The position numbers and the translations under genes were made by a program. From Roseateles aquatilis (GTDB taxonomy: Bacteria > Pseudomonadota > Gammaproteobacteria > Burkholderiales > Burkholderiaceae_C), in contig NZ_NIOF01000007.1 of the NCBI RefSeq assembly GCF_002205645.1, positions 124,001-188,000 on the forward strand: DNA of 64,000 bases, given 5' to 3'. A model generated the notes under the pieces. That model ran no database searches. It was not told the DNA's origin and saw only the letters and a program-made list of their open reading frames with translations. This document shows positions 1-64,000 of the stretch, piece after piece. Position 1 is the stretch's first letter; every line of letters starts with the position of its first letter.

Positions 1-250
1 CACAGGCTGAACCGGCGTCGTGGGCTCGGTCGGAGTGACAGGCTGAACCGGAGTCGTGGGCTCAACCGGCGTCACCGGGTGGTCTGGCGTCGTGGGGCCG
101 ACCGGCGTCACAGGCTGAACCGGCGTCGTGGGTTCGGTCGGAGTGACAGGCTGAACCGGAGTCGTGGGTTCAACCGGAGTCACAGGGTGGTCTGGCGTCG
201 TGGGGTCGACCGGGGTCGCGGGGTGATCTGGCGTCGTGGGATCGATGGGC
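1..250 (-). repeat. 36-bp tandem repeat array coding for Pro/Thr units
   Basis: About seven copies of a 36-bp unit lie inside the left-edge gene, each coding for 12 residues (PTTP[DH/VQ]P[V/A]TP[V/T][D/E/G]). A three-unit (108-bp) higher-order period can be seen: the unit order DH, VQ, VQ occurs twice in a row. The array continues past the window edge. Confidence 0.85.
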
Positions 251-636
251 TTCAGAGGATGATCGGGCTTCGGCACGACCGGCTTGGGCATCTCGATCGC
301 AGATGTGCTCGAAGGTTTCGAACCGCCACCGCCACCCGCGGCCGCCGCGGCCAAGCCCAGCACACCGAGCGCGCCCGCGCCGATCATCGTGAAGGAGCCG
401 CCCCCGTCGGCCCCGGTCCGCGCGGCCTCCGCAGCGGGCGATGTCTCAGGTACGGGGGCCGCCTCCTGCGACATCGGTGTGGGTTCTGCGGCATCTGCTG
501 CCTGCGTTTGCTGCTCATCGCTCGTCGGTGCCGCTTGCGCCTCGGATGCCAGCAACTCGGGGCGCTTCAGACGGTGCGCCTGATCGAGCGGAAGGTTTTG
601 AGCGGCCACCGGCCGTGTTGGCTTCGAATCATTCAT
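1..636 (-). CDS. Large repeat-rich surface or secreted protein, N-terminal part (open at left edge)
   Basis: An open frame of 212 codons starts at an ATG on the minus strand (636-634) and reaches base 1 without a stop, so only the N-terminal part is visible. Residues 1-80 are polar and Ala/Glu/Gln rich. A hydrophobic stretch ending in an Ala run and a Gly run (FTMIGAGALGVLGLAAAAAG, then GGGGGS) follows. The rest is a Pro/Thr array of 12-residue units of the type PTTPVQPVTPTE. This head, short hydrophobic Gly segment and repeat array resembles the N-terminus of BapA/RTX-type giant adhesins exported by type I secretion; that is an inference from layout. No Shine-Dalgarno is obvious before the ATG. 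The gene could equally encode a shorter Pro-rich cell-surface protein. Confidence 0.65.
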   Translation of the reverse strand, partial: MNDSKPTRPVAAQNLPLDQAHRLKRPELLASEAQAAPTSDEQQTQAADAAEPTPMSQEAAPVPETSPAAEAARTGADGGGSFTMIGAGALGVLGLAAAAAGGGGGSKPSSTSAIEMPKPVVPKPDHPLKPIDPTTPDHPATPVDPTTPDHPVTPVEPTTPVQPVTPTEPTTPVQPVTPVGPTTPDHPVTPVEPTTPVQPVTPTEPTTPVQPV

Positions 637-852
637 AGGGCAGGAAATCGCATCGCTGGGTTGAAAACCTGGGAGTCTCCAAACGCACGCGTCACGAGGC
701 AATAGCCGCCCGTGGGTACTGCGAAGCACTCGACAGGCACCCATTCACGCCAGACCAGTGGGCCTTTGTCGCCCAACCCCCTCACAATGCGGCCCCACGC
801 CCACATCGAGGCGACCCGGCCCCGCCGCACAAGTCGCCCCCCAGGAAGGACC

Positions 853-1359
853 ATGACCGAACGATTCAAGCCCAACGTCACCGTCGCCGCCGTGATCGAG
901 CGCGAGGGGCGTTACCTGATGGTCGAGGAGCTCACCCGCGACGGGTTGCTGCTGAACAACCCGGCCGGGCACATCGAACAGGCCGAATCCCCCGCGCAGG
1001 CCGTCATCCGCGAGGTGCTCGAGGAGACCGCCCGGCCGTTCACGCCCGAGGCGTGGCTGGGCGTCTACGTGTCCCGGTTCCTGCGCGAAGACCGCAACCT
1101 GGGCCGCGAGGACGACGTCACCTACGTCCGCCTCGCCTTCACCGGCAGCGTCGGCGAGCAGATCCCCGGGCAGCCGTTCGACGAGCCCATCCAGCGCACG
1201 CTGTGGCTCACGCTGGACGAGATCCGCGCCAGCCAGCAGCGCCATCGCAGCCCGCTGGTGCTGCAATGCATCGAGGACCACGCCGCCGGACGCCGACTCC
1301 CGCTGGAAGCCCTCTACGCCCATCCGTCGCTGTACGCGCCGACGGCCTGGCCGCTCTGA
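853..1359 (+). CDS. nudJ: NUDIX hydrolase, NudJ type
   Basis: A 168-residue protein with a NUDIX box at residues 39-60 (G39, E45, R53-E54, E57-E58; the usual final Gly is Ala60). NudJ enzymes hydrolyse nucleoside di- and triphosphates and thiamine-pathway pyrophosphates. The start at 853 has AGGAAGGA directly upstream; a longer frame from 712 has no comparable signal. In E. coli nudJ (ymfB) lies directly beside mnmA. Here mnmA follows on the same strand, but a minus-strand regulator sits between them, which supports the NudJ assignment by position. Confidence 0.85.
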   Translation: MTERFKPNVTVAAVIEREGRYLMVEELTRDGLLLNNPAGHIEQAESPAQAVIREVLEETARPFTPEAWLGVYVSRFLREDRNLGREDDVTYVRLAFTGSVGEQIPGQPFDEPIQRTLWLTLDEIRASQQRHRSPLVLQCIEDHAAGRRLPLEALYAHPSLYAPTAWPL

Positions 1360-1385
1360 GCCGCGAGCGGACCGCCGTCCGGAAA

Positions 1386-1417
1386 CACCGACGGGCCCAT
1401 CGAGGGCCCGCCGTGTC
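1386..1417. terminator. GC-rich hairpin between nudJ and the regulator
   Basis: An inverted repeat (GACGGGCCC, loop ATCGA, GGGCCCGCC) lies between two convergent genes. There is no T-run, so it is a possible bidirectional terminator only. Confidence 0.4.
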
Positions 1418-1509
1418 CGGGTCTTGAGCGGCGTCAACGGTCGCTCAAGGCTCCAAGCTCCAAGCTCCATCCGCCGTCCGTCATGGCCTGCCGGTCCGGC
1501 CGGGTGCGG

Positions 1510-2388
1510 TCAGAGCGTCATCGCCACGCTGATCGCCTGATCGACATGCCGGGGCGTGCGGCGGCAGCTTTCCAGCTCGTTGATCACGCAGCGGGACAAG
1601 GTCTGCAGCGCCTCGCGCTGCCGCTCGCGCAGCCGGCGCGGCAGGCGGTCCATCACGCACAGGCTGCCGACGATCTCGCCGGTGGACAGCACCAGCGGCG
1701 CCGACGCATAAAAGCGCACGTAGGGCGCGCCCTGCACCAGCGGATGGTCGGCGAAACGCGCGTCGTGCCAGGTGTCCGCCACCTCGATCAGCGGCCCCTG
1801 GTGCATCACATGGGCGCAGAAGCCGCGATCACGCGGCAGCATCCGCAGGTTCAGGCCCGACACGCCGATCAGCCGCTGATGCTCGTCGTCCACCAGCCCG
1901 ATCGCGGCCATGCCGCTGCCGCTGATGTCGCAGGCCAGGTCCGCCAGCTCGTCGAACGCCGCGTGCACCCGCGGCTGCACGTCCAGCGCGTCGACCGCGG
2001 CCAGCCGTTCGTCCTCGTCCGACAGCACCGGCGGCAGCCAGCTCTGCAGCAGGTCCAGCGCCCGCTCGGCCTGGCTGCTCTTGTCGAAGAAGCCGGAGAT
2101 GCCGTGCTCCGCGCAGGCGCGCCGCATCTCCTCGTAATAGCTGTTGCTCAGCACCACCACCCGGGCGCCGACGCCCAACTGACGCACCGCCCGCAGTACC
2201 CGCAGGCCGCTGCCCGGCTGCAGCGCCAGATCCATCAGCACCACGTCCGGCTGCGTCTGCGCGATCACCTGGATCGCGGTGCGCTCGTCGGCCGCCTCGC
2301 CCACCACGTGCAGCCGGGGCTCGCGCGCCAGCAGCGCCTGGAGCTGGGCCCGGATGGTGATCGAACCTTCAACGATGACGACGTTCAT
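1510..2388 (-). CDS. Response regulator with receiver and GAF domains
   Basis: A 292-residue protein. Residues 1-120 form a CheY-like receiver with phospho-acceptor D53 (VVLMDLAL), S81 and K103. The acidic pocket is reduced to a single Glu (VEGS at 6-9). Residues about 140-275 form a GAF-type sensor domain ([38 protein letters not shown]) of the kind found in free-radical or small-molecule sensing GAF proteins. No output or DNA-binding domain is present. It starts at ATG 2388 behind AAGGGAG. It is transcribed away from mnmA and separates nudJ from mnmA. The signal and partner kinase are unknown. Confidence 0.75.
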
Positions 2389-2626
2389 GATCGGTACTCC
2401 CTTTGCGAACAGTGTCCTGCCCGCCCCTGGAGGCGGGGAGTCAGCGTTGCCGGCTCGCGCTGTGCGTCTCGTCGTAAACCCGTGTCAGGCGATGACCTAC
2501 AGGGCCGCCTGGCGACGGATTGGGGGACCGGGACGGCGCGCGCGGGGCGGTGGCGCGGGCGCCGTCGCGGCCGCGAGTCGCCCCTCGCGGGACGGGCCTT
2601 GCCATCCTTTGGGAGAATGCGGCCCC

Positions 2627-3733
2627 ATGAATTCCCCGAAGCAACGCGTCGTCGTCGGCCTGTCCGGCGGCGTCGATTCCGCCGTGTCCGCCTGGCTGCT
2701 CAAGCAGGCGGGGCATGAGGTCGTCGGCATCTTCATGAAGAACTGGGAAGACGACGACGACAGCGAGTACTGCTCCTCCAACATCGACTTCGTCGACGCC
2801 GCCGCGGTGGCCGACGTCATCGGCATCGAGATCGAGCACGTCAACTTCGCCGCCGAGTACAAGGACCGCGTCTTCGCCGAGTTCCTGCGCGAGTACCAGG
2901 CCGGCCGCACGCCCAACCCGGACGTGCTGTGCAACGCCGAGATCAAGTTCAAGGCCTTCCTGGACCACGCCCTGCGCCTGGGCGCCGAGAAGATCGCCAC
3001 CGGCCACTACGCCCGGGTGCGCGAGCGGGACGGCCATGTGCAGCTGCTCAAGGGCCTGGACCCGCTCAAGGACCAGAGTTACTTCCTGCACCGCCTCAAC
3101 CAGGCGCAGTTGCGCAAGACGCTGTTCCCGGTCGGCGACCTGCCCAAGACCGAGGTCCGCCGCCTGGCCGAGGAGATCGGCCTGCCCAACGCGAAGAAGA
3201 AGGACTCGACCGGCATCTGCTTCATCGGCGAGCGGCCGTTCCGCGAGTTCCTCAACCGCTACCTGTCCCACCAGCCGGGTCCGATCAAGGACGACCGCGG
3301 CCGCAAGCTGGGCGAGCATGTCGGGCTGTCCTTCTACACGCTGGGCCAGCGCCAGGGCCTGGGCATCGGCGGCATCAAGGAAAAGGGCGCGCCGCGCGGG
3401 GGCGGCGAGCACGCGCCGTGGTTCGTCGCCCGCAAGGACCTGGAGACCAACACGCTGGTCGTCGTCCAGGGCCACGACCACCCGCTGCTGCAAAGCCGCA
3501 GCCTGATCGCGCAGGACCTCAGTTGGACCGACGAGCCGCCCCCCTTCGGCGGTTTCGGCGCCAAGACCCGGTATCGGCAGGCCGACGCCGCCTGCGCCCT
3601 CACCCCCGGAGACGGCGGCATCCGCCTGGACTTCCCGCAGGCCCAATGGGCGGTGACCCCCGGGCAGAGCGCCGTCGTCTATGACGGCGAGGTCTGCCTG
3701 GGCGGTGGCGTCATCGCCGAAGCGATCGCCTGA
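2627..3733 (+). CDS. mnmA: tRNA-specific 2-thiouridylase MnmA
   Basis: A 368-residue enzyme that thiolates U34 of tRNA(Lys/Glu/Gln) using a persulfide sulfur from the IscS/Tus relay. The PP-loop SGGVDS is at residues 13-18. The catalytic cysteines are C102 ([13 protein letters not shown]) and C198 (DSTGICFIG). The length matches the family. The ATG at 2627 is chosen because the conserved N-terminus ([13 protein letters not shown]) begins there; the open frame further upstream has unrelated low-complexity sequence. A hairpin follows the stop codon. Confidence 0.97.
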
Positions 3734-3738
3734 GGCGG

Positions 3739-3759
3739 CGGGCGTCCGCGCGACGCCCG
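3739..3759 (+). terminator. Hairpin after mnmA
   Basis: A perfect 8-bp stem (CGGGCGTC / GACGCCCG) with a 5-nt loop lies just after the mnmA stop. No T-run follows, so intrinsic termination is uncertain. Confidence 0.4.
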
Positions 3760-3919
3760 GTCGCCGTGGGAAGGCGGCAGTTCATCCCGAGGATCGGGGC
3801 GCTCGTCGCATCGGCGCCGGCGCGCGCGGGGCGGCCCGCCACAATCCGCACCTTTCTGCCAGCGGCGCCTTGTGGCACGCTCGCGGATCCGTGTGGCCGG
3901 AGCGCGGCCGTCTGCCCTG

Positions 3920-5209
3920 ATGTCACTCCTGGAACGCCCTCTCTTGGATCGCCTGCTCGCCCGCATCGCCCAGCCCGCCTTCGTGCTGCGGATCGCCGCG
4001 CTGGCGATCTGCCTGCTGGAGCTGGCGTCCGCGGTCTGGGGCCTGATGGGCAACCCCACCGAGCCCTACGACGGCGTCCTGGCCAGCCTCTACCGCCGCC
4101 GCGGCGGCGACACCCACGACGCGCCCTTCGTCCTCACCTGCCTCGCGCTGGTGATGTTCTTCGCCTGGCACTTCTGGCGCCTGGCGCGCCAGCAGCACCT
4201 GGACCAACCGCCGCGCAACGCGCTGTCGCGCGTGCTGCTGCTGGACCTGCTGGCGCTGCTGGTCACGCCCGGCCTGCCCTTCCTGGTGACCGTGCTGGCG
4301 GCGCTGCTGCTGAACGTGCGGCGCGCCTTCCTCTTCGCGCTGGCGCAGGTGGTGATCAACATCGCGCTGTACTGGCTGCTCCCCAGCGAGGCCCAGCGCC
4401 TGGAACAGGTCCAGGCCGACCTGCCCTGGTGGCTGAACAGCCTGGGGCTGGCGACCTCGATGGTGGCGTTGCACGGCATGGCCTTCGGCCTGGGCCGGCT
4501 GGCCGCCGCCGAGGCCGAGCGCCGCCGCTGGTTCCAGGCCATGCTGGCCGAGAAGCGCAGCGGCGAGCAATTGCAGGTCGAGCAGCTGCGTTACGCCGAG
4601 CGCCTGCACATGGCGCGCGAGCTGCACGACGTGATGGGCCACCACCTCACCGCGCTCAACCTGCACCTGCAGCTCAGCGAGGCCCTGCTGCAGCGCCACG
4701 ACGAGCCCGGCGCCGCGCAGGCGGTGGAGAAGGCCAAGCTGGGCGCCGCGGGCTTGCTGGCGGAAGTGCGGGCGGCGGTCTCGCGCGAGCGCGACAGCCA
4801 GCGCATCAACCTCGAATCGGCGCTGCGCGCGCTGGCCGACGGCATCGCCAGCACGCAGATCGAGCTGGCGCTGGACCCGGTCGCGCAAGACCTGACCCCG
4901 CGCTGCGCGCATGCGCTGCTGCGCTGCGTGCAGGAGGCGGTGACGAACGCGGTGCGCCATGCCGGCGCGACGCGGGTGCGTGTCAGCCTGGAGGTGGTGG
5001 ATCCGCCCAAGGGAGCCGCGGGCATCGAGGACCGCGGCTCACAGGTCCAGGTACGGGTTGACGACAATGGCCGGGGCACGCGCAAATTGCGCGAGGGCAA
5101 CGGCTTGAAGGGCATGCAGGAGCGCATGGCCGAACTGGGCGGGACGATGCAGGTGCTGCGGCATCACCCCGGCTTTCTGATCGAACTGAACTGCCCCCGG
5201 CGTGCCTGA
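3920..5209 (+). CDS. NarL-family sensor histidine kinase
   Basis: A 429-residue membrane kinase. The N-terminal 195 residues hold several hydrophobic segments (about 20-40, 70-88, 104-155, 172-195) with no clear periplasmic sensor domain. A HisKA_3 dimerisation domain with the phospho-accepting His at H236 (ARELHDVMGHHL) follows. An HATPase domain has an N-box (CVQEAVTNAVRHAGATRV) and a G-box (GNGLKGMQERM). It is followed after 51 bp by its probable partner regulator. The ATG at 3920 fits the start of the hydrophobic region; an upstream start at 3872 would add 16 Arg-rich residues and cannot be excluded. Confidence 0.85.
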   Translation: MSLLERPLLDRLLARIAQPAFVLRIAALAICLLELASAVWGLMGNPTEPYDGVLASLYRRRGGDTHDAPFVLTCLALVMFFAWHFWRLARQQHLDQPPRNALSRVLLLDLLALLVTPGLPFLVTVLAALLLNVRRAFLFALAQVVINIALYWLLPSEAQRLEQVQADLPWWLNSLGLATSMVALHGMAFGLGRLAAAEAERRRWFQAMLAEKRSGEQLQVEQLRYAERLHMARELHDVMGHHLTALNLHLQLSEALLQRHDEPGAAQAVEKAKLGAAGLLAEVRAAVSRERDSQRINLESALRALADGIASTQIELALDPVAQDLTPRCAHALLRCVQEAVTNAVRHAGATRVRVSLEVVDPPKGAAGIEDRGSQVQVRVDDNGRGTRKLREGNGLKGMQERMAELGGTMQVLRHHPGFLIELNCPRRA

Positions 5210-5260
5210 ACGCGCCGCATCGATGGAGAGGCGCCCGACAAGGGCCGCCAAGGAGACGAG

Positions 5261-5908
5261 ATGAGCGACGACACGATCAAGCTGCTGCTGGTGGAAGACC
5301 AGCAACTGGTGCGCGAGGGCCTGAAGGGGCTGCTCGCATTGCACGACGACATCCGCCTGGTGGGCGAGGCGTCCGACGGCGCGGAGGCGCTGGAGCTGCT
5401 GGCGCGCGAGCAGCCGGACGTCATCCTGTCGGACATGCGCATGCCGCGCCTGGACGGCATCGGCCTGATCCGCGCGTTGGCGGCGCGGGCGCTGAAGATC
5501 CCGGTCGTGCTGCTGACGACCTTCGACGATGCGTCGGCCTTCGACGAGGCGGTGCGGGCCGGCGCGCGTGGTTTCCTGCTGAAGGCGATCAGCCCGGACA
5601 CGCTGGTGCAGGCACTGCGGGACGTGGTGGGCGGATCGACCGCGCTGCGGCCGTTGCTGACCGAGCGCATGGAGCGCGCGCCGGTGGAGCGCGCCTTCGC
5701 CGCCACGCCGGAACCCGAGCCGTTGAGTCCGAAGGAGCTGCAGGTGCTGAGGCTGGTCGCCAGCGGTCGCAGCAACACCGAGATCGCGGCGCTGCTGGGC
5801 AACAGCGAGGGCGTGATCAAGAACCACTGCTCCGCGGTCTTCGCGAAGATGGGCGTCCGCGATCGCACCCAGGCCGTCCTGCGCGCCATCGATCTCGGCT
5901 GGATCTGA
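5261..5908 (+). CDS. NarL/FixJ-family response regulator
   Basis: A 215-residue regulator with receiver phospho-site D58 (VILSDMRM), acidic pair E12-D13 and the usual Lys (FLLKAI). A LuxR-type HTH at the C-terminus (LSPKELQVLRLVASGRSNTEIAALL) binds DNA. A strong AAGGAG lies 6 bp before the ATG. It is co-directional with and just downstream of the kinase at 3920, so the two form a two-component system. Targets are not evident from the sequence. A 106-bp dispersed repeat follows its stop codon. Confidence 0.9.
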   Translation: MSDDTIKLLLVEDQQLVREGLKGLLALHDDIRLVGEASDGAEALELLAREQPDVILSDMRMPRLDGIGLIRALAARALKIPVVLLTTFDDASAFDEAVRAGARGFLLKAISPDTLVQALRDVVGGSTALRPLLTERMERAPVERAFAATPEPEPLSPKELQVLRLVASGRSNTEIAALLGNSEGVIKNHCSAVFAKMGVRDRTQAVLRAIDLGWI

Positions 5909-5920
5909 GCCAGGGCTTCT

Positions 5921-6026
5921 GCGCGAACGCCAAGCGTCGTTGGACGGATGCTCGCAATCCTCACGTACAGGAAGTACGTTCCGGTTGCCCCGCTCCGTCC
6001 GCCTAGCCTGGCGTCCGCTCGCTACG
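5921..6026 (+). repeat. Dispersed 106-bp element, copy 1
   Basis: This intergenic segment matches the reverse complement of 59117-59222 over its whole length, with scattered substitutions. The core TCACGTACAGGAAGTACGTT contains a hairpin ACGTAC-AGGAA-GTACGT, and the ends share CAAGCGTCGTTGG- and CCGCTCGCTACG-like blocks. Both copies lie immediately downstream of a gene and in the direction of its transcription. See the second copy. Confidence 0.85.
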
Positions 6027-6064
6027 CCCCGAGAGACCGAGGAACTCGCAGCTGACGCTACGAG

Positions 6065-6526
6065 TTAAATCCAAAGGTCGTAGTCCTGCAGGGCGCGGAT
6101 GCGGCGCTCGACGCTCAGGAAACGGGCGGCACCAACTTCGCCGATGGCCTTCACGACGCGCGGGTGGTACTTCTTGTAGAGCTTCTGCTCGGCGTCGACA
6201 TAACCGAGGTAGCCGCGCGAGAAGTACTTGGACTGCGCATTGGTGGGCTTGTCGCCGACCGACACGAATTCCACCGACATGCGCGTGAACTGGCGGTTCA
6301 GCGCCAGCAGCTCGCGCTCGTAGGCTTCGTAGACGGGCACGAATTTCTTGGTCTGGGCCTCGTCCAGCTGCAGGGACTTCAGCACGACCGCCTTGCGGTC
6401 GTTGCGCACGGCGTCGCGCAGGCTTTGGGCCTGGGCCGCGTCGGGCACCGGGGCCGGATCGGCGAAGGCCGGCAGCGCGGCGGTCAAGGACAGGCAAAGC
6501 GCGGACAGCGCGGCGAACTTCTTCAT
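6065..6526 (-). CDS. Periplasmic Spy/CpxP-like protein (tentative)
   Basis: A 153-residue protein with a typical signal peptide (KKFAALSALCLSLTAALPAFA, cleavage before DP). The mature part is helical and charged. Its segment LQLDEAQTKKFVPVYEAYER resembles the LTxxQ-type helices of the Spy/CpxP family of periplasmic chaperones and stress sensors. Similar Burkholderiales proteins are usually left as hypothetical, and the family call here is weak. The start at 6526 has GAGGGAAG upstream; the longer open frame to 6739 has no signal. Confidence 0.6.
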   Translation of the reverse strand: MKKFAALSALCLSLTAALPAFADPAPVPDAAQAQSLRDAVRNDRKAVVLKSLQLDEAQTKKFVPVYEAYERELLALNRQFTRMSVEFVSVGDKPTNAQSKYFSRGYLGYVDAEQKLYKKYHPRVVKAIGEVGAARFLSVERRIRALQDYDLWI

Positions 6527-6769
6527 GAAACTTCCCTCGTGAATGACACAACTCCAGGTCGCGGATTCTAGGGAACGGGGTTTGCCCTGACCCCCCGGGA
6601 CTTCACGGGGCCAGGGGTCGTTGTTGCCGGATTGCGGCACCCGTTGCCGACGTGAATCGATTCGAGCGATTCGGACCGCCCACGTCTTCGGCGAATTGAT
6701 AGAACTGCAGTTCCGCGAGCCAACCCGCCGACAGGCCACCGCTTCCCGCGGCCTGCGGCACGCCGCCGC

Positions 6770-7528
6770 TCAGGCGCCGGCCAACCCAAGCAACGGGGAC
6801 GACCGCGTCGCGACGCGCTGGGTGGTCGCCGGCAGATCGACGGCACGCCGAGGCTGGAGATCGCCGGCGAGCTCCCCGAAGTCCGACGTCGGCTCGTCGA
6901 GCAGCCCGCGGCGCAGCGCCTCGGTCGCGGCTTGCGTGCGGCTGCGGGCATCGAGCTTCTGCAGCAGCGTCTTCACATGGGTCTTGACCGTGCCGGCCGC
7001 GACGCCCAGGCGCAGGCCGATGGACTTGTTGTCCAGGCCCAGGCACAGCATGCGCAGCACGTCGCGCTCACGCGGCGTCAGCGCGTCGCCGAGCCAGCCT
7101 TCGGCCACGCTGGCGGCCGCGGTGCGGCACAGATAACGGCGGCCGGCCGCCACGGCGAGCGCGGCGTCGCACAGCTCTTCCAGCGAGCACGACGCGTGCA
7201 CGTAACCCAGCACCCCGGCCGACATCGCGAGCCGGACACGCCCACCGTTCATCGCCGGGCTCACCACCAGCCATTGCGGCGCCTGCGCGCCCGTCGGCCC
7301 GGGCGAGACGCGCCGTGTCGCCGCGCCCAGGGCCTGCAGCGCGCCGTCATGGTCGGCGACCACGAGACGGGGTCGGTCCGGGCCCCCCGTCGTCGACAAC
7401 GCGGCATTGCCGGCGTCGCGCACGCGAAAGACGGACGACAGGGCGGCGGTGATGCCCGCCCGCAGCAGCGGATTCCGGTGGACGACAAGGGCCTCGACGG
7501 CGGCATCCGGACGCTGAAGGTGGGACAT
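6770..7528 (-). CDS. LuxR-type regulator with degenerate receiver domain
   Basis: A 252-residue protein. The N-terminal half has a receiver-like fold, but the acidic pocket is His-Arg (LVVHRNPLL) and the conserved Lys is replaced (GYVHAS, where GYLLK is usual). D59 (VVADHDG) may mark the former phospho-site. The C-terminal HTH is intact (LTPRERDVLRMLCLGLDNKS, then TVKTHVKTLLQKL). It is probably a phosphorylation-independent regulator. It is divergent from the regulator at 7787, and the shared 258-bp region holds a perfect palindrome. About 30 residues follow the HTH and are Ala/Arg rich. Confidence 0.8.
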   Translation of the reverse strand: MSHLQRPDAAVEALVVHRNPLLRAGITAALSSVFRVRDAGNAALSTTGGPDRPRLVVADHDGALQALGAATRRVSPGPTGAQAPQWLVVSPAMNGGRVRLAMSAGVLGYVHASCSLEELCDAALAVAAGRRYLCRTAAASVAEGWLGDALTPRERDVLRMLCLGLDNKSIGLRLGVAAGTVKTHVKTLLQKLDARSRTQAATEALRRGLLDEPTSDFGELAGDLQPRRAVDLPATTQRVATRSSPLLGLAGA

Positions 7529-7613
7529 GCGGGGACTCCTGCGCAGATTGAACTGCCGGGGATCATCGGCAGCCGCTGCCGGACACGGAAGCCCCGGTCG
7601 AGTCGAACGCCCC

Positions 7614-7627
7614 TACCCGAAAGGGTA
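7614..7627. promoter_or_regulatory. Palindromic operator candidate between divergent LuxR-type genes
   Basis: TACCCGAAAGGGTA is a perfect inverted repeat around GAAA in the shared upstream region of two LuxR/FixJ-type regulators, 86 bp from one start and 159 bp from the other. Dimeric HTH regulators of this class bind short inverted repeats of this size. As RNA it would be a 5-bp stem capped by a GAAA tetraloop. Confidence 0.5.
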
Positions 7628-7786
7628 TCCACCCCGTTCGGGCGACGTCGGCCGGGGCACCCCCGCCTATGATCGCCGGGACCCTGCCGCACCCTCGCCG
7701 CGGGCCCTCGCACCGAAGGCGCGGAGCCTGCCTGGCGACGGACCGGTCGTCCGGTCCTTGCCCGCCCAACCCACGCGCGCCTTCCC

Positions 7787-8419
7787 ATGGCCCCCAGCAT
7801 TGAACCGATCCGAGTCCTGACGGTCGATGACCATCCGCTGATGCGCGAGGGCATCGCGGCGGTGCTGGGCGAGCAGCCGGACATCGCGCCGGTGGGCGAG
7901 GCGGCCGACGGCTGGCAGGGCATCCAGGCCTTCGAGCGGCTGCGTCCCGACGTCACCCTGATGGACATCCAGATGCCGGTGATGGACGGGCTGGAGGCGC
8001 TGTCGCGGTTGCGCACCCTGAGCCCCGGCGCGAAGGTGATCGTGCTGACGACCTTCAAGGCGGACGAACAGGCATGGCAGGCCCTGAAGCTGGGCGCGGC
8101 GGGCTACCTGCTGAAGACGCAGCTGCGGACGGAGTTGCTGGAGGCGATCCGGGCCGTGCATCGCGGCACCCGCTGGATCCCCAACGAAGTGGCGCAGGAG
8201 ATCGCCGCGCACGCGGGCGCCGAGCGGCTGTCGAGCCGCGAGATCGAGGTGCTGGAGCGCATCGCGCAGGGGCACAGCAATCGGGAGATCGGCGGCCTGC
8301 TGTCGCTGTCCGAGGACACCATCAAGGCCCGCGTCAAGACCATCCTGGCGAAGCTGGATGCGCGCGACCGCACGCACGCGGTGGTGCTGGCCCTGAAACG
8401 CGGACTGCTGCGCCTGTAG
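7787..8419 (+). CDS. NarL/FixJ-family response regulator
   Basis: A 210-residue regulator with an intact receiver (acidic pair D14-D15, phospho-site D60 in VTLMDIQMP, Lys in YLLKTQ). The C-terminal LuxR HTH reads LSSREIEVLERIAQGHSNRE. No kinase gene is adjacent, so it is an orphan. It is divergent from the degenerate regulator at 6770. A broken hydrolase gene and the isochorismatase-XapX-amidohydrolase run follow on the same strand, and that run is a possible target by position only. Confidence 0.88.
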   Translation: MAPSIEPIRVLTVDDHPLMREGIAAVLGEQPDIAPVGEAADGWQGIQAFERLRPDVTLMDIQMPVMDGLEALSRLRTLSPGAKVIVLTTFKADEQAWQALKLGAAGYLLKTQLRTELLEAIRAVHRGTRWIPNEVAQEIAAHAGAERLSSREIEVLERIAQGHSNREIGGLLSLSEDTIKARVKTILAKLDARDRTHAVVLALKRGLLRL

Positions 8420-8523
8420 CCGACCGGCCTCCCTCTTACGGGAGAGCCGCCCGTGCACCAAACGCGGCTGTAAGAACCACGCGGCGATTCATAGGATTCC
8501 GTGATTCCCCGGAGATCCTCACG

Positions 8524-8763
8524 ATGCCTTTCCCGACCCCGTCGCGTCCCGATCCCACCCGCCGGGACCTCCTCGCGCGGGGCGGCCCACTGGCCTTGGC
8601 GGCGACCGCGCCGATCGGCCTGGGAGGACCAGATGCTGTTCCTGGGCCAGCACGGCTACCGCGTGATCGCGCACGACCGTCGTGGACACCGGCGTTCCAG
8701 CCAGTGGCCGCGACGGAGGAGGACAAGTTGAACGCCGACCTGCTGGCCTTCCTGAAGGGCTGA
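8524..8763 (+). pseudogene. Remnant of a Tat-exported alpha/beta hydrolase (chloroperoxidase-like)
   Basis: The short frame starting [11 protein letters not shown] has a Tat-like leader ([20 protein letters not shown]) and ends [14 protein letters not shown], the usual C-terminus of non-haem chloroperoxidase-type alpha/beta hydrolases. Between them, in a different frame (about 8620-8715), is [20 protein letters not shown] followed by RGHRRSSQ, the conserved region after the oxyanion strand of the same family. The catalytic Ser, Asp and His regions (about 200 residues) are gone. At least one deletion and two frame changes separate the pieces, so the gene is non-functional. Confidence 0.75.
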
Positions 8764-8855
8764 GGCCCTGTGACCCGAGCCCCCGCGGGCTCACGGGGCC
8801 GCCGTCGGCAGGCCCCGCATCCATCGACCCTTTCACATTCTTGAGGAGATTCCCC

Positions 8856-9509
8856 ATGAGCAAGCTTGCCAAGGCCGTTCCCGGCGCCCGTCTGCTGACC
8901 CCGAAGGACCACACGCTGGTCATGATCGACTTCCAGTCGCAGATGGCCTTCGCGACGCACTCGATCGGCGCCAACGATCTGCGCACGCACGCGGCGCTGG
9001 TGTCCCAGGCGGCGGCCGGATTCGGCGTGTCGACGATCCTGACGACGGTGGCGGAGAAGAGCTTCTCCGGTCCGATGTTCGAAGAGGTCACCGCGCCGTT
9101 CCCCGGCAAGAAGCTGCTGGACCGGACCTCGATGAACACGTGGGAAGACGCCGCCGTGATCGAGGAGATCAACCGCATCGGCAAGGACCGCATCGTGCTG
9201 GCGGGCCTGTGGACGAGCGTGTGCATCGTGGGTCCGGCGCTGTCGGCGATCGACCAGGGCTTCGAGGTCTACGTGATCACGGACGCCTGCGGCGACGTGT
9301 CCGTCGAGGCCCATGACCGCGCGGTGGCGCGCATGGTGCAGGCCGGCGCGCAACCGATGACCTCGCTGCAGTACCTGCTGGAGCTGCAGCGCGACTGGGC
9401 CCGCGGCGAGACCTACGACCTGACCACCGGCATCGCGAAGAAGGTCGGGGGCTCGTACGGCATCGGCATCCACTACGCCAAGTCGATGTTCAACGCCCAC
9501 GAGGGCTGA
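8856..9509 (+). CDS. Isochorismatase-family cysteine hydrolase (YcaC-like)
   Basis: A 217-residue protein of the isochorismatase fold, closest in pattern to YcaC: D25 in LVMIDFQSQM, nucleophile C123 in LWTSVCIVGPAL, and a conserved FEVYVITDACGDVS. YcaC-type enzymes are predicted amidohydrolases; the natural substrate is unknown. It starts at 8856 behind GAGGAG. It is the first gene of a tightly packed run with XapX, an amidohydrolase, DoxX and YoaK. A longer open frame (from 8682) runs back into the hydrolase remnant and is not used. Confidence 0.88.
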   Translation: MSKLAKAVPGARLLTPKDHTLVMIDFQSQMAFATHSIGANDLRTHAALVSQAAAGFGVSTILTTVAEKSFSGPMFEEVTAPFPGKKLLDRTSMNTWEDAAVIEEINRIGKDRIVLAGLWTSVCIVGPALSAIDQGFEVYVITDACGDVSVEAHDRAVARMVQAGAQPMTSLQYLLELQRDWARGETYDLTTGIAKKVGGSYGIGIHYAKSMFNAHEG

Positions 9510-9525
9510 GCACAGGGAGTCGGCC

Positions 9526-9816
9526 ATGAACCCGTACCTGCTTTCGGGCGCCGTCGGCCTGGTGGTCGGCGTGCTTTACGGCGTGCTGAACGTGCGGTCG
9601 CCGGCGCCGCCGGTGATCGCGCTGGTGGGGCTGCTGGGCATCCTGGCGGGGGAGCAGATCCCCCCGCTGGTCCGGCAGTGGATGCAGCGCGACACTCAGG
9701 TCAGCTGGGTGGAGCAGAAGGTGCGCCCGCACATGTTCGGGCGCATGCCCGGCTGCGACGAGGCCGGCCAGGCGTCGACCCAGCGGCTGGCTCAAGCGGA
9801 GACACGCGATGACTGA
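9526..9816 (+). CDS. XapX domain membrane protein (DUF1427)
   Basis: A 96-residue protein. Residues 1-50 carry the XapX signature (VLYGVLNVRSPAPPVIALVG, then LLGILAGEQ) with two predicted membrane helices, followed by a polar tail of about 45 residues. XapX proteins have no established function. The gene starts 16 bp after the isochorismatase-family gene behind CAGGGAG, and its end overlaps the next gene by 8 bp, so translation is probably coupled. Confidence 0.88.
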   Translation: MNPYLLSGAVGLVVGVLYGVLNVRSPAPPVIALVGLLGILAGEQIPPLVRQWMQRDTQVSWVEQKVRPHMFGRMPGCDEAGQASTQRLAQAETRDD

Positions 9817-11689
9817 CACGACGGTTCCCGATCTGGTGCTGTTCAACGGCCGCTTCACCACGCTGGACCGCGCCCGTCCGCAGGCCGAGGCGGTGGCGAT
9901 CCGCGACGGGCGCTTCGTCGACGTCGGCGGCAACCAGGAGATCCTGGCGACCGTCGGCGCGGCCACGCGCCGCATCGACCTGCGCGGCCGCGGCGTGTTG
10001 CCAGGCTTGATCGACAACCACCTGCACATCATCCGCGGCGGCTTGAACTACAACCTGGAGCTGCGCTGGGACGGCGTGCGCAGCCTCGCGGACGCGATGG
10101 CGATGCTGCGGGCGCAGGTGGCGATCACGCCGGCGCCGCAGTGGGTGCGCGTGGTGGGCGGCTTCACCGAACACCAGTTCGCCGAGAAGCGCCTGCCCAC
10201 GATCGACGAGCTCAACGCGGTGGCGCCGGACACGCCGGTGTTCATCCTCCACCTGTACGACCGGGCCTTGCTCAACGGCGCGGCACTGCGCGCGGTGGGT
10301 TATGGCCGCGACACGCCGGCGCCGCCCGGCGGCGAGATCGTGCGGGACGCCAACGGCAACCCCACCGGCCTGCTGCTGGCCAAGCCGAACGCGTCCATCC
10401 TCTATGCCACGCTGGCCAAGGGCCCGAAGCTGCCGCCCGAGTACCAGCTCAACAGCACGCGCCACTTCATGCGCGAGCTCAACCGGCTGGGCGTGACCGG
10501 CGCCATCGATGCCGGCGGCGGCTTCCAGAACTACCCCGAGGACTACCAGATCATTCAGCAGCTGTCCGACGCCGGCCAGTTGACGATCCGCCTGGCCTAC
10601 AACCTGTTCACCCAGAAGGCGGGGCAGGAGAAGGACGACTTCCTCCACTGGGCGCAGTCGGTCAAGTACAAGCAGGGCGATGACTACTTCCGCCACAACG
10701 GCGCAGGCGAGATGCTGGTGTTCTCCGCGGCGGACTTCGAGGACTTCCGCCAGCCTCGCCCGGACATGCCGCCGCAGATGGAGGGCGAGCTGGAAGACGT
10801 GGTGCGCATCCTGGTCCAGAACCGCTGGCCGTGGCGCATGCACGCGACCTACGACGAGACCATCGGCCGCGCGCTGGACGTCTTCGAGAAGGTCCACCGC
10901 GACACGCCGATCGACGGCCTGAACTGGTTCTTCGACCATGCGGAGACGATCTCGACGCGCTCGATGGACCGCATCGCCGCGATGGGCGGCGGGGTGGCGG
11001 TGCAGCACCGCATGGCCTACCAGGGCGAGTACTTCGTCGAGCGCTACGGCGCACGCGCCGCCGAGGCGACGCCGCCGGTGGCCGAGATGCTGCGTCGCGG
11101 ACTGAACGTGTCGGCCGGCACCGACGCGACGCGGGTGGCCTCGTACAACCCGTGGGTGTCGCTGTCCTGGATGATCACTGGCCGGACCGTGGGTGGGCTG
11201 CAGGTCACGCCGCAGCGCAACTGCCTGGACCGTGAGACGGCGCTGCGGATGTGGACCGAGCGGGTGACGTGGTTCTCCAACGAGCAGGGCGTGAAGGGCC
11301 AGATCGCGGCCGGCCAGTTGGCCGACCTGATCGTGCCGGACCGCGACTTCTTCGGCTGCCCGGAATCGGAGATCGCCGACATGAGCGCGCTGCTGACGAT
11401 GGTCGGCGGCAAGGTCGTGTGGGGCGCCGGCGAATTCGGCGACCTGGACGACGCGGCGCCACCGCCGGCGATGCCGGACTGGTCGCCGGTGCGGCGCTAC
11501 GGCGGGTATGGCGCCTGGGGCGCTGAGGGCCGGCCGCTGCAGGCGGCGATGCAGCGCGTGGCCTGCGCCTGCGCGACCGAATGCAACCTGCACGGTCACT
11601 CGCACGCGAGCGCCTGGGCCTCGGAGATTCCGGCGTCCGACCTGCACGGCTTCTGGGGCGCGTTGGGCTGCGCGTGCTGGGCCGTCTGA
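9809..11689 (+). CDS. YtcJ-like metal-dependent amidohydrolase
   Basis: A 626-residue amidohydrolase-superfamily enzyme. The N-terminal beta-sandwich (VLFNGRFTTLDRARPQAEAV) is followed by the metal-binding HxH at H71/H73 (LPGLIDNHLHII). Further metal/barrel residues lie in WFFDHAETIS and VSAGTDATRVASYNPW. YtcJ-like enzymes hydrolyse N-acyl or formamide-type bonds; the substrate is unknown. It is longer than usual because of a C-terminal Cys/His-rich tail (CACATECNLHGHSHAS and GFWGALGCACWAV). The gene overlaps xapX and sits with an isochorismatase-type hydrolase, suggesting a joint amide-hydrolysis role. Confidence 0.85.
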   Translation: MTDTTVPDLVLFNGRFTTLDRARPQAEAVAIRDGRFVDVGGNQEILATVGAATRRIDLRGRGVLPGLIDNHLHIIRGGLNYNLELRWDGVRSLADAMAMLRAQVAITPAPQWVRVVGGFTEHQFAEKRLPTIDELNAVAPDTPVFILHLYDRALLNGAALRAVGYGRDTPAPPGGEIVRDANGNPTGLLLAKPNASILYATLAKGPKLPPEYQLNSTRHFMRELNRLGVTGAIDAGGGFQNYPEDYQIIQQLSDAGQLTIRLAYNLFTQKAGQEKDDFLHWAQSVKYKQGDDYFRHNGAGEMLVFSAADFEDFRQPRPDMPPQMEGELEDVVRILVQNRWPWRMHATYDETIGRALDVFEKVHRDTPIDGLNWFFDHAETISTRSMDRIAAMGGGVAVQHRMAYQGEYFVERYGARAAEATPPVAEMLRRGLNVSAGTDATRVASYNPWVSLSWMITGRTVGGLQVTPQRNCLDRETALRMWTERVTWFSNEQGVKGQIAAGQLADLIVPDRDFFGCPESEIADMSALLTMVGGKVVWGAGEFGDLDDAAPPPAMPDWSPVRRYGGYGAWGAEGRPLQAAMQRVACACATECNLHGHSHASAWASEIPASDLHGFWGALGCACWAV

Positions 11690-11790
11690 GATGGCCGATA
11701 TCGCGACAGCGACGCGACGGAGGCCGCGCGATGCGGGCTGGCATGAAGCGGCAAGAACCGGCATGAGGTGAATGACATGAGCCCGACACC

Positions 11791-12243
11791 ATGAGCGAAT
11801 TCCGACCGATACGCCCGTCCTCGCCCGCCACGCCGCGGTGGGTCGAGGCGATCCTGCGATGGCCGCGGCTGGACGTGCTGCTGCGGCTCGGGCTGGCCTC
11901 GGCCTACCTGATCGGGGGCGTCAACAAGCTGATGGACTTCCCCGGGGCCGTCGCGGAGCAGGCCCACTTCGGCCTGCAACCGGCGGCGGTGTGGGCGGTG
12001 CTGGCGATCGCGGTGGAGCTGATCGCGTCGCTCTGCCTGATCGCGGGCCGCTGGGTGTGGCTGGCCGCGGGGGCGCTGGGCGTGCTGACGCTGGTGGCGA
12101 TGGTCGTCGCCAACGACTTCTGGCACCTGCAGGGGCAGGCGCGTTTCATGGCGCTCAACGCGTTCTTCGAGCACCTCGGCCTGATCGCCGGCCTGGCCTG
12201 CGCGGCGCGGATCGCGCTGCTGAAGCGCCAGGGCACCGGGTGA
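11791..12243 (+). CDS. DoxX-family membrane protein
   Basis: A 150-residue protein with four predicted membrane helices and the DoxX pattern (LLRLGLASAYLIGGVNKLMD near the N-terminus, NAFFEHLGLIAGL near the end). DoxX relatives are linked to thiol/redox or quinone-related membrane activities, but no reaction can be assigned here. It follows the amidohydrolase after 101 bp that hold no convincing gene, and is followed after 27 bp by the YoaK-type gene. Confidence 0.85.
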   Translation: MSEFRPIRPSSPATPRWVEAILRWPRLDVLLRLGLASAYLIGGVNKLMDFPGAVAEQAHFGLQPAAVWAVLAIAVELIASLCLIAGRWVWLAAGALGVLTLVAMVVANDFWHLQGQARFMALNAFFEHLGLIAGLACAARIALLKRQGTG

Positions 12244-12270
12244 TCACGACATGACAACAAAGGACAAGGC

Positions 12271-12954
12271 ATGACTGGCGCGCGTCGTCTGTTGCTGGCG
12301 AGCCTGGCGCTCGGTTTCATCGCCGGGTATGTGGACACGGTGGGATTCGTGGCGCTGTTCGGCCTCTTCACCGCGCACGTGACGGGCAACTTCGTGCTGA
12401 TCGGCGCGGAGCTGAGCCGGCCCAGCCCTGGCCACGTGCTGCTGAAGCTGCTGGTGTTTCCGACCTTCATCGCGGCGGTCGCGTTGTCGCGCCTGGTGGC
12501 GCTGCGCTGCGAGCGCACCAAGCAGATCGCGAGCCGGCCGTTGCTGGTGATGGAGGCGGTGTTCCTCGCGCTGGCATTGGCGGCGAGCATCGGCATCGTG
12601 GACCTGGGCCCGCGCGCGCCGTGGGCGATGGCGACGGGCCTGCTGATGACCGCCGCGATGGGCGTGCAGAACGCGGCCGGCCGCCTGGCCTGGCCGGCGC
12701 TGACGCCGACGACGGTGATGACCGGCAACGTCACGCAGGTGGTGATCGACGGCGTCGATCTGCTGCGCGGCGCGGCCGGGCCGGAGGTGCGGGACCGCCT
12801 CCGGCGATTCATCTGGCCGGTGGGCGCGTTCGGCCTCGGCGCGCTGGCGGGGGGCTTCGCCTACATGGGCTGGCAGTTCTACGCGCTGGTGCTGCCGCTC
12901 GCGATGCTGGCGGGCTTGATCGTGCTGGACGTTCGGCCGGAGCCGAAGGGCTGA
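12271..12954 (+). CDS. YoaK-family membrane protein (DUF1275)
   Basis: A 227-residue integral membrane protein with about six helices and the DUF1275 pattern (GFIAGYVDTVGFVALFGLFT, HVTGNFVLIGAEL, MGVQNAAGRLAWPALTPTTV, MTGNVTQ). The function of the family is not known. A clear AAGGACAAGG precedes the ATG. It is the last gene of the isochorismatase-XapX-amidohydrolase-DoxX run. Confidence 0.87.
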   Translation: MTGARRLLLASLALGFIAGYVDTVGFVALFGLFTAHVTGNFVLIGAELSRPSPGHVLLKLLVFPTFIAAVALSRLVALRCERTKQIASRPLLVMEAVFLALALAASIGIVDLGPRAPWAMATGLLMTAAMGVQNAAGRLAWPALTPTTVMTGNVTQVVIDGVDLLRGAAGPEVRDRLRRFIWPVGAFGLGALAGGFAYMGWQFYALVLPLAMLAGLIVLDVRPEPKG

Positions 12955-13061
12955 AGGGCTGAAGAGCTGAGGACGGTCCCGGCGCTGGCCGTCTCGGGCG
13001 AGATCACCGCTGGGAGCGGCATTTGCTGATGACGGGCATCTCAACCCACCCGGGGATCCTC

Positions 13062-13574
13062 ATGTCATCCGATCACATCACCGACGCCGAGCGTCGCGAG
13101 AAGCTCTGGAGCCTGGTCAAGGACATCAAGACCGCGCTGTTCACCACCCGTCATCCGAACGGTCATCTGCATTCGCGCCCGATGACGCTGCAGAACCGGG
13201 ACATGGACGAGTCGGAATCGCTCTGGTTCTTCATGTCCAAGCAGGGCGACCCGGTCGCGGACCTGCGCCAGTCCGCGGAGGTCAATGTCGGCTTCGCCGA
13301 TGCGGGCTCGGACGCCTATGTCTCCGTCTCCGGCCGCGCCGAGATCGTCGAGGACCTGGCGAAGAAACAGGCCTTCTGGAACAAGGCCGCCGAGGCATGG
13401 TTCAAGGGCGGCGTCACCGACCCGGACCTTGCGCTGGTCCGCGTGCGCATCACCCACGCCAGCTATTGGGACGTGAAGTCGTCCAAGCTGATGCAGCTTT
13501 ACGCGATGGCGAAGGCGGCGGTGACCGGCGAGCCGCCGAAGGATCTGGGGGAGACGGGGAAGGTGCGGATGTAA
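13062..13574 (+). CDS. Pyridoxamine 5'-phosphate oxidase-like FMN-binding split-barrel protein
   Basis: A 170-residue protein of the general-stress-protein-26 group. Its split-barrel pattern includes ALFTTRHPNGHLHSRPMTLQ, LWFFMSKQGDPVADL, VNVGFADAGSDAYVSVSGRA and ASYWDVKSSKLMQLY. Such proteins bind FMN or related flavins and are often induced by stress; no enzymatic activity can be stated. The start at 13062 is chosen because conserved sequence begins soon after; 13023 is an alternative. It ends just before a strong terminator shared with ssb. Confidence 0.85.
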   Translation: MSSDHITDAERREKLWSLVKDIKTALFTTRHPNGHLHSRPMTLQNRDMDESESLWFFMSKQGDPVADLRQSAEVNVGFADAGSDAYVSVSGRAEIVEDLAKKQAFWNKAAEAWFKGGVTDPDLALVRVRITHASYWDVKSSKLMQLYAMAKAAVTGEPPKDLGETGKVRM

Positions 13575-13646
13575 GCGCACGAGTCGCAGGCATCCGCGGA
13601 TCCCAGCCGATCCCGCATCGCGGGAACGCCCCGTGCGGCGAAAAGC

Positions 13647-13680
13647 AAAAACCCCGTGGCGTCACCGGCACGGGGTTTTT
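13647..13680. terminator. Bidirectional terminator between the FMN split-barrel gene and ssb
   Basis: AAAAACCCCGTG and CACGGGGTTTTT form a 12-bp stem around a 10-nt loop, with A- and T-runs on both sides. It lies between convergent genes and can serve both. Confidence 0.9.
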
Positions 13681-13716
13681 CGATTCATCGCGCAGATGCG
13701 TGTGCGCGAGGGGGAC

Positions 13717-14274
13717 TCAGAACGGGATGTCGTCATCCATGTCGTCGAAGCCGGTCGCCGGCTTCGGCGCGGGAGCCGGGCGCGGCGCGGGCGCGCGCGG
13801 AGCCGGGGCACGCGGCGCGTCGAAGTCGCCGCTGTCGCGGCCGCTGCCACCACCGGCACCACCGCTGCCGCGTTCGGCGCTGCGCTCGCGGCTGTAGCCG
13901 CTACCGCCACCGCCACCACCACCCATGTCGTCGCCGCCGTCACGGCCGCCCAGCAGCTGCATCTGCTCCGCGATGATCTCGGTAGTGTAGTTGTCCTTGC
14001 CTTCCTTGTCCTGCCACTTGCGGGTCTTCAGGCGACCCTCGACATAGACCGGGCGGCCCTTCTTCAGGTACTCGCCGGCGATCTCGGCCAGGCGGTCATA
14101 GAACACCACGCGGTGCCATTCGGTCTCTTCCTGGCGCTCGCCGCCTTCGCGGCTCTTCCAGTTGCGGGTCGTCGCGATGCTGACGTTGCAGACCGCGCTG
14201 CCGCTCGGCGTGTAGCGCAGTTCCGGGTCGCGGCCCAGGTTGCCGAGGATGATGACTTTGTTGACCGAGGCCAT
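13717..14274 (-). CDS. ssb: Single-stranded DNA-binding protein
   Basis: A 185-residue SSB. The OB-fold covers residues 1-110 ([34 protein letters not shown]). A Gly/Arg/Pro/Ala-rich linker follows, and the acidic tip MDDDIPF that recruits repair and replication partners is at the C-terminus. It coats ssDNA during replication, recombination and repair. It is divergent from recQ, a partner in the same processes, with 288 bp of shared upstream sequence. No SOS box was seen there. Confidence 0.97.
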
Positions 14275-14562
14275 GATTGGTTGCCGTCCGCTTGCGTGTG
14301 GTTGGGTGTTCGGAAAGGGAAATGTCGCGTCGCCAATCGCCCGGAATCCAGTCCCGATCGTGACGAGCAAGGGGCGGATTATGCCGCCTGACCCGTTGGG
14401 CGTCAGTGCCCGAAATCTTCGCGAAGACCCTGATGGCGGTGGTACGGCCGCCTTGGATCGGTGGGTGACGGCATCCGCCGGGTGCCTGCGCGGGCCCGCC
14501 GCGGGTCCGATGCGCGCTCGTTGGATCGGAGCCTCGCGATGTGCGGGACAATCGCGGGCTCC

Positions 14563-16443
14563 ATGAGTCCCCCCCAGCATTCCACCGTCCCGCTCGACAT
14601 CCTCCAAGAGGTGTTCGGTTACAGCGCCTTCCGCGGCCAGCAGGCGCAGATCGTGGACCATGTGACCGGCGGCGGCGACGCGCTGGTGCTCATGCCCACC
14701 GGCGGCGGCAAGAGCCTGTGCTACCAGATCCCCGCCATCGCCCGGCAACGCGCCGGCCACGGCGTCACCGTCGTCGTCAGCCCGCTGATCGCGCTGATGC
14801 ACGACCAGGTCGGCGCGCTGGAAGAGGCCGGCGTGGAAGCCGCCTTCCTCAATTCGTCGCAGACGCTGGAAGACGCGCAGCGCATCGAGCGCGACATGCT
14901 CGCCGGCCGGCTGTCGCTGCTGTACGCCGCGCCCGAGCGGCTCAACACGCCACGCTTCCTGGCGCAACTGCAGTCGCTGTACGAGCGCGGCAAGCTGGGG
15001 CTGTTCGCGATCGACGAGGCGCACTGCGTCAGCCAATGGGGACATGACTTCCGCAGCGAATACCTGTCGCTGAACCTGCTGCACGAGCGCTTCCCGGGCA
15101 TCCCGCGCATCGCGCTGACCGCCACCGCCGACGACATCACCCGCGCCGACATCATCGAGCGGCTGCAGCTGGAGGACGCGCGGGTCTTCGTCGCGTCCTT
15201 CGACCGGCCCAACATCCGCTACCTGATCGTCGAGAAGGGCGACAAGCAGCGCGACCAGTTGCTGCGCTTCATCCAGGACGAGCACGAGAGCGACGCCGGC
15301 ATCGTCTACTGCCAAAGCCGCAAGCGCGTCGACGAGACCGCCGAGTGGCTGCGCGGCGAGGGCATCAACGCGCTGGCGTATCACGCCGGCATGGACTCGG
15401 AGATGCGTCGTCGCCATCAGGATCGTTTCCTGCGCGAGGAAGGCATCGTGATGGTGGCGACGGTCGCCTTCGGCATGGGCATCGACAAGCCGGACGTGCG
15501 TTTCGTCGCCCACCTGGACCTGCCCAAGAACATCGAGGGCTACTACCAGGAGACCGGCCGCGCCGGCCGCGACGGCGAGCCCGCGCAGGCGTGGATGGCC
15601 TACGGGCTGTCCGACGTCGTCAACCAGCGGCGCATGATCGACGAGAGCCCGTCGACCGAGGAATTCAAGCAGGTGCAGCGCGGCAAGCTCGACGCGTTGC
15701 TGGCGCTGGCCGAGGCGATCGATTGCCGGCGCGTGCGCTTGCTGTCCTACTTCGGCGAGGAAAGCGAGCCCTGCGGCAATTGCGACAACTGCCTGAATCC
15801 GCCGGCGACCTGGAACGCGACCGAGTCGGCGCGCATGGCGATGTCATGCATCTACCGTTTCAAGCAGCATGGCGACATGCAGTTCGGGGCCGGCCACCTG
15901 ATCGACGTGCTGCGCGGCAAGGAGACCGACAAGGTCCGGCAGTACGGGCATCAGAAGCTGTCGACCTGGGCCATCGGCGCGGCGCTGAGCGAGCAACAGT
16001 GGCGCGCGGTGCTGCGGCAACTGTTCGCGCTGGGTTACGTCGCCACCGAGGGCGAATACAACACGCTGGTCCTGACCGACACCGCCCGCGCGGTGCTGCG
16101 GGGCGAGGTGGAGTTGCTGATGCGCCAGCCGAGCGCGCCGGCGAAACGCGCGCGCGGCGGCAAGTCGGGGTCGGGCGGCTCGAAGACCTCGCGCGCTTCC
16201 GCGGTCGAGGCCGACCTGGACGCCGAGGCGCTGGCGCGTTTCGACATGCTCAAGGCCTGGCGCTCCGGCGTCGCCAAGTCGCATGGCCTGCCGGCCTACG
16301 TCATCCTGCAGAACGTGACGCTCGCCGAGCTGGCCCGCGAGCATCCGCGCTCGCTCGACGAGATGTCCGGCATCAGCGGCATCGGCGCGAAGAAACTGGA
16401 AGCGTATGGCGAGGCCATCCTCCAGCTGCTGAACGAGGACTGA
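14563..16443 (+). CDS. recQ: ATP-dependent DNA helicase RecQ
   Basis: A 626-residue RecQ. Walker A is PTGGGKS (K50), the DEAH box is [16 protein letters not shown], and motif VI is [13 protein letters not shown]. The zinc-binding cysteines are in [20 protein letters not shown], followed by DNC. A winged-helix region and a C-terminal HRDC domain ([20 protein letters not shown]) complete it. It unwinds recombination intermediates. A Ser/Lys/Arg-rich insert (about residues 520-550) links the winged helix and HRDC. The ATG at 14563 fits the family start; the open frame to 14461 adds Arg-rich sequence and is rejected. Confidence 0.96.
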
Positions 16444-16528
16444 GCTTGGCGCCTCGGCTGTCGGGACACGAATTCAGGCGACGGTTTCAGCGACTGGATT
16501 CAAGGACCGGATTCAAGCAGCGGAAATG

Positions 16529-16556
16529 AAAACACCCGGCGAATGCCGGGTGTTTT
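16529..16556. terminator. Bidirectional terminator after recQ
   Basis: AAAACACCCGGC - GAAT - GCCGGGTGTTTT is a perfect 12-bp stem with a tetraloop and flanking A/T runs, between recQ and the convergent small gene. Confidence 0.92.
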
Positions 16557-16620
16557 CGTTTGGCGCCGGGGTCGGCCGAAGCCGCCACCCACCGCCGCTG
16601 AGACAGCGCAACCCCGGAGC

Positions 16621-16917
16621 TCAGCAGAGCTGGGTCGTGCAGGCGACCTGGGCCGAGGCCATCTGCTGGCTGTCGGCCGAGGCGTCGCGGTGGCCGGTGA
16701 TGTAGACGGTGGGCAGTTGCGCGCGCTTGACGGTGATGACCACCGGGTCGAGCGTGATGATCTGGGCGCGCAGCTCCCGCTGTTCCTGGACGTGCAGCAT
16801 GCTGAGGGCCAGGGCCAGCGTCGCGCCGATGCCGAAGGCGAAAGCCTTGAAGCTGGCGCCGCGGCTCATGCCGATGCGCGGGGTGCTGGTGCGGCGGGTG
16901 ATGATGGTGGTGCTCAT
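16621..16917 (-). CDS. Small membrane-anchored protein of unknown function
   Basis: A 98-residue protein. A basic N-terminus (ITRRTSTPRIGMSRG) precedes one predicted membrane helix (about residues 24-42), then a soluble beta-rich segment (IITLDPVVITVKRAQLPTVY) and a C-terminus with two Cys. The pattern "VITVKR..LPTVYITG" looks like a small periplasmic domain anchored to the inner membrane. It starts behind AAGGAG. No family is recognised with confidence. It is on the same strand as another tiny membrane protein upstream. Confidence 0.65.
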   Translation of the reverse strand: MSTTIITRRTSTPRIGMSRGASFKAFAFGIGATLALALSMLHVQEQRELRAQIITLDPVVITVKRAQLPTVYITGHRDASADSQQMASAQVACTTQLC

Positions 16918-17132
16918 GTCGATCTCCTTGAAGGGGTTGCGTGTGTCAGTGAAGACAGTGTCGTCAACGGACCCTCGACTTGCGAGGCGCGAGCGACGAA
17001 TGCGCGACGCGACGGAGCGAACTGCACCCGATGCCGACGAATGGGGTTCGGCGGGGGCCAGGACGTGCCCCTGAATCACCGCGATCGCCGGGAACCTCGA
17101 TTCCATCGATGTTCTGAGGCATTTCAATGGTG

Positions 17133-17173
17133 TGTCCGCGGACAGTGGCCCGGACAGCGCGGACAGTCCGGAC
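17133..17173. repeat. Cluster of GGACAG repeats with a 12-bp palindrome
   Basis: TGTCCGCGGACA is a perfect palindrome (17133-17144) and is followed by two more GGACAG units and a GGAC at short spacing. It lies about 215 bp upstream of the small gene that starts at 16917. It may be an operator or only GC-rich simple sequence. Confidence 0.4.
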
Positions 17174-17174
17174 G

Positions 17175-17207
17175 CAAAAAAAGAAGCCCGCTGGTCAGGC
17201 GGGCTTC
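17175..17207 (-). terminator. Intrinsic terminator of the 17256 gene
   Basis: Read on the minus strand, GAAGCCCGC and GCGGGCTTC pair around a 7-nt loop and are followed by a run of seven T. This is a standard rho-independent terminator for the small gene ending at 17256. Confidence 0.88.
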
Positions 17208-17255
17208 GAAATGCCGGGGGGAAGCGTGGCGTCTATCGGATCACAAGTCGCGGCG

Positions 17256-17435
17256 TCATCCGCGGGGCTTGCTGGCCTGGTCGGCCTGAGGTCCCGGCAT
17301 GGTCTGCGTGGCCCAGTGTTGGGAAGCCGCCGGCGGACGCATCGCTTCGCTCTGGTCCGCCAGCCACACGGCGATGACGGCCGCGCTGGCCACGGCGGCC
17401 AGTGCGGTGAAGAAGGTTTTTGCGGCGTCGTTCAT
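17256..17435 (-). CDS. Very small single-helix membrane protein
   Basis: A 59-residue protein starting MNDAAKTFFTALAAV with one predicted membrane helix (about residues 7-27) and a short Pro/Gln-rich soluble tail. A strong GGGGAGAA precedes the ATG at 17435, and a good terminator follows the stop, which supports real expression. The family is unknown. A slightly longer start at 17462 is possible. Confidence 0.55.
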   Translation of the reverse strand: MNDAAKTFFTALAAVASAAVIAVWLADQSEAMRPPAASQHWATQTMPGPQADQASKPRG

Positions 17436-17614
17436 GGCGTTCTCCCCTGCTGTCGTGTCCATCGGTGGACATCGGTACAGGCTGGACTTTGCGTTGCCGC
17501 CCCGCCCGCCGCCAGGGCAAGGCGACGAACTGCCGCAAGAACGCGCCGAAATGCCTTTTGGCTGGCTGAATGGAAGTTAGGGGGGGATCCCCCCGCGACG
17601 CGACGCGCGGTCCC

Positions 17615-19654
17615 TCAGGGCGCCCCGGAATGGGGCGGCCAGGCCGCCAGGCGCGCTTCCAGCGCCTGGGCCGGCTGGGGGCGGCAATACAGGTAGCCCT
17701 GCTGCTGCCAGCAGCCCAGCGCGAGCAGCGCATCGCGCTGGGCCTCGGTCTCGACGCCCTCGGCCACCACCTCGATGCCCAGTGCCTGCGCCATGCCCAT
17801 CATGGCCTGCACCAGCGCCCGGTCGTCGGGGCTGGCCGGCAGGTCCCGGACGAAGGCCCGGTCGATCTTCAACCGCGCCGGCCGCAGCAGCTTCAAGTAG
17901 GCCAGCGACGAGTAGCCGGTGCCGAAGTCGTCCACCGACAGGCTCAGCCCCAGGTCGGCCAGCCGCGTCAGCGTCTGCAGCACGGTGTCGGTGTCGGTCA
18001 GCAAGGTGCTTTCGGTGAGCTCGATCGCCAGCTCGCCGGGCTCGACGCCGTGACGGCCCATGGCCTCGGCGATGCGCTCGGCCAGGCTCGGATCGCGGAA
18101 CTGCAGCGCCGACAGGTTGATGGCGATCGGCCCGGGATGCCGCCCCGCCGCCTTCCAGCGCGCCAACTGCGCGCAAGCCTTCTCGATCGTGCTCCAGCCC
18201 AGCGCCAGGATCTGGCCGGTTTCTTCCGCCAGCTCGATGAAGTGGCCCGGCATCACCAGCCCCCGCTGCGGATGCTGCCAGCGCATCAGCGCCTCCAGGC
18301 CGCGCCAGGCGCCGGTGCGGGCGTCGACCAGGGCCTGGTAGTGCAACAGCAACTCGTCGCGCTCCAGCGCCTGGGCCAGCTCCCGCTCCAGCTCCATGCG
18401 CTCGACCGCCGCCGCGTCCATGTCCTGCTGGAAGAAGCTGTAGCGCGAGCGCCCCAACTGCTTGGCGCGGTACATCGCCAGGTCGGCGTGACGCACCATC
18501 GTGTCGAAGTCGTCACCGTCGCGCGGATAGAGGGCGATGCCGATGCTGGCCGAGACGCTGGCCATGCCGCCTTCCAGCTGGAGCGGCGCGTTCAGCGCCT
18601 CGATCAGCCGCTGCGCGGCATGGGCGACATGGTCGCTGGAGTCGCGCATCAGCAGCAGGAACTCGTCGCCGCTGACCCGGCAGGCGAGGTCGGACTCACG
18701 CACCGCCTGCCGCAGCCGCTCGCTGGCCTGCAGCAGCATGCGGTCGCCGGCCGCGTGGCCCAGCGAGTCGTTGATCGCCTTGAACCGGTCCAGGTCGACG
18801 AACAGCAGCGCCAGGTGCGTGCCGTCGCGCCGCGCGACCGCCGCCTCGTGGAGGAACACCTCGCGGAACAAGGTCCGGTTGGGCAGCCCGGTCAGATGGT
18901 CGTACATCGCCAGCTGATGCAGCTGCGCGTTCTTGCTTTCCATGTCGGCGAGCAGGCCGGCGATCTGCTGGCCCATCTGGTCCAGGTGGACGCCGAGCTG
19001 GCCCAGCTCGTCCTTGCGGTTCCAGCGCAGCCGAGGCACCGGCTCGCGCAGCGCGATCGCGCTGGCCAGTTGCTTGAGGCGATCGATCGGGCGGACGAGC
19101 CGCAGGTAGAAGACCAGCAGCACGATCACCACGCCCGCCACCACCTGCACGGCGACGATCGCGGCGGTTTGCCGACGGCCTTCTTCGAGCATGCGCTCCT
19201 GCGCCGCGTCGTCGAAGTGGACCCGCAGGCTGCCCAGCACCTGCCCCTCGCGCCGGATCATGGCGGCCAGCGTGACCGTCGGCCAGCCCGGGCTGCATTT
19301 GGTGCGGACGATGTCCGGCGTCTCGGCGCGCTCTTCGCTGAGCTCCACGCCGCAGACGTTCACGTCGGACAGCAGCTGGTCCAGCGCCCGCTGCACCGCG
19401 GTGCTGTCCACCGTCCACAGCGGCTCGGCCAGTCCGTTGGCGGCCAGCGTCAGCACGGCGGCGCGCTGGCCTTCCAGCACCGGCTCCAGGCTGCGCCGGA
19501 TCAGCGAGTCGCTGAAGGCGACCAGCAGCAGCGCCGGCGCCGCGATCCCGACGACCACCGCCAGCAGGATCACACTGCGCAGCGACAGCGACGGGGCTTT
19601 GAGTTTGATCAACGGATGAGCGGTGGGGTGGGAGGAATCGGCGGGATTTTGCAC
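17615..19654 (-). CDS. Membrane-bound GGDEF-EAL cyclic-di-GMP enzyme
   Basis: A 679-residue protein. Membrane helices at about residues 27-48 and 165-186 bracket a periplasmic sensor region of about 110 residues. A HAMP segment ([16 protein letters not shown]) is followed by a GGDEF domain whose active loop is SGDEF (328-332), then an EAL domain with GLEALMRW (454-456), [21 protein letters not shown] and VAEGVET all present. The EAL half therefore looks able to hydrolyse cyclic-di-GMP. The cyclase half has a first-position Gly-to-Ser change that is tolerated in some active enzymes. The gene is divergent from uvrA, with 223 bp between. Confidence 0.92.
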
Positions 19655-19877
19655 CCCCGTGACAGAGGCGCCACACCCTCAAGGCGGGGACGTCGAGGAG
19701 GATTTCAGGATTTGGGCGCTCGGGCGCGCTCCCGGGGGCGCTCGGGAGGGCGAGCGCGGGCGGGCGTCGGTCGGTTCGACGCCCCCCGCTGCCACCCGCT
19801 GTCAGCAATGCCGGGCGTGGAAAGGACCGGGGGCCTATCATGTCGAGTTCGCCTTCCGCCGCCCCCTGCCGCCCCTC

Positions 19878-22847
19878 ATGTCCACGCTCCCGCCCGTCCC
19901 TCCCGCCCCGTCCGAGGCCACCACCGGGTCTCAGGGCACGTACCTGGGCCAGGCGATCGGCCAGACGCCCATGATCCGCGTGCGCGGCGCGCGGACCCAC
20001 AACCTCAAGAACATCGACGTCGACCTGCCCCGCAACAAGCTGGTCGTCATCACCGGCCTGTCCGGCTCGGGCAAGTCCAGCCTGGCCTTCGACACGCTGT
20101 ATGCCGAAGGGCAGCGCCGCTACGTCGAGAGCCTGTCCGCCTACGCGCGCCAGTTCCTGCAGCTGATGGACAAGCCCGAGGTCGACGTGATCGAGGGCCT
20201 GTCGCCGGCGATCTCGATCGAGCAGAAGGCCACCAGCCACAACCCGCGCTCCACCGTCGGCACCGTCACCGAGATTCACGACTACCTGCGCCTGCTCTAC
20301 GCCCGCGCCGGCACGCCGTTCTGCCCCGACCACCACCTGCCGCTGGAGGCGCAGAGCGTCGGCCAGATGGTGGACGCGGTGCTGGCGATGCCGGACGAGT
20401 CGCGGCTGCTGGTGCTCGCGCCCGTCGTGCGCGACCGCAAGGGCGAGTTCATCGAGCTGTTCCAGGATCTGCAGGCGCAGGGTTACGTGCGCTTCCGCGT
20501 CGACGGCCAGACCGTCGAGGTGGCGGACCTGCCGACGCTGAAGAAGGCCGAGAAGCACGACATCGACGTGGTCGTCGACCGCATCAAGCTGCGCCACGAC
20601 AGCGCCGACACGCTGCGCCAGCGGCTCGCGGAGAGCTTCGAGGCGGCGCTGCGGCTGGCCGATGGCCGCGCGCTGGTGCTCGACATGGACCGCGGCACCG
20701 AGGCCATCTATTCCAGCAAGTTCGCGTGCCCGATCTGCAGCTACTCGCTGCCGGAGCTGGAGCCGCGGCTGTTCTCGTTCAACTCGCCGGTCGGCGCCTG
20801 CCCGGCGTGCGAGGGCCTCGGCCTGGTGACCGTGTTCGATCCGGACCGCGTCGTCGCCTTCCCGACGCTGAGCCTGGCCAGCGGCGCGGTCAAGGGCTGG
20901 GACCGGCGCAACGCCTACACCTTCTCGATGCTGGAATCGGTCGCCAAGCATTACGGCTTCGACATCGAGCTGCCGTTCGAGGACCTGCCCGAGGCCGCCC
21001 GCGCCGTGCTGCTGACCGGCTCCGGCGAGGACGAGATCACCTTCGTCTACCAGGCCGAGGGCGCCAACGGCCGCAAGCGCAGCGTGAAGCGCTCGCATCC
21101 GTTCGAAGGCATCCTGCCCAACCTGCAGCGCCGCTTCCGCGAGACGGACTCCGCGGCGGTGCGCGAGGAGCTGGCGCGGTACCAGAGCGCCAAGCCCTGC
21201 ACGCAGTGCGAGGGCTCGCGCCTGCGCCGCGAGGCGCGCAACGTGCTGCTGCAGCCGGCCGATGCCGCCGACGGCGAGCGCGGGAAGCCGATCTACGAGG
21301 TCGAGCACGCCACGCTGCGCGAGGCGCTGACCTACTTCGAGAGCCTCAAGCTCAAGGGCGCCAAGGCGGAGATCGCCGACAAGGTGATCCGCGAGATCGC
21401 GTCACGGCTGCACTTCCTCAACGACGTCGGCCTCAACTACCTGAGCCTGGACCGCAGCGCCGACACGCTGTCCGGCGGCGAGGCGCAGCGCATCCGGCTG
21501 GCGTCGCAGATCGGCTCCGGCCTGACCGGCGTGATGTACGTGCTGGACGAACCCAGCATCGGCCTGCACCAGCGCGACAACGACCGGCTGATCGCGACGC
21601 TGCGGCGGCTGCGCGACCTGGGCAACTCGGTGCTGGTCGTGGAGCACGACGAGGACGCGATCCGCGCCGCCGACCATGTGCTGGACCTGGGCCCCGGGGC
21701 CGGCGTGCACGGCGGCCGCATCATGGCGCAGGGCACGCCGGAGGAAGTCGCGGCCAACCTGGAGTCGTCCACCGGCCGCTACCTGAGCGGCGTCGAGCGC
21801 ATCGAGGTGCCCAAACGCCGTCACACGCTGGCCGAAAGCGCCGACCCGCGCACGCTCAAGATCGTCAACGCGCGCGGCAACAACCTGAAGGGCGTGACCG
21901 CCGAGTTCCCGGTCGGGCTGCTGACCTGCGTCACCGGCGTGTCCGGCTCGGGCAAGAGCACGCTGGTCAACGACACACTGTATGCCGCGGTCTCGCGCAA
22001 GCTCTATCAGAGCCACGCCGAGCCGGCCGCGCACGACGAGATCGACGGCATGGATGCCTTCGACAAGGTCATCAACGTCGACCAGTCGCCGATCGGCCGC
22101 ACGCCGCGCTCGAACCCGGCGACCTACACCGGCCTGTTCACGCCGATCCGCGAGCTCTTCGCCGAGATGCCCACCGCGCGCGAGCGCGGCTACGGCGCCG
22201 GGCGCTTCAGCTTCAACGTCGCCGGCGGCCGCTGCGAGTCCTGCCAGGGCGACGGCGTGCTGAAGGTGGAGATGCACTTCCTGCCCGACGTCTACGTCCC
22301 CTGCGACACCTGCGGCGGCAAGCGCTACAACCGCGAGACGCTGGAGGTGCTCTACAAGGGCCGCAACATCTCGGAGGTGCTGGGCCTGACGGTGGAGGAC
22401 GCGCTGGCGTTCTTCAGCGCGGTGCCGACGCTGGCGCGCAAGCTGCAGACGCTGATGGACGTCGGCCTGGGGTACGTGAAGCTGGGGCAGAGCGCGACCA
22501 CGCTGTCCGGCGGCGAGGCGCAGCGCGTGAAGCTGGCGCTGGAGCTGTCCAAGCGGGACACGGGCCGCACGCTCTACATCCTCGACGAGCCGACCACCGG
22601 CCTGCACTTCGCCGACATCGCGCTGCTGCTGAAGGTGTTGCACCAGTTGCGCGACGCGGGCAACACGATCGTGATCATCGAGCACAACCTGGACGTGATC
22701 AAAACCGCCGACTGGGTGCTGGACATGGGCCCAGAAGGCGGTTCCGGCGGCGGCTTGCTGCTGATCGCGGGCACGCCCGAGGATGTCGCCGCCTGCGAGG
22801 CCAGCCACACCGGCCGTTATCTGAAGCCGCTGCTGGCGCGCGGCTGA
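19878..22847 (+). CDS. uvrA: Excinuclease ABC subunit A
   Basis: A 989-residue UvrA, the damage-recognition ATPase of nucleotide excision repair. Both ABC modules are complete: Walker A motifs GLSGSGKSS and GVSGSGKST, and signature motifs [15 protein letters not shown] and [15 protein letters not shown]. Zinc fingers include CPIC..CPAC and [16 protein letters not shown]. It carries about 30 extra residues before the conserved [14 protein letters not shown]; the ATG at 19971, immediately before this block, is an alternative start that would give the classic length. No SOS box (CTG-N10-CAG) was seen upstream. Confidence 0.97.
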
Positions 22848-22901
22848 GGCACCGCCGAGACACGGCGGAAGTGCCGCGCGAGCGGCGCCGGATGCGAGTC
22901 G

Positions 22902-23684
22902 TCAGGCCTGGCGGCCCGGACGGCCCTGACGGCGCCTGGCGGTGACCGCCAGCGCACCCAGGCCGAGCGCGAACAGCAACCAGGTCTGCGGCTCCGGCAC
23001 GCCGGGCACGGGCGGCGTGATGCCGCCGCCGCCTTGCGGCAGCTGGGGCAAGGTGATCAGGCCCGGGCCGCCGACCGTCGGACCGGTGCCGCCCAGTCCG
23101 CCACCGGTGGCCGGCGGATTGACCAGGCTGCCGCCGGAGGACGCCGTCGGCAGTCCCGCGGTGCGGGCGAAGCTGCCCGGATCGCCCGCACCGCCGCTGT
23201 CCGGCGCACCGGCTCCCGGCGGATCGAACATCAGCGGTTCTTCTTCGTTCTTCGCCACCGGCGATCCGGCGGCCGGCTTGAGCTTGCCGCGCGAGATGCG
23301 GCTGACGTTGCGGCAGACGGTGGGCACGAGGATGCACTCGCCGTCCTCGCAATAGACCAGGCCGCGCTCCAGCATGCGGTCGTTCCACTTCGCGCGGGTG
23401 ACGGTCTGGCAGACCGAGCCGGCGCCGAAGTGCATGTCTCGGATCTCGCTGCCGTAGTCGTAGCGGCCGACGATGCTGTCGCGGTGGATGTCGACGATCT
23501 CGTCGTACTGGCGTGCTTCCATGCGCGCCTTGAGCTTCGCGCGGGTCGCCGCCGGGATGTCCTTGTAGCGGTCGACGGCCGCCACCAGGTCGCCCATGAA
23601 GGGGTTCACCCCCGGCCGGTCCCAGGAGCAGTTGGGCAACGTCACCGTGGACGCGGCCAGCGCGAATGCAGCCACCAACGACAT
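22902..23684 (-). CDS. MHFG-type PEP-CTERM protein
   Basis: A 260-residue exported protein. An N-terminal signal (MSLVAAFALAASTVTLP) is followed by a globular part with the block RDMHFGAGSVCQTVTRAKW and then RGLVYCEDGECILVPTVCRN, the signature of MHFG-family PEP-CTERM proteins. A long Gly/Pro/Ala linker leads to the sorting tag VPEPQTWLLFALGLGALAV and a final Arg-rich cluster. The VPEP-helix-Arg tail is recognised by an exosortase, which must be encoded elsewhere. Four cysteines suggest disulfides. The start at 23684 puts the signal at the N-terminus; the open frame to 23768 would bury it. Confidence 0.85.
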   Translation of the reverse strand: MSLVAAFALAASTVTLPNCSWDRPGVNPFMGDLVAAVDRYKDIPAATRAKLKARMEARQYDEIVDIHRDSIVGRYDYGSEIRDMHFGAGSVCQTVTRAKWNDRMLERGLVYCEDGECILVPTVCRNVSRISRGKLKPAAGSPVAKNEEEPLMFDPPGAGAPDSGGAGDPGSFARTAGLPTASSGGSLVNPPATGGGLGGTGPTVGGPGLITLPQLPQGGGGITPPVPGVPEPQTWLLFALGLGALAVTARRRQGRPGRQA

Positions 23685-24067
23685 GGATTGTTCTCTTGTT
23701 GCGGCTGCGGCCTGCCGCGACGGAGTCGCGAGGGTCAGGCCTTGCCGGCGTCTCGTCCCTGCGTCCATCCATGTCGGATGGGGCGGGACTTGGCGGCAGT
23801 GTAGGGAGCGATGGGACGCCGATCGCGCCGGGCCCCCTCAGCCGGGGGAGGTGCGCCACGTGTTTTTGTCACATTCGCCTCACACATCGCACAAGGGACG
23901 GCCGCAGGGGACGCGACGACGGCGTCCTTGTCCCCTCGCCGACGGCCTGGCGAGGCGCCGCGCACGGGGCGGCGGACCGCGTCCGTTGACGTCAACGGCG
24001 GCAGGGACAACGCTGCCAGGGCCCGGATTTCGCTGGTATCGTGCGCCTTCCCCTGCCAGCCGCCGCC
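23685..24067. other. Intergenic region between divergent PEP-CTERM and receiver genes
   Basis: 383 bp with no convincing gene. It holds divergent promoter space and a perfect 16-bp palindrome at 23983-23998, listed separately. Confidence 0.6.
23983..23998. promoter_or_regulatory. Perfect 16-bp palindrome upstream of the lone receiver gene
   Basis: CCGTTGACGTCAACGG is self-complementary over all 16 bases and ends 69 bp before the start of the receiver gene at 24068. It is an operator candidate for a dimeric regulator; no specific regulator is recognised. Confidence 0.4.
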
Positions 24068-24445
24068 ATGTCTTCCTCCGACTCCGCCCGCCACGTCCTG
24101 TATGTCGAGGACGACCGCATCAACATCGTCCTGATGGAGGAGGTCTTCCGCCCGATGACCGGCTGGACGCTGCATGTGGCGGAGACCGGCGGGCAGGCGA
24201 TGGAGATGCTGCCGCGCGTGATGCCGGCGCTGGTCCTGATGGACATGAACCTGCCGGACATGAACGGCCTGCAGCTGATGGCGCTGGTGCGCGCCGACGA
24301 GCGCCTGGCCGGGCTGCGCTGCATCGCGCTGTCCGCCGACGTGATGGACGACCAGCGCCAGCGCGCGCGCGCCGCGGGCTTCCAGGATTACTGGCTCAAG
24401 CCGATCGACGTGCGCAAGCTGCGCGAGGCGCTCGAGCGGCTCTGA
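24068..24445 (+). CDS. Stand-alone CheY-like receiver protein
   Basis: A 125-residue protein that is a single receiver domain: acidic residues E14-D15-D16, phospho-site D59 (LVLMDMNLP) and the conserved Lys in YWLKPID. The sequence (VEDDRINIVLMEEVF) resembles the receiver domains of hybrid kinases more than CheY itself. It has no output domain, so it must act by protein contact or phosphotransfer. The gene is monocistronic and followed by a strong terminator. A partner cannot be identified from the window. Confidence 0.85.
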   Translation: MSSSDSARHVLYVEDDRINIVLMEEVFRPMTGWTLHVAETGGQAMEMLPRVMPALVLMDMNLPDMNGLQLMALVRADERLAGLRCIALSADVMDDQRQRARAAGFQDYWLKPIDVRKLREALERL

Positions 24446-24448
24446 CGC

Positions 24449-24474
24449 AAAAAAGCCCGCGCGAGGCGGGCTTT
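24449..24474 (+). terminator. Terminator of the receiver gene
   Basis: AAAGCCCGC - GCGAG - GCGGGCTTT is a 9-bp stem with A/T flanks between convergent genes, 4 bp after the receiver stop. It may serve both directions. Confidence 0.85.
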
Positions 24475-24508
24475 GTCCTGAAGGCACGGGGCCTGTCGGC
24501 CCCGGCGA

Positions 24509-24937
24509 TCAATCCTTCAGATGGCTGTTGATCAGACGGGTCATCTCGAACATGTCCGCCTTGGCCTTGCCGAAGATTTCCTTCAGCTTGGCATCGGCGT
24601 TGATGACGCGCTTCTGAGCCGCATCCTGCAGGTTGTGCTTCTTGATGTATTCCCAGACCTTCTTCACCACGTCGGTCCGCGGCAGCGGCTTGTCGCCGAC
24701 GATCGCGGCCAGCGCGGGGCTGGGGGTCAGGGCCTTCATGAAGGCGGCGTTGGGGGTGCGCTTCTTCGCGGGCGCGGCCGTCTTGGCCGCGGGCGCCTTG
24801 GCAGGAGCCTTCGCGGGCGCAGCCTTCTTCGCAGGAGCCGCCGCCTTCTTCGCCGGAGCGGCGGCCTTCTTCGCAGGAGCCGCCTTCTTCGCCGGCGCCG
24901 CCTTCTTGGCGGGCGCGGCCTTCTTCGCAGTTGCCAT
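24509..24937 (-). CDS. SWIB/MDM2-domain protein with histone-H1-like tail
   Basis: A 142-residue protein. Residues 1-60 are a lysine/alanine/proline array (repeated AAPAKK) like histone H1 C-terminal tails. Residues 63-142 form a SWIB domain (LTPSPALAAIVGDKPLPRTD, VWEYIKKHNLQ, INADAKLKEIFG). In bacteria SWIB-plus-basic-tail proteins are taken as DNA-binding nucleoid proteins; a chromatin role here is inferred. The start at 24937 has GGAGAGAA upstream. Confidence 0.92.
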   Translation of the reverse strand: MATAKKAAPAKKAAPAKKAAPAKKAAAPAKKAAAPAKKAAPAKAPAKAPAAKTAAPAKKRTPNAAFMKALTPSPALAAIVGDKPLPRTDVVKKVWEYIKKHNLQDAAQKRVINADAKLKEIFGKAKADMFEMTRLINSHLKD

Positions 24938-25304
24938 TTCGATTCTCTCCATCAAGGGTTGTTGATGTGCCGGGCCCTGGTGAAGGTCTGACGCCTTCGG
25001 TACTCGTTGGCACCCTGCGCGGGCAATGGTACTGCGCACCTCTGCCATTGAGAAGGCTTTACCGGGGGGGAAACGAACTGGAAGTCAACGCCGAACCCTC
25101 GCTTTGTCGCAGGCGCGCATCAGTCCACGCGTCGCGACGCGTCCGCTACGGGCTTCCCCGTGGTCATCGCGGTCGCGCGGCATCGGCCGATCCCGACGCG
25201 CGCGCGTCGATCGGAGGCGCTCGCGCAACCACGATCCAGGCCGCGATCGACGTCCCGATCAACGTCCTGATCGGCCTGCCGTTCGAGGCCCCGATGCCCA
25301 CGGC
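24938..25304. other. Intergenic stretch between SWIB gene and iron cluster
   Basis: 367 bp without a convincing gene. The left end is the SWIB promoter region. The right part (about 25150-25290) is rich in CGATC/GATCG words in both orientations, and open frames across it have highly biased Arg/Asp composition typical of shadows. Confidence 0.5.
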
Positions 25305-26717
25305 TCAATACACGTCGCGTCGGTACCGGCCGTGCTGGATCAGCGCGTCGACCGATGCCTCGCCGAGTGTCTCCCGCAGCACCGCGTCGACCGCGCCCGC
25401 CATGCCTTGCAGGCTGCCGCAGACGTAGAGCGCGGCGCCGTGCTGGATCCACTCGCGCAGCCGCTGCGCATGGCGCGCGAGCAGATGCTGGACATGCAGC
25501 CGCTCCGATTGGTCGCGCGAGAACGCCCAGTCCGCATGCGCGATCAGACCGTCGCGCTGCCAGCCCTCGATCTCGTCGCGGCAATGCGCATCGTGCGCGG
25601 ACTGGCGCTCGCCGAAGAGCAGCCAGGCCGGCGCGACCGATGGCGACGATGCGAGCCTCGATGCCGACGCTGCGCGCGCCTTCAGGTGCGCGCGCAGACC
25701 GGCGAGACCCGTGCCGTTGCCGATCAGGATCAACCTGCGATCGCTGTTGGCGCCGATGCGGAAGCTCGCGTGCGGTCGCAGTCGCAGCGCGACGGTGCCG
25801 TCGAGCGGCAATTGCTCGGTCAGCAAGCCGGAGGCCAGGCCGGGCGTGCCGTCCTCGCGCGCGGTGCGGCGCACCATCAACGCGACACGGCCGTCGGAAG
25901 GCAGGGAGGCGATCGTGTACTCGCGCGGTCGGCGCGCATCGTCGCCGGCGCTGTCCAGCGCGATCCGGATCTGCACGAGATCACCGGCTTCCCATGCCGG
26001 CAGCGGCGTGCCGTCGGCAGGCGTGAGCTCGAGGTGGAACACCGGCCCGCCCTGGCTGCCCGGATTCAGATGACGGCGCGCGGTCAGTCGCCACGGCGTG
26101 AAGACCGGCGCGTCCCACTCGGCCAGATCGGCGGTGCCGGCGAGATGGCTAAGCCGCTGCCGCCACTGCGCGAGCGACTGCGGATCGGCGCGGTCGACGT
26201 CGATGCGATCGAACAGCGGCTGCGCGCCGCGCTCGTGCAGCCACGCGTCGAGCGCGCGACCGAAGCCGCAGAAGTGGCTGTACGTCGCGTCGCCGAGCGC
26301 CATCACGCCGACCTCCAGCGCCGACAGGTCCGGTGCGTCGGCCGCGGCCATCAGGTCGCGCGCGAACGGCGCGGCGCTGTCAGGCGCGTCGCCCTCGCCA
26401 TGGGTGCTGGCGATGAACAGCGCATGGCGCGCGGCCAGCAGCTCGTCGCGTCCGATCTCGCCGAGCGCGGCAACGCGCACCGGCATGCCCGCCAGGTGCA
26501 AGACCTTGGCGGTCTGCCACGCGATCTCCTCGGCCTGGCCGGTCTGGCTGGCGTGCAGCACGAGCACCGGCGGGCCGGCATCGGCGGCCGGCAACAGCGC
26601 GGCGCAGGCCGCCGCCGCCTGGTTCAGCCGACGGCGGTGGCGCCACCAGACCGCGGCGCACATCACCAGGTAGAGCGCGGTCAGCAGCAGCGCCGCCGCA
26701 GGACGGGACAGGATCAC
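25305..26717 (-). CDS. Membrane-anchored flavodoxin/FAD/NAD(P) oxidoreductase (sulfite-reductase flavoprotein-like)
   Basis: A 470-residue protein. An N-terminal membrane helix (about residues 5-25) is followed by a flavodoxin domain binding FMN (LVLHASQTGQAEEIA), an FAD-binding domain with REYTIASLP, and an NAD(P)-binding domain with LILIGNGTGLAGLRAHL and YVCGSLQGMAGAVDAVL. This is the layout of CPR/CysJ-type reductases, but there is no CysI nearby. It is the last gene of the iron cluster, 13 bp after apbE, and most likely supplies electrons to it, for example for reduction of ferric chelates. That role is an inference from context. Confidence 0.85.
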   Translation of the reverse strand: MILSRPAAALLLTALYLVMCAAVWWRHRRRLNQAAAACAALLPAADAGPPVLVLHASQTGQAEEIAWQTAKVLHLAGMPVRVAALGEIGRDELLAARHALFIASTHGEGDAPDSAAPFARDLMAAADAPDLSALEVGVMALGDATYSHFCGFGRALDAWLHERGAQPLFDRIDVDRADPQSLAQWRQRLSHLAGTADLAEWDAPVFTPWRLTARRHLNPGSQGGPVFHLELTPADGTPLPAWEAGDLVQIRIALDSAGDDARRPREYTIASLPSDGRVALMVRRTAREDGTPGLASGLLTEQLPLDGTVALRLRPHASFRIGANSDRRLILIGNGTGLAGLRAHLKARAASASRLASSPSVAPAWLLFGERQSAHDAHCRDEIEGWQRDGLIAHADWAFSRDQSERLHVQHLLARHAQRLREWIQHGAALYVCGSLQGMAGAVDAVLRETLGEASVDALIQHGRYRRDVY

Positions 26718-26730
26718 GACACCCTCTTTC

Positions 26731-27831
26731 TCACAGCATCAGTTCGCGCATGGCGGCGGAGAAGGTCTCCTCGAAACCGCCGCCCTCGGCCGCCGTCCGG
26801 CGCCGCACCAGCAGTGCCGCCAGCCCGAGCCGGTCCGCCAGTGCGAGCCCGTCGCGCGGGCCGAGCACCATCAGCGCGGTCGACCAGCCGTCCGCCCACA
26901 TCGCGCTGTCATGCACAACGGTGACCGCGGCCAGCCCGTGCGCCACCGGCTGGCGCGTGCGGGGATCGAGGGTGTGGGAGCGCCGATGGCCGTCGGCACC
27001 GGCGTAGTACTTGCGGTAATCGCCGGAGGTGGCGACCGCCAGGCCGTGCAGCGCCAGCCGCACCGGCGCCAGGCCGCAGTCGGCCGACAGCGGCTCCAGA
27101 TCCACCCACCAGGGCTGGCCGTCCGGCTTGAGGCCGGCGCCGCGCAGCTCGCCGCCGATCTCGACGAGGTGATTCGGCAAGCCCAGCCGGGTCAGCAACT
27201 CCGACACGCGATCGACCGCATGGCCCTTGGCGATCGCGGACAGGTCCAGCGTCGCGCCGCCAGGCTGCGTCAGCGCGCGGCGTTCGCCATCCCACGGGAG
27301 CGAGTCCCAGCCACAGTGCACGCGGGCGCGATCGGCGGCCGACGGCACGCGGAAGTCCGGCGCGTCGTGGCGCGGCGCGAGGGCCGTTTCTCCAGTCGGT
27401 CCAAAGCCCCACAACGCGACCAGCCCGCCGGCGGTCGGGTCGTACGCCCCGTCGCTGGCCGCGGCGATGCGCAGCGCGGCATCGAGGACGCTGGCGAAAC
27501 CCTCCGGCAACACGCGCACGCTGCCGACCGCCGCGCGGTTGAAGCGGCTGAGATCGGAGGCCGCCGTCCAATGGCTCATCTGCTCGATCACGTCGTCGCA
27601 GACGTGGACGACGGCCTCGGCGATCGTGCTGTCGCGCAAGCCCGCCGGGCCGATGAAGCGCACCGACCAGGTGGTGCCCATCGTCTCGCCGTCCAGCGCG
27701 TGCAAGGTCTGGCCCAGCGACGGCGGCTCCCCGTCGATGCGCAGGGGGACGAGCACGCGCGGCTCGGGCGGCGGGTGCGGCGACATCGCGCCGCCCCCCG
27801 CGCCCGAGACGTCGGCCGTCCCCGCGGTCAT
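26731..27831 (-). CDS. apbE: FAD:protein FMN transferase
   Basis: A 366-residue ApbE-family enzyme, which moves FMN from FAD onto a Thr/Ser of target proteins. Motifs: LDGETMGTTWSVRF, YDPTAGGLVALWGFGP, LDLSAIAKGHAVDRV, LVEIGGELRGAG and SHTLDPRTRQPVAHG. No signal peptide or lipobox is visible at the N-terminus, unlike typical periplasmic ApbE. The start overlaps the DUF4198 stop (TGATG), so translation is coupled. The likely target is the DUF2271 protein two genes upstream, which has a flavinylation-like motif. Confidence 0.9.
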   Translation of the reverse strand: MTAGTADVSGAGGGAMSPHPPPEPRVLVPLRIDGEPPSLGQTLHALDGETMGTTWSVRFIGPAGLRDSTIAEAVVHVCDDVIEQMSHWTAASDLSRFNRAAVGSVRVLPEGFASVLDAALRIAAASDGAYDPTAGGLVALWGFGPTGETALAPRHDAPDFRVPSAADRARVHCGWDSLPWDGERRALTQPGGATLDLSAIAKGHAVDRVSELLTRLGLPNHLVEIGGELRGAGLKPDGQPWWVDLEPLSADCGLAPVRLALHGLAVATSGDYRKYYAGADGHRRSHTLDPRTRQPVAHGLAAVTVVHDSAMWADGWSTALMVLGPRDGLALADRLGLAALLVRRRTAAEGGGFEETFSAAMRELML

Positions 27832-28673
27832 CACTTCGGCAGGACCTCGAAGGTCGCGCTCACGGTGGCGCGCTGCACCGGCGCGGCACGCGTGCCGGCC
27901 GGCGCGTCGGGACCGCGCGCCGGACCCGAGCTGGCGCCGATGAAGTAGCGGCCGGGCTCGGTCCACTCGACGGTGAACTCGCCCTTGGCGTCCGACTTCA
28001 GCTCGACCTCGCCGAACTTGTAGCGGTAGCGGTTGCCTTCGCGGATCAGCTTGATCTGGATGTCGGCGGCCGGCTTGCCGTCCAGCACCAGGCGGAACTT
28101 GGTCCTGTCGCCGTGGCTCAGGTCGGTGACCGGGCCCAGCGGCAGCAACTCCAGGCCGTTGCCCTCGGGCGCGAAGTCGACCTTGCCGGCCTCTTCCTTG
28201 CTGACGAAGGTCTGCTGGCGGTTGGTGGTCAGCGACATCGCGGTGATCTCGGCATCGGCCGGCACGTCCTTGGCGAAGGTCGCCGGCGTGCTGCGGAAGC
28301 GCTTGGTCTCGCCGCCCTGCTTGTAGCTGCCCATCAGCGCCTGGCTGATGTTGCTGACGCGGTAGGTGCCGTCCAGCGTCAGCTTCAGGTCGAAGCTCTC
28401 GCGGTGGCGGGCGGCGTTGCGGTTCTCGGGCTCCAGCGCCTTGCCGTCCGGGCCGGTGATGCGGACGGTCTCCAGCTTCAACGCGCGCTCGAAGTTGAAG
28501 AGGTCCTCGGAGACGGCGGCGTCGAAGGACGCGACCGGCTCCTTGCCGTCGAAGGCGGCCTTGTTGGGCAGCAGCCAGGTCATGTGGGCGTGCGCCGACA
28601 GCGGCAGCAGCGCGGCGACGGCCAGCGCCAGCGGCGCCAGACGGGAGGCGATCGGGGTGTTCAGCAGCGTCAT
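27831..28673 (-). CDS. DUF4198 periplasmic protein
   Basis: A 280-residue protein with a signal peptide ending SAHA and a mature start of HMTWLLPN, typical for DUF4198. The body is beta-rich and ends with a carboxypeptidase-like/Ig-like segment (YKFGEVELKSDAKGEFTVEW). DUF4198 proteins are found in iron and nickel/cobalt uptake clusters and are thought to act in the periplasm; binding of metal by the N-terminal His is an inference. Located between DUF2271 and apbE. Confidence 0.85.
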   Translation of the reverse strand: MTLLNTPIASRLAPLALAVAALLPLSAHAHMTWLLPNKAAFDGKEPVASFDAAVSEDLFNFERALKLETVRITGPDGKALEPENRNAARHRESFDLKLTLDGTYRVSNISQALMGSYKQGGETKRFRSTPATFAKDVPADAEITAMSLTTNRQQTFVSKEEAGKVDFAPEGNGLELLPLGPVTDLSHGDRTKFRLVLDGKPAADIQIKLIREGNRYRYKFGEVELKSDAKGEFTVEWTEPGRYFIGASSGPARGPDAPAGTRAAPVQRATVSATFEVLPK

Positions 28674-28710
28674 GGGTGCGTTCCTGCGTGCGAGGTCTTG
28701 GGGCGGGCGA

Positions 28711-29259
28711 TCAGGGCTTGGCGGTCAGTTCGAGGGCGCCGAGCTCATGCTCGCCTTGCACCTTCACGGACTGCGGCGCCTTCACCGGCCAGGTCAGCGG
28801 CAGGCGCTGCACCTCGCGGCCGCCGGCTTCGCGGCTGGACTCGATCACCAGGTCGTACTTGCCCGGGGGCAGCGCGGCGAGCGCGGCGTTGGTGTCGAGG
28901 CTGATGGCGTGCTCACCCGGCGCGCGCGTCGCGGCGGTCACGCCGTCGGCCGGCACGGTCAGGGCGCGACCGCCCTGGCGCCACCACTGGCGCATGTCCT
29001 TGAGCCACTTGGTGCCGGCGTTGTTCTGCTTCTTGACGTCGTACCAGACCGCCAGTTGCGCCACGGCGGGGCCGGACTCGCCGGCCTTCTCCACCCAGAC
29101 GGCGATGTAGGGGCGGTGGTACTCGGCGACGTTCAGGCGCGGCAGCTCCAGCTTGAGCTGCACGGTGGCGGCCCAGGCGGACGAGCCGGCGCCGAACGCG
29201 CCCAGCGCACCCAGCGCCAGGAGGGTTCGACTGGGGAGGCGAGGAGCGGAGCGATGCAT
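28711..29259 (-). CDS. DUF2271 periplasmic protein with flavinylation-like motif
   Basis: A 182-residue exported protein. The signal peptide covers about residues 1-30 (ending SSAWA). The mature part has the DUF2271 pattern (LNVAEYHRPYIAVWVEK, TKWLKDMRQWWRQGGR). It contains DGVTAATR at D105-R112, close to the D-x-x-[ST]-[GA]-A-[ST] motif to which ApbE attaches FMN; T111 would be the acceptor. With apbE two genes away, this is a good candidate for a periplasmic flavoprotein. The start at 29259 gives a clean signal peptide; the frame extends to a TTG at 29379. Confidence 0.85.
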   Translation of the reverse strand: MHRSAPRLPSRTLLALGALGAFGAGSSAWAATVQLKLELPRLNVAEYHRPYIAVWVEKAGESGPAVAQLAVWYDVKKQNNAGTKWLKDMRQWWRQGGRALTVPADGVTAATRAPGEHAISLDTNAALAALPPGKYDLVIESSREAGGREVQRLPLTWPVKAPQSVKVQGEHELGALELTAKP

Positions 29260-29375
29260 GGTCGTGGTCTCGGTTGTGAATCGGATCGGGAGGGCGGAGG
29301 TCCTGGCGACGGCTCGGAACGGAAGAAGAAATCGGGGCGACGGCGCGTGGCTGCGATCGGGCCGCGCGCGATCGG

Positions 29376-30017
29376 TCAATGGATCAGCAGCAGCGCCAGC
29401 AGCGCGGGAATCACCAGCCCCAGGCCGACCAGCGGCCAGGTGCTGGGCCGGCTGACCGCATGGAACTTCAGGATCAGCAGGCCGGTGATCGAGAACAACA
29501 GGCAGGCGGCGGCGAAGATGTCGATGAACCAGCTCCAGGCGACGCCGGCATTGCGCCCCTTGTGCAGGTCGTTGAGGAAGGAGATCCAGCCGCGGTCGGT
29601 GTCCTCGAATTCGATCTCGCCGCTGTCACGCGCGATGCGGATCCAGGCATCGCCGCCGGGTCGCGGCAGGGCGAGGTAGATCTCGTCGCGACTCCATTCG
29701 GCCTCGCGCGCGTCGATCGGGCGGTCCAGTTCCTTGGCCAGCCAGGCCCGCACCGGCGCCGGCACGGCGGCCTTGTGGTCCGCTTCCTTGTCGGCGACGG
29801 GGCGCACGGCCTTCACCAGCTCGTCGGGCAATCGCGCCGTCTTGTTGACGATCGCGGGTTTGGCTTCGATGTCGGCGGCGTGGTTCAGCGTGAAGCCGGT
29901 GACGGCGAACAGGATCATGCCGATCAGGCAGACCGCCGAGCTGATCCAGTGCCACTGGTGCAGCTGCTTGAGCCAGGCGGACCGCCGGGCGGGATTGGGG
30001 TGCGTGGGCTCGCTCAT
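29376..30017 (-). CDS. PepSY-associated membrane protein
   Basis: A 213-residue protein with three predicted membrane helices (about residues 25-48, 160-182, 190-212) and a periplasmic PepSY-like domain between helices 1 and 2. Typical family features are [20 protein letters not shown] and [20 protein letters not shown]. The histidines around helices 1 and 2 resemble haem-ligating positions in PepSY ferric reductases. Such proteins accompany siderophore uptake systems. Its ATG overlaps the stop of the dioxygenase gene (ATGA), so the two are translationally coupled. Confidence 0.87.
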
Positions 30018-30694
30018 GTCTCGGCCCAGAGCCGCAGCAGGTTGTGATAGTGGCCGGTCAACGCGGTGGTCTCGGCGTCGTCGCCCAGGCGGCCGCGCAG
30101 CTTCTGGATGGTCTGGTCGAGCTCGAACAGCATCGCGCGCTGCCAGTCCTGGCGGATCATGCTCTGCGTCCAGAAGAACGAGCACACGCGCGCACCGCGC
30201 GTCACCGGCATCACGCGATGCAGGCTGGTGCTGGCGTAGACGATCAGGTCGCCGGCCGGCAGCTTGACTTCGTGGGTGCCGTAGGTGTCGACGACTTCCA
30301 GCTCGCCGCCCTCGTACTCGTCGGGCTCGCACAGGAACAGCGTCGAGGACACGTCGCTGCGCAGCGGCTGCTCGGTGCCGCGCTGGCGCATGATCGCGCC
30401 GTCGACGTGGAAGCCGTATTGCTCGCCGCCCTCGTAGCGGTTGAACAGCGGCGCCAGCGTGCGCAGCGGCAGCGCGGCCGACGTGAAGACCGGGTGGCGC
30501 GCCAGCACCTGGCGAATGTGCGCGCCGATCTGGACGGCCGCCGGATGGTCGACCGGCAGTTGGCGGTTCTGCTTGACCTTGGCGCCCTGCTCGCCCACGG
30601 TCGCGCGGCCGTCGGTCCAGTCGGCGGCGTCGAGCAGCCGGCGCATCTCGCGCACGTCCTGCTTGCTGAGCACTTCGGGGATGTGAAGGAGCAT
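30014..30694 (-). CDS. piuC: Fe(II)/2-oxoglutarate dioxygenase, PiuC/PKHD type
   Basis: A 226-residue PKHD-type hydroxylase. The iron-binding triad is H96-x-D98 ([10 protein letters not shown]) and H159 (TSLHRVMPV); R169 is positioned to bind 2-oxoglutarate. PiuC homologues occur next to TonB receptors of the PiuA/Fiu type and are iron-regulated; their substrate is not settled. Here the TonB receptor gene is immediately upstream in the transcript, separated by a large hairpin. Confidence 0.9.
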
Positions 30695-30737
30695 GTCCGG
30701 ATCGAATCGAAATCGGGAAAGGCCTGGACGGCAGAAG

Positions 30738-30767
30738 GCCCGCCCCTGCCGGGGCAGGGACGGGCCG
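30738..30767. terminator. Large hairpin between the TonB receptor gene and piuC
   Basis: GGCCCG-C-CCCTGCC, loop GG, GGCAGGG-A-CGGGCC gives a 13-bp stem with one mismatch, in the 97-bp gap between two co-directional genes. No T-run, so it may attenuate or stabilise mRNA rather than fully terminate. Confidence 0.5.
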
Positions 30768-30791
30768 GTCTCGTACGCTACCTCAAAGCGC

Positions 30792-33113
30792 TCAGAACCC
30801 GATGTTGGCCATCAGCGTGACCGCGCGCGGAGCGCCCAGCACCAGGCGGCCACCGCCGTTGTTCAGCGAGGACATGTAGTCCTTGTCGAACAGGTTGGTG
30901 ACGTTCAGCTGCAGGTTGACGTTCTTGTTGACGCGGTAGGCCCCCATCAGGTCGACCACGGTGAAGGCGGGCAGTTGCGGCAGGCCGGTCGAGTTAGGCT
31001 GGGCCACGGTGACCACGCGCTTTTGCTCGGCGGTGTGGCGCACGCCGCCGCCGATGGTGAAGTCACCCCACTGGTAGGAGTTCCACAGCACGGCGGACCA
31101 CTTCGGCGTCCAGCGCACGCCGTCGGTCACGACCTGGTTGGGCGCGGTGGCCGTCGAGGCGGCACGCTGGTTGATCTGCTTCGGATCCATGGTCTGGAAG
31201 CCGGCGGTGATCTGCCAGAAGTTGGTGATCTGGCCCACGGCGGCCAGCTCGATGCCCTGCACGCGGGTCTTGCCGCCTTGCGTGGCGAGGTTGGTCACCG
31301 GGTCCACGCTGACCTGGCCGTCGTTCTCGCTGCGGTACAGCGCGGCGGTCAGGTTCAGGCGCTTGTTCAGCAGGTCCCACTTCGTGCCGATCTCGTAGTT
31401 CTTGGTCTCCTGCGCGTCGGCGGTGCCGGCGGTCTGGCCGGCGCCGCTCAGCGTGAAGTTGGCGCTGCCGGGCGGCGTCAGCGAGTTGCCGGCGGCGGCG
31501 TACACGGTGCCGTTGTCCGCGAGCTTGTACAGCGCGCCGACGTTCCAGCTGGTGATCCACTTGCCGGCGGAGAACTTGGCGTTCGTCACGACGTTGTTGG
31601 CGAGCGTGCCGGTCGTGGTGCGGATCGTGTAGTGCTCGGTGCGCAGGCCCAGCGTCAGCTTGAAGGCGTCCGTCAACGACAGCGTGTCCATCGCGTAGAT
31701 GGCCTGCGTGCTGGTGCTGCCATCGGTGTCGGCGCCGGTGGCGAACGGGGTCGGCAGGCTGTCGGCGGTGCTGGGGCGATACAGGTTGGCGTAGGTGATG
31801 GTCTGGCCGGTGGTCGCGAAGCCCTTGGTCTGCTGGCTTTCGTACATCAGCTCGATGCCGGTGGCCAGGTCGTGCTTGACGCCGCCGGTCTGGAAGCTGG
31901 TGTTCAGCGTGGTCTGGTTGGCCAGGATGTCGTTGGTCTGATCGACGCGCTGGCGCGAGCGCGAGATCTTCCAGGTGCCCGGATCCGCCGTGACGATGCC
32001 GGTGGTCTGCGCGTCGCCGGCCACCGGGGCCGCGAAGATCGTGATGATGCCGGTCAACGTGCGGTCCATGTGCGTGCGGCCGTAGCGGGCCACGTTGCGC
32101 ACGGTGGTGCCGCCGCCCAGGTCCATCTCCAGCTTGGCGGTGACCATGTCGGCCTTGACCTTCTCGCGGTCGCTGGCGCTGCCGTAGAAGTTGTCGCTGT
32201 TGACCTTGGGCGCGGCGAGCATCGCGGTGGCCACCGCGGGCGCGACCGTCGGCGCGACGGTGTAGCCCGGCCAGCCGATGGCGGGGATGCCGCCGTCCGG
32301 CACGTTGTTCTGGCGCACATGCTGCGAGAACAGGAAGAAGCGGGTGCTGGAGCCCAGGCCGAAGGCCACCGACGGCGCGATGCCGTAAGTCTTGCGCTTG
32401 ACGAAGTCGCGGCCCGGCACGCCGTTGTCCTGCCACACCGCGTTCAGGCGCACGGCGGTGCCGTCCATCACCTTCTGGTTGGTGTCGACCGAGATGCGCT
32501 TGCGGCTGGCGTCGCCGACGACGAACGCGCCTTCGGTGAAGCTGTCCAGCTGCGGCAGCTTCGAGATCAGGTTGATGTAGCCGGCGGACGCGCCGCGACC
32601 GGTGTCGGCGCCGGCGGGCCCCTTCACCACTTCGATCTGCTCGACGTTGAAGACGTCGCGGGTCACCGCGCCCAGGTCGCGGATGCCGTCCACGAAGGTC
32701 GAGGTGGCGGCCGAGAAGCCGCGCATCTGGAAGGCGTCGCCGGCGGAGGTGTTGCCGTTCTCGCCCAGCTGCATCGTGATGCCGGGGGTGTTCTGCAGCG
32801 CGTCCATCAGCGAGACGGCGCCCTGCTCGCGCAGCACTTCCTTCTTGATGACCTGGATGGTCTTGGGCGTTTCCAGCAGCGGCTGCGTGAGCTTGGACGA
32901 GGCGCTCCGGTCGGCCTTGTAGTCGGACTGGGCGGTGCCCTCGACCTTCACCTGCGGCAGGTACGGAGCGCCGGAGGCGGAGGCCGTCGCCTGGGCGGCA
33001 TCGGCGGGGGCCGGAGCGTCGGCGGCGTGCGCCGTCAGCGGCAGGGTCAGGCTGGCGGCCAGCGCGGCCAGGGGGGCCACCGCGTGCTTGCGGCTCTTGA
33101 TGTAGCGGGACAT
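30792..33113 (-). CDS. TonB-dependent siderophore receptor (Fiu/PiuA-like)
   Basis: A 773-residue outer-membrane receptor. The signal peptide ends in LTAHA. A plug domain follows ([53 protein letters not shown]), then a 22-strand barrel ending in an aromatic residue (VTLMANIGF). The pattern matches catecholate-siderophore receptors of the Fiu/PiuA group, which agrees with the adjacent piuC. It starts at ATG 33113; a Fur box lies about 170 bp upstream. It heads the iron cluster that continues through to the reductase at 25305. Confidence 0.93.
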
Positions 33114-33279
33114 GGAAACGTGCTCCGAGAGGGAATGTTGTTTTGACGAATCTGGCTCTGCTGGCTGCACGTTGGTGGCGCCGTCCCGCGCTTCATGGCG
33201 CATGGTGACGGTGCCTCCTCCCTGGTCGCGACTGGCTGGCGGAAGTGGTGATCAAGTCCGTCGCCGGACTCGAAGGCCG

Positions 33280-33302
33280 CAAATGCTAAGCATTCTCATT
33301 TG
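33280..33302. promoter_or_regulatory. Fur box of the iron-uptake cluster
   Basis: On the minus strand AAATGAGAATGCTTAGCATT matches the AT-rich hexamer pattern of Fur sites (GATAAT-like units AATGAG, GAATGC, AGCATT), in an otherwise GC-rich region upstream of the TonB receptor gene. It implies repression by Fur with iron. Confidence 0.75.
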
Positions 33303-33384
33303 TATGTGTCAAAGAAATGCAGCATTTCTCTCGTTGCGCGTGGCGCACTTGCGACGGTCGAGGGGGCTCCGCCCCAAAAGCACG

Positions 33385-33416
33385 ACACCCGCGGACGCTG
33401 CGCGTCACGCGGGTGT
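33385..33416. terminator. Hairpin downstream of terC
   Basis: ACACCCGCG and CGCGGGTGT form a 9-bp perfect stem around a 14-nt loop, 52 bp after the terC stop. T-run is weak. Confidence 0.5.
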
Positions 33417-33467
33417 GAAGAGGTGGGCCGGGGTGCGCCCCGGCCGGGGGAAGGAATCAGGCGGCCG

Positions 33468-34454
33468 TCAGTTCAGCGCCTCCGGCTCGCCGTCCTTGCC
33501 TTGCGGCAGACGCGGCGCGGTGCGCAGGCTCAGCCACATCGTCACCGCCAGGATGCCGATCACGACGCCCAGCGACAGCAGCACCGGGATCTTGATGACG
33601 TCGATCAGCATCATCTTGCCGCCGATGAACACCAGCACCACCGCCAGGCCGTAGCTCAGCAGATGGAACTTGGACGCCATCGCCGCCAGCAGGAAGTACA
33701 TCGCGCGCAGGCCCAGGATGGCGAAGATGTTGGAGCTCAGGACGATGAACGGATCGGACGTGATCGCGAAGATCGCCGGGATCGAGTCGACCGCGAAGAT
33801 CACGTCGGTCAGGCCCACCAGCGCGATCACCAGCATCATCGGCGTGGCGATGCGCTTGCCGTTCTCAAGCGTGAAGAAGCGTTCGCCGTCGAAGTTCTTG
33901 CTGACCGGCAGCACCTTGCGCAGCAGCTTCAACGCGGGGTTGTCCTCGAGGTCCGGCTCCTGGCCGGCCGCCCACCACATCTTGATGCCGGTGATCAGCA
34001 GGAAGGCGCCGAACAGGTACAGGATCCAGTGGAACTGCGCGATCAGCCAGCCGCCCACCAGGATCATCACCGTGCGCAGCACGATGGCGCCGATGATGCC
34101 CATCATCAGCACCCGCTTCTGGTAGGCCGCCGGGACCGAGAAGTAGGTGAAGATCATCAGGAAGACAAAGATGTTGTCGACCGCCAGCGATTTCTCGATG
34201 AGATAGCCGGTGATGAACTCGAGCGCCTTGGTGTTGGCCAACGCCGTGTCTCCGGTGCCGTCACGCACGGCCCACCACAGCAGACCCATGAAGGCGACGC
34301 TGAGCGCCACCCAGACCAGCGACCAGTTGACCGCTTCCTTGACCGAGACCTCGTGCGCGCCCTGCTTGCGCAGGACGACGAAGTCCAGGAACAGCGAGAC
34401 GATGACGATGCCGACAAAAACCGCCCACAACCAGGTGGGCACGATCGTGCTCAT
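33468..34454 (-). CDS. TerC-family membrane protein (Alx-like), riboswitch-controlled
   Basis: A 328-residue TerC-family integral membrane protein with about nine helices and the conserved acidic helices IEKSLAVDNIFVFLMIF and GLTDVIFAVDSIPAIFAITS. It is close in size and pattern to E. coli Alx, which exports manganese. A yybP-ykoY riboswitch lies in the leader, which fits Mn2+-dependent control and a manganese-export role. It starts at ATG 34454 behind AAGGAG. A second, shorter TerC paralogue is encoded at 45813-46544 without such a leader. Confidence 0.92.
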   Translation of the reverse strand: MSTIVPTWLWAVFVGIVIVSLFLDFVVLRKQGAHEVSVKEAVNWSLVWVALSVAFMGLLWWAVRDGTGDTALANTKALEFITGYLIEKSLAVDNIFVFLMIFTYFSVPAAYQKRVLMMGIIGAIVLRTVMILVGGWLIAQFHWILYLFGAFLLITGIKMWWAAGQEPDLEDNPALKLLRKVLPVSKNFDGERFFTLENGKRIATPMMLVIALVGLTDVIFAVDSIPAIFAITSDPFIVLSSNIFAILGLRAMYFLLAAMASKFHLLSYGLAVVLVFIGGKMMLIDVIKIPVLLSLGVVIGILAVTMWLSLRTAPRLPQGKDGEPEALN

Positions 34455-34556
34455 GTGCACTCCTTGCAAAGTTGGACAAGCATGCGCTTGTCCTCAGCCA
34501 ACGACAACGCGCGACCGGCGCCATCCCGGGAGGACAGCACACGAAAACGCGGTGAG

Positions 34557-34693
34557 GCCGAAAGGTCTTGCAAGGCTGGAAGCGGCGCGTCCTCGCGGGA
34601 CGCGGATCCAGGTGCAGGGCCCGGCTGCCTTCACGGCAACGTACTGACGGACCACTGCCGCGGCCTGCGCCGCGCGGCTACTCCCCTTTCGGT
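34557..34693 (-). ncRNA. yybP-ykoY manganese riboswitch
   Basis: Read on the minus strand, the leader begins ACCGAAAGGGGAGTAGC and ends GCAAGACCTTTCGGC. CCGAAAGG and CCTTTCGG form a perfect 8-bp P1 stem, and GGGGAGTAGC, GTCAGTACG and GCAAGACC are the conserved parts of the yybP-ykoY class. It lies about 100 nt upstream of the TerC start, a standard place for this Mn2+ sensor. Confidence 0.88.
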
Positions 34694-34771
34694 AAGGTGC
34701 GGATTATCCTGGTCAATGACGATCTTCAAGTTCGCATTTTCCTGTCATCGACAGCCGCTATGCTGAGAGAC

Positions 34772-35128
34772 ATGAAAACGCTGACCCGTTGGATGCTGTT
34801 GGCCGCCGCGCTGCTGCTGGTGGCTCACCTTTACCCTGGTGTCCAGGTGAAGGGTTTCGTCACTGCGCTGATCGCGGCGTTCGTGCTGGGGCTGTTCAAC
34901 ACGATCCTGCGCCCGGTGCTGGTGTTGTTGACGCTGCCGGTGACGCTGCTGACGCTGGGGCTGTTCCTCTTCGTCATCAACGCGCTGCTGTTCTGGGCGA
35001 CGGCGTCGGTGCTGGACGGCTTCACCGTCGCGGGCTTCAGCGCGGCGCTGATCGGCTCGCTGATCTACTCGCTGTGCGGCATGGCGATCGACGTATTGAT
35101 CGAGCGACTCTTCCCCGACACCGAATGA
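34772..35128 (+). CDS. Phage-holin-superfamily-IV membrane protein
   Basis: A 118-residue protein with four predicted membrane helices (ALLLVAHLYPGVQVKGFVTA, AFVLGLFNTILRPVLVLLTL, LFLFVINALLFWATAS, AALIGSLIYSLCGMAID). This is the pattern of the widespread small membrane family named after mycobacteriophage holins (PF04020-type). The chromosomal members have no known lytic role. The start at 34772 follows GAGAGAC; an ATG at 34760 is an alternative. Confidence 0.82.
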   Translation: MKTLTRWMLLAAALLLVAHLYPGVQVKGFVTALIAAFVLGLFNTILRPVLVLLTLPVTLLTLGLFLFVINALLFWATASVLDGFTVAGFSAALIGSLIYSLCGMAIDVLIERLFPDTE

Positions 35129-35187
35129 CGGGACCCCGCGCGCGCGGCGCATGACACCGCCCGCCCACGCCTGCGCGCGCCATGAAA

Positions 35188-35212
35188 AATGCCGCTCCCA
35201 TCGAGCGGCATT
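35188..35212 (-). terminator. Terminator of the M48 protease gene
   Basis: AATGCCGCT and AGCGGCATT form a 9-bp stem with a 7-nt loop. The A-run on the left is a T-run in the minus-strand transcript. It is 28 bp beyond the protease stop. Confidence 0.82.
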
Positions 35213-35239
35213 CTTGTGTGCGCGTCGTGCTCTCGATGC

Positions 35240-36811
35240 TCAGGGCTCGGCGCCCGGCGGCACGCCGCGCGGGTACATCTCGGCGAGCATCTGGCGCTGC
35301 TCGTAGACCAGCGCGCGCAACCGCGCATCGATCACCGACGCCTCGATCTGATCCGAGTCCTTGGCCCGCGACTGCCGCAGCGCCGACCGCAGGCGATCGA
35401 TCGCGCCGTTGATGTCGCCCAGCGCCGCGCGCGACTCGCCCTGCGCGCGCACCGACCGCAGCGGCTGGCCGAGCTGCTGCCACAGCGGCGAGATCTCCTG
35501 CCAGCCGAGAGCGTCGTTGGCATGCAGGCTGAGGTGGGTCTGCAACTCGTCCGCGACGGCGCGCTTCATCTCGGGACGCGGGTCCGCCTGCGCCAGGTCG
35601 GCGCGCATCATCAGCATCGGCCGCGAGCGCTCGCCCTTGAGCGCGTCCAGCGCCGCGAAACCAGCTGCCGTGTTGCCGCGCGCCAGCTCCAGCTCCGCAT
35701 GCAGGTAGACCAGCAGGCGCTTGGCGCCCGGATCCGCGCCGAGCAGTCCGGCCAGCGAGTCCGCCGTCTTCAGCGTGGCCTCGGCGCGCGAGAACTCGCG
35801 CAGCTTGATCGACGCCAGCGCGCTGGTGTAGCGCGCCGCCAGTTGATCGAAGTTCTGCACCTGGCGCGAGCCCGCGTCCAGGCCCTGCAGCGCGCGCCAG
35901 GCCTCGGCGCGCTGGTCCATCAGCACGCGCGAGCGCGCCGCCATCAGCGCGTGCTCGGAGGTGCCGACCAGCTTGCCCGGCGCCGTCGTGCCCAGCCGCG
36001 CACGCGCCTCGCCGATCCGCTCGCTGGTCAGCGGGTGGCTGCGCAGGTAGGGGTAGGAGCCCGAATCCATCAGGTGGTAGGCCTGCTCCATGCGCTCGAA
36101 CATGCTGGCCATGCCGGCGCTGGCGAAGCCGGCCTGCGTCATCACCTGGAAGCCGACGCGGTCGGCCTCGCGTTCCATGTCGCGCGAAAAGTTCAGCTGC
36201 GCCTGCGCCGCCGCGGCCTGGCTGCCGACGATGGCCGCCTGGGCGCCGTCGATGCTGCGGCTGCGCGCGGCGGCCAGGATGCCCAGCAGCAGGCCGGCGG
36301 TGGCCAGCAGGCTGGTGCGGGCGTCGCCGACGATGCTGCGCGCGATGTGCCGCTGCGTCACGTGCGAGAGCTCGTGGCCGAGCACCGACGCCAGCTCGTC
36401 GCGGGCCCCCGTCATCGCGATCAGCCCCAGATGCACGCCGATGTAGCCGCCGGGCAGCGCGAACGCGTTGACCGACTTGTCGCGCACCAGGAAGGCCTCC
36501 CAGGCGAAACGGTCGTTCGTGTCGTCGCTGATGTTGCCGAGCCGGCGCGCCGCGCTGACCAGCGGCTGGAAGGTGCCCTCGACATATTCGAGCAGCAACG
36601 GATCGTCGATGTAGTCGGGGTCGATGCGGATCTGGCGCATCACCTGGTCGCCGAGCTTCTTCTCGGCGCCGATGCTGACGTCGGCCGACACCGAGTCGCC
36701 GAGCGCCGGCAGGTTCACTTGCGCCATCGCGCCCGGCAGCATGGCCTGGCTCAACAAGGTGGCGCTCAGCAGCACCGCGAGGCAGCGCTGGGCTCTACGG
36801 GGGGTATTCAC
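35240..36811 (-). CDS. M48-family periplasmic metalloprotease, BepA-like
   Basis: A 523-residue exported protease. The signal peptide ends near PGAMAQ. The M48 zinc motif HELSH is at residues 146-150, and the third ligand is in [10 protein letters not shown]. The C-terminal half is TPR-like helical repeats. This is the layout of BepA (YfgC), which helps LptD assembly and clears misfolded outer-membrane proteins. The start is taken as GTG at 36811, because the open frame to 37072 overlaps moaC and the signal peptide begins at NTPRRAQRC; this start is inferred. Confidence 0.87.
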
Positions 36812-36881
36812 TCGCTTCAAGGGATCTCCAAGACCACGAATATCATGGCGCCTGTATCGTTTCGCGATTGTGGCCGCTTCG

Positions 36882-37364
36882 ATGAACTCGCCTCTGACCC
36901 ATTTTGACGCCCAGGGCCAGGCCCACATGGTGGACGTTGCCGGCAAGGATGTCACGCACAGGGTGGCTCGCGCCGCCGGCCGCATCCGCATGAAGCCGGA
37001 AACGCTGGCGCTGATCCGCGGCGGCACCGCGAAGAAGGGCGATGTGCTCGGCATCGCCCGCATCGCCGCCATTCAGGCCGCGAAGCGAACTTCCGATCTG
37101 ATCCCACTGTGCCATCCGCTGCCGATCACGCGCGTAGCGGTCGACTTCGAGCTGGATGACACGGCGACCGCGGTCGTCTGCACGGCGCAGGTCGAGACGC
37201 TGGGCCGCACCGGCGTCGAGATGGAGGCGCTGACCGCCGTGCAGGTCGGCCTGCTCACCGTCTACGACATGTGCAAGGCCGCGGACCGCGGCATGGTGAT
37301 GGAGCAGATCCGCGTGCTGGAGAAGCATGGCGGGAAGTCGGGCGATTGGACCGCGGAGGTTTGA
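36882..37364 (+). CDS. moaC: Cyclic pyranopterin monophosphate synthase MoaC
   Basis: A 160-residue MoaC, which converts the MoaA product to cyclic pyranopterin monophosphate in molybdenum-cofactor synthesis. Typical blocks are [64 protein letters not shown] and CKAAD. The length is normal. It is divergent from the M48 protease gene; no other moa gene lies in this window. Confidence 0.96.
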
Positions 37365-37389
37365 GCCGACCCGCACGCCTGGGCGCAAG

Positions 37390-39180
37390 TCAGCGCAGCT
37401 CGCGGAAGCTGTACGGCAACTGTGGCGGCTCGCATTGGAACGGTCTGGGCGCACCGTCGATGGTGGCCAGCACGTCGCACTCTTCCAGCCATTCGTCGCT
37501 GCCGCGGTTGTTGAATTCCTTCAGCCGCTGCACCACGTAACGCGCCTTGTCGGTCTGGCCGACGGCGTTCAAGGACTTCGCCCAGGCCATCATCAGACGC
37601 GTGTCGATGAGGTGGTGGCCGGTGCGCTGCGCCGCGGCGAGCGCCTCGGGGCCGGGCGGCTTCACCGTCGCCTCGGCGTAGTCGGCCTGTAGAGCGAACA
37701 GCGGCGAGCGCTGTCCTTCGGCGATGCGCTCGTCCAGCGACGCGGCGCCCTGCGGCGGCGCATAGATGTGGACGATGCGCAGGTAGTCGGCGACCACCAG
37801 CGGCACCAGCGCCGTGGTCACGATGCCGAGCGCCGCCAGCACGGGGCGTCGAGCGGGCCCGGCCGCGATCGTCGGCCCCCCCGCCAGGCACAGGCCGAAC
37901 GCCAGTGCCGCGGGCAACAGGAAGTAGGCATACCAGAGGGGGTACTCGAACAGGCTGTGCAGCCCGATCATCGCCACCAGCATGAATGCGCAGCGCGTGC
38001 CCGCGCCACCGCGCCAGGCCAGCGCCAACGCGCGCCACAGGCCCCACAGCAACAAGCCCAGCACCAGCAGGCCAAGCGGCAAGCCCATCTCGACCAGCAA
38101 CTGCATCACGATGTTGTGCGTGTGGTCGAAAAACGCGACCGGACGGTCGGGGAACGGCGTCATCGTCCAGGCGAGATTGAAATCACCCCAGCCACTGCCG
38201 GTCAGCGGATAACGCATCAGCAATTCAGCGGCATTCTTGAGGATCGCAAGTCGGGACGGCGAGCCGGCGCCTTCCTCCGACACGCGCGACTGCGCACCGA
38301 ACGCGTGATGGTGGGCCTCGGTGTACCAGCCGACCAGCCACCAGCTGACGGCGAACATCACGATCGTCGACATCAGCGCGATGCGCACACGGCGATCCAG
38401 GCGGGCATCGAGCAAGCCCCACAGCGCGAGCAGGCCGATGCCGATCATGCCGGTGCGCGATGCGCTGAGCAGCACGCAGAACACGAACAGGAACAGCAGC
38501 ACATGCAGCGCGACGGTCGCGGCGAGCGTGCCGCGCAGCCGGCGCAGCAGCCAGCCCCCCTGCGCAAGCCACACCGACGCCACGCAAGCCCACATCAGCA
38601 GGCTGGCGAGGTGATTCGGCTGACGCATGTTGCCGACCGCGCGCCCGACCAGGCCCGATCGGGCGATGAAGTTGCCGTCCGCCAGCGCCGGAAAGAACAT
38701 CTGCACGAAGCTGACGATCACGCTCAGCAGCCCCGCGCCGACGAGCGCGACGCAGAACAGCGTCAGCAGCTCGTCACGCAGGCCCTGCGCGACGGCACGC
38801 CCCGTCTGCACGGCGAGCAGCGCGCCCAGCAGCATGGCGGCGCTGGTCAGCGCCATGGACCACGGCAGGTGGTGCGTCATCGGCGCGGCCAGCGCGACCA
38901 CGGTCATCAGCAGCAGCCCCAGCGACACGCCGTCGACGCGCCAGCCCGGCAGCAGCGAGCGGCCCCAGGCGAGGCCGGCGACGGCCAGCCCGAGACCGGC
39001 GAAGGCCAGCAATTGGTTGTAGAGCGTCGCGGACGGCGTCTGGTTGTAGGCCAGCAGCGGCGCGAGCGTCACGCCGATCAGCAATCCCAGCAAGGTCAGG
39101 ATCTGACGGTGCGGAGCGTTGGACGAAGCGTGAGGATCGGCGAGGGGGTCGGCGGCGGGCAACGTCGCGGCGAGCGTCAT
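37390..39180 (-). CDS. PglL-type O-oligosaccharyltransferase (pilin glycosylation ligase)
   Basis: A 596-residue membrane protein with about 12 helices. The central periplasmic loop with conserved Wzy_C/PglL features (GNMRQPNHLASLLMW, LTGSGWGDFNLAW, FFDHTHNIVMQLLVEMGLPL) and the C-terminal soluble domain match PglL_A/O-antigen ligase proteins, which transfer lipid-linked glycans to pilin. It is in a minus-strand run with a TfpX/TfpZ-type pilin accessory protein, another Wzy-like protein and pilA, which supports pilin as substrate. Confidence 0.85.
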   Translation of the reverse strand: MTLAATLPAADPLADPHASSNAPHRQILTLLGLLIGVTLAPLLAYNQTPSATLYNQLLAFAGLGLAVAGLAWGRSLLPGWRVDGVSLGLLLMTVVALAAPMTHHLPWSMALTSAAMLLGALLAVQTGRAVAQGLRDELLTLFCVALVGAGLLSVIVSFVQMFFPALADGNFIARSGLVGRAVGNMRQPNHLASLLMWACVASVWLAQGGWLLRRLRGTLAATVALHVLLFLFVFCVLLSASRTGMIGIGLLALWGLLDARLDRRVRIALMSTIVMFAVSWWLVGWYTEAHHHAFGAQSRVSEEGAGSPSRLAILKNAAELLMRYPLTGSGWGDFNLAWTMTPFPDRPVAFFDHTHNIVMQLLVEMGLPLGLLVLGLLLWGLWRALALAWRGGAGTRCAFMLVAMIGLHSLFEYPLWYAYFLLPAALAFGLCLAGGPTIAAGPARRPVLAALGIVTTALVPLVVADYLRIVHIYAPPQGAASLDERIAEGQRSPLFALQADYAEATVKPPGPEALAAAQRTGHHLIDTRLMMAWAKSLNAVGQTDKARYVVQRLKEFNNRGSDEWLEECDVLATIDGAPRPFQCEPPQLPYSFRELR

Positions 39181-39258
39181 GGACGGTCCGGGGTCGTGGG
39201 GACAGGGCGGAACTCTAACGCGGGGACGGGGCCGTCCCCGCCGCGGATCGTCGGGCCG

Positions 39259-40035
39259 TCAGAATCCGTCGATGGGGGCGAAGCCGACGACATCCCCCGT
39301 TGTGCGGTCCACCAGCACCGACCAGTCGGTGCGGCGCGCCAGCATGGGGATGTAGAGCAGCCGCTCGGGGGGCAAACCGGTGCGCTCGGCGGCTTGCCGC
39401 ACGTCCTGCTCACCCGTCGGATGGGGCTTGAGCCAGTCGACGAGCGGCTTGCCCACGGCCAGCGCGCGACGGCGGGCATCGGCGTCCCAATGCCGCCAGT
39501 ACTTGGGGCGGGCGCCGAGGTCCACGCCGGCCAGGCCCATCATCACGGCGTCGAAACGTTCGTCACCCTCGGGCTGCGCCACGCCGACCAGTCGTGGGCC
39601 GGTCAGCGAGAGCGAGCGCAATCCCTCCGGTGCCTTGTCCAACTCGACAACCGCGACACCCGCCGCGATCGATACACGGAAGCGGTCGTTCTCCAGCGCG
39701 AGCACCACGGGCCTCGCCGCGTACACGGTGTGCACGCCGTAGGCCAGCGCGGCCAGTTGCAGCACGACGATGATGGCCATGTCGCGGCGAAGCTCGCGGA
39801 GGGGCTTGCGGATGTCGAAGATCACCAGGGTGATGAGCGGACCCATGATCACGTCCACCGTCATCACCAAAAGCAGCAGATTCTCGCCACCGGAAACGAT
39901 CCGGTACGGCCAGGGGTACCAGACCAATAACACCACCGCGGCCACCGTCGCGGCGACAAGCAGGCAGCTGATCAAGTGCAGGGCGGCGGCCCGCCCGCGT
40001 CTGACCCAATCGCGGTGTGAGGCCGTCAGAACCAT
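39259..40035 (-). CDS. TfpX/TfpZ-family type IV pilin accessory protein
   Basis: A 258-residue protein with an N-terminal cytosolic start (TASHRDWVRRGRAAALHLIS) and about four membrane helices (LVAATVAAVVLLVWYPWPY, GENLLLLVMTVDVIMGPLIT, IIVVLQLAALAYGVHTVYAA), then a periplasmic domain. TfpX/TfpZ proteins help assemble or stabilise specific pilins and are encoded beside them. The start at 40035 overlaps the end of the upstream gene by 10 bp. Confidence 0.83.
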   Translation of the reverse strand: MVLTASHRDWVRRGRAAALHLISCLLVAATVAAVVLLVWYPWPYRIVSGGENLLLLVMTVDVIMGPLITLVIFDIRKPLRELRRDMAIIVVLQLAALAYGVHTVYAARPVVLALENDRFRVSIAAGVAVVELDKAPEGLRSLSLTGPRLVGVAQPEGDERFDAVMMGLAGVDLGARPKYWRHWDADARRRALAVGKPLVDWLKPHPTGEQDVRQAAERTGLPPERLLYIPMLARRTDWSVLVDRTTGDVVGFAPIDGF

Positions 40036-41423
40036 CCATGCTCCCAGAAACGTGGGTTGCGGGACGCCAGACCGCGCGGCACCGACGGCTGTTCCGCCGT
40101 AAGGAGCGCAGGCACGGGCAGGCTCATCAGTTCCTGCAGGCTCTGAAGACTGAGCAGCAGCAGCGCCAGGCAAACAACCCAGCGAGCCGCCGAGCTTCGC
40201 GCCAATCCGGACGCAGCGACACCGGGCGAGATCCCCGACTTCGCCCGATGAAACCAGGCGGCCATTCCGATGGCCATCGCACACCAGAGTTGCGACAGCG
40301 GCATAACAAATGAGCCTGAGAACAGCGCATCCACCAGCACGGCCGCCATGGTGCCGACCATTGCGGCGGCAAGCTCGTTCTGCGCTGAATCTGAGCCGCC
40401 TTCAAGGCGGATCGCACGCGTCACTCGTAAAAGTGACCACCCGGCGCGACACAGCAGCGCGAGTACCAGCCCTGCGGCAAAAACCCCATACTCGCAAAGG
40501 ATCTGCAGATAGGCGTTGTGCGGGTGCGCAGCAACGGAGTTGGGCGAATCCGCGAAATGCATTGGTCCCACGCCCAACCACGGCGCGCTCCACCATAGCT
40601 GCAGCGCGTGCCGGATCAGATAGTTCCTGAAGTTGAGCTGTGTCAGCGCCTCGATCGACGTGAACTCGTCCAGCGTGCGCGGCCAATCCCACGCGACGTA
40701 GGTCATCCCAATGCCGCCAATGGCTAGCACGAGCAGCAAAGTGAATGAGAACCGAAATGCGCGACGCCCAAGGATGATCAAAGGCACGAGGGTCGCCGCC
40801 AGCGTTGCCAACACCGAGGCCCTCGCATTGCAGAAGCCGAGGATGCCGCAAGCCATGGTCGCCGCTATCAGCGCCACCCATCGCTGCAAAGGGCGCACTG
40901 GTCGCCAGGTCGCCGCCAGGATCAGGAGCGGAATCGCCACTGATTGACAGTGATTGAGAAAGCGGGGGTTATCGAAGCCGACTACCAGATCGTAGGTGTA
41001 GATCGTCGCGCCCGCGGACACGGCCAAGACCAGCGGTACGTAGACGACCAGGCCATATCCGAACGCCGTCGCTGCCAACACTGTCAACAGCATGCGTAGG
41101 CGCTGTTCCGACAGCGCGTCACGAATGGCGAGCGCGAAGACGATCAGTCCGGCGGCGACCGTCACTTCGCGCGCCGCTATCCATGGGTGATGCGCCATGG
41201 CTGCAGACAGCAGTACGCACACTGCCAGCGCCCAAGCCATCCATCCCGCCATTCCGGGAGCAACGGGGCGACCTCGCCGGCCCCAGGCCCAGACAACGGC
41301 ACAGCCCGTCAGCATCATTACCTCGACCACACGGCTGTAGTCGTGAGCGCCAAAACGGTCAGACACGAGCAATGTCGTCAGCGGAATGATCCAAAGCGCG
41401 CCGGCAGCGAGGAGAGGCAACAT
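40026..41423 (-). CDS. O-antigen ligase/Wzy-like membrane protein
   Basis: A 465-residue protein with about 11 membrane helices and the Wzy_C/WaaL pattern, including the periplasmic loop SAPWLGVGPMHFADSPNSVA followed by AHPHNAYLQILCEYGVFAAG. Such enzymes ligate or polymerise lipid-linked glycans. It lies directly after pilA and before the TfpX/TfpZ gene, so a role in glycan transfer to pilin is likely. G+C is somewhat lower than in neighbours (60% in a hand-counted line versus 68%). The start at 41423 avoids the pilA terminator. Confidence 0.8.
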   Translation of the reverse strand: MLPLLAAGALWIIPLTTLLVSDRFGAHDYSRVVEVMMLTGCAVVWAWGRRGRPVAPGMAGWMAWALAVCVLLSAAMAHHPWIAAREVTVAAGLIVFALAIRDALSEQRLRMLLTVLAATAFGYGLVVYVPLVLAVSAGATIYTYDLVVGFDNPRFLNHCQSVAIPLLILAATWRPVRPLQRWVALIAATMACGILGFCNARASVLATLAATLVPLIILGRRAFRFSFTLLLVLAIGGIGMTYVAWDWPRTLDEFTSIEALTQLNFRNYLIRHALQLWWSAPWLGVGPMHFADSPNSVAAHPHNAYLQILCEYGVFAAGLVLALLCRAGWSLLRVTRAIRLEGGSDSAQNELAAAMVGTMAAVLVDALFSGSFVMPLSQLWCAMAIGMAAWFHRAKSGISPGVAASGLARSSAARWVVCLALLLLSLQSLQELMSLPVPALLTAEQPSVPRGLASRNPRFWEHGWF

Positions 41424-41448
41424 GACAGGCGCGGAGTGTGCAACAAAA

Positions 41449-41470
41449 AAAGAGCCCCGAAGGGCTCTTT
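41449..41470 (-). terminator. Terminator after pilA
   Basis: AAAGAGCCC - CGAA - GGGCTCTTT forms a 9-bp stem with a tetraloop. On the minus strand it is followed by a T-run. It separates abundant pilA mRNA from the ligase gene. Confidence 0.9.
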
Positions 41471-41494
41471 CATCTGGCAAGAATCTGATCAGGC

Positions 41495-41917
41495 TCAGCT
41501 ACCGGCCTTGCAGCTGGCGGGCACGAACTTCTTGTCGATCGTGGTGTCGCAAGCCCAGTTCAGCGATTCGCCGCCGGTCGTGACGGTCGGGGTCAGCGTG
41601 ATCGTCTTGGTGTCGATGCCGGTGCCGATGCCTTGAGCCGTGGCGGTGACCTTCGTGCCGTCCCAGCTCACGCTGGTGACGTACTGGCTCTTGATGTTGT
41701 CGGTCGGGATCTGCGTCGAGCTGGGGATCGACGACTTGACCGTGTAGAACTCCTGAATGGCGGCCTTCGGCTGGGTGGCGGCAGACATCACTTCAGAGAC
41801 CTTGGTCTTCTTGATGTAGTCCGAGTAAGCCGGCAGGGCCACGGCGGCCAGAATGCCGATGATCGCGACGACGATCATCAGTTCGATCAGGGTGAAACCT
41901 TGTTGGACGCGCTTCAT
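41495..41917 (-). CDS. pilA: Type IV major pilin
   Basis: A 140-residue prepilin. A six-residue leader ends in Gly7, and the prepilin peptidase site is QG|FTLIE with the conserved Glu5 (E12 of the precursor). The hydrophobic helix follows. C123 and C136 would form the C-terminal disulfide loop. The last residue is Ser140 (CKAGS), a position glycosylated in some Pseudomonas pilins. It starts at ATG 41917 behind GGAG. A sigma-54 promoter and a cluster of TTTGTCA boxes are upstream. Confidence 0.95.
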
Positions 41918-41966
41918 GGAGAGACTCCTGAGGAAAGAGGGGTTGGGTAGAGACGTACCCCTTGAA

Positions 41967-41982
41967 TGCAGGGGTCGTGCCA
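41967..41982 (-). promoter_or_regulatory. Sigma-54 promoter of pilA
   Basis: On the minus strand TGGCACGACCCCTGCA fits the -24/-12 consensus (TGGCAC-N5-TTGCA with one mismatch), about 50 bp before the pilA ATG. pilA genes are classic PilSR/RpoN targets. Confidence 0.88.
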
Positions 41983-42048
41983 GGCAAATTCCTCAGTCGA
42001 TTCGTGATCGACCTCACGACCTGTCCGCTTCGGCCAGAGTTCAAGTGA

Positions 42049-42111
42049 CGATTTTTGTCAGTCACCCTGCCCAAGTTTGTCACTCGGCATGTCGCTGACA
42101 AAGTTTGTCAG
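42049..42111. promoter_or_regulatory. TTTGTCA repeat cluster upstream of pilA (probable PilR sites)
   Basis: Four TTTGTCA or TGACAAA words occur within 63 bp. Two of them make a near-perfect palindrome CTGACAAA-G-TTTGTCAG at 42095-42111. The cluster lies 70-130 bp upstream of the sigma-54 promoter, where an enhancer-binding activator such as PilR would sit. Confidence 0.7.
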
Positions 42112-42213
42112 ATCGCCTTGGCGTCGCGACGGCGCATCGATTTCAGGCGCCTGAAACGACACCGCCCGCGGCGTTGTCCGGCGCGGGCGGCGACTCGGCG
42201 AGATTCCAGAGCG

Positions 42214-42996
42214 TCAGCCGAGATCGAATTCCTGGAAGTTCTCGAGCGCCGACATCCGATGCACGCTGCGCAACGCCATCACCGCATCCATTACCGCGGC
42301 GCGCTCGCCGGGCTTGATGTGCGTGATGTGGACATCGATCGCATCCGGCAGTTTCACCAACTCCTGGCCCAACGTCGTGGGGCAGAGGTGCTTGCTGATG
42401 CCGGCGAGCTCACACTCGTCGTCGCCGAAGGCGCATTCGATGACCAGGTGGGCCAGCTTGATCTCCGACAAACGCTGCCATAGCGCGGGGTTCGGACCCG
42501 TGTCGCCGGTGAACACCCAATGGCCGTCCTCGCCGCCGTCGACGGCGAAACCGACCGCCGGCACGGTGTGCGCGGCGCTGAGCACCTCCACGCGCCGGCC
42601 CCGGCCCAGGACCAGTCGCTGGCCGACGGCGAACGGATGGAAGCTCAGCGCCGGCCGCTCGGCCGAGGGCAGGCGGGTGAAGTCCGGCCAGATCACGCCG
42701 TTGAAGATGTGTTGTCGCAGCGCCTGGAGCGTCTCCGGCAGCGCGTGCACCTGCACCGCCGGTCGACCGGCCTGGGCGCGGCGACGCTGGACCGTGTCGG
42801 CGAGCAGGCCGATCGACATCACGTGGTCCAGATGCGAGTGCGTCACCAGGATGTGATCCACCTGGGCCATCGCCTCCACGGTGAGCTCGGCCACGCCGCT
42901 GCCAGCGTCGATGAGCACATCGTCGTCGAGCAGGAAGGAGGTGGTTCTGTAGCCGGCCGCCAGGGCGCCGGCGCATCCGAGCACGCGAATCTTCAT
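42214..42996 (-). CDS. Metallo-beta-lactamase-fold phosphodiesterase (class II cAMP PDE-like)
   Basis: A 260-residue MBL-fold hydrolase. The metal motif is VTHSHLDHVMSIG, with later ligands in WVFTGDTGPNP and VHITHIKPGE. Homologues in this group are annotated as 3',5'-cyclic-nucleotide phosphodiesterases of class II; the class II signature is close but not exact here (one extra residue after HLDHV). A role in cyclic-nucleotide turnover is therefore tentative. The gene is monocistronic and convergent with nothing close by. Confidence 0.7.
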   Translation of the reverse strand: MKIRVLGCAGALAAGYRTTSFLLDDDVLIDAGSGVAELTVEAMAQVDHILVTHSHLDHVMSIGLLADTVQRRRAQAGRPAVQVHALPETLQALRQHIFNGVIWPDFTRLPSAERPALSFHPFAVGQRLVLGRGRRVEVLSAAHTVPAVGFAVDGGEDGHWVFTGDTGPNPALWQRLSEIKLAHLVIECAFGDDECELAGISKHLCPTTLGQELVKLPDAIDVHITHIKPGERAAVMDAVMALRSVHRMSALENFQEFDLG

Positions 42997-43192
42997 GGCG
43001 GGACTTTAGAGGGTGGCCCGCGCCGCGCTAAGCGCCGAATCCGCGAATCGGGGACTTATTGCCGTCGCTTACGCGCCCCCGCCAGGATGCCGTGAAAACC
43101 TGCACGCGCGTAGGTGATCGCCTGACGGCATCGAATCGCCTCGATACAAACCGGCGACGGAAACGGGCCGCGATATCGAGGGGGCACGCGGC

Positions 43193-43216
43193 AAAAAGGG
43201 GCCTCGCGGGCCCCTT
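43193..43216 (-). terminator. Terminator of the FHA/PP2C/kinase operon
   Basis: AAGGGGCC - TCGCG - GGCCCCTT gives an 8-bp stem, followed on the minus strand by a T-run. It lies 21 bp after the FHA stop. Confidence 0.87.
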
Positions 43217-43236
43217 CGATGCGATGCGGCGGACGT

Positions 43237-43893
43237 TCAGACCTGGACGAACTGCATCTGCGTGCCGGCCAGTTCGATGACGTCGCCGTTCTTCAGCGGG
43301 ACCGATTCCGCCGTCAGCGGTGCGCCGTTGACCACCGGCCGGGCGCCGCCCTCGACGTGCGCGAACACATACCCGCTGGGACGTTTCGTGATCGACGCGA
43401 CCTGGACGCCGGGCTTGCCGACGGTCGTCACGACCTTGGTGAGCGTCACTTCACGGCCCGCGGCCGGACCGTTCAGCACTTTGATGGCCGCTGGCGTCGA
43501 CGCCACCGGCGCCGGGCCGAGCCCCCCGAACGAGGACGGCAGGCCGAAACCGCTGCTCGGCGCGGTGCCAGGGCGCAGGATCATCGTCTTCTCGTAATCG
43601 GCGTTGTCCTCGACCAGGTACTTGATCTTGTACTTGCCGACCTCGATCACGTCGCTGTGCGACAACAACTGCTTCTTGATGGCCTTGCCGTTGATGTAGG
43701 TGCCGTTCGTCGAGTTCAGATCCTCGATGAACACGTCCGAGCCGACCATCTGCAGCACCGCGTGCTCGCCGCTGACCGCGAGGTTGTCGATGACGATGTC
43801 GTTGTACGGCCTCCGGCCGAGCGTGGTCTTGTCCTTGGTGATCTGCACTTCCTTGATCACCACGCCGTCCAGCGACACCACCAGCTTGCCCAT
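43237..43893 (-). CDS. Protein with two FHA domains
   Basis: A 218-residue protein. FHA domain 1 (residues 1-95) has the phosphothreonine-binding residues in GRR (26-28), SGEH (41-44) and NSTNGT (60-65). After a Pro/Gly linker, a second FHA-like domain (about 130-218) lacks the SxxH/NG pattern (SITKRPSGYV, RPVVNGAPL) and may be degenerate. It probably reads phosphothreonines made by the kinase encoded two genes upstream. Start ATG 43893. Confidence 0.88.
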   Translation of the reverse strand: MGKLVVSLDGVVIKEVQITKDKTTLGRRPYNDIVIDNLAVSGEHAVLQMVGSDVFIEDLNSTNGTYINGKAIKKQLLSHSDVIEVGKYKIKYLVEDNADYEKTMILRPGTAPSSGFGLPSSFGGLGPAPVASTPAAIKVLNGPAAGREVTLTKVVTTVGKPGVQVASITKRPSGYVFAHVEGGARPVVNGAPLTAESVPLKNGDVIELAGTQMQFVQV

Positions 43894-43932
43894 GCTTGAC
43901 CTCGAGTCCTGTCTTATTTGTAGCGGGTCGCC

Positions 43933-44727
43933 TCAACGGCGCCCATTGTTACGACTGAATGGCCACCATGCCCATGGCTTGGTGCGACTTTCCGCGCGAA
44001 CCAGAACGATCGCAATATTATCCTTGCCGCCCATGTCATTGGCTGCATCGACAAGCGCCTGGGCCGCCTCGGGCAAGTCGGTGTGGCTTTGCAACACCTG
44101 TGCCATGCTGGCGTCATCGACCATGTCGGACAGCCCGTCGCTGCACAGCAGGATCTGGTCACCGGGCAACAGTTCGTGCTGATGGACTTCCAGCATCACC
44201 GTATCCTCGACCCCGACCGCGCGCGTCACCAGATTCTTGTTACTGGAGAAAACAGCTTCCTCGGGGGTCAGCAGACCAGCATCGATCTGCTCCTGCAGTA
44301 ACGAATGGTCACGCGACAGCTGCATCAGCTGACCATCACGAAGCCGGTAGGCGCGCGAGTCCCCGACATGCCCCAGCAGCAGACTTTGCTCGCGAAAGAC
44401 CGCCAGCACCAGCGTCGTACCCATGCCGGCGTAGCGCGGATTCGTGTTGGCGGCGTTGAAGATCGCGCGGTTGGCGTTGTCGACGCAGATGTCCATCGCG
44501 CGACGGACGTCGACATCCGTCGCGTGCTGCCCGGCCTCGGCCAACCAGCGCCCGAGCTCGGACTTGATGAAGGTCGTCAGCATCTGGCTGGCAACCTCCC
44601 CGGCGTTGTAGCCACCCATGCCGTCCGCCAGGACCGCCAGCCCCACGCCTGGCTCCAGCGCCACCGAGTCTTCATTGTTGTCGCGCACACGCCCGGTATC
44701 GGTGGCGCTGAAGAACTCCAGGGTCAT
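43933..44727 (-). CDS. PP2C-family Ser/Thr phosphatase
   Basis: A 264-residue phosphatase with the metal-binding motifs TGRVRDNNEDS, LADGMGGYNAGEVAS (D35), HVGDSRAYRLRDG, LCSDGLSDMV and DNIAIVLVR. It would dephosphorylate the products of the neighbouring kinase. It overlaps the kinase stop codon by 4 bp (ATGA), and the FHA gene follows 39 bp later. Soluble; no membrane segment. Confidence 0.93.
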   Translation of the reverse strand: MTLEFFSATDTGRVRDNNEDSVALEPGVGLAVLADGMGGYNAGEVASQMLTTFIKSELGRWLAEAGQHATDVDVRRAMDICVDNANRAIFNAANTNPRYAGMGTTLVLAVFREQSLLLGHVGDSRAYRLRDGQLMQLSRDHSLLQEQIDAGLLTPEEAVFSSNKNLVTRAVGVEDTVMLEVHQHELLPGDQILLCSDGLSDMVDDASMAQVLQSHTDLPEAAQALVDAANDMGGKDNIAIVLVRAESRTKPWAWWPFSRNNGRR

Positions 44728-45794
44728 GTCTTGCTGGCGGGATCGGCTGGGGGAAAGGGATTGTGCACTGCAGCCTGGGACTGTAGCCGTAAAGTTTCCT
44801 CGAATGCCTGTCCCGCTGGTGGGGGGGTTGTGGCGCCGGTGCTATTGGCCAGTTCGGCCGGAATCTGCCCCAGCACCGCCTCCAGATCCTGCGCCAGGGT
44901 GGCACCGCGCTGGTAACGCAGCTCGGGGCGCTTCTCGAGGGAGAGCGCCACGACCAGGGCCAGCGATTCCGGCAACTCGGCGCGTAGCCGCCGCACGTCC
45001 GGGGCCGGCTGATTGGCGATCTGATGCATCAACGAGGCCATCGACTCGGTCTGGTGAGGCAGGTTGCCCGTCAGCAACTGGAACAGCATCGCCCCCAGTG
45101 AATAGAGGTCACTGCGTCCATCCACCTGCAGGCCGGCGAGTTGCTCCGGGGACATGTACGACGGCGTACCGAGCACCAGGCCCGTCCGCGTGCGGCTGCT
45201 ATCGGCCACGCGGGCGATGCCGAAGTCCATGATCTTCACGCTGCCGGACTCGCGATCCAGCATCACGTTGGCCGGCTTGATGTCGCGGTGGACGACACCG
45301 TGGCTGTGGGCGTAGTCGAGCGCGCGGCCCAGCCGGGCGCCGAGCAGCAGCACCTCCCGCAGCGGCAGCAACTGGCCAGGGCGGGTGTGGTGGCTGAGGT
45401 CCTGGCCGACGACATACTCCATCGCGATCCAGGTGTCGCCGGCGCTTTCGCCGGCATCCAGCACGCGCAGGATGTCGGGATGCTGAAGATGCCGCGCCGC
45501 GCCGGCTTCGCGCATGAAGCGATCGCGAACGTCGATCAGGTCTTCGGGCGCGAATTCGCGTTGCAGCGCCAGCCGCTTGATGGCGATGGTCTCGCCGGTG
45601 CGGCGATCCACCGCCTTGTTCACGACCGCCATCGCGCCCCGGCCGATCTCGGGGCCGAGCTCGTAGTCGTCGAGCGCCACGCCGGCCAGTCGCGGCAGCG
45701 GTTGCGTCGTCGGCAAGGTGCTGGACGCACCCGTGCGGTCGCGATCAGACGCGCCCCGGCCCAGCAGTCGCTTCAGGAAGCCGGAGGCGCTCAT
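44724..45794 (-). CDS. Serine/threonine protein kinase
   Basis: A 356-residue Hanks-type kinase: Gly loop GRGAMAVV (51-58), Lys73 (IAIKRL), catalytic HRD-K (VHRDIKPANVMLD, D171), DFG at 190-192 and the APE-equivalent TPSYMSPEQ. There is no membrane helix or PASTA domain, so it is cytosolic. The C-terminal 40 residues are Pro/Ala rich. It forms an operon with PP2C and FHA genes, a module also found in type VI secretion clusters, but no T6SS structural genes are nearby. Confidence 0.93.
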   Translation of the reverse strand: MSASGFLKRLLGRGASDRDRTGASSTLPTTQPLPRLAGVALDDYELGPEIGRGAMAVVNKAVDRRTGETIAIKRLALQREFAPEDLIDVRDRFMREAGAARHLQHPDILRVLDAGESAGDTWIAMEYVVGQDLSHHTRPGQLLPLREVLLLGARLGRALDYAHSHGVVHRDIKPANVMLDRESGSVKIMDFGIARVADSSRTRTGLVLGTPSYMSPEQLAGLQVDGRSDLYSLGAMLFQLLTGNLPHQTESMASLMHQIANQPAPDVRRLRAELPESLALVVALSLEKRPELRYQRGATLAQDLEAVLGQIPAELANSTGATTPPPAGQAFEETLRLQSQAAVHNPFPPADPASKT

Positions 45795-45812
45795 GACATG
45801 GCGGGCCTTTCG

Positions 45813-46544
45813 TCAGGCTGCGGACGGGCGGCGCGCGGCGAGCACCTTGCCCACGGCCAGCACGAACAGCGCGCCAGCCACGCCCAGGCCGTAATAGACC
45901 TGCGGAAGCACTTCGGTCGTCCCGGCCTTCGCGCCGGCCTGCATCGGCACCCAGCCGTTGAGCGCCGGATCGGTGACCACCATCGTGCCGGCGATCCAGC
46001 CCAGGAGCATCGCGCCGAGCGTGATCACGAGGGGGAACTTGTCCATCAGCTTGATGACCAGCTGGCTGCCCCAGACGATGATCGGGATCGACACCAGCAG
46101 GCCGAAGATGACCAGCGGCATCTGGTGCGTGCCGCCCGCGCCTTCGGCGGCGCCGGCGATCGCGATGACGTTGTCCAGGCTCATCACGAAGTCGGCCACG
46201 ATGACCGTCTTCACCGCGCCCCAGAGCTTGTCGCTCGCTTCCATCTTCGAATGGTCTTCGTCGTCCTCGGGCAGCAGCAGCTTGATGCCGATCCACAGCA
46301 GCAGCACGCCGCCCACCAGCTTCAGGAACGGCAGCTTGAGCAGCGTCAGCGCGAAGAAGATCAGCACCACGCGCAACACGATCGCGCCGGCGGTGCCCCA
46401 CAGGATGCCGCGGGTGCGCAGCGCCGGAGGCAGCTTGCGGCAGGCCAGCGCGATGACGACGGCGTTGTCGCCGCCGAGCAGGATGTCGATCATGATGATC
46501 TGGCCGACGGCAAGCCAGAACTCGGGGCTGGTGAACATGTCCAT
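45813..46544 (-). CDS. TerC-family membrane protein, YjbE-like
   Basis: A 243-residue protein with about seven helices and the two TerC acidic motifs (DILLGGDNAVVIALACRKLP and VMSLDNVIAIAGAAEG). It is shorter than the TerC/Alx protein at 33468 and belongs to the YjbE/YceF-type branch, linked to manganese or metal handling in the membrane. It lies just upstream of the kinase gene (18 bp), and may share its transcript. No riboswitch is seen in its leader. Confidence 0.87.
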   Translation of the reverse strand: MDMFTSPEFWLAVGQIIMIDILLGGDNAVVIALACRKLPPALRTRGILWGTAGAIVLRVVLIFFALTLLKLPFLKLVGGVLLLWIGIKLLLPEDDEDHSKMEASDKLWGAVKTVIVADFVMSLDNVIAIAGAAEGAGGTHQMPLVIFGLLVSIPIIVWGSQLVIKLMDKFPLVITLGAMLLGWIAGTMVVTDPALNGWVPMQAGAKAGTTEVLPQVYYGLGVAGALFVLAVGKVLAARRPSAA

Positions 46545-46611
46545 GAGGGGGAACCCGCCGGGCGCATCGGCAAGCGAAGGCCCAGTCTAAAGCGTTGGAG
46601 GGAGAAACGAG

Positions 46612-46633
46612 CGAAGGGGCCGCGAGGCCCCTT
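46612..46633. terminator. Terminator hairpin after sucD
   Basis: GAAGGGGCC - GCGA - GGCCCCTTC gives a 9-bp stem with a tetraloop, about 100 bp after the sucD stop; the flank on the minus strand is modestly T-rich. Confidence 0.75.
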
Positions 46634-46731
46634 CGTCATTTCGGGTGCGGACGAATTGTCCGCGCCGGCCCCCGGGGGCTCCGATGCGTGGAATTACGCA
46701 CCAGAGGGTACCCGCAGGTTTTTCCTGTCGC

Positions 46732-47625
<894 letters not shown>

Positions 47626-47651
47626 GTCGAATTCCTTGAAGGGTCTGCGGC

Positions 47652-48812
<1,161 letters not shown>

Positions 48813-48837
48813 AGGGAGGTCTCGCTTGATGGATGAA

Positions 48838-49155
48838 TCAGGAAGAGGCCGCCGATGCCGCGGACGCACCGCGGAACCAGCGAGGGTGATGAGTTTGCAC
48901 CGCTGTGCCCGGCACCCGATCGGCGTGGAAAGCGGCATCCAGGGCGTCCACGTCGGGATCCACGATCAGCGAGAGCCGCATGTCATGCGGCGGCTCGCCG
49001 ATCTTGCGCGGGCCGGAGGCCGACGGTGGATCGCGATGCTGGAGGTCCAGGCGCTGCGCTTGCGCATCGAAGAGCCCGTCGTCGCAACCATAGACCTGCG
49101 CGTCGAGGGTTCGACGGTGCGGCAGATGGCGCTCGGGGGAGGCGGAGGAAGACAT
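48838..49155 (-). CDS. Short DUF2889-like protein, probably truncated
   Basis: A 105-residue frame whose first 82 residues fit the start of DUF2889 ([40 protein letters not shown]). After VPGT the usual C-terminal half (about 90 residues with the cysteine-containing region) is missing, replaced by about 20 unrelated residues rich in Ala/Ser before the stop. DUF2889 genes commonly sit between recX and sucC in this order, so this looks like a decayed or 3'-deleted copy. The function of DUF2889 is unknown. Start ATG 49155. Confidence 0.6.
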
Positions 49156-49174
49156 AAAACCGATGCAAACACGC

Positions 49175-49212
49175 AAAAACAGGCCCGCGGACAGACGCCG
49201 GCGGGCTGGTTT
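49175..49212 (-). terminator. Probable terminator after recX
   Basis: AAAAACAGGCCCGC and GCGGGCTGGTTT pair imperfectly around a 12-nt loop, with A/T flanks. It lies about 190 bp beyond the recX stop. Confidence 0.5.
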
Positions 49213-49404
49213 GCGAAGCCGCCAATGTAGCATGCTGCGTTGCATCAAGGCTTTCAGGCGGTTGCGACGCGCACCGGCGACGGCCTTGGTCGCCTCAATG
49301 CGGTGCGAAGCGAGGGCCAACGCACGCCGCGAGCCTGTAACGACGTCGTAACTTCACCACGCCGCGCGGCGTTCGACTCGCCAGCGCGGGTCAGGCGCCC
49401 CGTC

Positions 49405-50001
49405 TCAGGCGTCAGGGTCGATGTCGGCGGCGACCTGCCGGACTGCCCGCCTCACGACGTCGGACCCGAACCCTCGCCCGATCAGGAAACGCATGCGTTT
49501 CGCCTCGGCCGCCGCGTCGGCGGGTGCCGTGGCGCCAAACTTCCGGCGGAGCAGGTCACAGGCACGCTCGAGTTCCCCGACCGCCAACTGCGCGCGCTGC
49601 TCCACGTCGAGGCTCAGCCCATGCTGGGCCAGTTCTTGCTCGATGCGCCGCTGACCGAATCGCTGGGAACGGACATGGATGCGCGACTCGATGAAGCGCG
49701 ATTCGTCCAGATATCCGTTGGCCTGCAGCCAGACCAGCACCGCGTCGACCTCCTCGCCCCGTGCCTCGGCATTCGGAGCGCCGTCGTCATCGGTGTCCTC
49801 ACCGACCTCGTGTTCATTGCCGCCATCCGCGCCCGCCGCCAACCGCGCATCTCGATCACGCGCGATGCGTAGCAGCTTGCGTCGCAACTCCATCGCGCTG
49901 TGTTCGCGTTGCGCGAGCAACGCGACCGCACGAGCCTTCAAGGACAGCGGCTGCGCAGACGTGCCTCGCACGCCTCGCGCCTCGCTGGCTCTGGCCTTCA
50001 A
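49405..50001 (-). CDS. recX: Regulatory protein RecX
   Basis: A 198-residue RecX, which caps and limits RecA filaments. Family sequence: LKARAVALLAQREHSAMELR, VLVWLQANGYLDESRF, RSQRFGQRRIEQEL, RFLIGRGFGSDVVRRAV. Residues about 47-82 (rich in Asp/Glu/Ala/Gly) are an insert of about 30 residues between the first and second helical repeats, not present in standard RecX. The start is uncertain: the first codon of the frame is TTG (50001); a GTG at 49968 would also fit. It follows recA after 18 bp. Confidence 0.88.
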   Translation of the reverse strand: MKARASEARGVRGTSAQPLSLKARAVALLAQREHSAMELRRKLLRIARDRDARLAAGADGGNEHEVGEDTDDDGAPNAEARGEEVDAVLVWLQANGYLDESRFIESRIHVRSQRFGQRRIEQELAQHGLSLDVEQRAQLAVGELERACDLLRRKFGATAPADAAAEAKRMRFLIGRGFGSDVVRRAVRQVAADIDPDA

Positions 50002-50019
50002 TCGATGGCTCCGTCCGGC

Positions 50020-51063
<1,044 letters not shown>

Positions 51064-51104
51064 GCAATCTTCTCCTGTTGGCTGCGCCGGATTATTGGCG
51101 CAAT

Positions 51105-51120
51105 CTGTATATCTGTACAG
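51105..51120. promoter_or_regulatory. LexA (SOS) box of recA
   Basis: CTGTATATCTGTACAG fits the CTG-N10-CAG consensus with the TATATNTGTA-like core used by beta/gamma-proteobacteria. It lies 42 bp upstream of the recA start. Confidence 0.93.
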
Positions 51121-51352
51121 TACTTTGGCGAACTCGCCTGGTGGGGTCGATGTGCCGCATCTTAGGCAGACACTGGCTCATCAGATGAGCCAGCAACGTC
51201 GATTCCCACCTTTTTCCTCCATGCGGGGGACGCCACCCCACGCGAACCTGTCGCCCGCCTGACCCGGGCCCACCCTGGGGCGGCTCGGAAACGCCTAGGG
51301 CCGGACGGTGGCCTGCTCCCTAGAATGTCTTCATGACAAGAGGGGACGACAC

Positions 51353-52024
51353 ATGCGCATCTTGATCGCGGAAGACGACCAGGTCCTGGCCGACGGCCTG
51401 CTGCGCTCGCTGCGGGCGTCGGGCTGCGCGGTCGACCAGGTCGGCAGCGGCAGCGAGGCGGACGCCGCGCTCGCCTCCCACGAGTTCGACTTGCTGATCC
51501 TCGATCTGGGCCTGCCGAAGCTGCACGGCCTGGAGGTGCTGCGGCGGCTGCGCGCGCGCGGGTCGGCGGTGCCGGTGCTGATCCTGACCGCGGCGGACAG
51601 CATCGAGGAGCGCGTCAAGGGCCTGGATTTCGGCGCCGACGACTACATGGCCAAGCCGTTCTCGCTGCAGGAGCTGGAGGCGCGCGTGCGGGCGCTGACG
51701 CGCCGCGGCCTGGGCACCGCGTCCAACGTGATCCGCCACGGCCCGCTGAGCTTCGACGCCACCGGCCGCGTCGCCTACATCAACGACCAGATGGTGGAGC
51801 TGTCGGCGCGCGAGCTGTCGCTGCTGGAAGTGCTGCTGCAGCGTGCCGGCCGGCTGGTCAGCAAGGACCAGCTGGTCGAGCGCCTGTGCGAGTGGGGTGA
51901 GGAAGTCAGCAACAACGCGATCGAGGTCTACATCCACCGCCTGCGCAAGAAGATCGAGCAGGGCCCGATCCGCATCGCGACGGTGCGGGGCCTGGGCTAC
52001 TGCCTTGAGAAGATTCCCGGCTGA
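51353..52024 (+). CDS. OmpR-family response regulator (TctD/QseB-like)
   Basis: A 223-residue regulator with acidic residues E7-D8-D9, phospho-site D51 (LLILDLGLP) and Lys in YMAKPF. The C-terminal winged helix (VELSARELSLLEVLLQRAGR, VEVYIHRLRKKI-type block) binds DNA. The start at 51353 gives the standard MRILIAEDD; a frame from 51308 is rejected. The partner kinase follows after 14 bp. Divergent from recA. Confidence 0.92.
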   Translation: MRILIAEDDQVLADGLLRSLRASGCAVDQVGSGSEADAALASHEFDLLILDLGLPKLHGLEVLRRLRARGSAVPVLILTAADSIEERVKGLDFGADDYMAKPFSLQELEARVRALTRRGLGTASNVIRHGPLSFDATGRVAYINDQMVELSARELSLLEVLLQRAGRLVSKDQLVERLCEWGEEVSNNAIEVYIHRLRKKIEQGPIRIATVRGLGYCLEKIPG

Positions 52025-52038
52025 CGCCCGCGCCCGGC

Positions 52039-53538
52039 ATGGCTGCTGAGTCAGGCCATCGCTCGCTGTTCGGCGAGATCCTCGACTGGATGCTCGCCCC
52101 GCTGCTGGTCATCTGGCCGATCAGCGTCGCGCTGACCTGGCTGGTGGCGCAAGGCATCGCCAACAAGCCCTACGACCGCGAGCTCGGCGAGATGGCACGC
52201 ACGCTCGGTCTGCAGGTCGCGACCGAGCCCGCGCCGGCCGACCTCGCGCGACGCGGCCGCTCGCGTTATGCGCTGGCGCCCGAGGCGGCGGCGCTGCTGC
52301 GGGCCGACGAGGCCGACACGGTCTACTACCAGGTGCTCGGTCTGCGCGGCGAGCTGCTCAGCGGCGACCGCCACCTGCCGGTGCCCGAGGCGGAGCCGCC
52401 CGTGGTCCCGTGGGAGCTGCACTTCCGGGACGACGAGATCAACAACGAATCGGTGCGGGTGGCCTTCCTGTGGGTCGCGCCGGAAGGCATGGCCGGCGGC
52501 GAGCGCAGGATGCTCGTGCAGGTGGCCGAGACGCTGGGCAAGCGCTCGCGGCTGACCAACGAGATCATCAAGGGCGTGATCCTGCCGCAGTTCGTGATCC
52601 TGCCGCTGGCGGTGCTGCTGGTGTGGCTGGCGCTGGCACGAGGCATCGCGCCGCTGAACGACCTGCAGCGACGCATCCGCTCGCGCGACAGCTCCGACCT
52701 GAGCCCGATCGACGAGCAGCGCATCCCCGACGAGGTCGCGCCGCTGGTGCAGGCGATCAACGACCTGCTGGAGCGGCTGGACCAGTCCATTCGCGCGCAG
52801 AAGCATTTCCTGGCCGACGCGGCGCATCAGTTGAAGACGCCGCTCGCGGGGCTGCGCACGCAGGCCGAGCTCGCGCAGCGCGAGATCGACGAGGGTCGCA
52901 GTTCGCCGGCGGAGTTGCGCCGCTCGCTCAAGCACATCGCGTTGTCCAGCCAGCGCGCCGCGCACATGGTCAACCAGTTGCTGGCGATGGCGCGCGCGGA
53001 GGACCAGCAGCACGCCGCGCGGCGCAGCGAGGTGAACCTGGCGGTGCTGGCGATCGAGACCGTCCGGGACTTCGTGCCGCGGGCGATGGAGAAGCGCCTG
53101 GACCTCGGCTACGAGGGCCCGGAGGCGAGTCAGGCCAGCCTGCGCATCAGCGGTCATCCGCTGCTGATCCGGGAGCTGATCCGCAACCTGGTGGACAACG
53201 CGCTGCTGTACACGCCGGCGGGCGGGACGGTCACCGTGCGGGTGGTCGAGGACCCCTTCGGGCAGGTCTGCGTGCTGCAGGTGGAGGATTCCGGGCCGGG
53301 CATCGCGGAGGCGGAGCGCGAGCAGGTCTTCCAGCCGTTCTACCGCGCGCTGGGCACCAACGTCGACGGCTCGGGCCTGGGCCTGGCGATCGTGCGGGAG
53401 ATCGTCCAGCAGCACGACGCCGAGATCGCCGTCGACGACACGCGCGCGCGCCGGCAGGTGGAGGTCGATGGCGCCGGGCCGGGCGCGCGATTCACGGTTC
53501 GGTTCGCGGCGCATCCGCTGGCCACGAGCGCCCATTGA
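52039..53538 (+). CDS. TctE-type sensor histidine kinase
   Basis: A 499-residue kinase. Two membrane helices (about residues 20-40 and 180-201) enclose a periplasmic domain of about 140 residues of the two-component-sensor N-terminal type. HAMP-like segment, HisKA with H263 (FLADAAHQLKTPLAGLRTQ), N-box (RELIRNLVDNALLYTPAGG), and G boxes (VEDSGPGIAE, GSGLGLAIVREIVQ). This class often senses tricarboxylates or similar ligands and controls transport, but no transporter gene is adjacent, so the signal is unknown. Confidence 0.9.
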   Translation: MAAESGHRSLFGEILDWMLAPLLVIWPISVALTWLVAQGIANKPYDRELGEMARTLGLQVATEPAPADLARRGRSRYALAPEAAALLRADEADTVYYQVLGLRGELLSGDRHLPVPEAEPPVVPWELHFRDDEINNESVRVAFLWVAPEGMAGGERRMLVQVAETLGKRSRLTNEIIKGVILPQFVILPLAVLLVWLALARGIAPLNDLQRRIRSRDSSDLSPIDEQRIPDEVAPLVQAINDLLERLDQSIRAQKHFLADAAHQLKTPLAGLRTQAELAQREIDEGRSSPAELRRSLKHIALSSQRAAHMVNQLLAMARAEDQQHAARRSEVNLAVLAIETVRDFVPRAMEKRLDLGYEGPEASQASLRISGHPLLIRELIRNLVDNALLYTPAGGTVTVRVVEDPFGQVCVLQVEDSGPGIAEAEREQVFQPFYRALGTNVDGSGLGLAIVREIVQQHDAEIAVDDTRARRQVEVDGAGPGARFTVRFAAHPLATSAH

Positions 53539-53676
53539 ACCCACCTCCAGATATCCGTCACCGAATGCCCTATTCCCAGGCCACCGGACATCATCCGCAT
53601 CGATTCAAGTGAACGACAGCGATGAACTGCCTCAGAAGAATGACCGCTTCATTCTTCATCGAGACAGGAGCCGTCG

Positions 53677-54243
53677 ATGGCCTACCCGCAGACAACCAAG
53701 CAATGCATGACGAGCGATGAGTTTCTGGCCTGGTCTTCAGATGATGGCCTGCGGTACGAGCTGATCGACGGTCAAACGATCGTCATGCAGACGCCCATCG
53801 ATCGGCATCAGACCGTGATGGGCAACATCTGGCTGGCGTGCCGCCAGCATCTGAAGGACACGGCATGCACGGCCTACATGGCGTTGGACGTCCGCGTCGA
53901 CGACGCGAACTGCCTGGTGCCCGACGTGTTCGTCACCTGCGGCAGGGAAGACAAGGCCACGCCGCGCGGCAAGACCCACGTGCCGCTCGTCGTCGAAGTG
54001 CTGTCGCCGAGCACGGCCGCCTTCGACCGGAACGGCAAGTTCGCCCGATATCGTCGACTGCCGGCGCTGTGCGAATACATGCTCGTCGATGTCGAGCGCC
54101 TGAGCACCGAGGTCCACCGTCGGTGCCCGGACGGTGCCTGGGAGGTCCTCCGTCATTCAGCCGCCGACATCGTGGAGCTCATGTCGATCGACCTTCAGCT
54201 CCGTGGCGACCTCATCTTCGCCGACCTGGAGCGTGCCGCCTGA
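53677..54243 (+). CDS. Uma2-family (DUF820) putative restriction-endonuclease-like protein
   Basis: A 188-residue protein of the Uma2/DUF820 PD-(D/E)xK fold: GLRYELIDGQTIVM, VPDVFVTCGRED and LVVEVLSPSTAAFDRNGKFA match the metal-binding E..D..ExK pattern. Such proteins are abundant in cyanobacteria and scattered in proteobacteria; their DNA target is unknown. It stands alone between a two-component system and the rod operon, and its start region is less GC-rich than the neighbours, suggesting acquisition. Confidence 0.85.
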   Translation: MAYPQTTKQCMTSDEFLAWSSDDGLRYELIDGQTIVMQTPIDRHQTVMGNIWLACRQHLKDTACTAYMALDVRVDDANCLVPDVFVTCGREDKATPRGKTHVPLVVEVLSPSTAAFDRNGKFARYRRLPALCEYMLVDVERLSTEVHRRCPDGAWEVLRHSAADIVELMSIDLQLRGDLIFADLERAA

Positions 54244-55398
54244 TCACCGCTGCGTCCCGCCCCGGCTCTTCGCGATCGACATCAGCATCCCCAGCGACAA
54301 CCCCAACGTCACCATCGCCGTCCCACCGTAGGAGATGAACGGCAGCGGCACGCCCACCACGGGCAGGATGCCGGTGACCATGCCCATGTTGACGAACACG
54401 TAGGTGAAGAAGCTGAGCGTGATCGCGCCCGCCAGCAGGCGCGAGAACAAGGTCGGTGCCTCGTGCGCGATGACCAGGCCGCGCAGGATCAGCGCGGTGA
54501 AGCCGATCAGCAGGCCCAGCGCGCCGATCAGGCCGAACTCCTCGCCGTAGGCGGCGAAGATGAAGTCGGTGGTCCGCTCGGGGATGAACTCCAGGTGGGT
54601 CTGCGTGCCCTTCATGAAGCCCTTGCCGGTGATGCCGCCGGACCCGATCGCGATCTCGCCCTGGATGATGTGGAAGCCCTTGCCCAGCGGGTCCTTCGTC
54701 GGATCCAGCAGCGTGCAGACGCGGTCCTTCTGGTACTCCTTCAGCACCACCCACTTCACCTCGGGCTGGCAGATCTGGTCCTCGCTCATCACCAGCGCGG
54801 TGATGCCGGCACCGGCCAGCACCATCGCCGGAATGATCAGCTTCCACGACAGCCCGGCGAAGAAGATCACGTACAGCCCAGCGCCCAGCACCAGCAGCGA
54901 GGTGCCCAGGTCCGGCTGCTTGGCGATCAGGCCGACCGGGATGGCCAGTAGCACGAAGGCCGCGATGAAGTCGGGCAGGCGCAACTGGCCCTCGCGCTTC
55001 TGGAACCACCAGGCCAGCATCAGCGGCATGCCGATCTTCAGCAGTTCCGACGGCTGGATCTGCGTGCCCACGTACAGCCAGCGCGTCGCGCCCTTCTTCG
55101 TGATGCCGAACAGCGCCACCGCCACCAGCAGCGCGACCCCGAACGCATACAGCGGCAGCGCCAGTTGCATCAGCCGTTGCGGCGGCACCTGCGCGGTCAC
55201 GAACAGCACGCCCAGCGCCAGCAGCATGTTGCGCGCGTGATCGACGAAGCGCGTCCCGTGGTCGTAGCCGGCCGAGTACATGCACATCAGGCCCAGGCCC
55301 ATCAGCCAGGCCATCGCCAGCAAGAGCGGAATGTCGAAACCCTGGAACCAGGGCTTCAGACGCTGCAGCAGGCTGGGTTTGCTGAAGACGGCGCTCAT
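54244..55398 (-). CDS. rodA: Rod-shape peptidoglycan polymerase RodA
   Basis: A 384-residue SEDS glycosyltransferase with ten helices; it polymerises lipid II with PBP2 during elongation. Conserved features include FIPERTTDFIFAAYGEEFGL and the C-terminal GILPVVGVPLPFISYGGTAM. The ATG (55398) overlaps the mrdA stop by 4 bp (ATGA). It is the last gene of the mreBCD-mrdA-rodA operon. Confidence 0.97.
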   Translation of the reverse strand: MSAVFSKPSLLQRLKPWFQGFDIPLLLAMAWLMGLGLMCMYSAGYDHGTRFVDHARNMLLALGVLFVTAQVPPQRLMQLALPLYAFGVALLVAVALFGITKKGATRWLYVGTQIQPSELLKIGMPLMLAWWFQKREGQLRLPDFIAAFVLLAIPVGLIAKQPDLGTSLLVLGAGLYVIFFAGLSWKLIIPAMVLAGAGITALVMSEDQICQPEVKWVVLKEYQKDRVCTLLDPTKDPLGKGFHIIQGEIAIGSGGITGKGFMKGTQTHLEFIPERTTDFIFAAYGEEFGLIGALGLLIGFTALILRGLVIAHEAPTLFSRLLAGAITLSFFTYVFVNMGMVTGILPVVGVPLPFISYGGTAMVTLGLSLGMLMSIAKSRGGTQR

Positions 55399-57539
55399 CG
55401 CGAGGCTCCCCGGTTCGGTGATGGCGGGGCGGATGCCGGCGCCCGGCTCGGCACCGCGGTTCGCGGCGTTGGCGTGGCCGTTGGTGCCATGTTTGGTGCC
55501 GCGCTCGACGTGGCCCCAGGAGCGGACCCCGACGCGGCACCCGCGGACGGCGGGACGCCGGACGCCGCGCCCGCCGGATCGCTCGCGGCCATGCCCGGCA
55601 ACAGCGGCACATCGGCGGCGCGGCGCGACTGGCCGATCGGCGCCGTGGTCTGGCCGAGTTGCGTCTTGGCGATGTCGTCCTCGCTGGGGTACTGCCCCTC
55701 CAGCACGTAGTCGAACACGCGGCGCGCGATCGGCGCGGCGGAGGTCGATCCATAACCGGCGTTCTCGACGATCAGCGCCAGCGCGATCTTGGGCGACTGG
55801 TACGGCGCGAAGGCGATGTACAGCGAATGGTCTCGCTTGCGCTCGTCCGCCTTGATGCTGCTATAGGTCTGCCCGGCGCGCAGGCCGATCGCCTGGGCCG
55901 TGCCGGTCTTGCCGGCGCTCGCGTACGGCGCGCCCATGAAGACCGCGCGCGACGTGCCCTCCAGCGTCACGTCGTGCATCGCGTTGCGGATCACGTCCAC
56001 GTCGGCCGGCCGCAGGCCCAGCGGGCTCAACGCGTCACTGGCGGTGCGGCGCTCGGTGTGCTTTACAACGTCCTCGATCTCACGCACCAGGCGCGGCCGG
56101 TAGCGCTCCCCGCCGCTGGAGAGCGTCGACACCGCGGTCGCCAGCTGCAGCATCGTGAAGCTGTTGTAGCCCTGGCCGATGCCCAGCGAGATCGTCTCGC
56201 CCGCGAACCATTTCTGTTGCTCGGGTCGCTTGTAGGCGCGGCGTTTCCATTCGGTGCTGGGCAGCAGGCCGGAGACCTCGCCCTGCAGGTCGATCTCGGT
56301 CTTGCGGCCGAAGCCGAACGGCTCCAGTTGATCGTGGATCAGGTCCACGCCCATCTCGTTGGCCAGCGTGTAGAAGTAGACGTTGGACGAGGTCACGATC
56401 GCCAGCCGCATGTCCTTCGGACCGGCCCGGTCGCCCTCGGCGCTGCCGAAGACGCGGCCGCCGAAACTGAAGTTCAGGTTGTCCTGGATCACCAGGCTGG
56501 GAGAGCGCTTGCCGGTGTTCAGCGCCGCCATCGCCATGTAGGGCTTGAAGGTCGAGCCCGGTGGATACGTGCCGCGCAGCGCGCGGTTCAGCAGCGGCTT
56601 GTCGATGTTCTCGTTGAGGTCGCGCCAGCTGTCGGCGTCGATGCCGTCGACAAACAGGTTGGGATCGAAGCTCGGCTTGGAGACGAAGGCCAGCACCTCG
56701 CCGTTGCGTGGATCGATCGCGACCAGCGCGCCGCGACGCTCGCCGAACAGGCGCTCCACCAGCGCCTGCAGCTTGATGTCGACCGACAGATGCAGCGTGT
56801 TGCCCGGGGTCGGCGGACGATTGCGCAGGCGGCGCACCGCGCGGCCGCCGGCGCTGGTCTCCATCTCCTCGAACCCGGTCTGCCCGTGCAGCTCCCGTTC
56901 GTAGGCCTGTTCCAGGCCGAGCTTGCCGATGTACTCGGTGCCGCGGTAGTTGGCGACGTCCTCTTCGGACCAATCGTCCATGGCCTTCTTCTCGGCCTGG
57001 TTGATGCGACCGATGTAGCCCAGCAAATGGCTGCCGGTCTCGCCCAACGGATAGCTGCGGAACAGCCGCGCCTTGATGTCGACGCCCGGGAAGCGGAAGC
57101 GCTGCGCGGCGAAGCGGGCGACCTCGGCGTCGGTGAGCTTGGTGCGGATCGGCAGCGACTCGAAGTTCTTGCTTTCCTCCATCAGCCGCTTGAAGCGGCG
57201 ACGGTCGCGCTGCTGGATGTCGATGACGGCGGACAGCCGATCGATGGTCTGCTCGAGATCAGGCACCTTGGACGGCGTGATCTCCAGCGTGTAGGCCGAG
57301 TAGTTGCTGGCCAGCACCACCCCGTTGCGGTCCACGATCAGGCCGCGGTTGGGCACGATGGGCACGACCGAGACACGGTTCGTCTCGGCTCGCTCCAGCA
57401 GCGCGTCATGCTGCGTGATCTGCAGGAACAGCAGGCGCGCGAGCAGCAGGCCGAAGCAGAACAGCACGAACAGCGCCGCGGCCACCAGTCGCAGCCGGAA
57501 GCGGGAGAGCTCCTGGTGCAGGTTCTTGAGAACCGTCAT
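55395..57539 (-). CDS. mrdA: Penicillin-binding protein 2
   Basis: A 714-residue class B transpeptidase partner of RodA. One N-terminal membrane helix (about residues 17-40), the PBP dimer domain, and the transpeptidase with STFK (S329-K332) and KTG (SAGKTGTAQ). Standard PBP2 is about 620-660 residues; the extra length is a Pro/Ala/Ser-rich periplasmic tail of about 75 residues after the catalytic domain, the most AP-rich stretch in the window. Coupled to rodA by overlap. Confidence 0.96.
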   Translation of the reverse strand: MTVLKNLHQELSRFRLRLVAAALFVLFCFGLLLARLLFLQITQHDALLERAETNRVSVVPIVPNRGLIVDRNGVVLASNYSAYTLEITPSKVPDLEQTIDRLSAVIDIQQRDRRRFKRLMEESKNFESLPIRTKLTDAEVARFAAQRFRFPGVDIKARLFRSYPLGETGSHLLGYIGRINQAEKKAMDDWSEEDVANYRGTEYIGKLGLEQAYERELHGQTGFEEMETSAGGRAVRRLRNRPPTPGNTLHLSVDIKLQALVERLFGERRGALVAIDPRNGEVLAFVSKPSFDPNLFVDGIDADSWRDLNENIDKPLLNRALRGTYPPGSTFKPYMAMAALNTGKRSPSLVIQDNLNFSFGGRVFGSAEGDRAGPKDMRLAIVTSSNVYFYTLANEMGVDLIHDQLEPFGFGRKTEIDLQGEVSGLLPSTEWKRRAYKRPEQQKWFAGETISLGIGQGYNSFTMLQLATAVSTLSSGGERYRPRLVREIEDVVKHTERRTASDALSPLGLRPADVDVIRNAMHDVTLEGTSRAVFMGAPYASAGKTGTAQAIGLRAGQTYSSIKADERKRDHSLYIAFAPYQSPKIALALIVENAGYGSTSAAPIARRVFDYVLEGQYPSEDDIAKTQLGQTTAPIGQSRRAADVPLLPGMAASDPAGAASGVPPSAGAASGSAPGATSSAAPNMAPTATPTPRTAVPSRAPASAPPSPNRGASR

Positions 57540-57551
57540 CTCGGCCGATCC

Positions 57552-58073
57552 TCAGAGCGGGCGGTGCGCGTCGGGATCGGGCGCGCGGCGCTGCGGCGCC
57601 AGCAGCAGCGCCGCGGCGATCGGCCACAACGCGGCCTGTAGCAGCGGTGCCAGCACCAGACTCCAGCCCGGCCACATGCCGCCGACCATCAACCGCACCA
57701 CCACCGCGATGGCCTGCGCGGCCACGAACAGCGGCAGCACATGCAGCGCCTGCGCGCCGAGCGTGAACCACAGCAGCCGGCGATGCAGCGCCACCGCGCC
57801 GAAGGCCAGCAGGCTGTAGGCCAGCGCGTGCTGCCCGAGCAGCGCGCCGTGATGCACGTCGATCATCAGCCCGAAGACGAAGGCCCAGCCCACGCCCACG
57901 CGGCGCGGCTGATGGACGTTCCAGAACACCAGCACCAGGGCCAGCACGTCCGGCATCCAGGGCTGGCGGCCGACCGGCACCATGTCGATCAGCAGGCCGA
58001 TGACGAGGCTGAAGGCGATGAACAGGGGATTGGCCGGCAGCAGGAGCTGGCTGGCGCCACGCGGCATGATCAT
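57552..58073 (-). CDS. mreD: Rod-shape-determining protein MreD
   Basis: A 173-residue membrane protein with five helices (LFIAFSLVIGLLIDMVPVGR, LALVLVFWNVHQPRR, and others). MreD is the least conserved member of the elongasome; its identity rests on length, hydrophobicity and position between mreC (4-bp overlap) and mrdA. Confidence 0.93.
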   Translation of the reverse strand: MIMPRGASQLLLPANPLFIAFSLVIGLLIDMVPVGRQPWMPDVLALVLVFWNVHQPRRVGVGWAFVFGLMIDVHHGALLGQHALAYSLLAFGAVALHRRLLWFTLGAQALHVLPLFVAAQAIAVVVRLMVGGMWPGWSLVLAPLLQAALWPIAAALLLAPQRRAPDPDAHRPL

Positions 58074-59041
58074 CGCGTGCCCCCCTTCGACGCCGAAGCG
58101 GCGGCCGCGCGCCCGCGCGCCGGCCGGGACGCGGGCCCGGCCGCGGCGGCGGCGCTCGCCACTTCCTCGGCGGCTTCGGTGCGGGCGGCCTCCTGGCCTT
58201 CCAGCGGCTCGAGCACCAGCACATGGCGGGCGCTGTCGGGCTGCGCGATCGGCGCCAGGCCGACGCGCGCGAAGCTGGTATCGCCGCGACGCTCGACCTC
58301 CGCGACCTTCGCCACCGGCAGGCCCGGCGGGTAGAGGCCGTCCAGGCCCGAGGTCGCCAGGGCGTCGCCGGCCTTGATGTCGGCGTTGGCGGCGATGAAG
58401 CGCAGCTCCATCACGCCGCGCTCGCCGCCATAGGCGACGCCGCGTTGCTGGGTACGGGTATTGAGCACGGGGATGGTGGCTTCGCGGTCGGTCAGCAGCG
58501 TCACTTCGGCGGACAGCGGATAGACGCGCGTCACCTGGCCGAGTACGCCGGCATCGTTCACCACCGGCGCGCCGAGGCGCACGCCGCGATGGCTGCCGCG
58601 ATCGATGACGATGCGGCGGGAGAAGGGATCGGGGGCCTCGTACAGCACCTCGGCGGCGAGGCCCTTCACCGGCAGCGCCTCGCGCAGGTCGAGCAGCGCG
58701 CGCAGACGCTGGTTCTCGGCCTGCAGCTGCGCGGCGCGGCTCAGGATGACGGCCTGCGAGGCGAGCTGCTGACGCGCCTGGTTCTCGGCCTGGGTGGCGC
58801 GCTCCATGCCGCGGGCGTAATCGCCGGCCTGATCCCAGGCGTCCACCGGCGCGAGCAATGCGCGCTGCAGCGGATGCAGGGCCAGGGCCAACGCGGCGCG
58901 GGCCGGCGCGGTGATCTGGAAGCGGGAGTCCGCCACCATCAGGAAGATCGCGAGCGCGGAGCAGAAGGCCAGCTTCGTCAGCGCCGACGGGCCCTCACGA
59001 AACAGCGGCGGCGGATTTCGATCCAATGTGCCAAGCGGCAT
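58070..59041 (-). CDS. mreC: Rod-shape-determining protein MreC
   Basis: A 323-residue protein with an N-terminal membrane helix (FCSALAIFLMVADSRFQ), a coiled coil (about residues 70-110) and two beta-barrel domains (LYEAPDPFSRRIVIDRGSHR, TLLTDREATIPVLNTRTQQR). The C-terminus is Ala/Arg/Ser rich. It links MreB inside to PBP2 outside. The gap to mreB is 191 bp, unusually long for this operon, and contains copy 2 of the 106-bp repeat. Confidence 0.94.
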   Translation of the reverse strand: MPLGTLDRNPPPLFREGPSALTKLAFCSALAIFLMVADSRFQITAPARAALALALHPLQRALLAPVDAWDQAGDYARGMERATQAENQARQQLASQAVILSRAAQLQAENQRLRALLDLREALPVKGLAAEVLYEAPDPFSRRIVIDRGSHRGVRLGAPVVNDAGVLGQVTRVYPLSAEVTLLTDREATIPVLNTRTQQRGVAYGGERGVMELRFIAANADIKAGDALATSGLDGLYPPGLPVAKVAEVERRGDTSFARVGLAPIAQPDSARHVLVLEPLEGQEAARTEAAEEVASAAAAAGPASRPARGRAAAASASKGGTR

Positions 59042-59116
59042 GACGGGGATCTCAGACTTTCAGGGTGATCCGAGGTGCAACCCCCGCACCACAGCGCTCG
59101 TTGACAGCGTACCGGC

Positions 59117-59222
59117 CGTAGCGAGCGGGTGTCAGGCCAGGCGGACGGCGCGCAGGAACCGGAACGTACGTCCTGTACGTGAGGATTCCGAGCACCGCCC
59201 AACGACGCCTGACGCCCGCGCG
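59117..59222 (-). repeat. Dispersed 106-bp element, copy 2
   Basis: Reverse complement of 5921-6026 with scattered substitutions: shared blocks include TCACGTACAGGACGTACGTT and CCGCTCGCTACG. The hairpin ACGTAC-AGGAC-GTACGT is kept although the loop has changed. It lies between mreB and mreC, just after mreB, in the transcription direction. Confidence 0.85.
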
Positions 59223-59232
59223 GTAGGCCCGC

Positions 59233-60639
<1,407 letters not shown>

Positions 60640-60939
60640 ATGGCCCTGACCCACGACGACGTCAGCCGGATCGCCAAACTGGCCCGGCTGGAACTTTCCA
60701 CCGACGAGCAGGCCGCCCTGCTCCCCCAGCTCAACGGCTTCTTCTCCATCGTCGAACAGATGAGCGCGGTGGACACCAGCGGTGTCGATCCCCTCTACAC
60801 GCCTCTGTCGGCGGTGCAGGAAGTCGCCTTGCGGCTGCGTGACGACCGCGTCACCGAAACCGACCAGCGCGAGCTCAATCAGCGCAGCGCTCCCGCCGTC
60901 GAGGACGGCCTGTTCCTGGTCCCGAAGGTCATCGAATGA
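60640..60939 (+). CDS. gatC: Asp-tRNA(Asn)/Glu-tRNA(Gln) amidotransferase subunit C
   Basis: A 99-residue GatC with the family pattern [20 protein letters not shown] and [20 protein letters not shown]. It stabilises GatA-GatB. Start at 60640; its stop overlaps the gatA start (ATGA). Confidence 0.96.
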
Positions 60940-62426
60940 GCGCGCCCCTGCATCACCTCGGCGTCGCCGAGCTCGGCCGCGCCTTGCGCGCCAAACAGGT
61001 CTCCAGCACCGAATTGACGCAACATCTGCTTGCGCGTGTTGCTGGCGCGAAGGATCTCGGCGCCTTCCTGCATGTCGACCCCGACCTGGCGCTGTCGCGG
61101 GCCGCGGCCGCCGACACCCGCCTGGCCGCGGGCGAGGCCGGCGCGCTGATCGGCGTGCCACTGGCCCACAAGGACATCTTCGTCACCCGGGACATGCCGA
61201 CCACGGCCGGCTCGAAGATGCTGGCCGGCTACCTGAGCCCGTTCGACGCCACCGTCGTCGAGCGCCTGAACGCCGCCGGCACCATCTCGCTGGGCAAGCT
61301 GAACTGCGACGAGTTCGCGATGGGCTCGGCCAACGAGAACAGCGCCTTCTTCCCGGCGCTGAACCCCTGGGACCGCACGCGCGTGCCGGGCGGTTCGTCG
61401 GGCGGCTCGGCGGTGGCGGTCGCGGCGGGCCTGGTGCCGGCGACCACCGGCACCGACACCGGCGGCTCGATCCGCCAGCCGGCCAGCTTCTCGGGCATCA
61501 CCGGCATCAAGCCGACCTACGGCGTGTGCTCGCGCTACGGGATGATCGCGTTCGCGTCCAGCCTGGACCAGGCCGGCGTGTTCGCCCGCTCGGCCGAGGA
61601 CTGCGCGCTGCTGCTGTCCGCGATGAGCGGCTTCGACGAGCGCGACGCCACCAGCGTCCAGCAACCGCCGCAGGATTTCGCCGCGCAGATGCTGGCGGTG
61701 CGTGACGGCGCCACCGCGGCTCAGCCGCTCAAGGGCCTGCGGATCGGCCTGCCGAAGGAGTTCTTCCCGGCCGCGCTGTCGGCCGACGTGAACGGCGCCG
61801 TGCGCGCCGGCCTGGCGGAGCTGGAGAAGCTCGGCGCCACGCTGGTCGACGTCAGCCTGCCGCGCACCGAGCTGGCGATCCCGGTCTACTACATCATCGC
61901 CCCGGCCGAGGCCAGCTCCAACCTGTCGCGTTTCGACGGCGTGAAGTTCGGGCACCGCGCCAAGAGCTACGGCAACCTGATCGACATGTACGAGAAGACC
62001 CGCGCCGAAGGCTTCGGCGCCGAGGTCAAGCGCCGGATCATGATCGGCAGCTACGTGCTCTCGCACGGCTATTACGACGCGTATTACCTGCAGGCGCAGA
62101 AGCTGCGCCGCATGATCGCGGACGACTTCCAGCAGGCCTTCCAGCACTGCGACCTGATCGCCGGTCCGGTCGCGCCGACGGTGGCCTGGAAGCAGGGCGA
62201 GGGCGCCGACGATCCGGTCAAGGCGTACCTGGCCGACATCTTCACGCTGCCCGGCTCGCTGGCCGGCCTGCCCGGCATGAGCGTGCCGGTGGGCCTGGGC
62301 GACGGCGGCATGCCGGTGGGCCTGCAGCTGCTGGGCAACTACTTCAAGGAAGGCACGCTGCTGCATGCCGCGCACGCGCTGCAGCAGGCCACCGACTGGC
62401 ACCGCCAGCATCCGGCGGGGGTGTGA
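60936..62426 (+). CDS. gatA: Asp-tRNA(Asn)/Glu-tRNA(Gln) amidotransferase subunit A
   Basis: A 496-residue amidase that releases ammonia from glutamine for transamidation of mischarged tRNA. The Ser-cisSer-Lys triad is present: K79 ([10 protein letters not shown]), and the serines in [20 protein letters not shown] and [17 protein letters not shown]. Overlaps gatC; gatB follows after 5 bp. Confidence 0.97.
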
Positions 62427-62431
62427 ACGCA

Positions 62432-64000
<1,569 letters not shown>

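Follow-up and report, generated by a model that had tools for sequence, protein, structure and literature searches.

An operon of Roseateles aquatilis that probably joins a Fiu/PiuC-type uptake module to a flavin-based periplasmic iron reductase

In a window of 64,000 nucleotides from Roseateles aquatilis, the whole stretch of DNA that was analysed, positions 25305-33312 of the minus strand hold a compact operon encoding a receptor, a dioxygenase, a PepSY protein, a DUF2271 protein, a DUF4198 protein, an ApbE flavin transferase and a reductase. We consider it probable that this is a Fur-controlled iron-acquisition operon in which a Fiu/PiuC outer-membrane module works together with a PepSY-like flavin-based periplasmic reductase, a cytosolic ApbE step included. 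The gene cluster is real, but this interpretation is largely a rediscovery: an earlier note had offered the system as a candidate, whereas such systems were described in 2021 (Meheust et al., PMC8238504). What the operon adds is a clear further member of the known flavin-based iron systems, joined to a Fiu/PiuC module.

All the genes that the note had placed under one Fur box were found by Pfam and NCBIfam; the span that it gave (28711-33302) contains the DUF2271, PepSY, PiuC and receptor genes and the promoter, but those for DUF4198, ApbE and the reductase lie downstream of it. A sigma-70-like promoter (33312-33283, with TTGACA at 33312 and TAGCAT ending at 33283) is the sole one found in 24900-33500, and the Fur box at 33279-33297 overlaps it, so that the two occupy 33279-33312 of the minus strand. 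The box agrees at 14 of 19 positions with a 19-base Fur consensus, and is the top match to it anywhere in the 64 kb window. Upstream of the receptor genes of 17 relatives the top matches ranged from 9 to 16 of 19; the box was clear in the nearest of these relatives and weak or absent in some. The first gene encodes a Fiu/PiuA-type TonB-dependent receptor (30792-33113, minus strand as for all the genes; Pfam plug and barrel) that scored 700.6 bits against NF007349, the Fiu catecholate receptor, above the curated cut-off of 686. The second encodes a PiuC/YbiX-type Fe(II) dioxygenase (30014-30694; PKHD_C and 2OG-FeII_Oxy_3) that exceeded the curated cut-off of 180 for the Fe2+-dependent dioxygenases of the PiuC/YbiX group (NF003975, 340.1 bits) and fell below that of 399 for PKHD-type hydroxylase YbiX proper (NF003972, 279.7). 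Together with the Fur-regulated Caulobacter operon described below (PMC3751524), the Fur box and the two families bear out the proposed iron context.

Further downstream, the apbE start codon and the DUF4198 stop codon share one base. Terminator-like sites occurred at chance level (4 found, 3.4 expected) and thus do not fix the end of the operon. Of the 98 fetched loci that include PepSY, 62 have the core order PepSY-DUF2271-DUF4198-ApbE-reductase, intervening genes allowed, and 17, the window counted, have all seven genes arranged as in the window.

Meheust et al. reported clusters of PepSY-like, DUF2271, DUF4198 and ApbE genes and proposed iron reduction for them (PMC8238504). The window shares with those systems the PF16357 protein, DUF2271, DUF4198 and ApbE, as well as the TonB receptor present in some. 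As in those systems, a PepSY-like gene (PF03929 or PF16357) lies no more than five genes away from ApbE/DUF2271, and one or more of the flavinylation genes encodes a signal peptide; here this is the DUF2271 gene, with the signal called by a hydrophobicity rule where the paper used SignalP 5. PiuC does not occur in the main text of that paper. The same five-gene core (annotated in order as transporter, DUF2271, DUF4198, ApbE and sulfite-reductase flavoprotein) is found in Caulobacter crescentus as CC_3059-3063, reported to be Fur- and iron-regulated with table values of 12 to 51 (PMC3751524), or CCNA_03155-03159, mutants of which have lower fitness in EDTA (PMC12004947). In Caulobacter, the receptor and dioxygenase CciT/CciO are encoded elsewhere (CCNA_00028/00027, PMC12004947), whereas in the window a pair of this kind heads the operon.

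The DUF2271 protein (28711-29259; PF10029, E 3.2e-45) had been proposed as an exported ApbE substrate, and its N-terminus is indeed signal-like and of Sec type (score 2.02 by the hydrophobicity rule). With the ATG at 29259, the residue numbers given for the site are correct, D105 to T111 reading DGVTAAT at 28927-28947. The note had suggested looking for conservation of the motif in DUF2271 proteins beside apbE; this was done, the motif was conserved and the claim withstood it, the site column holding T in all 91 non-redundant homologues that neighbour apbE and PepSY, and D in 89 of them. The conserved column, and an experiment on another DUF2271 protein, support T111 as the predicted ApbE flavinylation site. 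That protein, from Amantichitinum ursilacus, was flavinylated with its cognate ApbE and lost the modification on Thr-to-Ala exchange (PMC8238504); we found no experiment in the literature on the DUF2271 protein of the window itself. In the form given by the note, D-x-x-[ST]-[GA]-A-[ST], the motif arose in 0.1% of 100,000 shuffles of mature DUF2271. It was absent from the other six operon proteins, for which reason a cytosolic ApbE substrate among them was rejected, and their homologues had at most a few scattered matches per position.

The match to the acceptor motif holds in the form used by the note; in the published form position 5 is G (PMC12052999), so that the window site is a G-to-A variant. 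To the letter, its TAAT departs from the [ST]GA[ST] of the Meheust systems (PMC8238504), but it stands in the same alignment column, and 12 of the 91 homologues, the window counted, have A at position 5. The same exchange in Klebsiella pneumoniae fumarate reductase lowered flavinylation to about 50% (PMC12052999), and given that result the A at this position counts against our preferred explanation. As a general route, Tat export of pre-flavinylated DUF2271 was rejected: among 150 distinct N-termini, only 8 had RR directly ahead of the hydrophobic stretch, and only 1 had a Tat-like motif.

The ApbE of the operon (26731-27831; PF02424, E 7.1e-74) matches solved ApbEs (best 5mgy, E 2.9e-63), and its domain contains residues matching Ser241, His257 and Asp285 of Vc_ApbE (in TSGDY, SHTLDP and ADG), with residue roles taken from PMC12052999 and numbering matched by eye; S269, H286 and D314 are kept in at least 98% of aligned rows. 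The note had tacitly placed this enzyme with its exported substrate. The signal calls speak against this: the window ApbE has no recognisable signal peptide or lipobox, its best score over all starts being 0.45 against 2.02 for DUF2271. A mis-read start was considered and discarded, the window ApbE still having no signal when every ATG, GTG and TTG within 75 codons was scored.

We extended these calls, made by the hydrophobicity rule and not by SignalP, to related loci. ApbE matches were present in 134 loci, and 129 were assessed, five in which the match began too late (L058, L060, L095, L107 and L142) being left out. Of L069-L208 and the window, 117 had ApbE, and the 114 of these that were assessed made up the signal set; without four fused ApbE-DUF2271 proteins (L196 and L197 among them), 110 separate DUF2271-linked ApbEs remained, 77 with a PepSY match in the locus. 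No signal was found from any start within 75 codons in 101 of the 110. Nine were signal-like; inspected by eye, six owed their score to an R-V-L-[VIL]-P leader or similar stretch and two to far-upstream start codons, L161 alone being convincing, as a lipoprotein. By comparison, the NosR-type-linked ApbEs of related genomes were signal-bearing in 14 of 14 cases, a group drawn up after the N-termini had been seen and labelled, by an inferred name, from an FMN_bind protein in a frame of 824-1036 residues within about 8 kb. Among 15 DUF3570-linked ApbEs (7 adjacent, 8 about 6-7 kb distant), one (L253) was signal-like. Of five others, L261 and L270 had signals and L249, L266 and the partial L271 had none; L249 and L266 are divergent ApbE-like proteins whose immediate neighbours are FMN_bind proteins, and they blur the contrast between substrate classes. 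Fisher values for the signal counts (7.5e-13 and 2.1e-7; a further value, 1.6e-12) ignore relatedness and overstate independence, because the sampled DUF2271-linked ApbEs form one clade (46 rows hand-picked from the 129; 100/100), within which the lipoprotein-type L161 falls among otherwise signal-less members.

In 48 of 80 genomes, hand-chosen from DUF2271 genomes with apbE loci, the ApbE at DUF2271 was the only one, and 41 of 47 assessed sole ApbEs had no signal. The fetched DUF2271 loci of 21 genomes have no apbE, and each of these 21 encodes a signal-bearing ApbE at another place. Loci L118 (G618) and L119 (G378) are second DUF2271 copies without apbE, the only ApbE of the genome being at the other locus, which counts against the favoured explanation. 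The signal-less DUF2271-linked ApbEs, and the signal-bearing ApbE where the cluster apbE is missing, suggest that the dedicated enzyme may act in the cytosol before export. The main competing explanation, which we judge rather unlikely, is that ApbE reaches the periplasm by an unrecognised route, be it a non-classical signal, a start codon read wrongly or the conserved R-V-L-[VIL]-P leader, and that it flavinylates after export as other systems do. The 21 genomes with signal-bearing ApbEs, the L161 signal within the same clade and the fact that characterised ApbEs are mostly periplasmic lipoproteins (PMC12052999) favour it, and are set against 101 of 110 ApbEs without a signal at any start, under nearly the same rule (with 8 more mature-end residues allowed) that was positive in 115 of 115 DUF4198, 155 of 159 DUF2271 and only 2 of 63 cytosolic PiuC proteins.

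L161 and the 21 genomes also indicate that attachment before export is not universal. We put forward, tentatively and with slightly more doubt than confidence, that a whole ApbE lineage dedicated to DUF2271, and probably further sets dedicated to DUF3570, may work in the cytosol and place FMN on precursors of Sec type; the covalent flavin would then cross the Sec channel on the unfolded chain, and relatives with a lipoprotein ApbE would mature the same family on the far side of the membrane. No description of the compartment or topology of DUF2271-linked ApbE was found in the literature searched, nor is it discussed in the passages of PMC8238504 consulted. Both A. ursilacus constructs, DUF2271 and ApbE, are there called signal-peptide-truncated, so the A. 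ursilacus ApbE may have a signal. The Klebsiella ApbE for fumarate reductase is signal-less, like ours, but its substrate stays cytosolic whereas the window DUF2271 has a Sec-type signal (PMC12052999).

The last gene encodes a CysJ/CPR-like diflavin reductase (25305-26717; Flavodoxin_1 and NAD_binding_1) matching solved CysJ and CPR (best E 3.3e-40), with an N-terminal membrane anchor in which a hydrophobic stretch is followed by WWRHRRR. By topology its domains are cytosolic, and it is conceivable, if improbable, that it serves PiuC or another cytosolic enzyme while PepSY takes electrons elsewhere: a piuC match lies in the fetched stretch of 38 of the 62 core-order loci, and several PepSY and DUF2271 loci have no reductase match. 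Against this, the core order keeps the reductase in 62 of 98 PepSY loci, 24 of those 62 without any piuC match.

The secreted DUF4198 protein (27831-28673; PF10670, E 1.1e-35), which had no role in the model of the earlier note, probably begins at His30 once mature (cleavage between SAHA and HMTW), and this N-terminal His is kept in 98% of 114 aligned rows. A metal-binding N-terminal His has been published for the family, and IsDUF4198 of Ideonella sakaiensis (PDB 9GCB), likewise secreted with such a site, has been interpreted as a nickel binder (Ni(II), Kd 18 nM); in the section consulted, the metals with reported thermal shifts are Ni, Zn, Co and Cu, iron not among them (PMC12537917). The main text of that paper makes no mention of ApbE, DUF2271, PepSY or flavin. 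Its nickel binding and the His conserved in the window family would fit an operon handling another metal, such as nickel, with DUF4198 as carrier; the Fur box at the promoter, the Fiu and PiuC-type families and the iron- and Fur-regulated Caulobacter operon (PMC3751524) make this very unlikely.

The PepSY_TM_like_2 membrane protein (29376-30017; PF16357, E 2.9e-81) is also over the cut-off for PF03929, and its gene adjoins that of DUF2271. Among aligned rows, near-copies included, His 23 and His 46 were kept in 112 and 104 of 112, and His 152 and His 186 in 116 and 99 of 116; the four are candidate ligands of two haems, and their conservation supports the electron path that the note had drawn from the reductase by way of the PepSY protein, here taken to carry haem, to the flavin. 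Solved-structure searches with PepSY, DUF2271 and DUF4198 gave no significant match. That the protein is instead an inner-membrane siderophore permease, as proposed for Alteromonas PepSY proteins beside TonB receptors (PMC7190382), is highly improbable given its small size (213 aa), the four conserved His and the presence alongside it of the diflavin reductase and the DUF2271/ApbE pair.

In the mechanism that we favour for the iron-acquisition operon, the receptor would, judging from its family, import a ferric catecholate-type chelate. NADPH would reduce the anchored reductase on the cytosolic side, as its domains and anchor suggest, and electrons would cross the membrane via two haems on the four PepSY His to reach a covalent FMN on T111 of DUF2271, a chemistry that has been demonstrated on a different DUF2271 protein (PMC8238504). 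This flavin would reduce Fe(III) in the periplasm, a ferric siderophore being a plausible candidate acceptor; DUF4198 might hold the released metal at its N-terminal His site, and PiuC may transform the imported chelate, as the literature suggests for proteins of its family. The least certain step is the flavinylation of the DUF2271 precursor by the operon's ApbE, which would occur in the cytosol before Sec export. If true, cytosolic attachment would spare the cell the supply of FAD to the periplasm. Should the topology pattern be confirmed, a flavin could be joined covalently to a protein ahead of its Sec export, which would bear on how periplasmic flavoproteins are supplied with their cofactor.

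All seven genes that the earlier note had placed under one Fur box are present in the window behind a single promoter, according to profile and structure-match searches. They lie on the minus strand and encode, in order, a Fiu-type TonB receptor (33113-30792), a PiuC-type dioxygenase (30694-30014), a PepSY_TM_like_2 protein (30017-29376), DUF2271 (29259-28711), DUF4198 (28673-27831), ApbE (27831-26731) and an N-terminally anchored CysJ/CPR-like reductase (26717-25305), and adjacent genes either overlap or are separated by at most 116 bases. The promoter (33312-33283) is the sole sigma-70-like match within 24900-33500, and it is overlapped by the Fur box that, scored against a Fur consensus, is the best match in the 64 kb window. 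The end of the operon is adjoined by a minus-strand gene (24509-25048) for a SWIB-domain protein, in which a long lysine/alanine/proline repeat stretch precedes the domain. The genome measures 6.4 Mb and its near kin are Mitsuaria/Roseateles: among 18 named relatives, the five with the highest DUF2271 identity reach 86-89%.

This operon is a well-formed representative of a known flavin-linked iron operon class and is ordinary in itself. Among 3220 published PepSY-like clusters, for which iron reduction was proposed, 2833 contain DUF2271, 1500 DUF4198 and 231 a TonB receptor, and flavinylation of the A. ursilacus DUF2271 protein needs ApbE and is abolished by a Thr-to-Ala change (PMC8238504). 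In Caulobacter, CC_3059-3063 (transporter, DUF2271, DUF4198, ApbE and sulfite reductase flavoprotein) are listed as Fur- and iron-regulated (PMC3751524) and show EDTA fitness defects, while the TonB receptor/dioxygenase pair CciT/CciO forms a separate locus (PMC12004947). Together with the haem model for PepSY (PMC11334425), these findings bring the electron route suggested earlier, from NAD(P)H through the anchored reductase and PepSY to a covalent FMN on DUF2271 and on to periplasmic ferric siderophores, close to the published one. In our own survey, DUF2271 was found in 92 of 399 family-sample genomes (91 above the curated cut-off) and in 70 of 398 phylum-sample genomes (65 above it). Among the fetched loci (L069-L208 plus the window), 98 have a PepSY hit; 62 of these show the order PepSY-DUF2271-DUF4198-ApbE-reductase and 17 the complete seven-gene order of the window (seven families sought, intervening genes possible).

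Among the seven operon proteins, the relaxed ApbE motif is matched just once, by the sequence D105-GVTAA-T111 of DUF2271, and it arises in 0.1% of shuffles of the mature DUF2271 protein. An alignment of DUF2271 homologues beside apbE, which the earlier note had asked for, did not refute the site. It holds 91 non-redundant sequences, that of the window among them, from loci where both ApbE and PepSY were hit: T occupies position 7 in 91/91, D position 1 in 89/91, and S or T position 4 in 91/91; position 5 has G in 64/91 and A in 12/91, and position 6 has A in 67/91 and P in 24/91. The flavin site is thus a conserved column, inside which the window's variant is ordinary. Since the column mostly persists as well in DUF2271 proteins that have no apbE in the neighbourhood (25 non-redundant sequences), conservation alone cannot tie the site to the adjacent ApbE. 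A review gives the motif as D-x-x-[ST]-G-A-[ST] and reports that a G-to-A change in another substrate lowers flavinylation to about 50% (PMC12052999). Proline at position 6 (DGVTGPT, DGVTQPT and others; loci L071, L080-L082, L086, L088, L090, L151, L153 and more) departs from the published motif. A second DUF2271 subfamily (L120, L123, L125-L148, L198-L207) carries x-G-[VIL]-[ST]-G-A-S, with an adjacent reductase hit and, in most cases, an adjacent signal-less ApbE, and no separate PepSY hit.

Two further proteins of the operon carry conserved histidines. In a PepSY alignment of 116 rows, near-copies included, His 23 (112/112), His 46 (104/112), His 152 (116/116) and His 186 (99/116) form a pattern that would be expected for two bis-His haems. 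The presumed mature residue 1 of DUF4198 is His in 98% of 114 aligned rows, and the mature protein of the window (27831-28673) probably starts with it. This residue matches the N-terminal His metal site solved in IsDUF4198; the authors read that protein as nickel-binding (PMC12537917), whereas DUF4198 here and in Caulobacter belongs to Fur-controlled operons with DUF2271 and ApbE. The names ApbE, DUF2271 and PepSY do not occur in the main text of that paper.

These flavin-linked iron operons are accompanied by a class-wide topological oddity, a predicted signal-less ApbE next to a predicted signal-bearing DUF2271. Signals were called at all possible starts within 75 codons as an uncharged 11-residue stretch with a mean Kyte-Doolittle value of at least 1.5. 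The N-terminus of the window's ApbE (MTAGTADVSGAGGGAMSPH...) has no such stretch, scoring 0.45, against 2.02 for DUF2271 and 2.62 for DUF4198. The rule was positive in 115/115 DUF4198 and 155/159 DUF2271 proteins and in 2/63 PiuC proteins, the negative control. Separate DUF2271-linked ApbEs were signal-like in 9/110 cases, only one of which (L161) is convincing by eye, while NosR-type-linked ApbEs, encoded near an FMN_bind protein, were signal-like in 14/14 (RR in 11). Of 15 ApbEs linked to DUF3570, among them the window genome's second ApbE (L272), one was signal-like. Divergent ApbE-like proteins directly beside FMN_bind proteins in L249 (G468) and L266 (G494) also lack a signal, so a substrate-class rule is not clean; some places resembling these two read as broken or split matches. 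In many DUF2271-linked ApbEs, a short leader R-[VI]-[LA]-[VIL]-P recurs some 30 residues N-terminal to the MGT motif and occupies the signal-peptide place, as in the window (26731-27831) and many relatives. The second ApbE of the genome (contig C11, L018:1405-3508), likewise without an export signal, adjoins a DUF3570 protein with a D-S-V-S-G-A-S motif, and a nearby gene reads as DsbD-like.

A lone ApbE (E 1e-10) sited at DUF2271 was found in 48 of 80 DUF2271 genomes searched, and the signal was absent in 41 of the 47 assessed; the window's genome has two ApbEs, neither with a signal. Many genomes therefore show no signal-bearing ApbE despite a signal-bearing DUF2271. No ApbE hit was found at 24 loci of L069-L208. 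For 22 of these, in 21 genomes, a signal-bearing ApbE is encoded elsewhere (21/21 genomes); the others, L118 and L119, are each a second DUF2271 copy in a genome with one ApbE, which is found at its other DUF2271 locus. In a tree of 76 ApbEs, the 46 DUF2271-linked ones sampled form one group (support 100/100). Four ApbE-DUF2271 fusions (L193, L194, L196, L197), single polypeptides with a signal, sit apart as a separate ApbE lineage.

Because a seven-residue tag suffices for ApbE according to the review, the enzyme seems to need no folded substrate; the cytosolic ApbEs cited there have substrates inside the cell (PMC12052999). The published DUF2271/ApbE pair was tested with signal-truncated constructs in E. 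coli (PMC8238504), which is compatible with cytosolic action but is not telling. No discussion of a cytosolic ApbE acting on an exported substrate was found in the open-licence papers searched, which is not proof of absence. For this one clade, and as judged by rule-based signal calls, the simplest explanation would be that the operon's ApbE lineage acts in the cytosol, where it would flavinylate the DUF2271 precursor.
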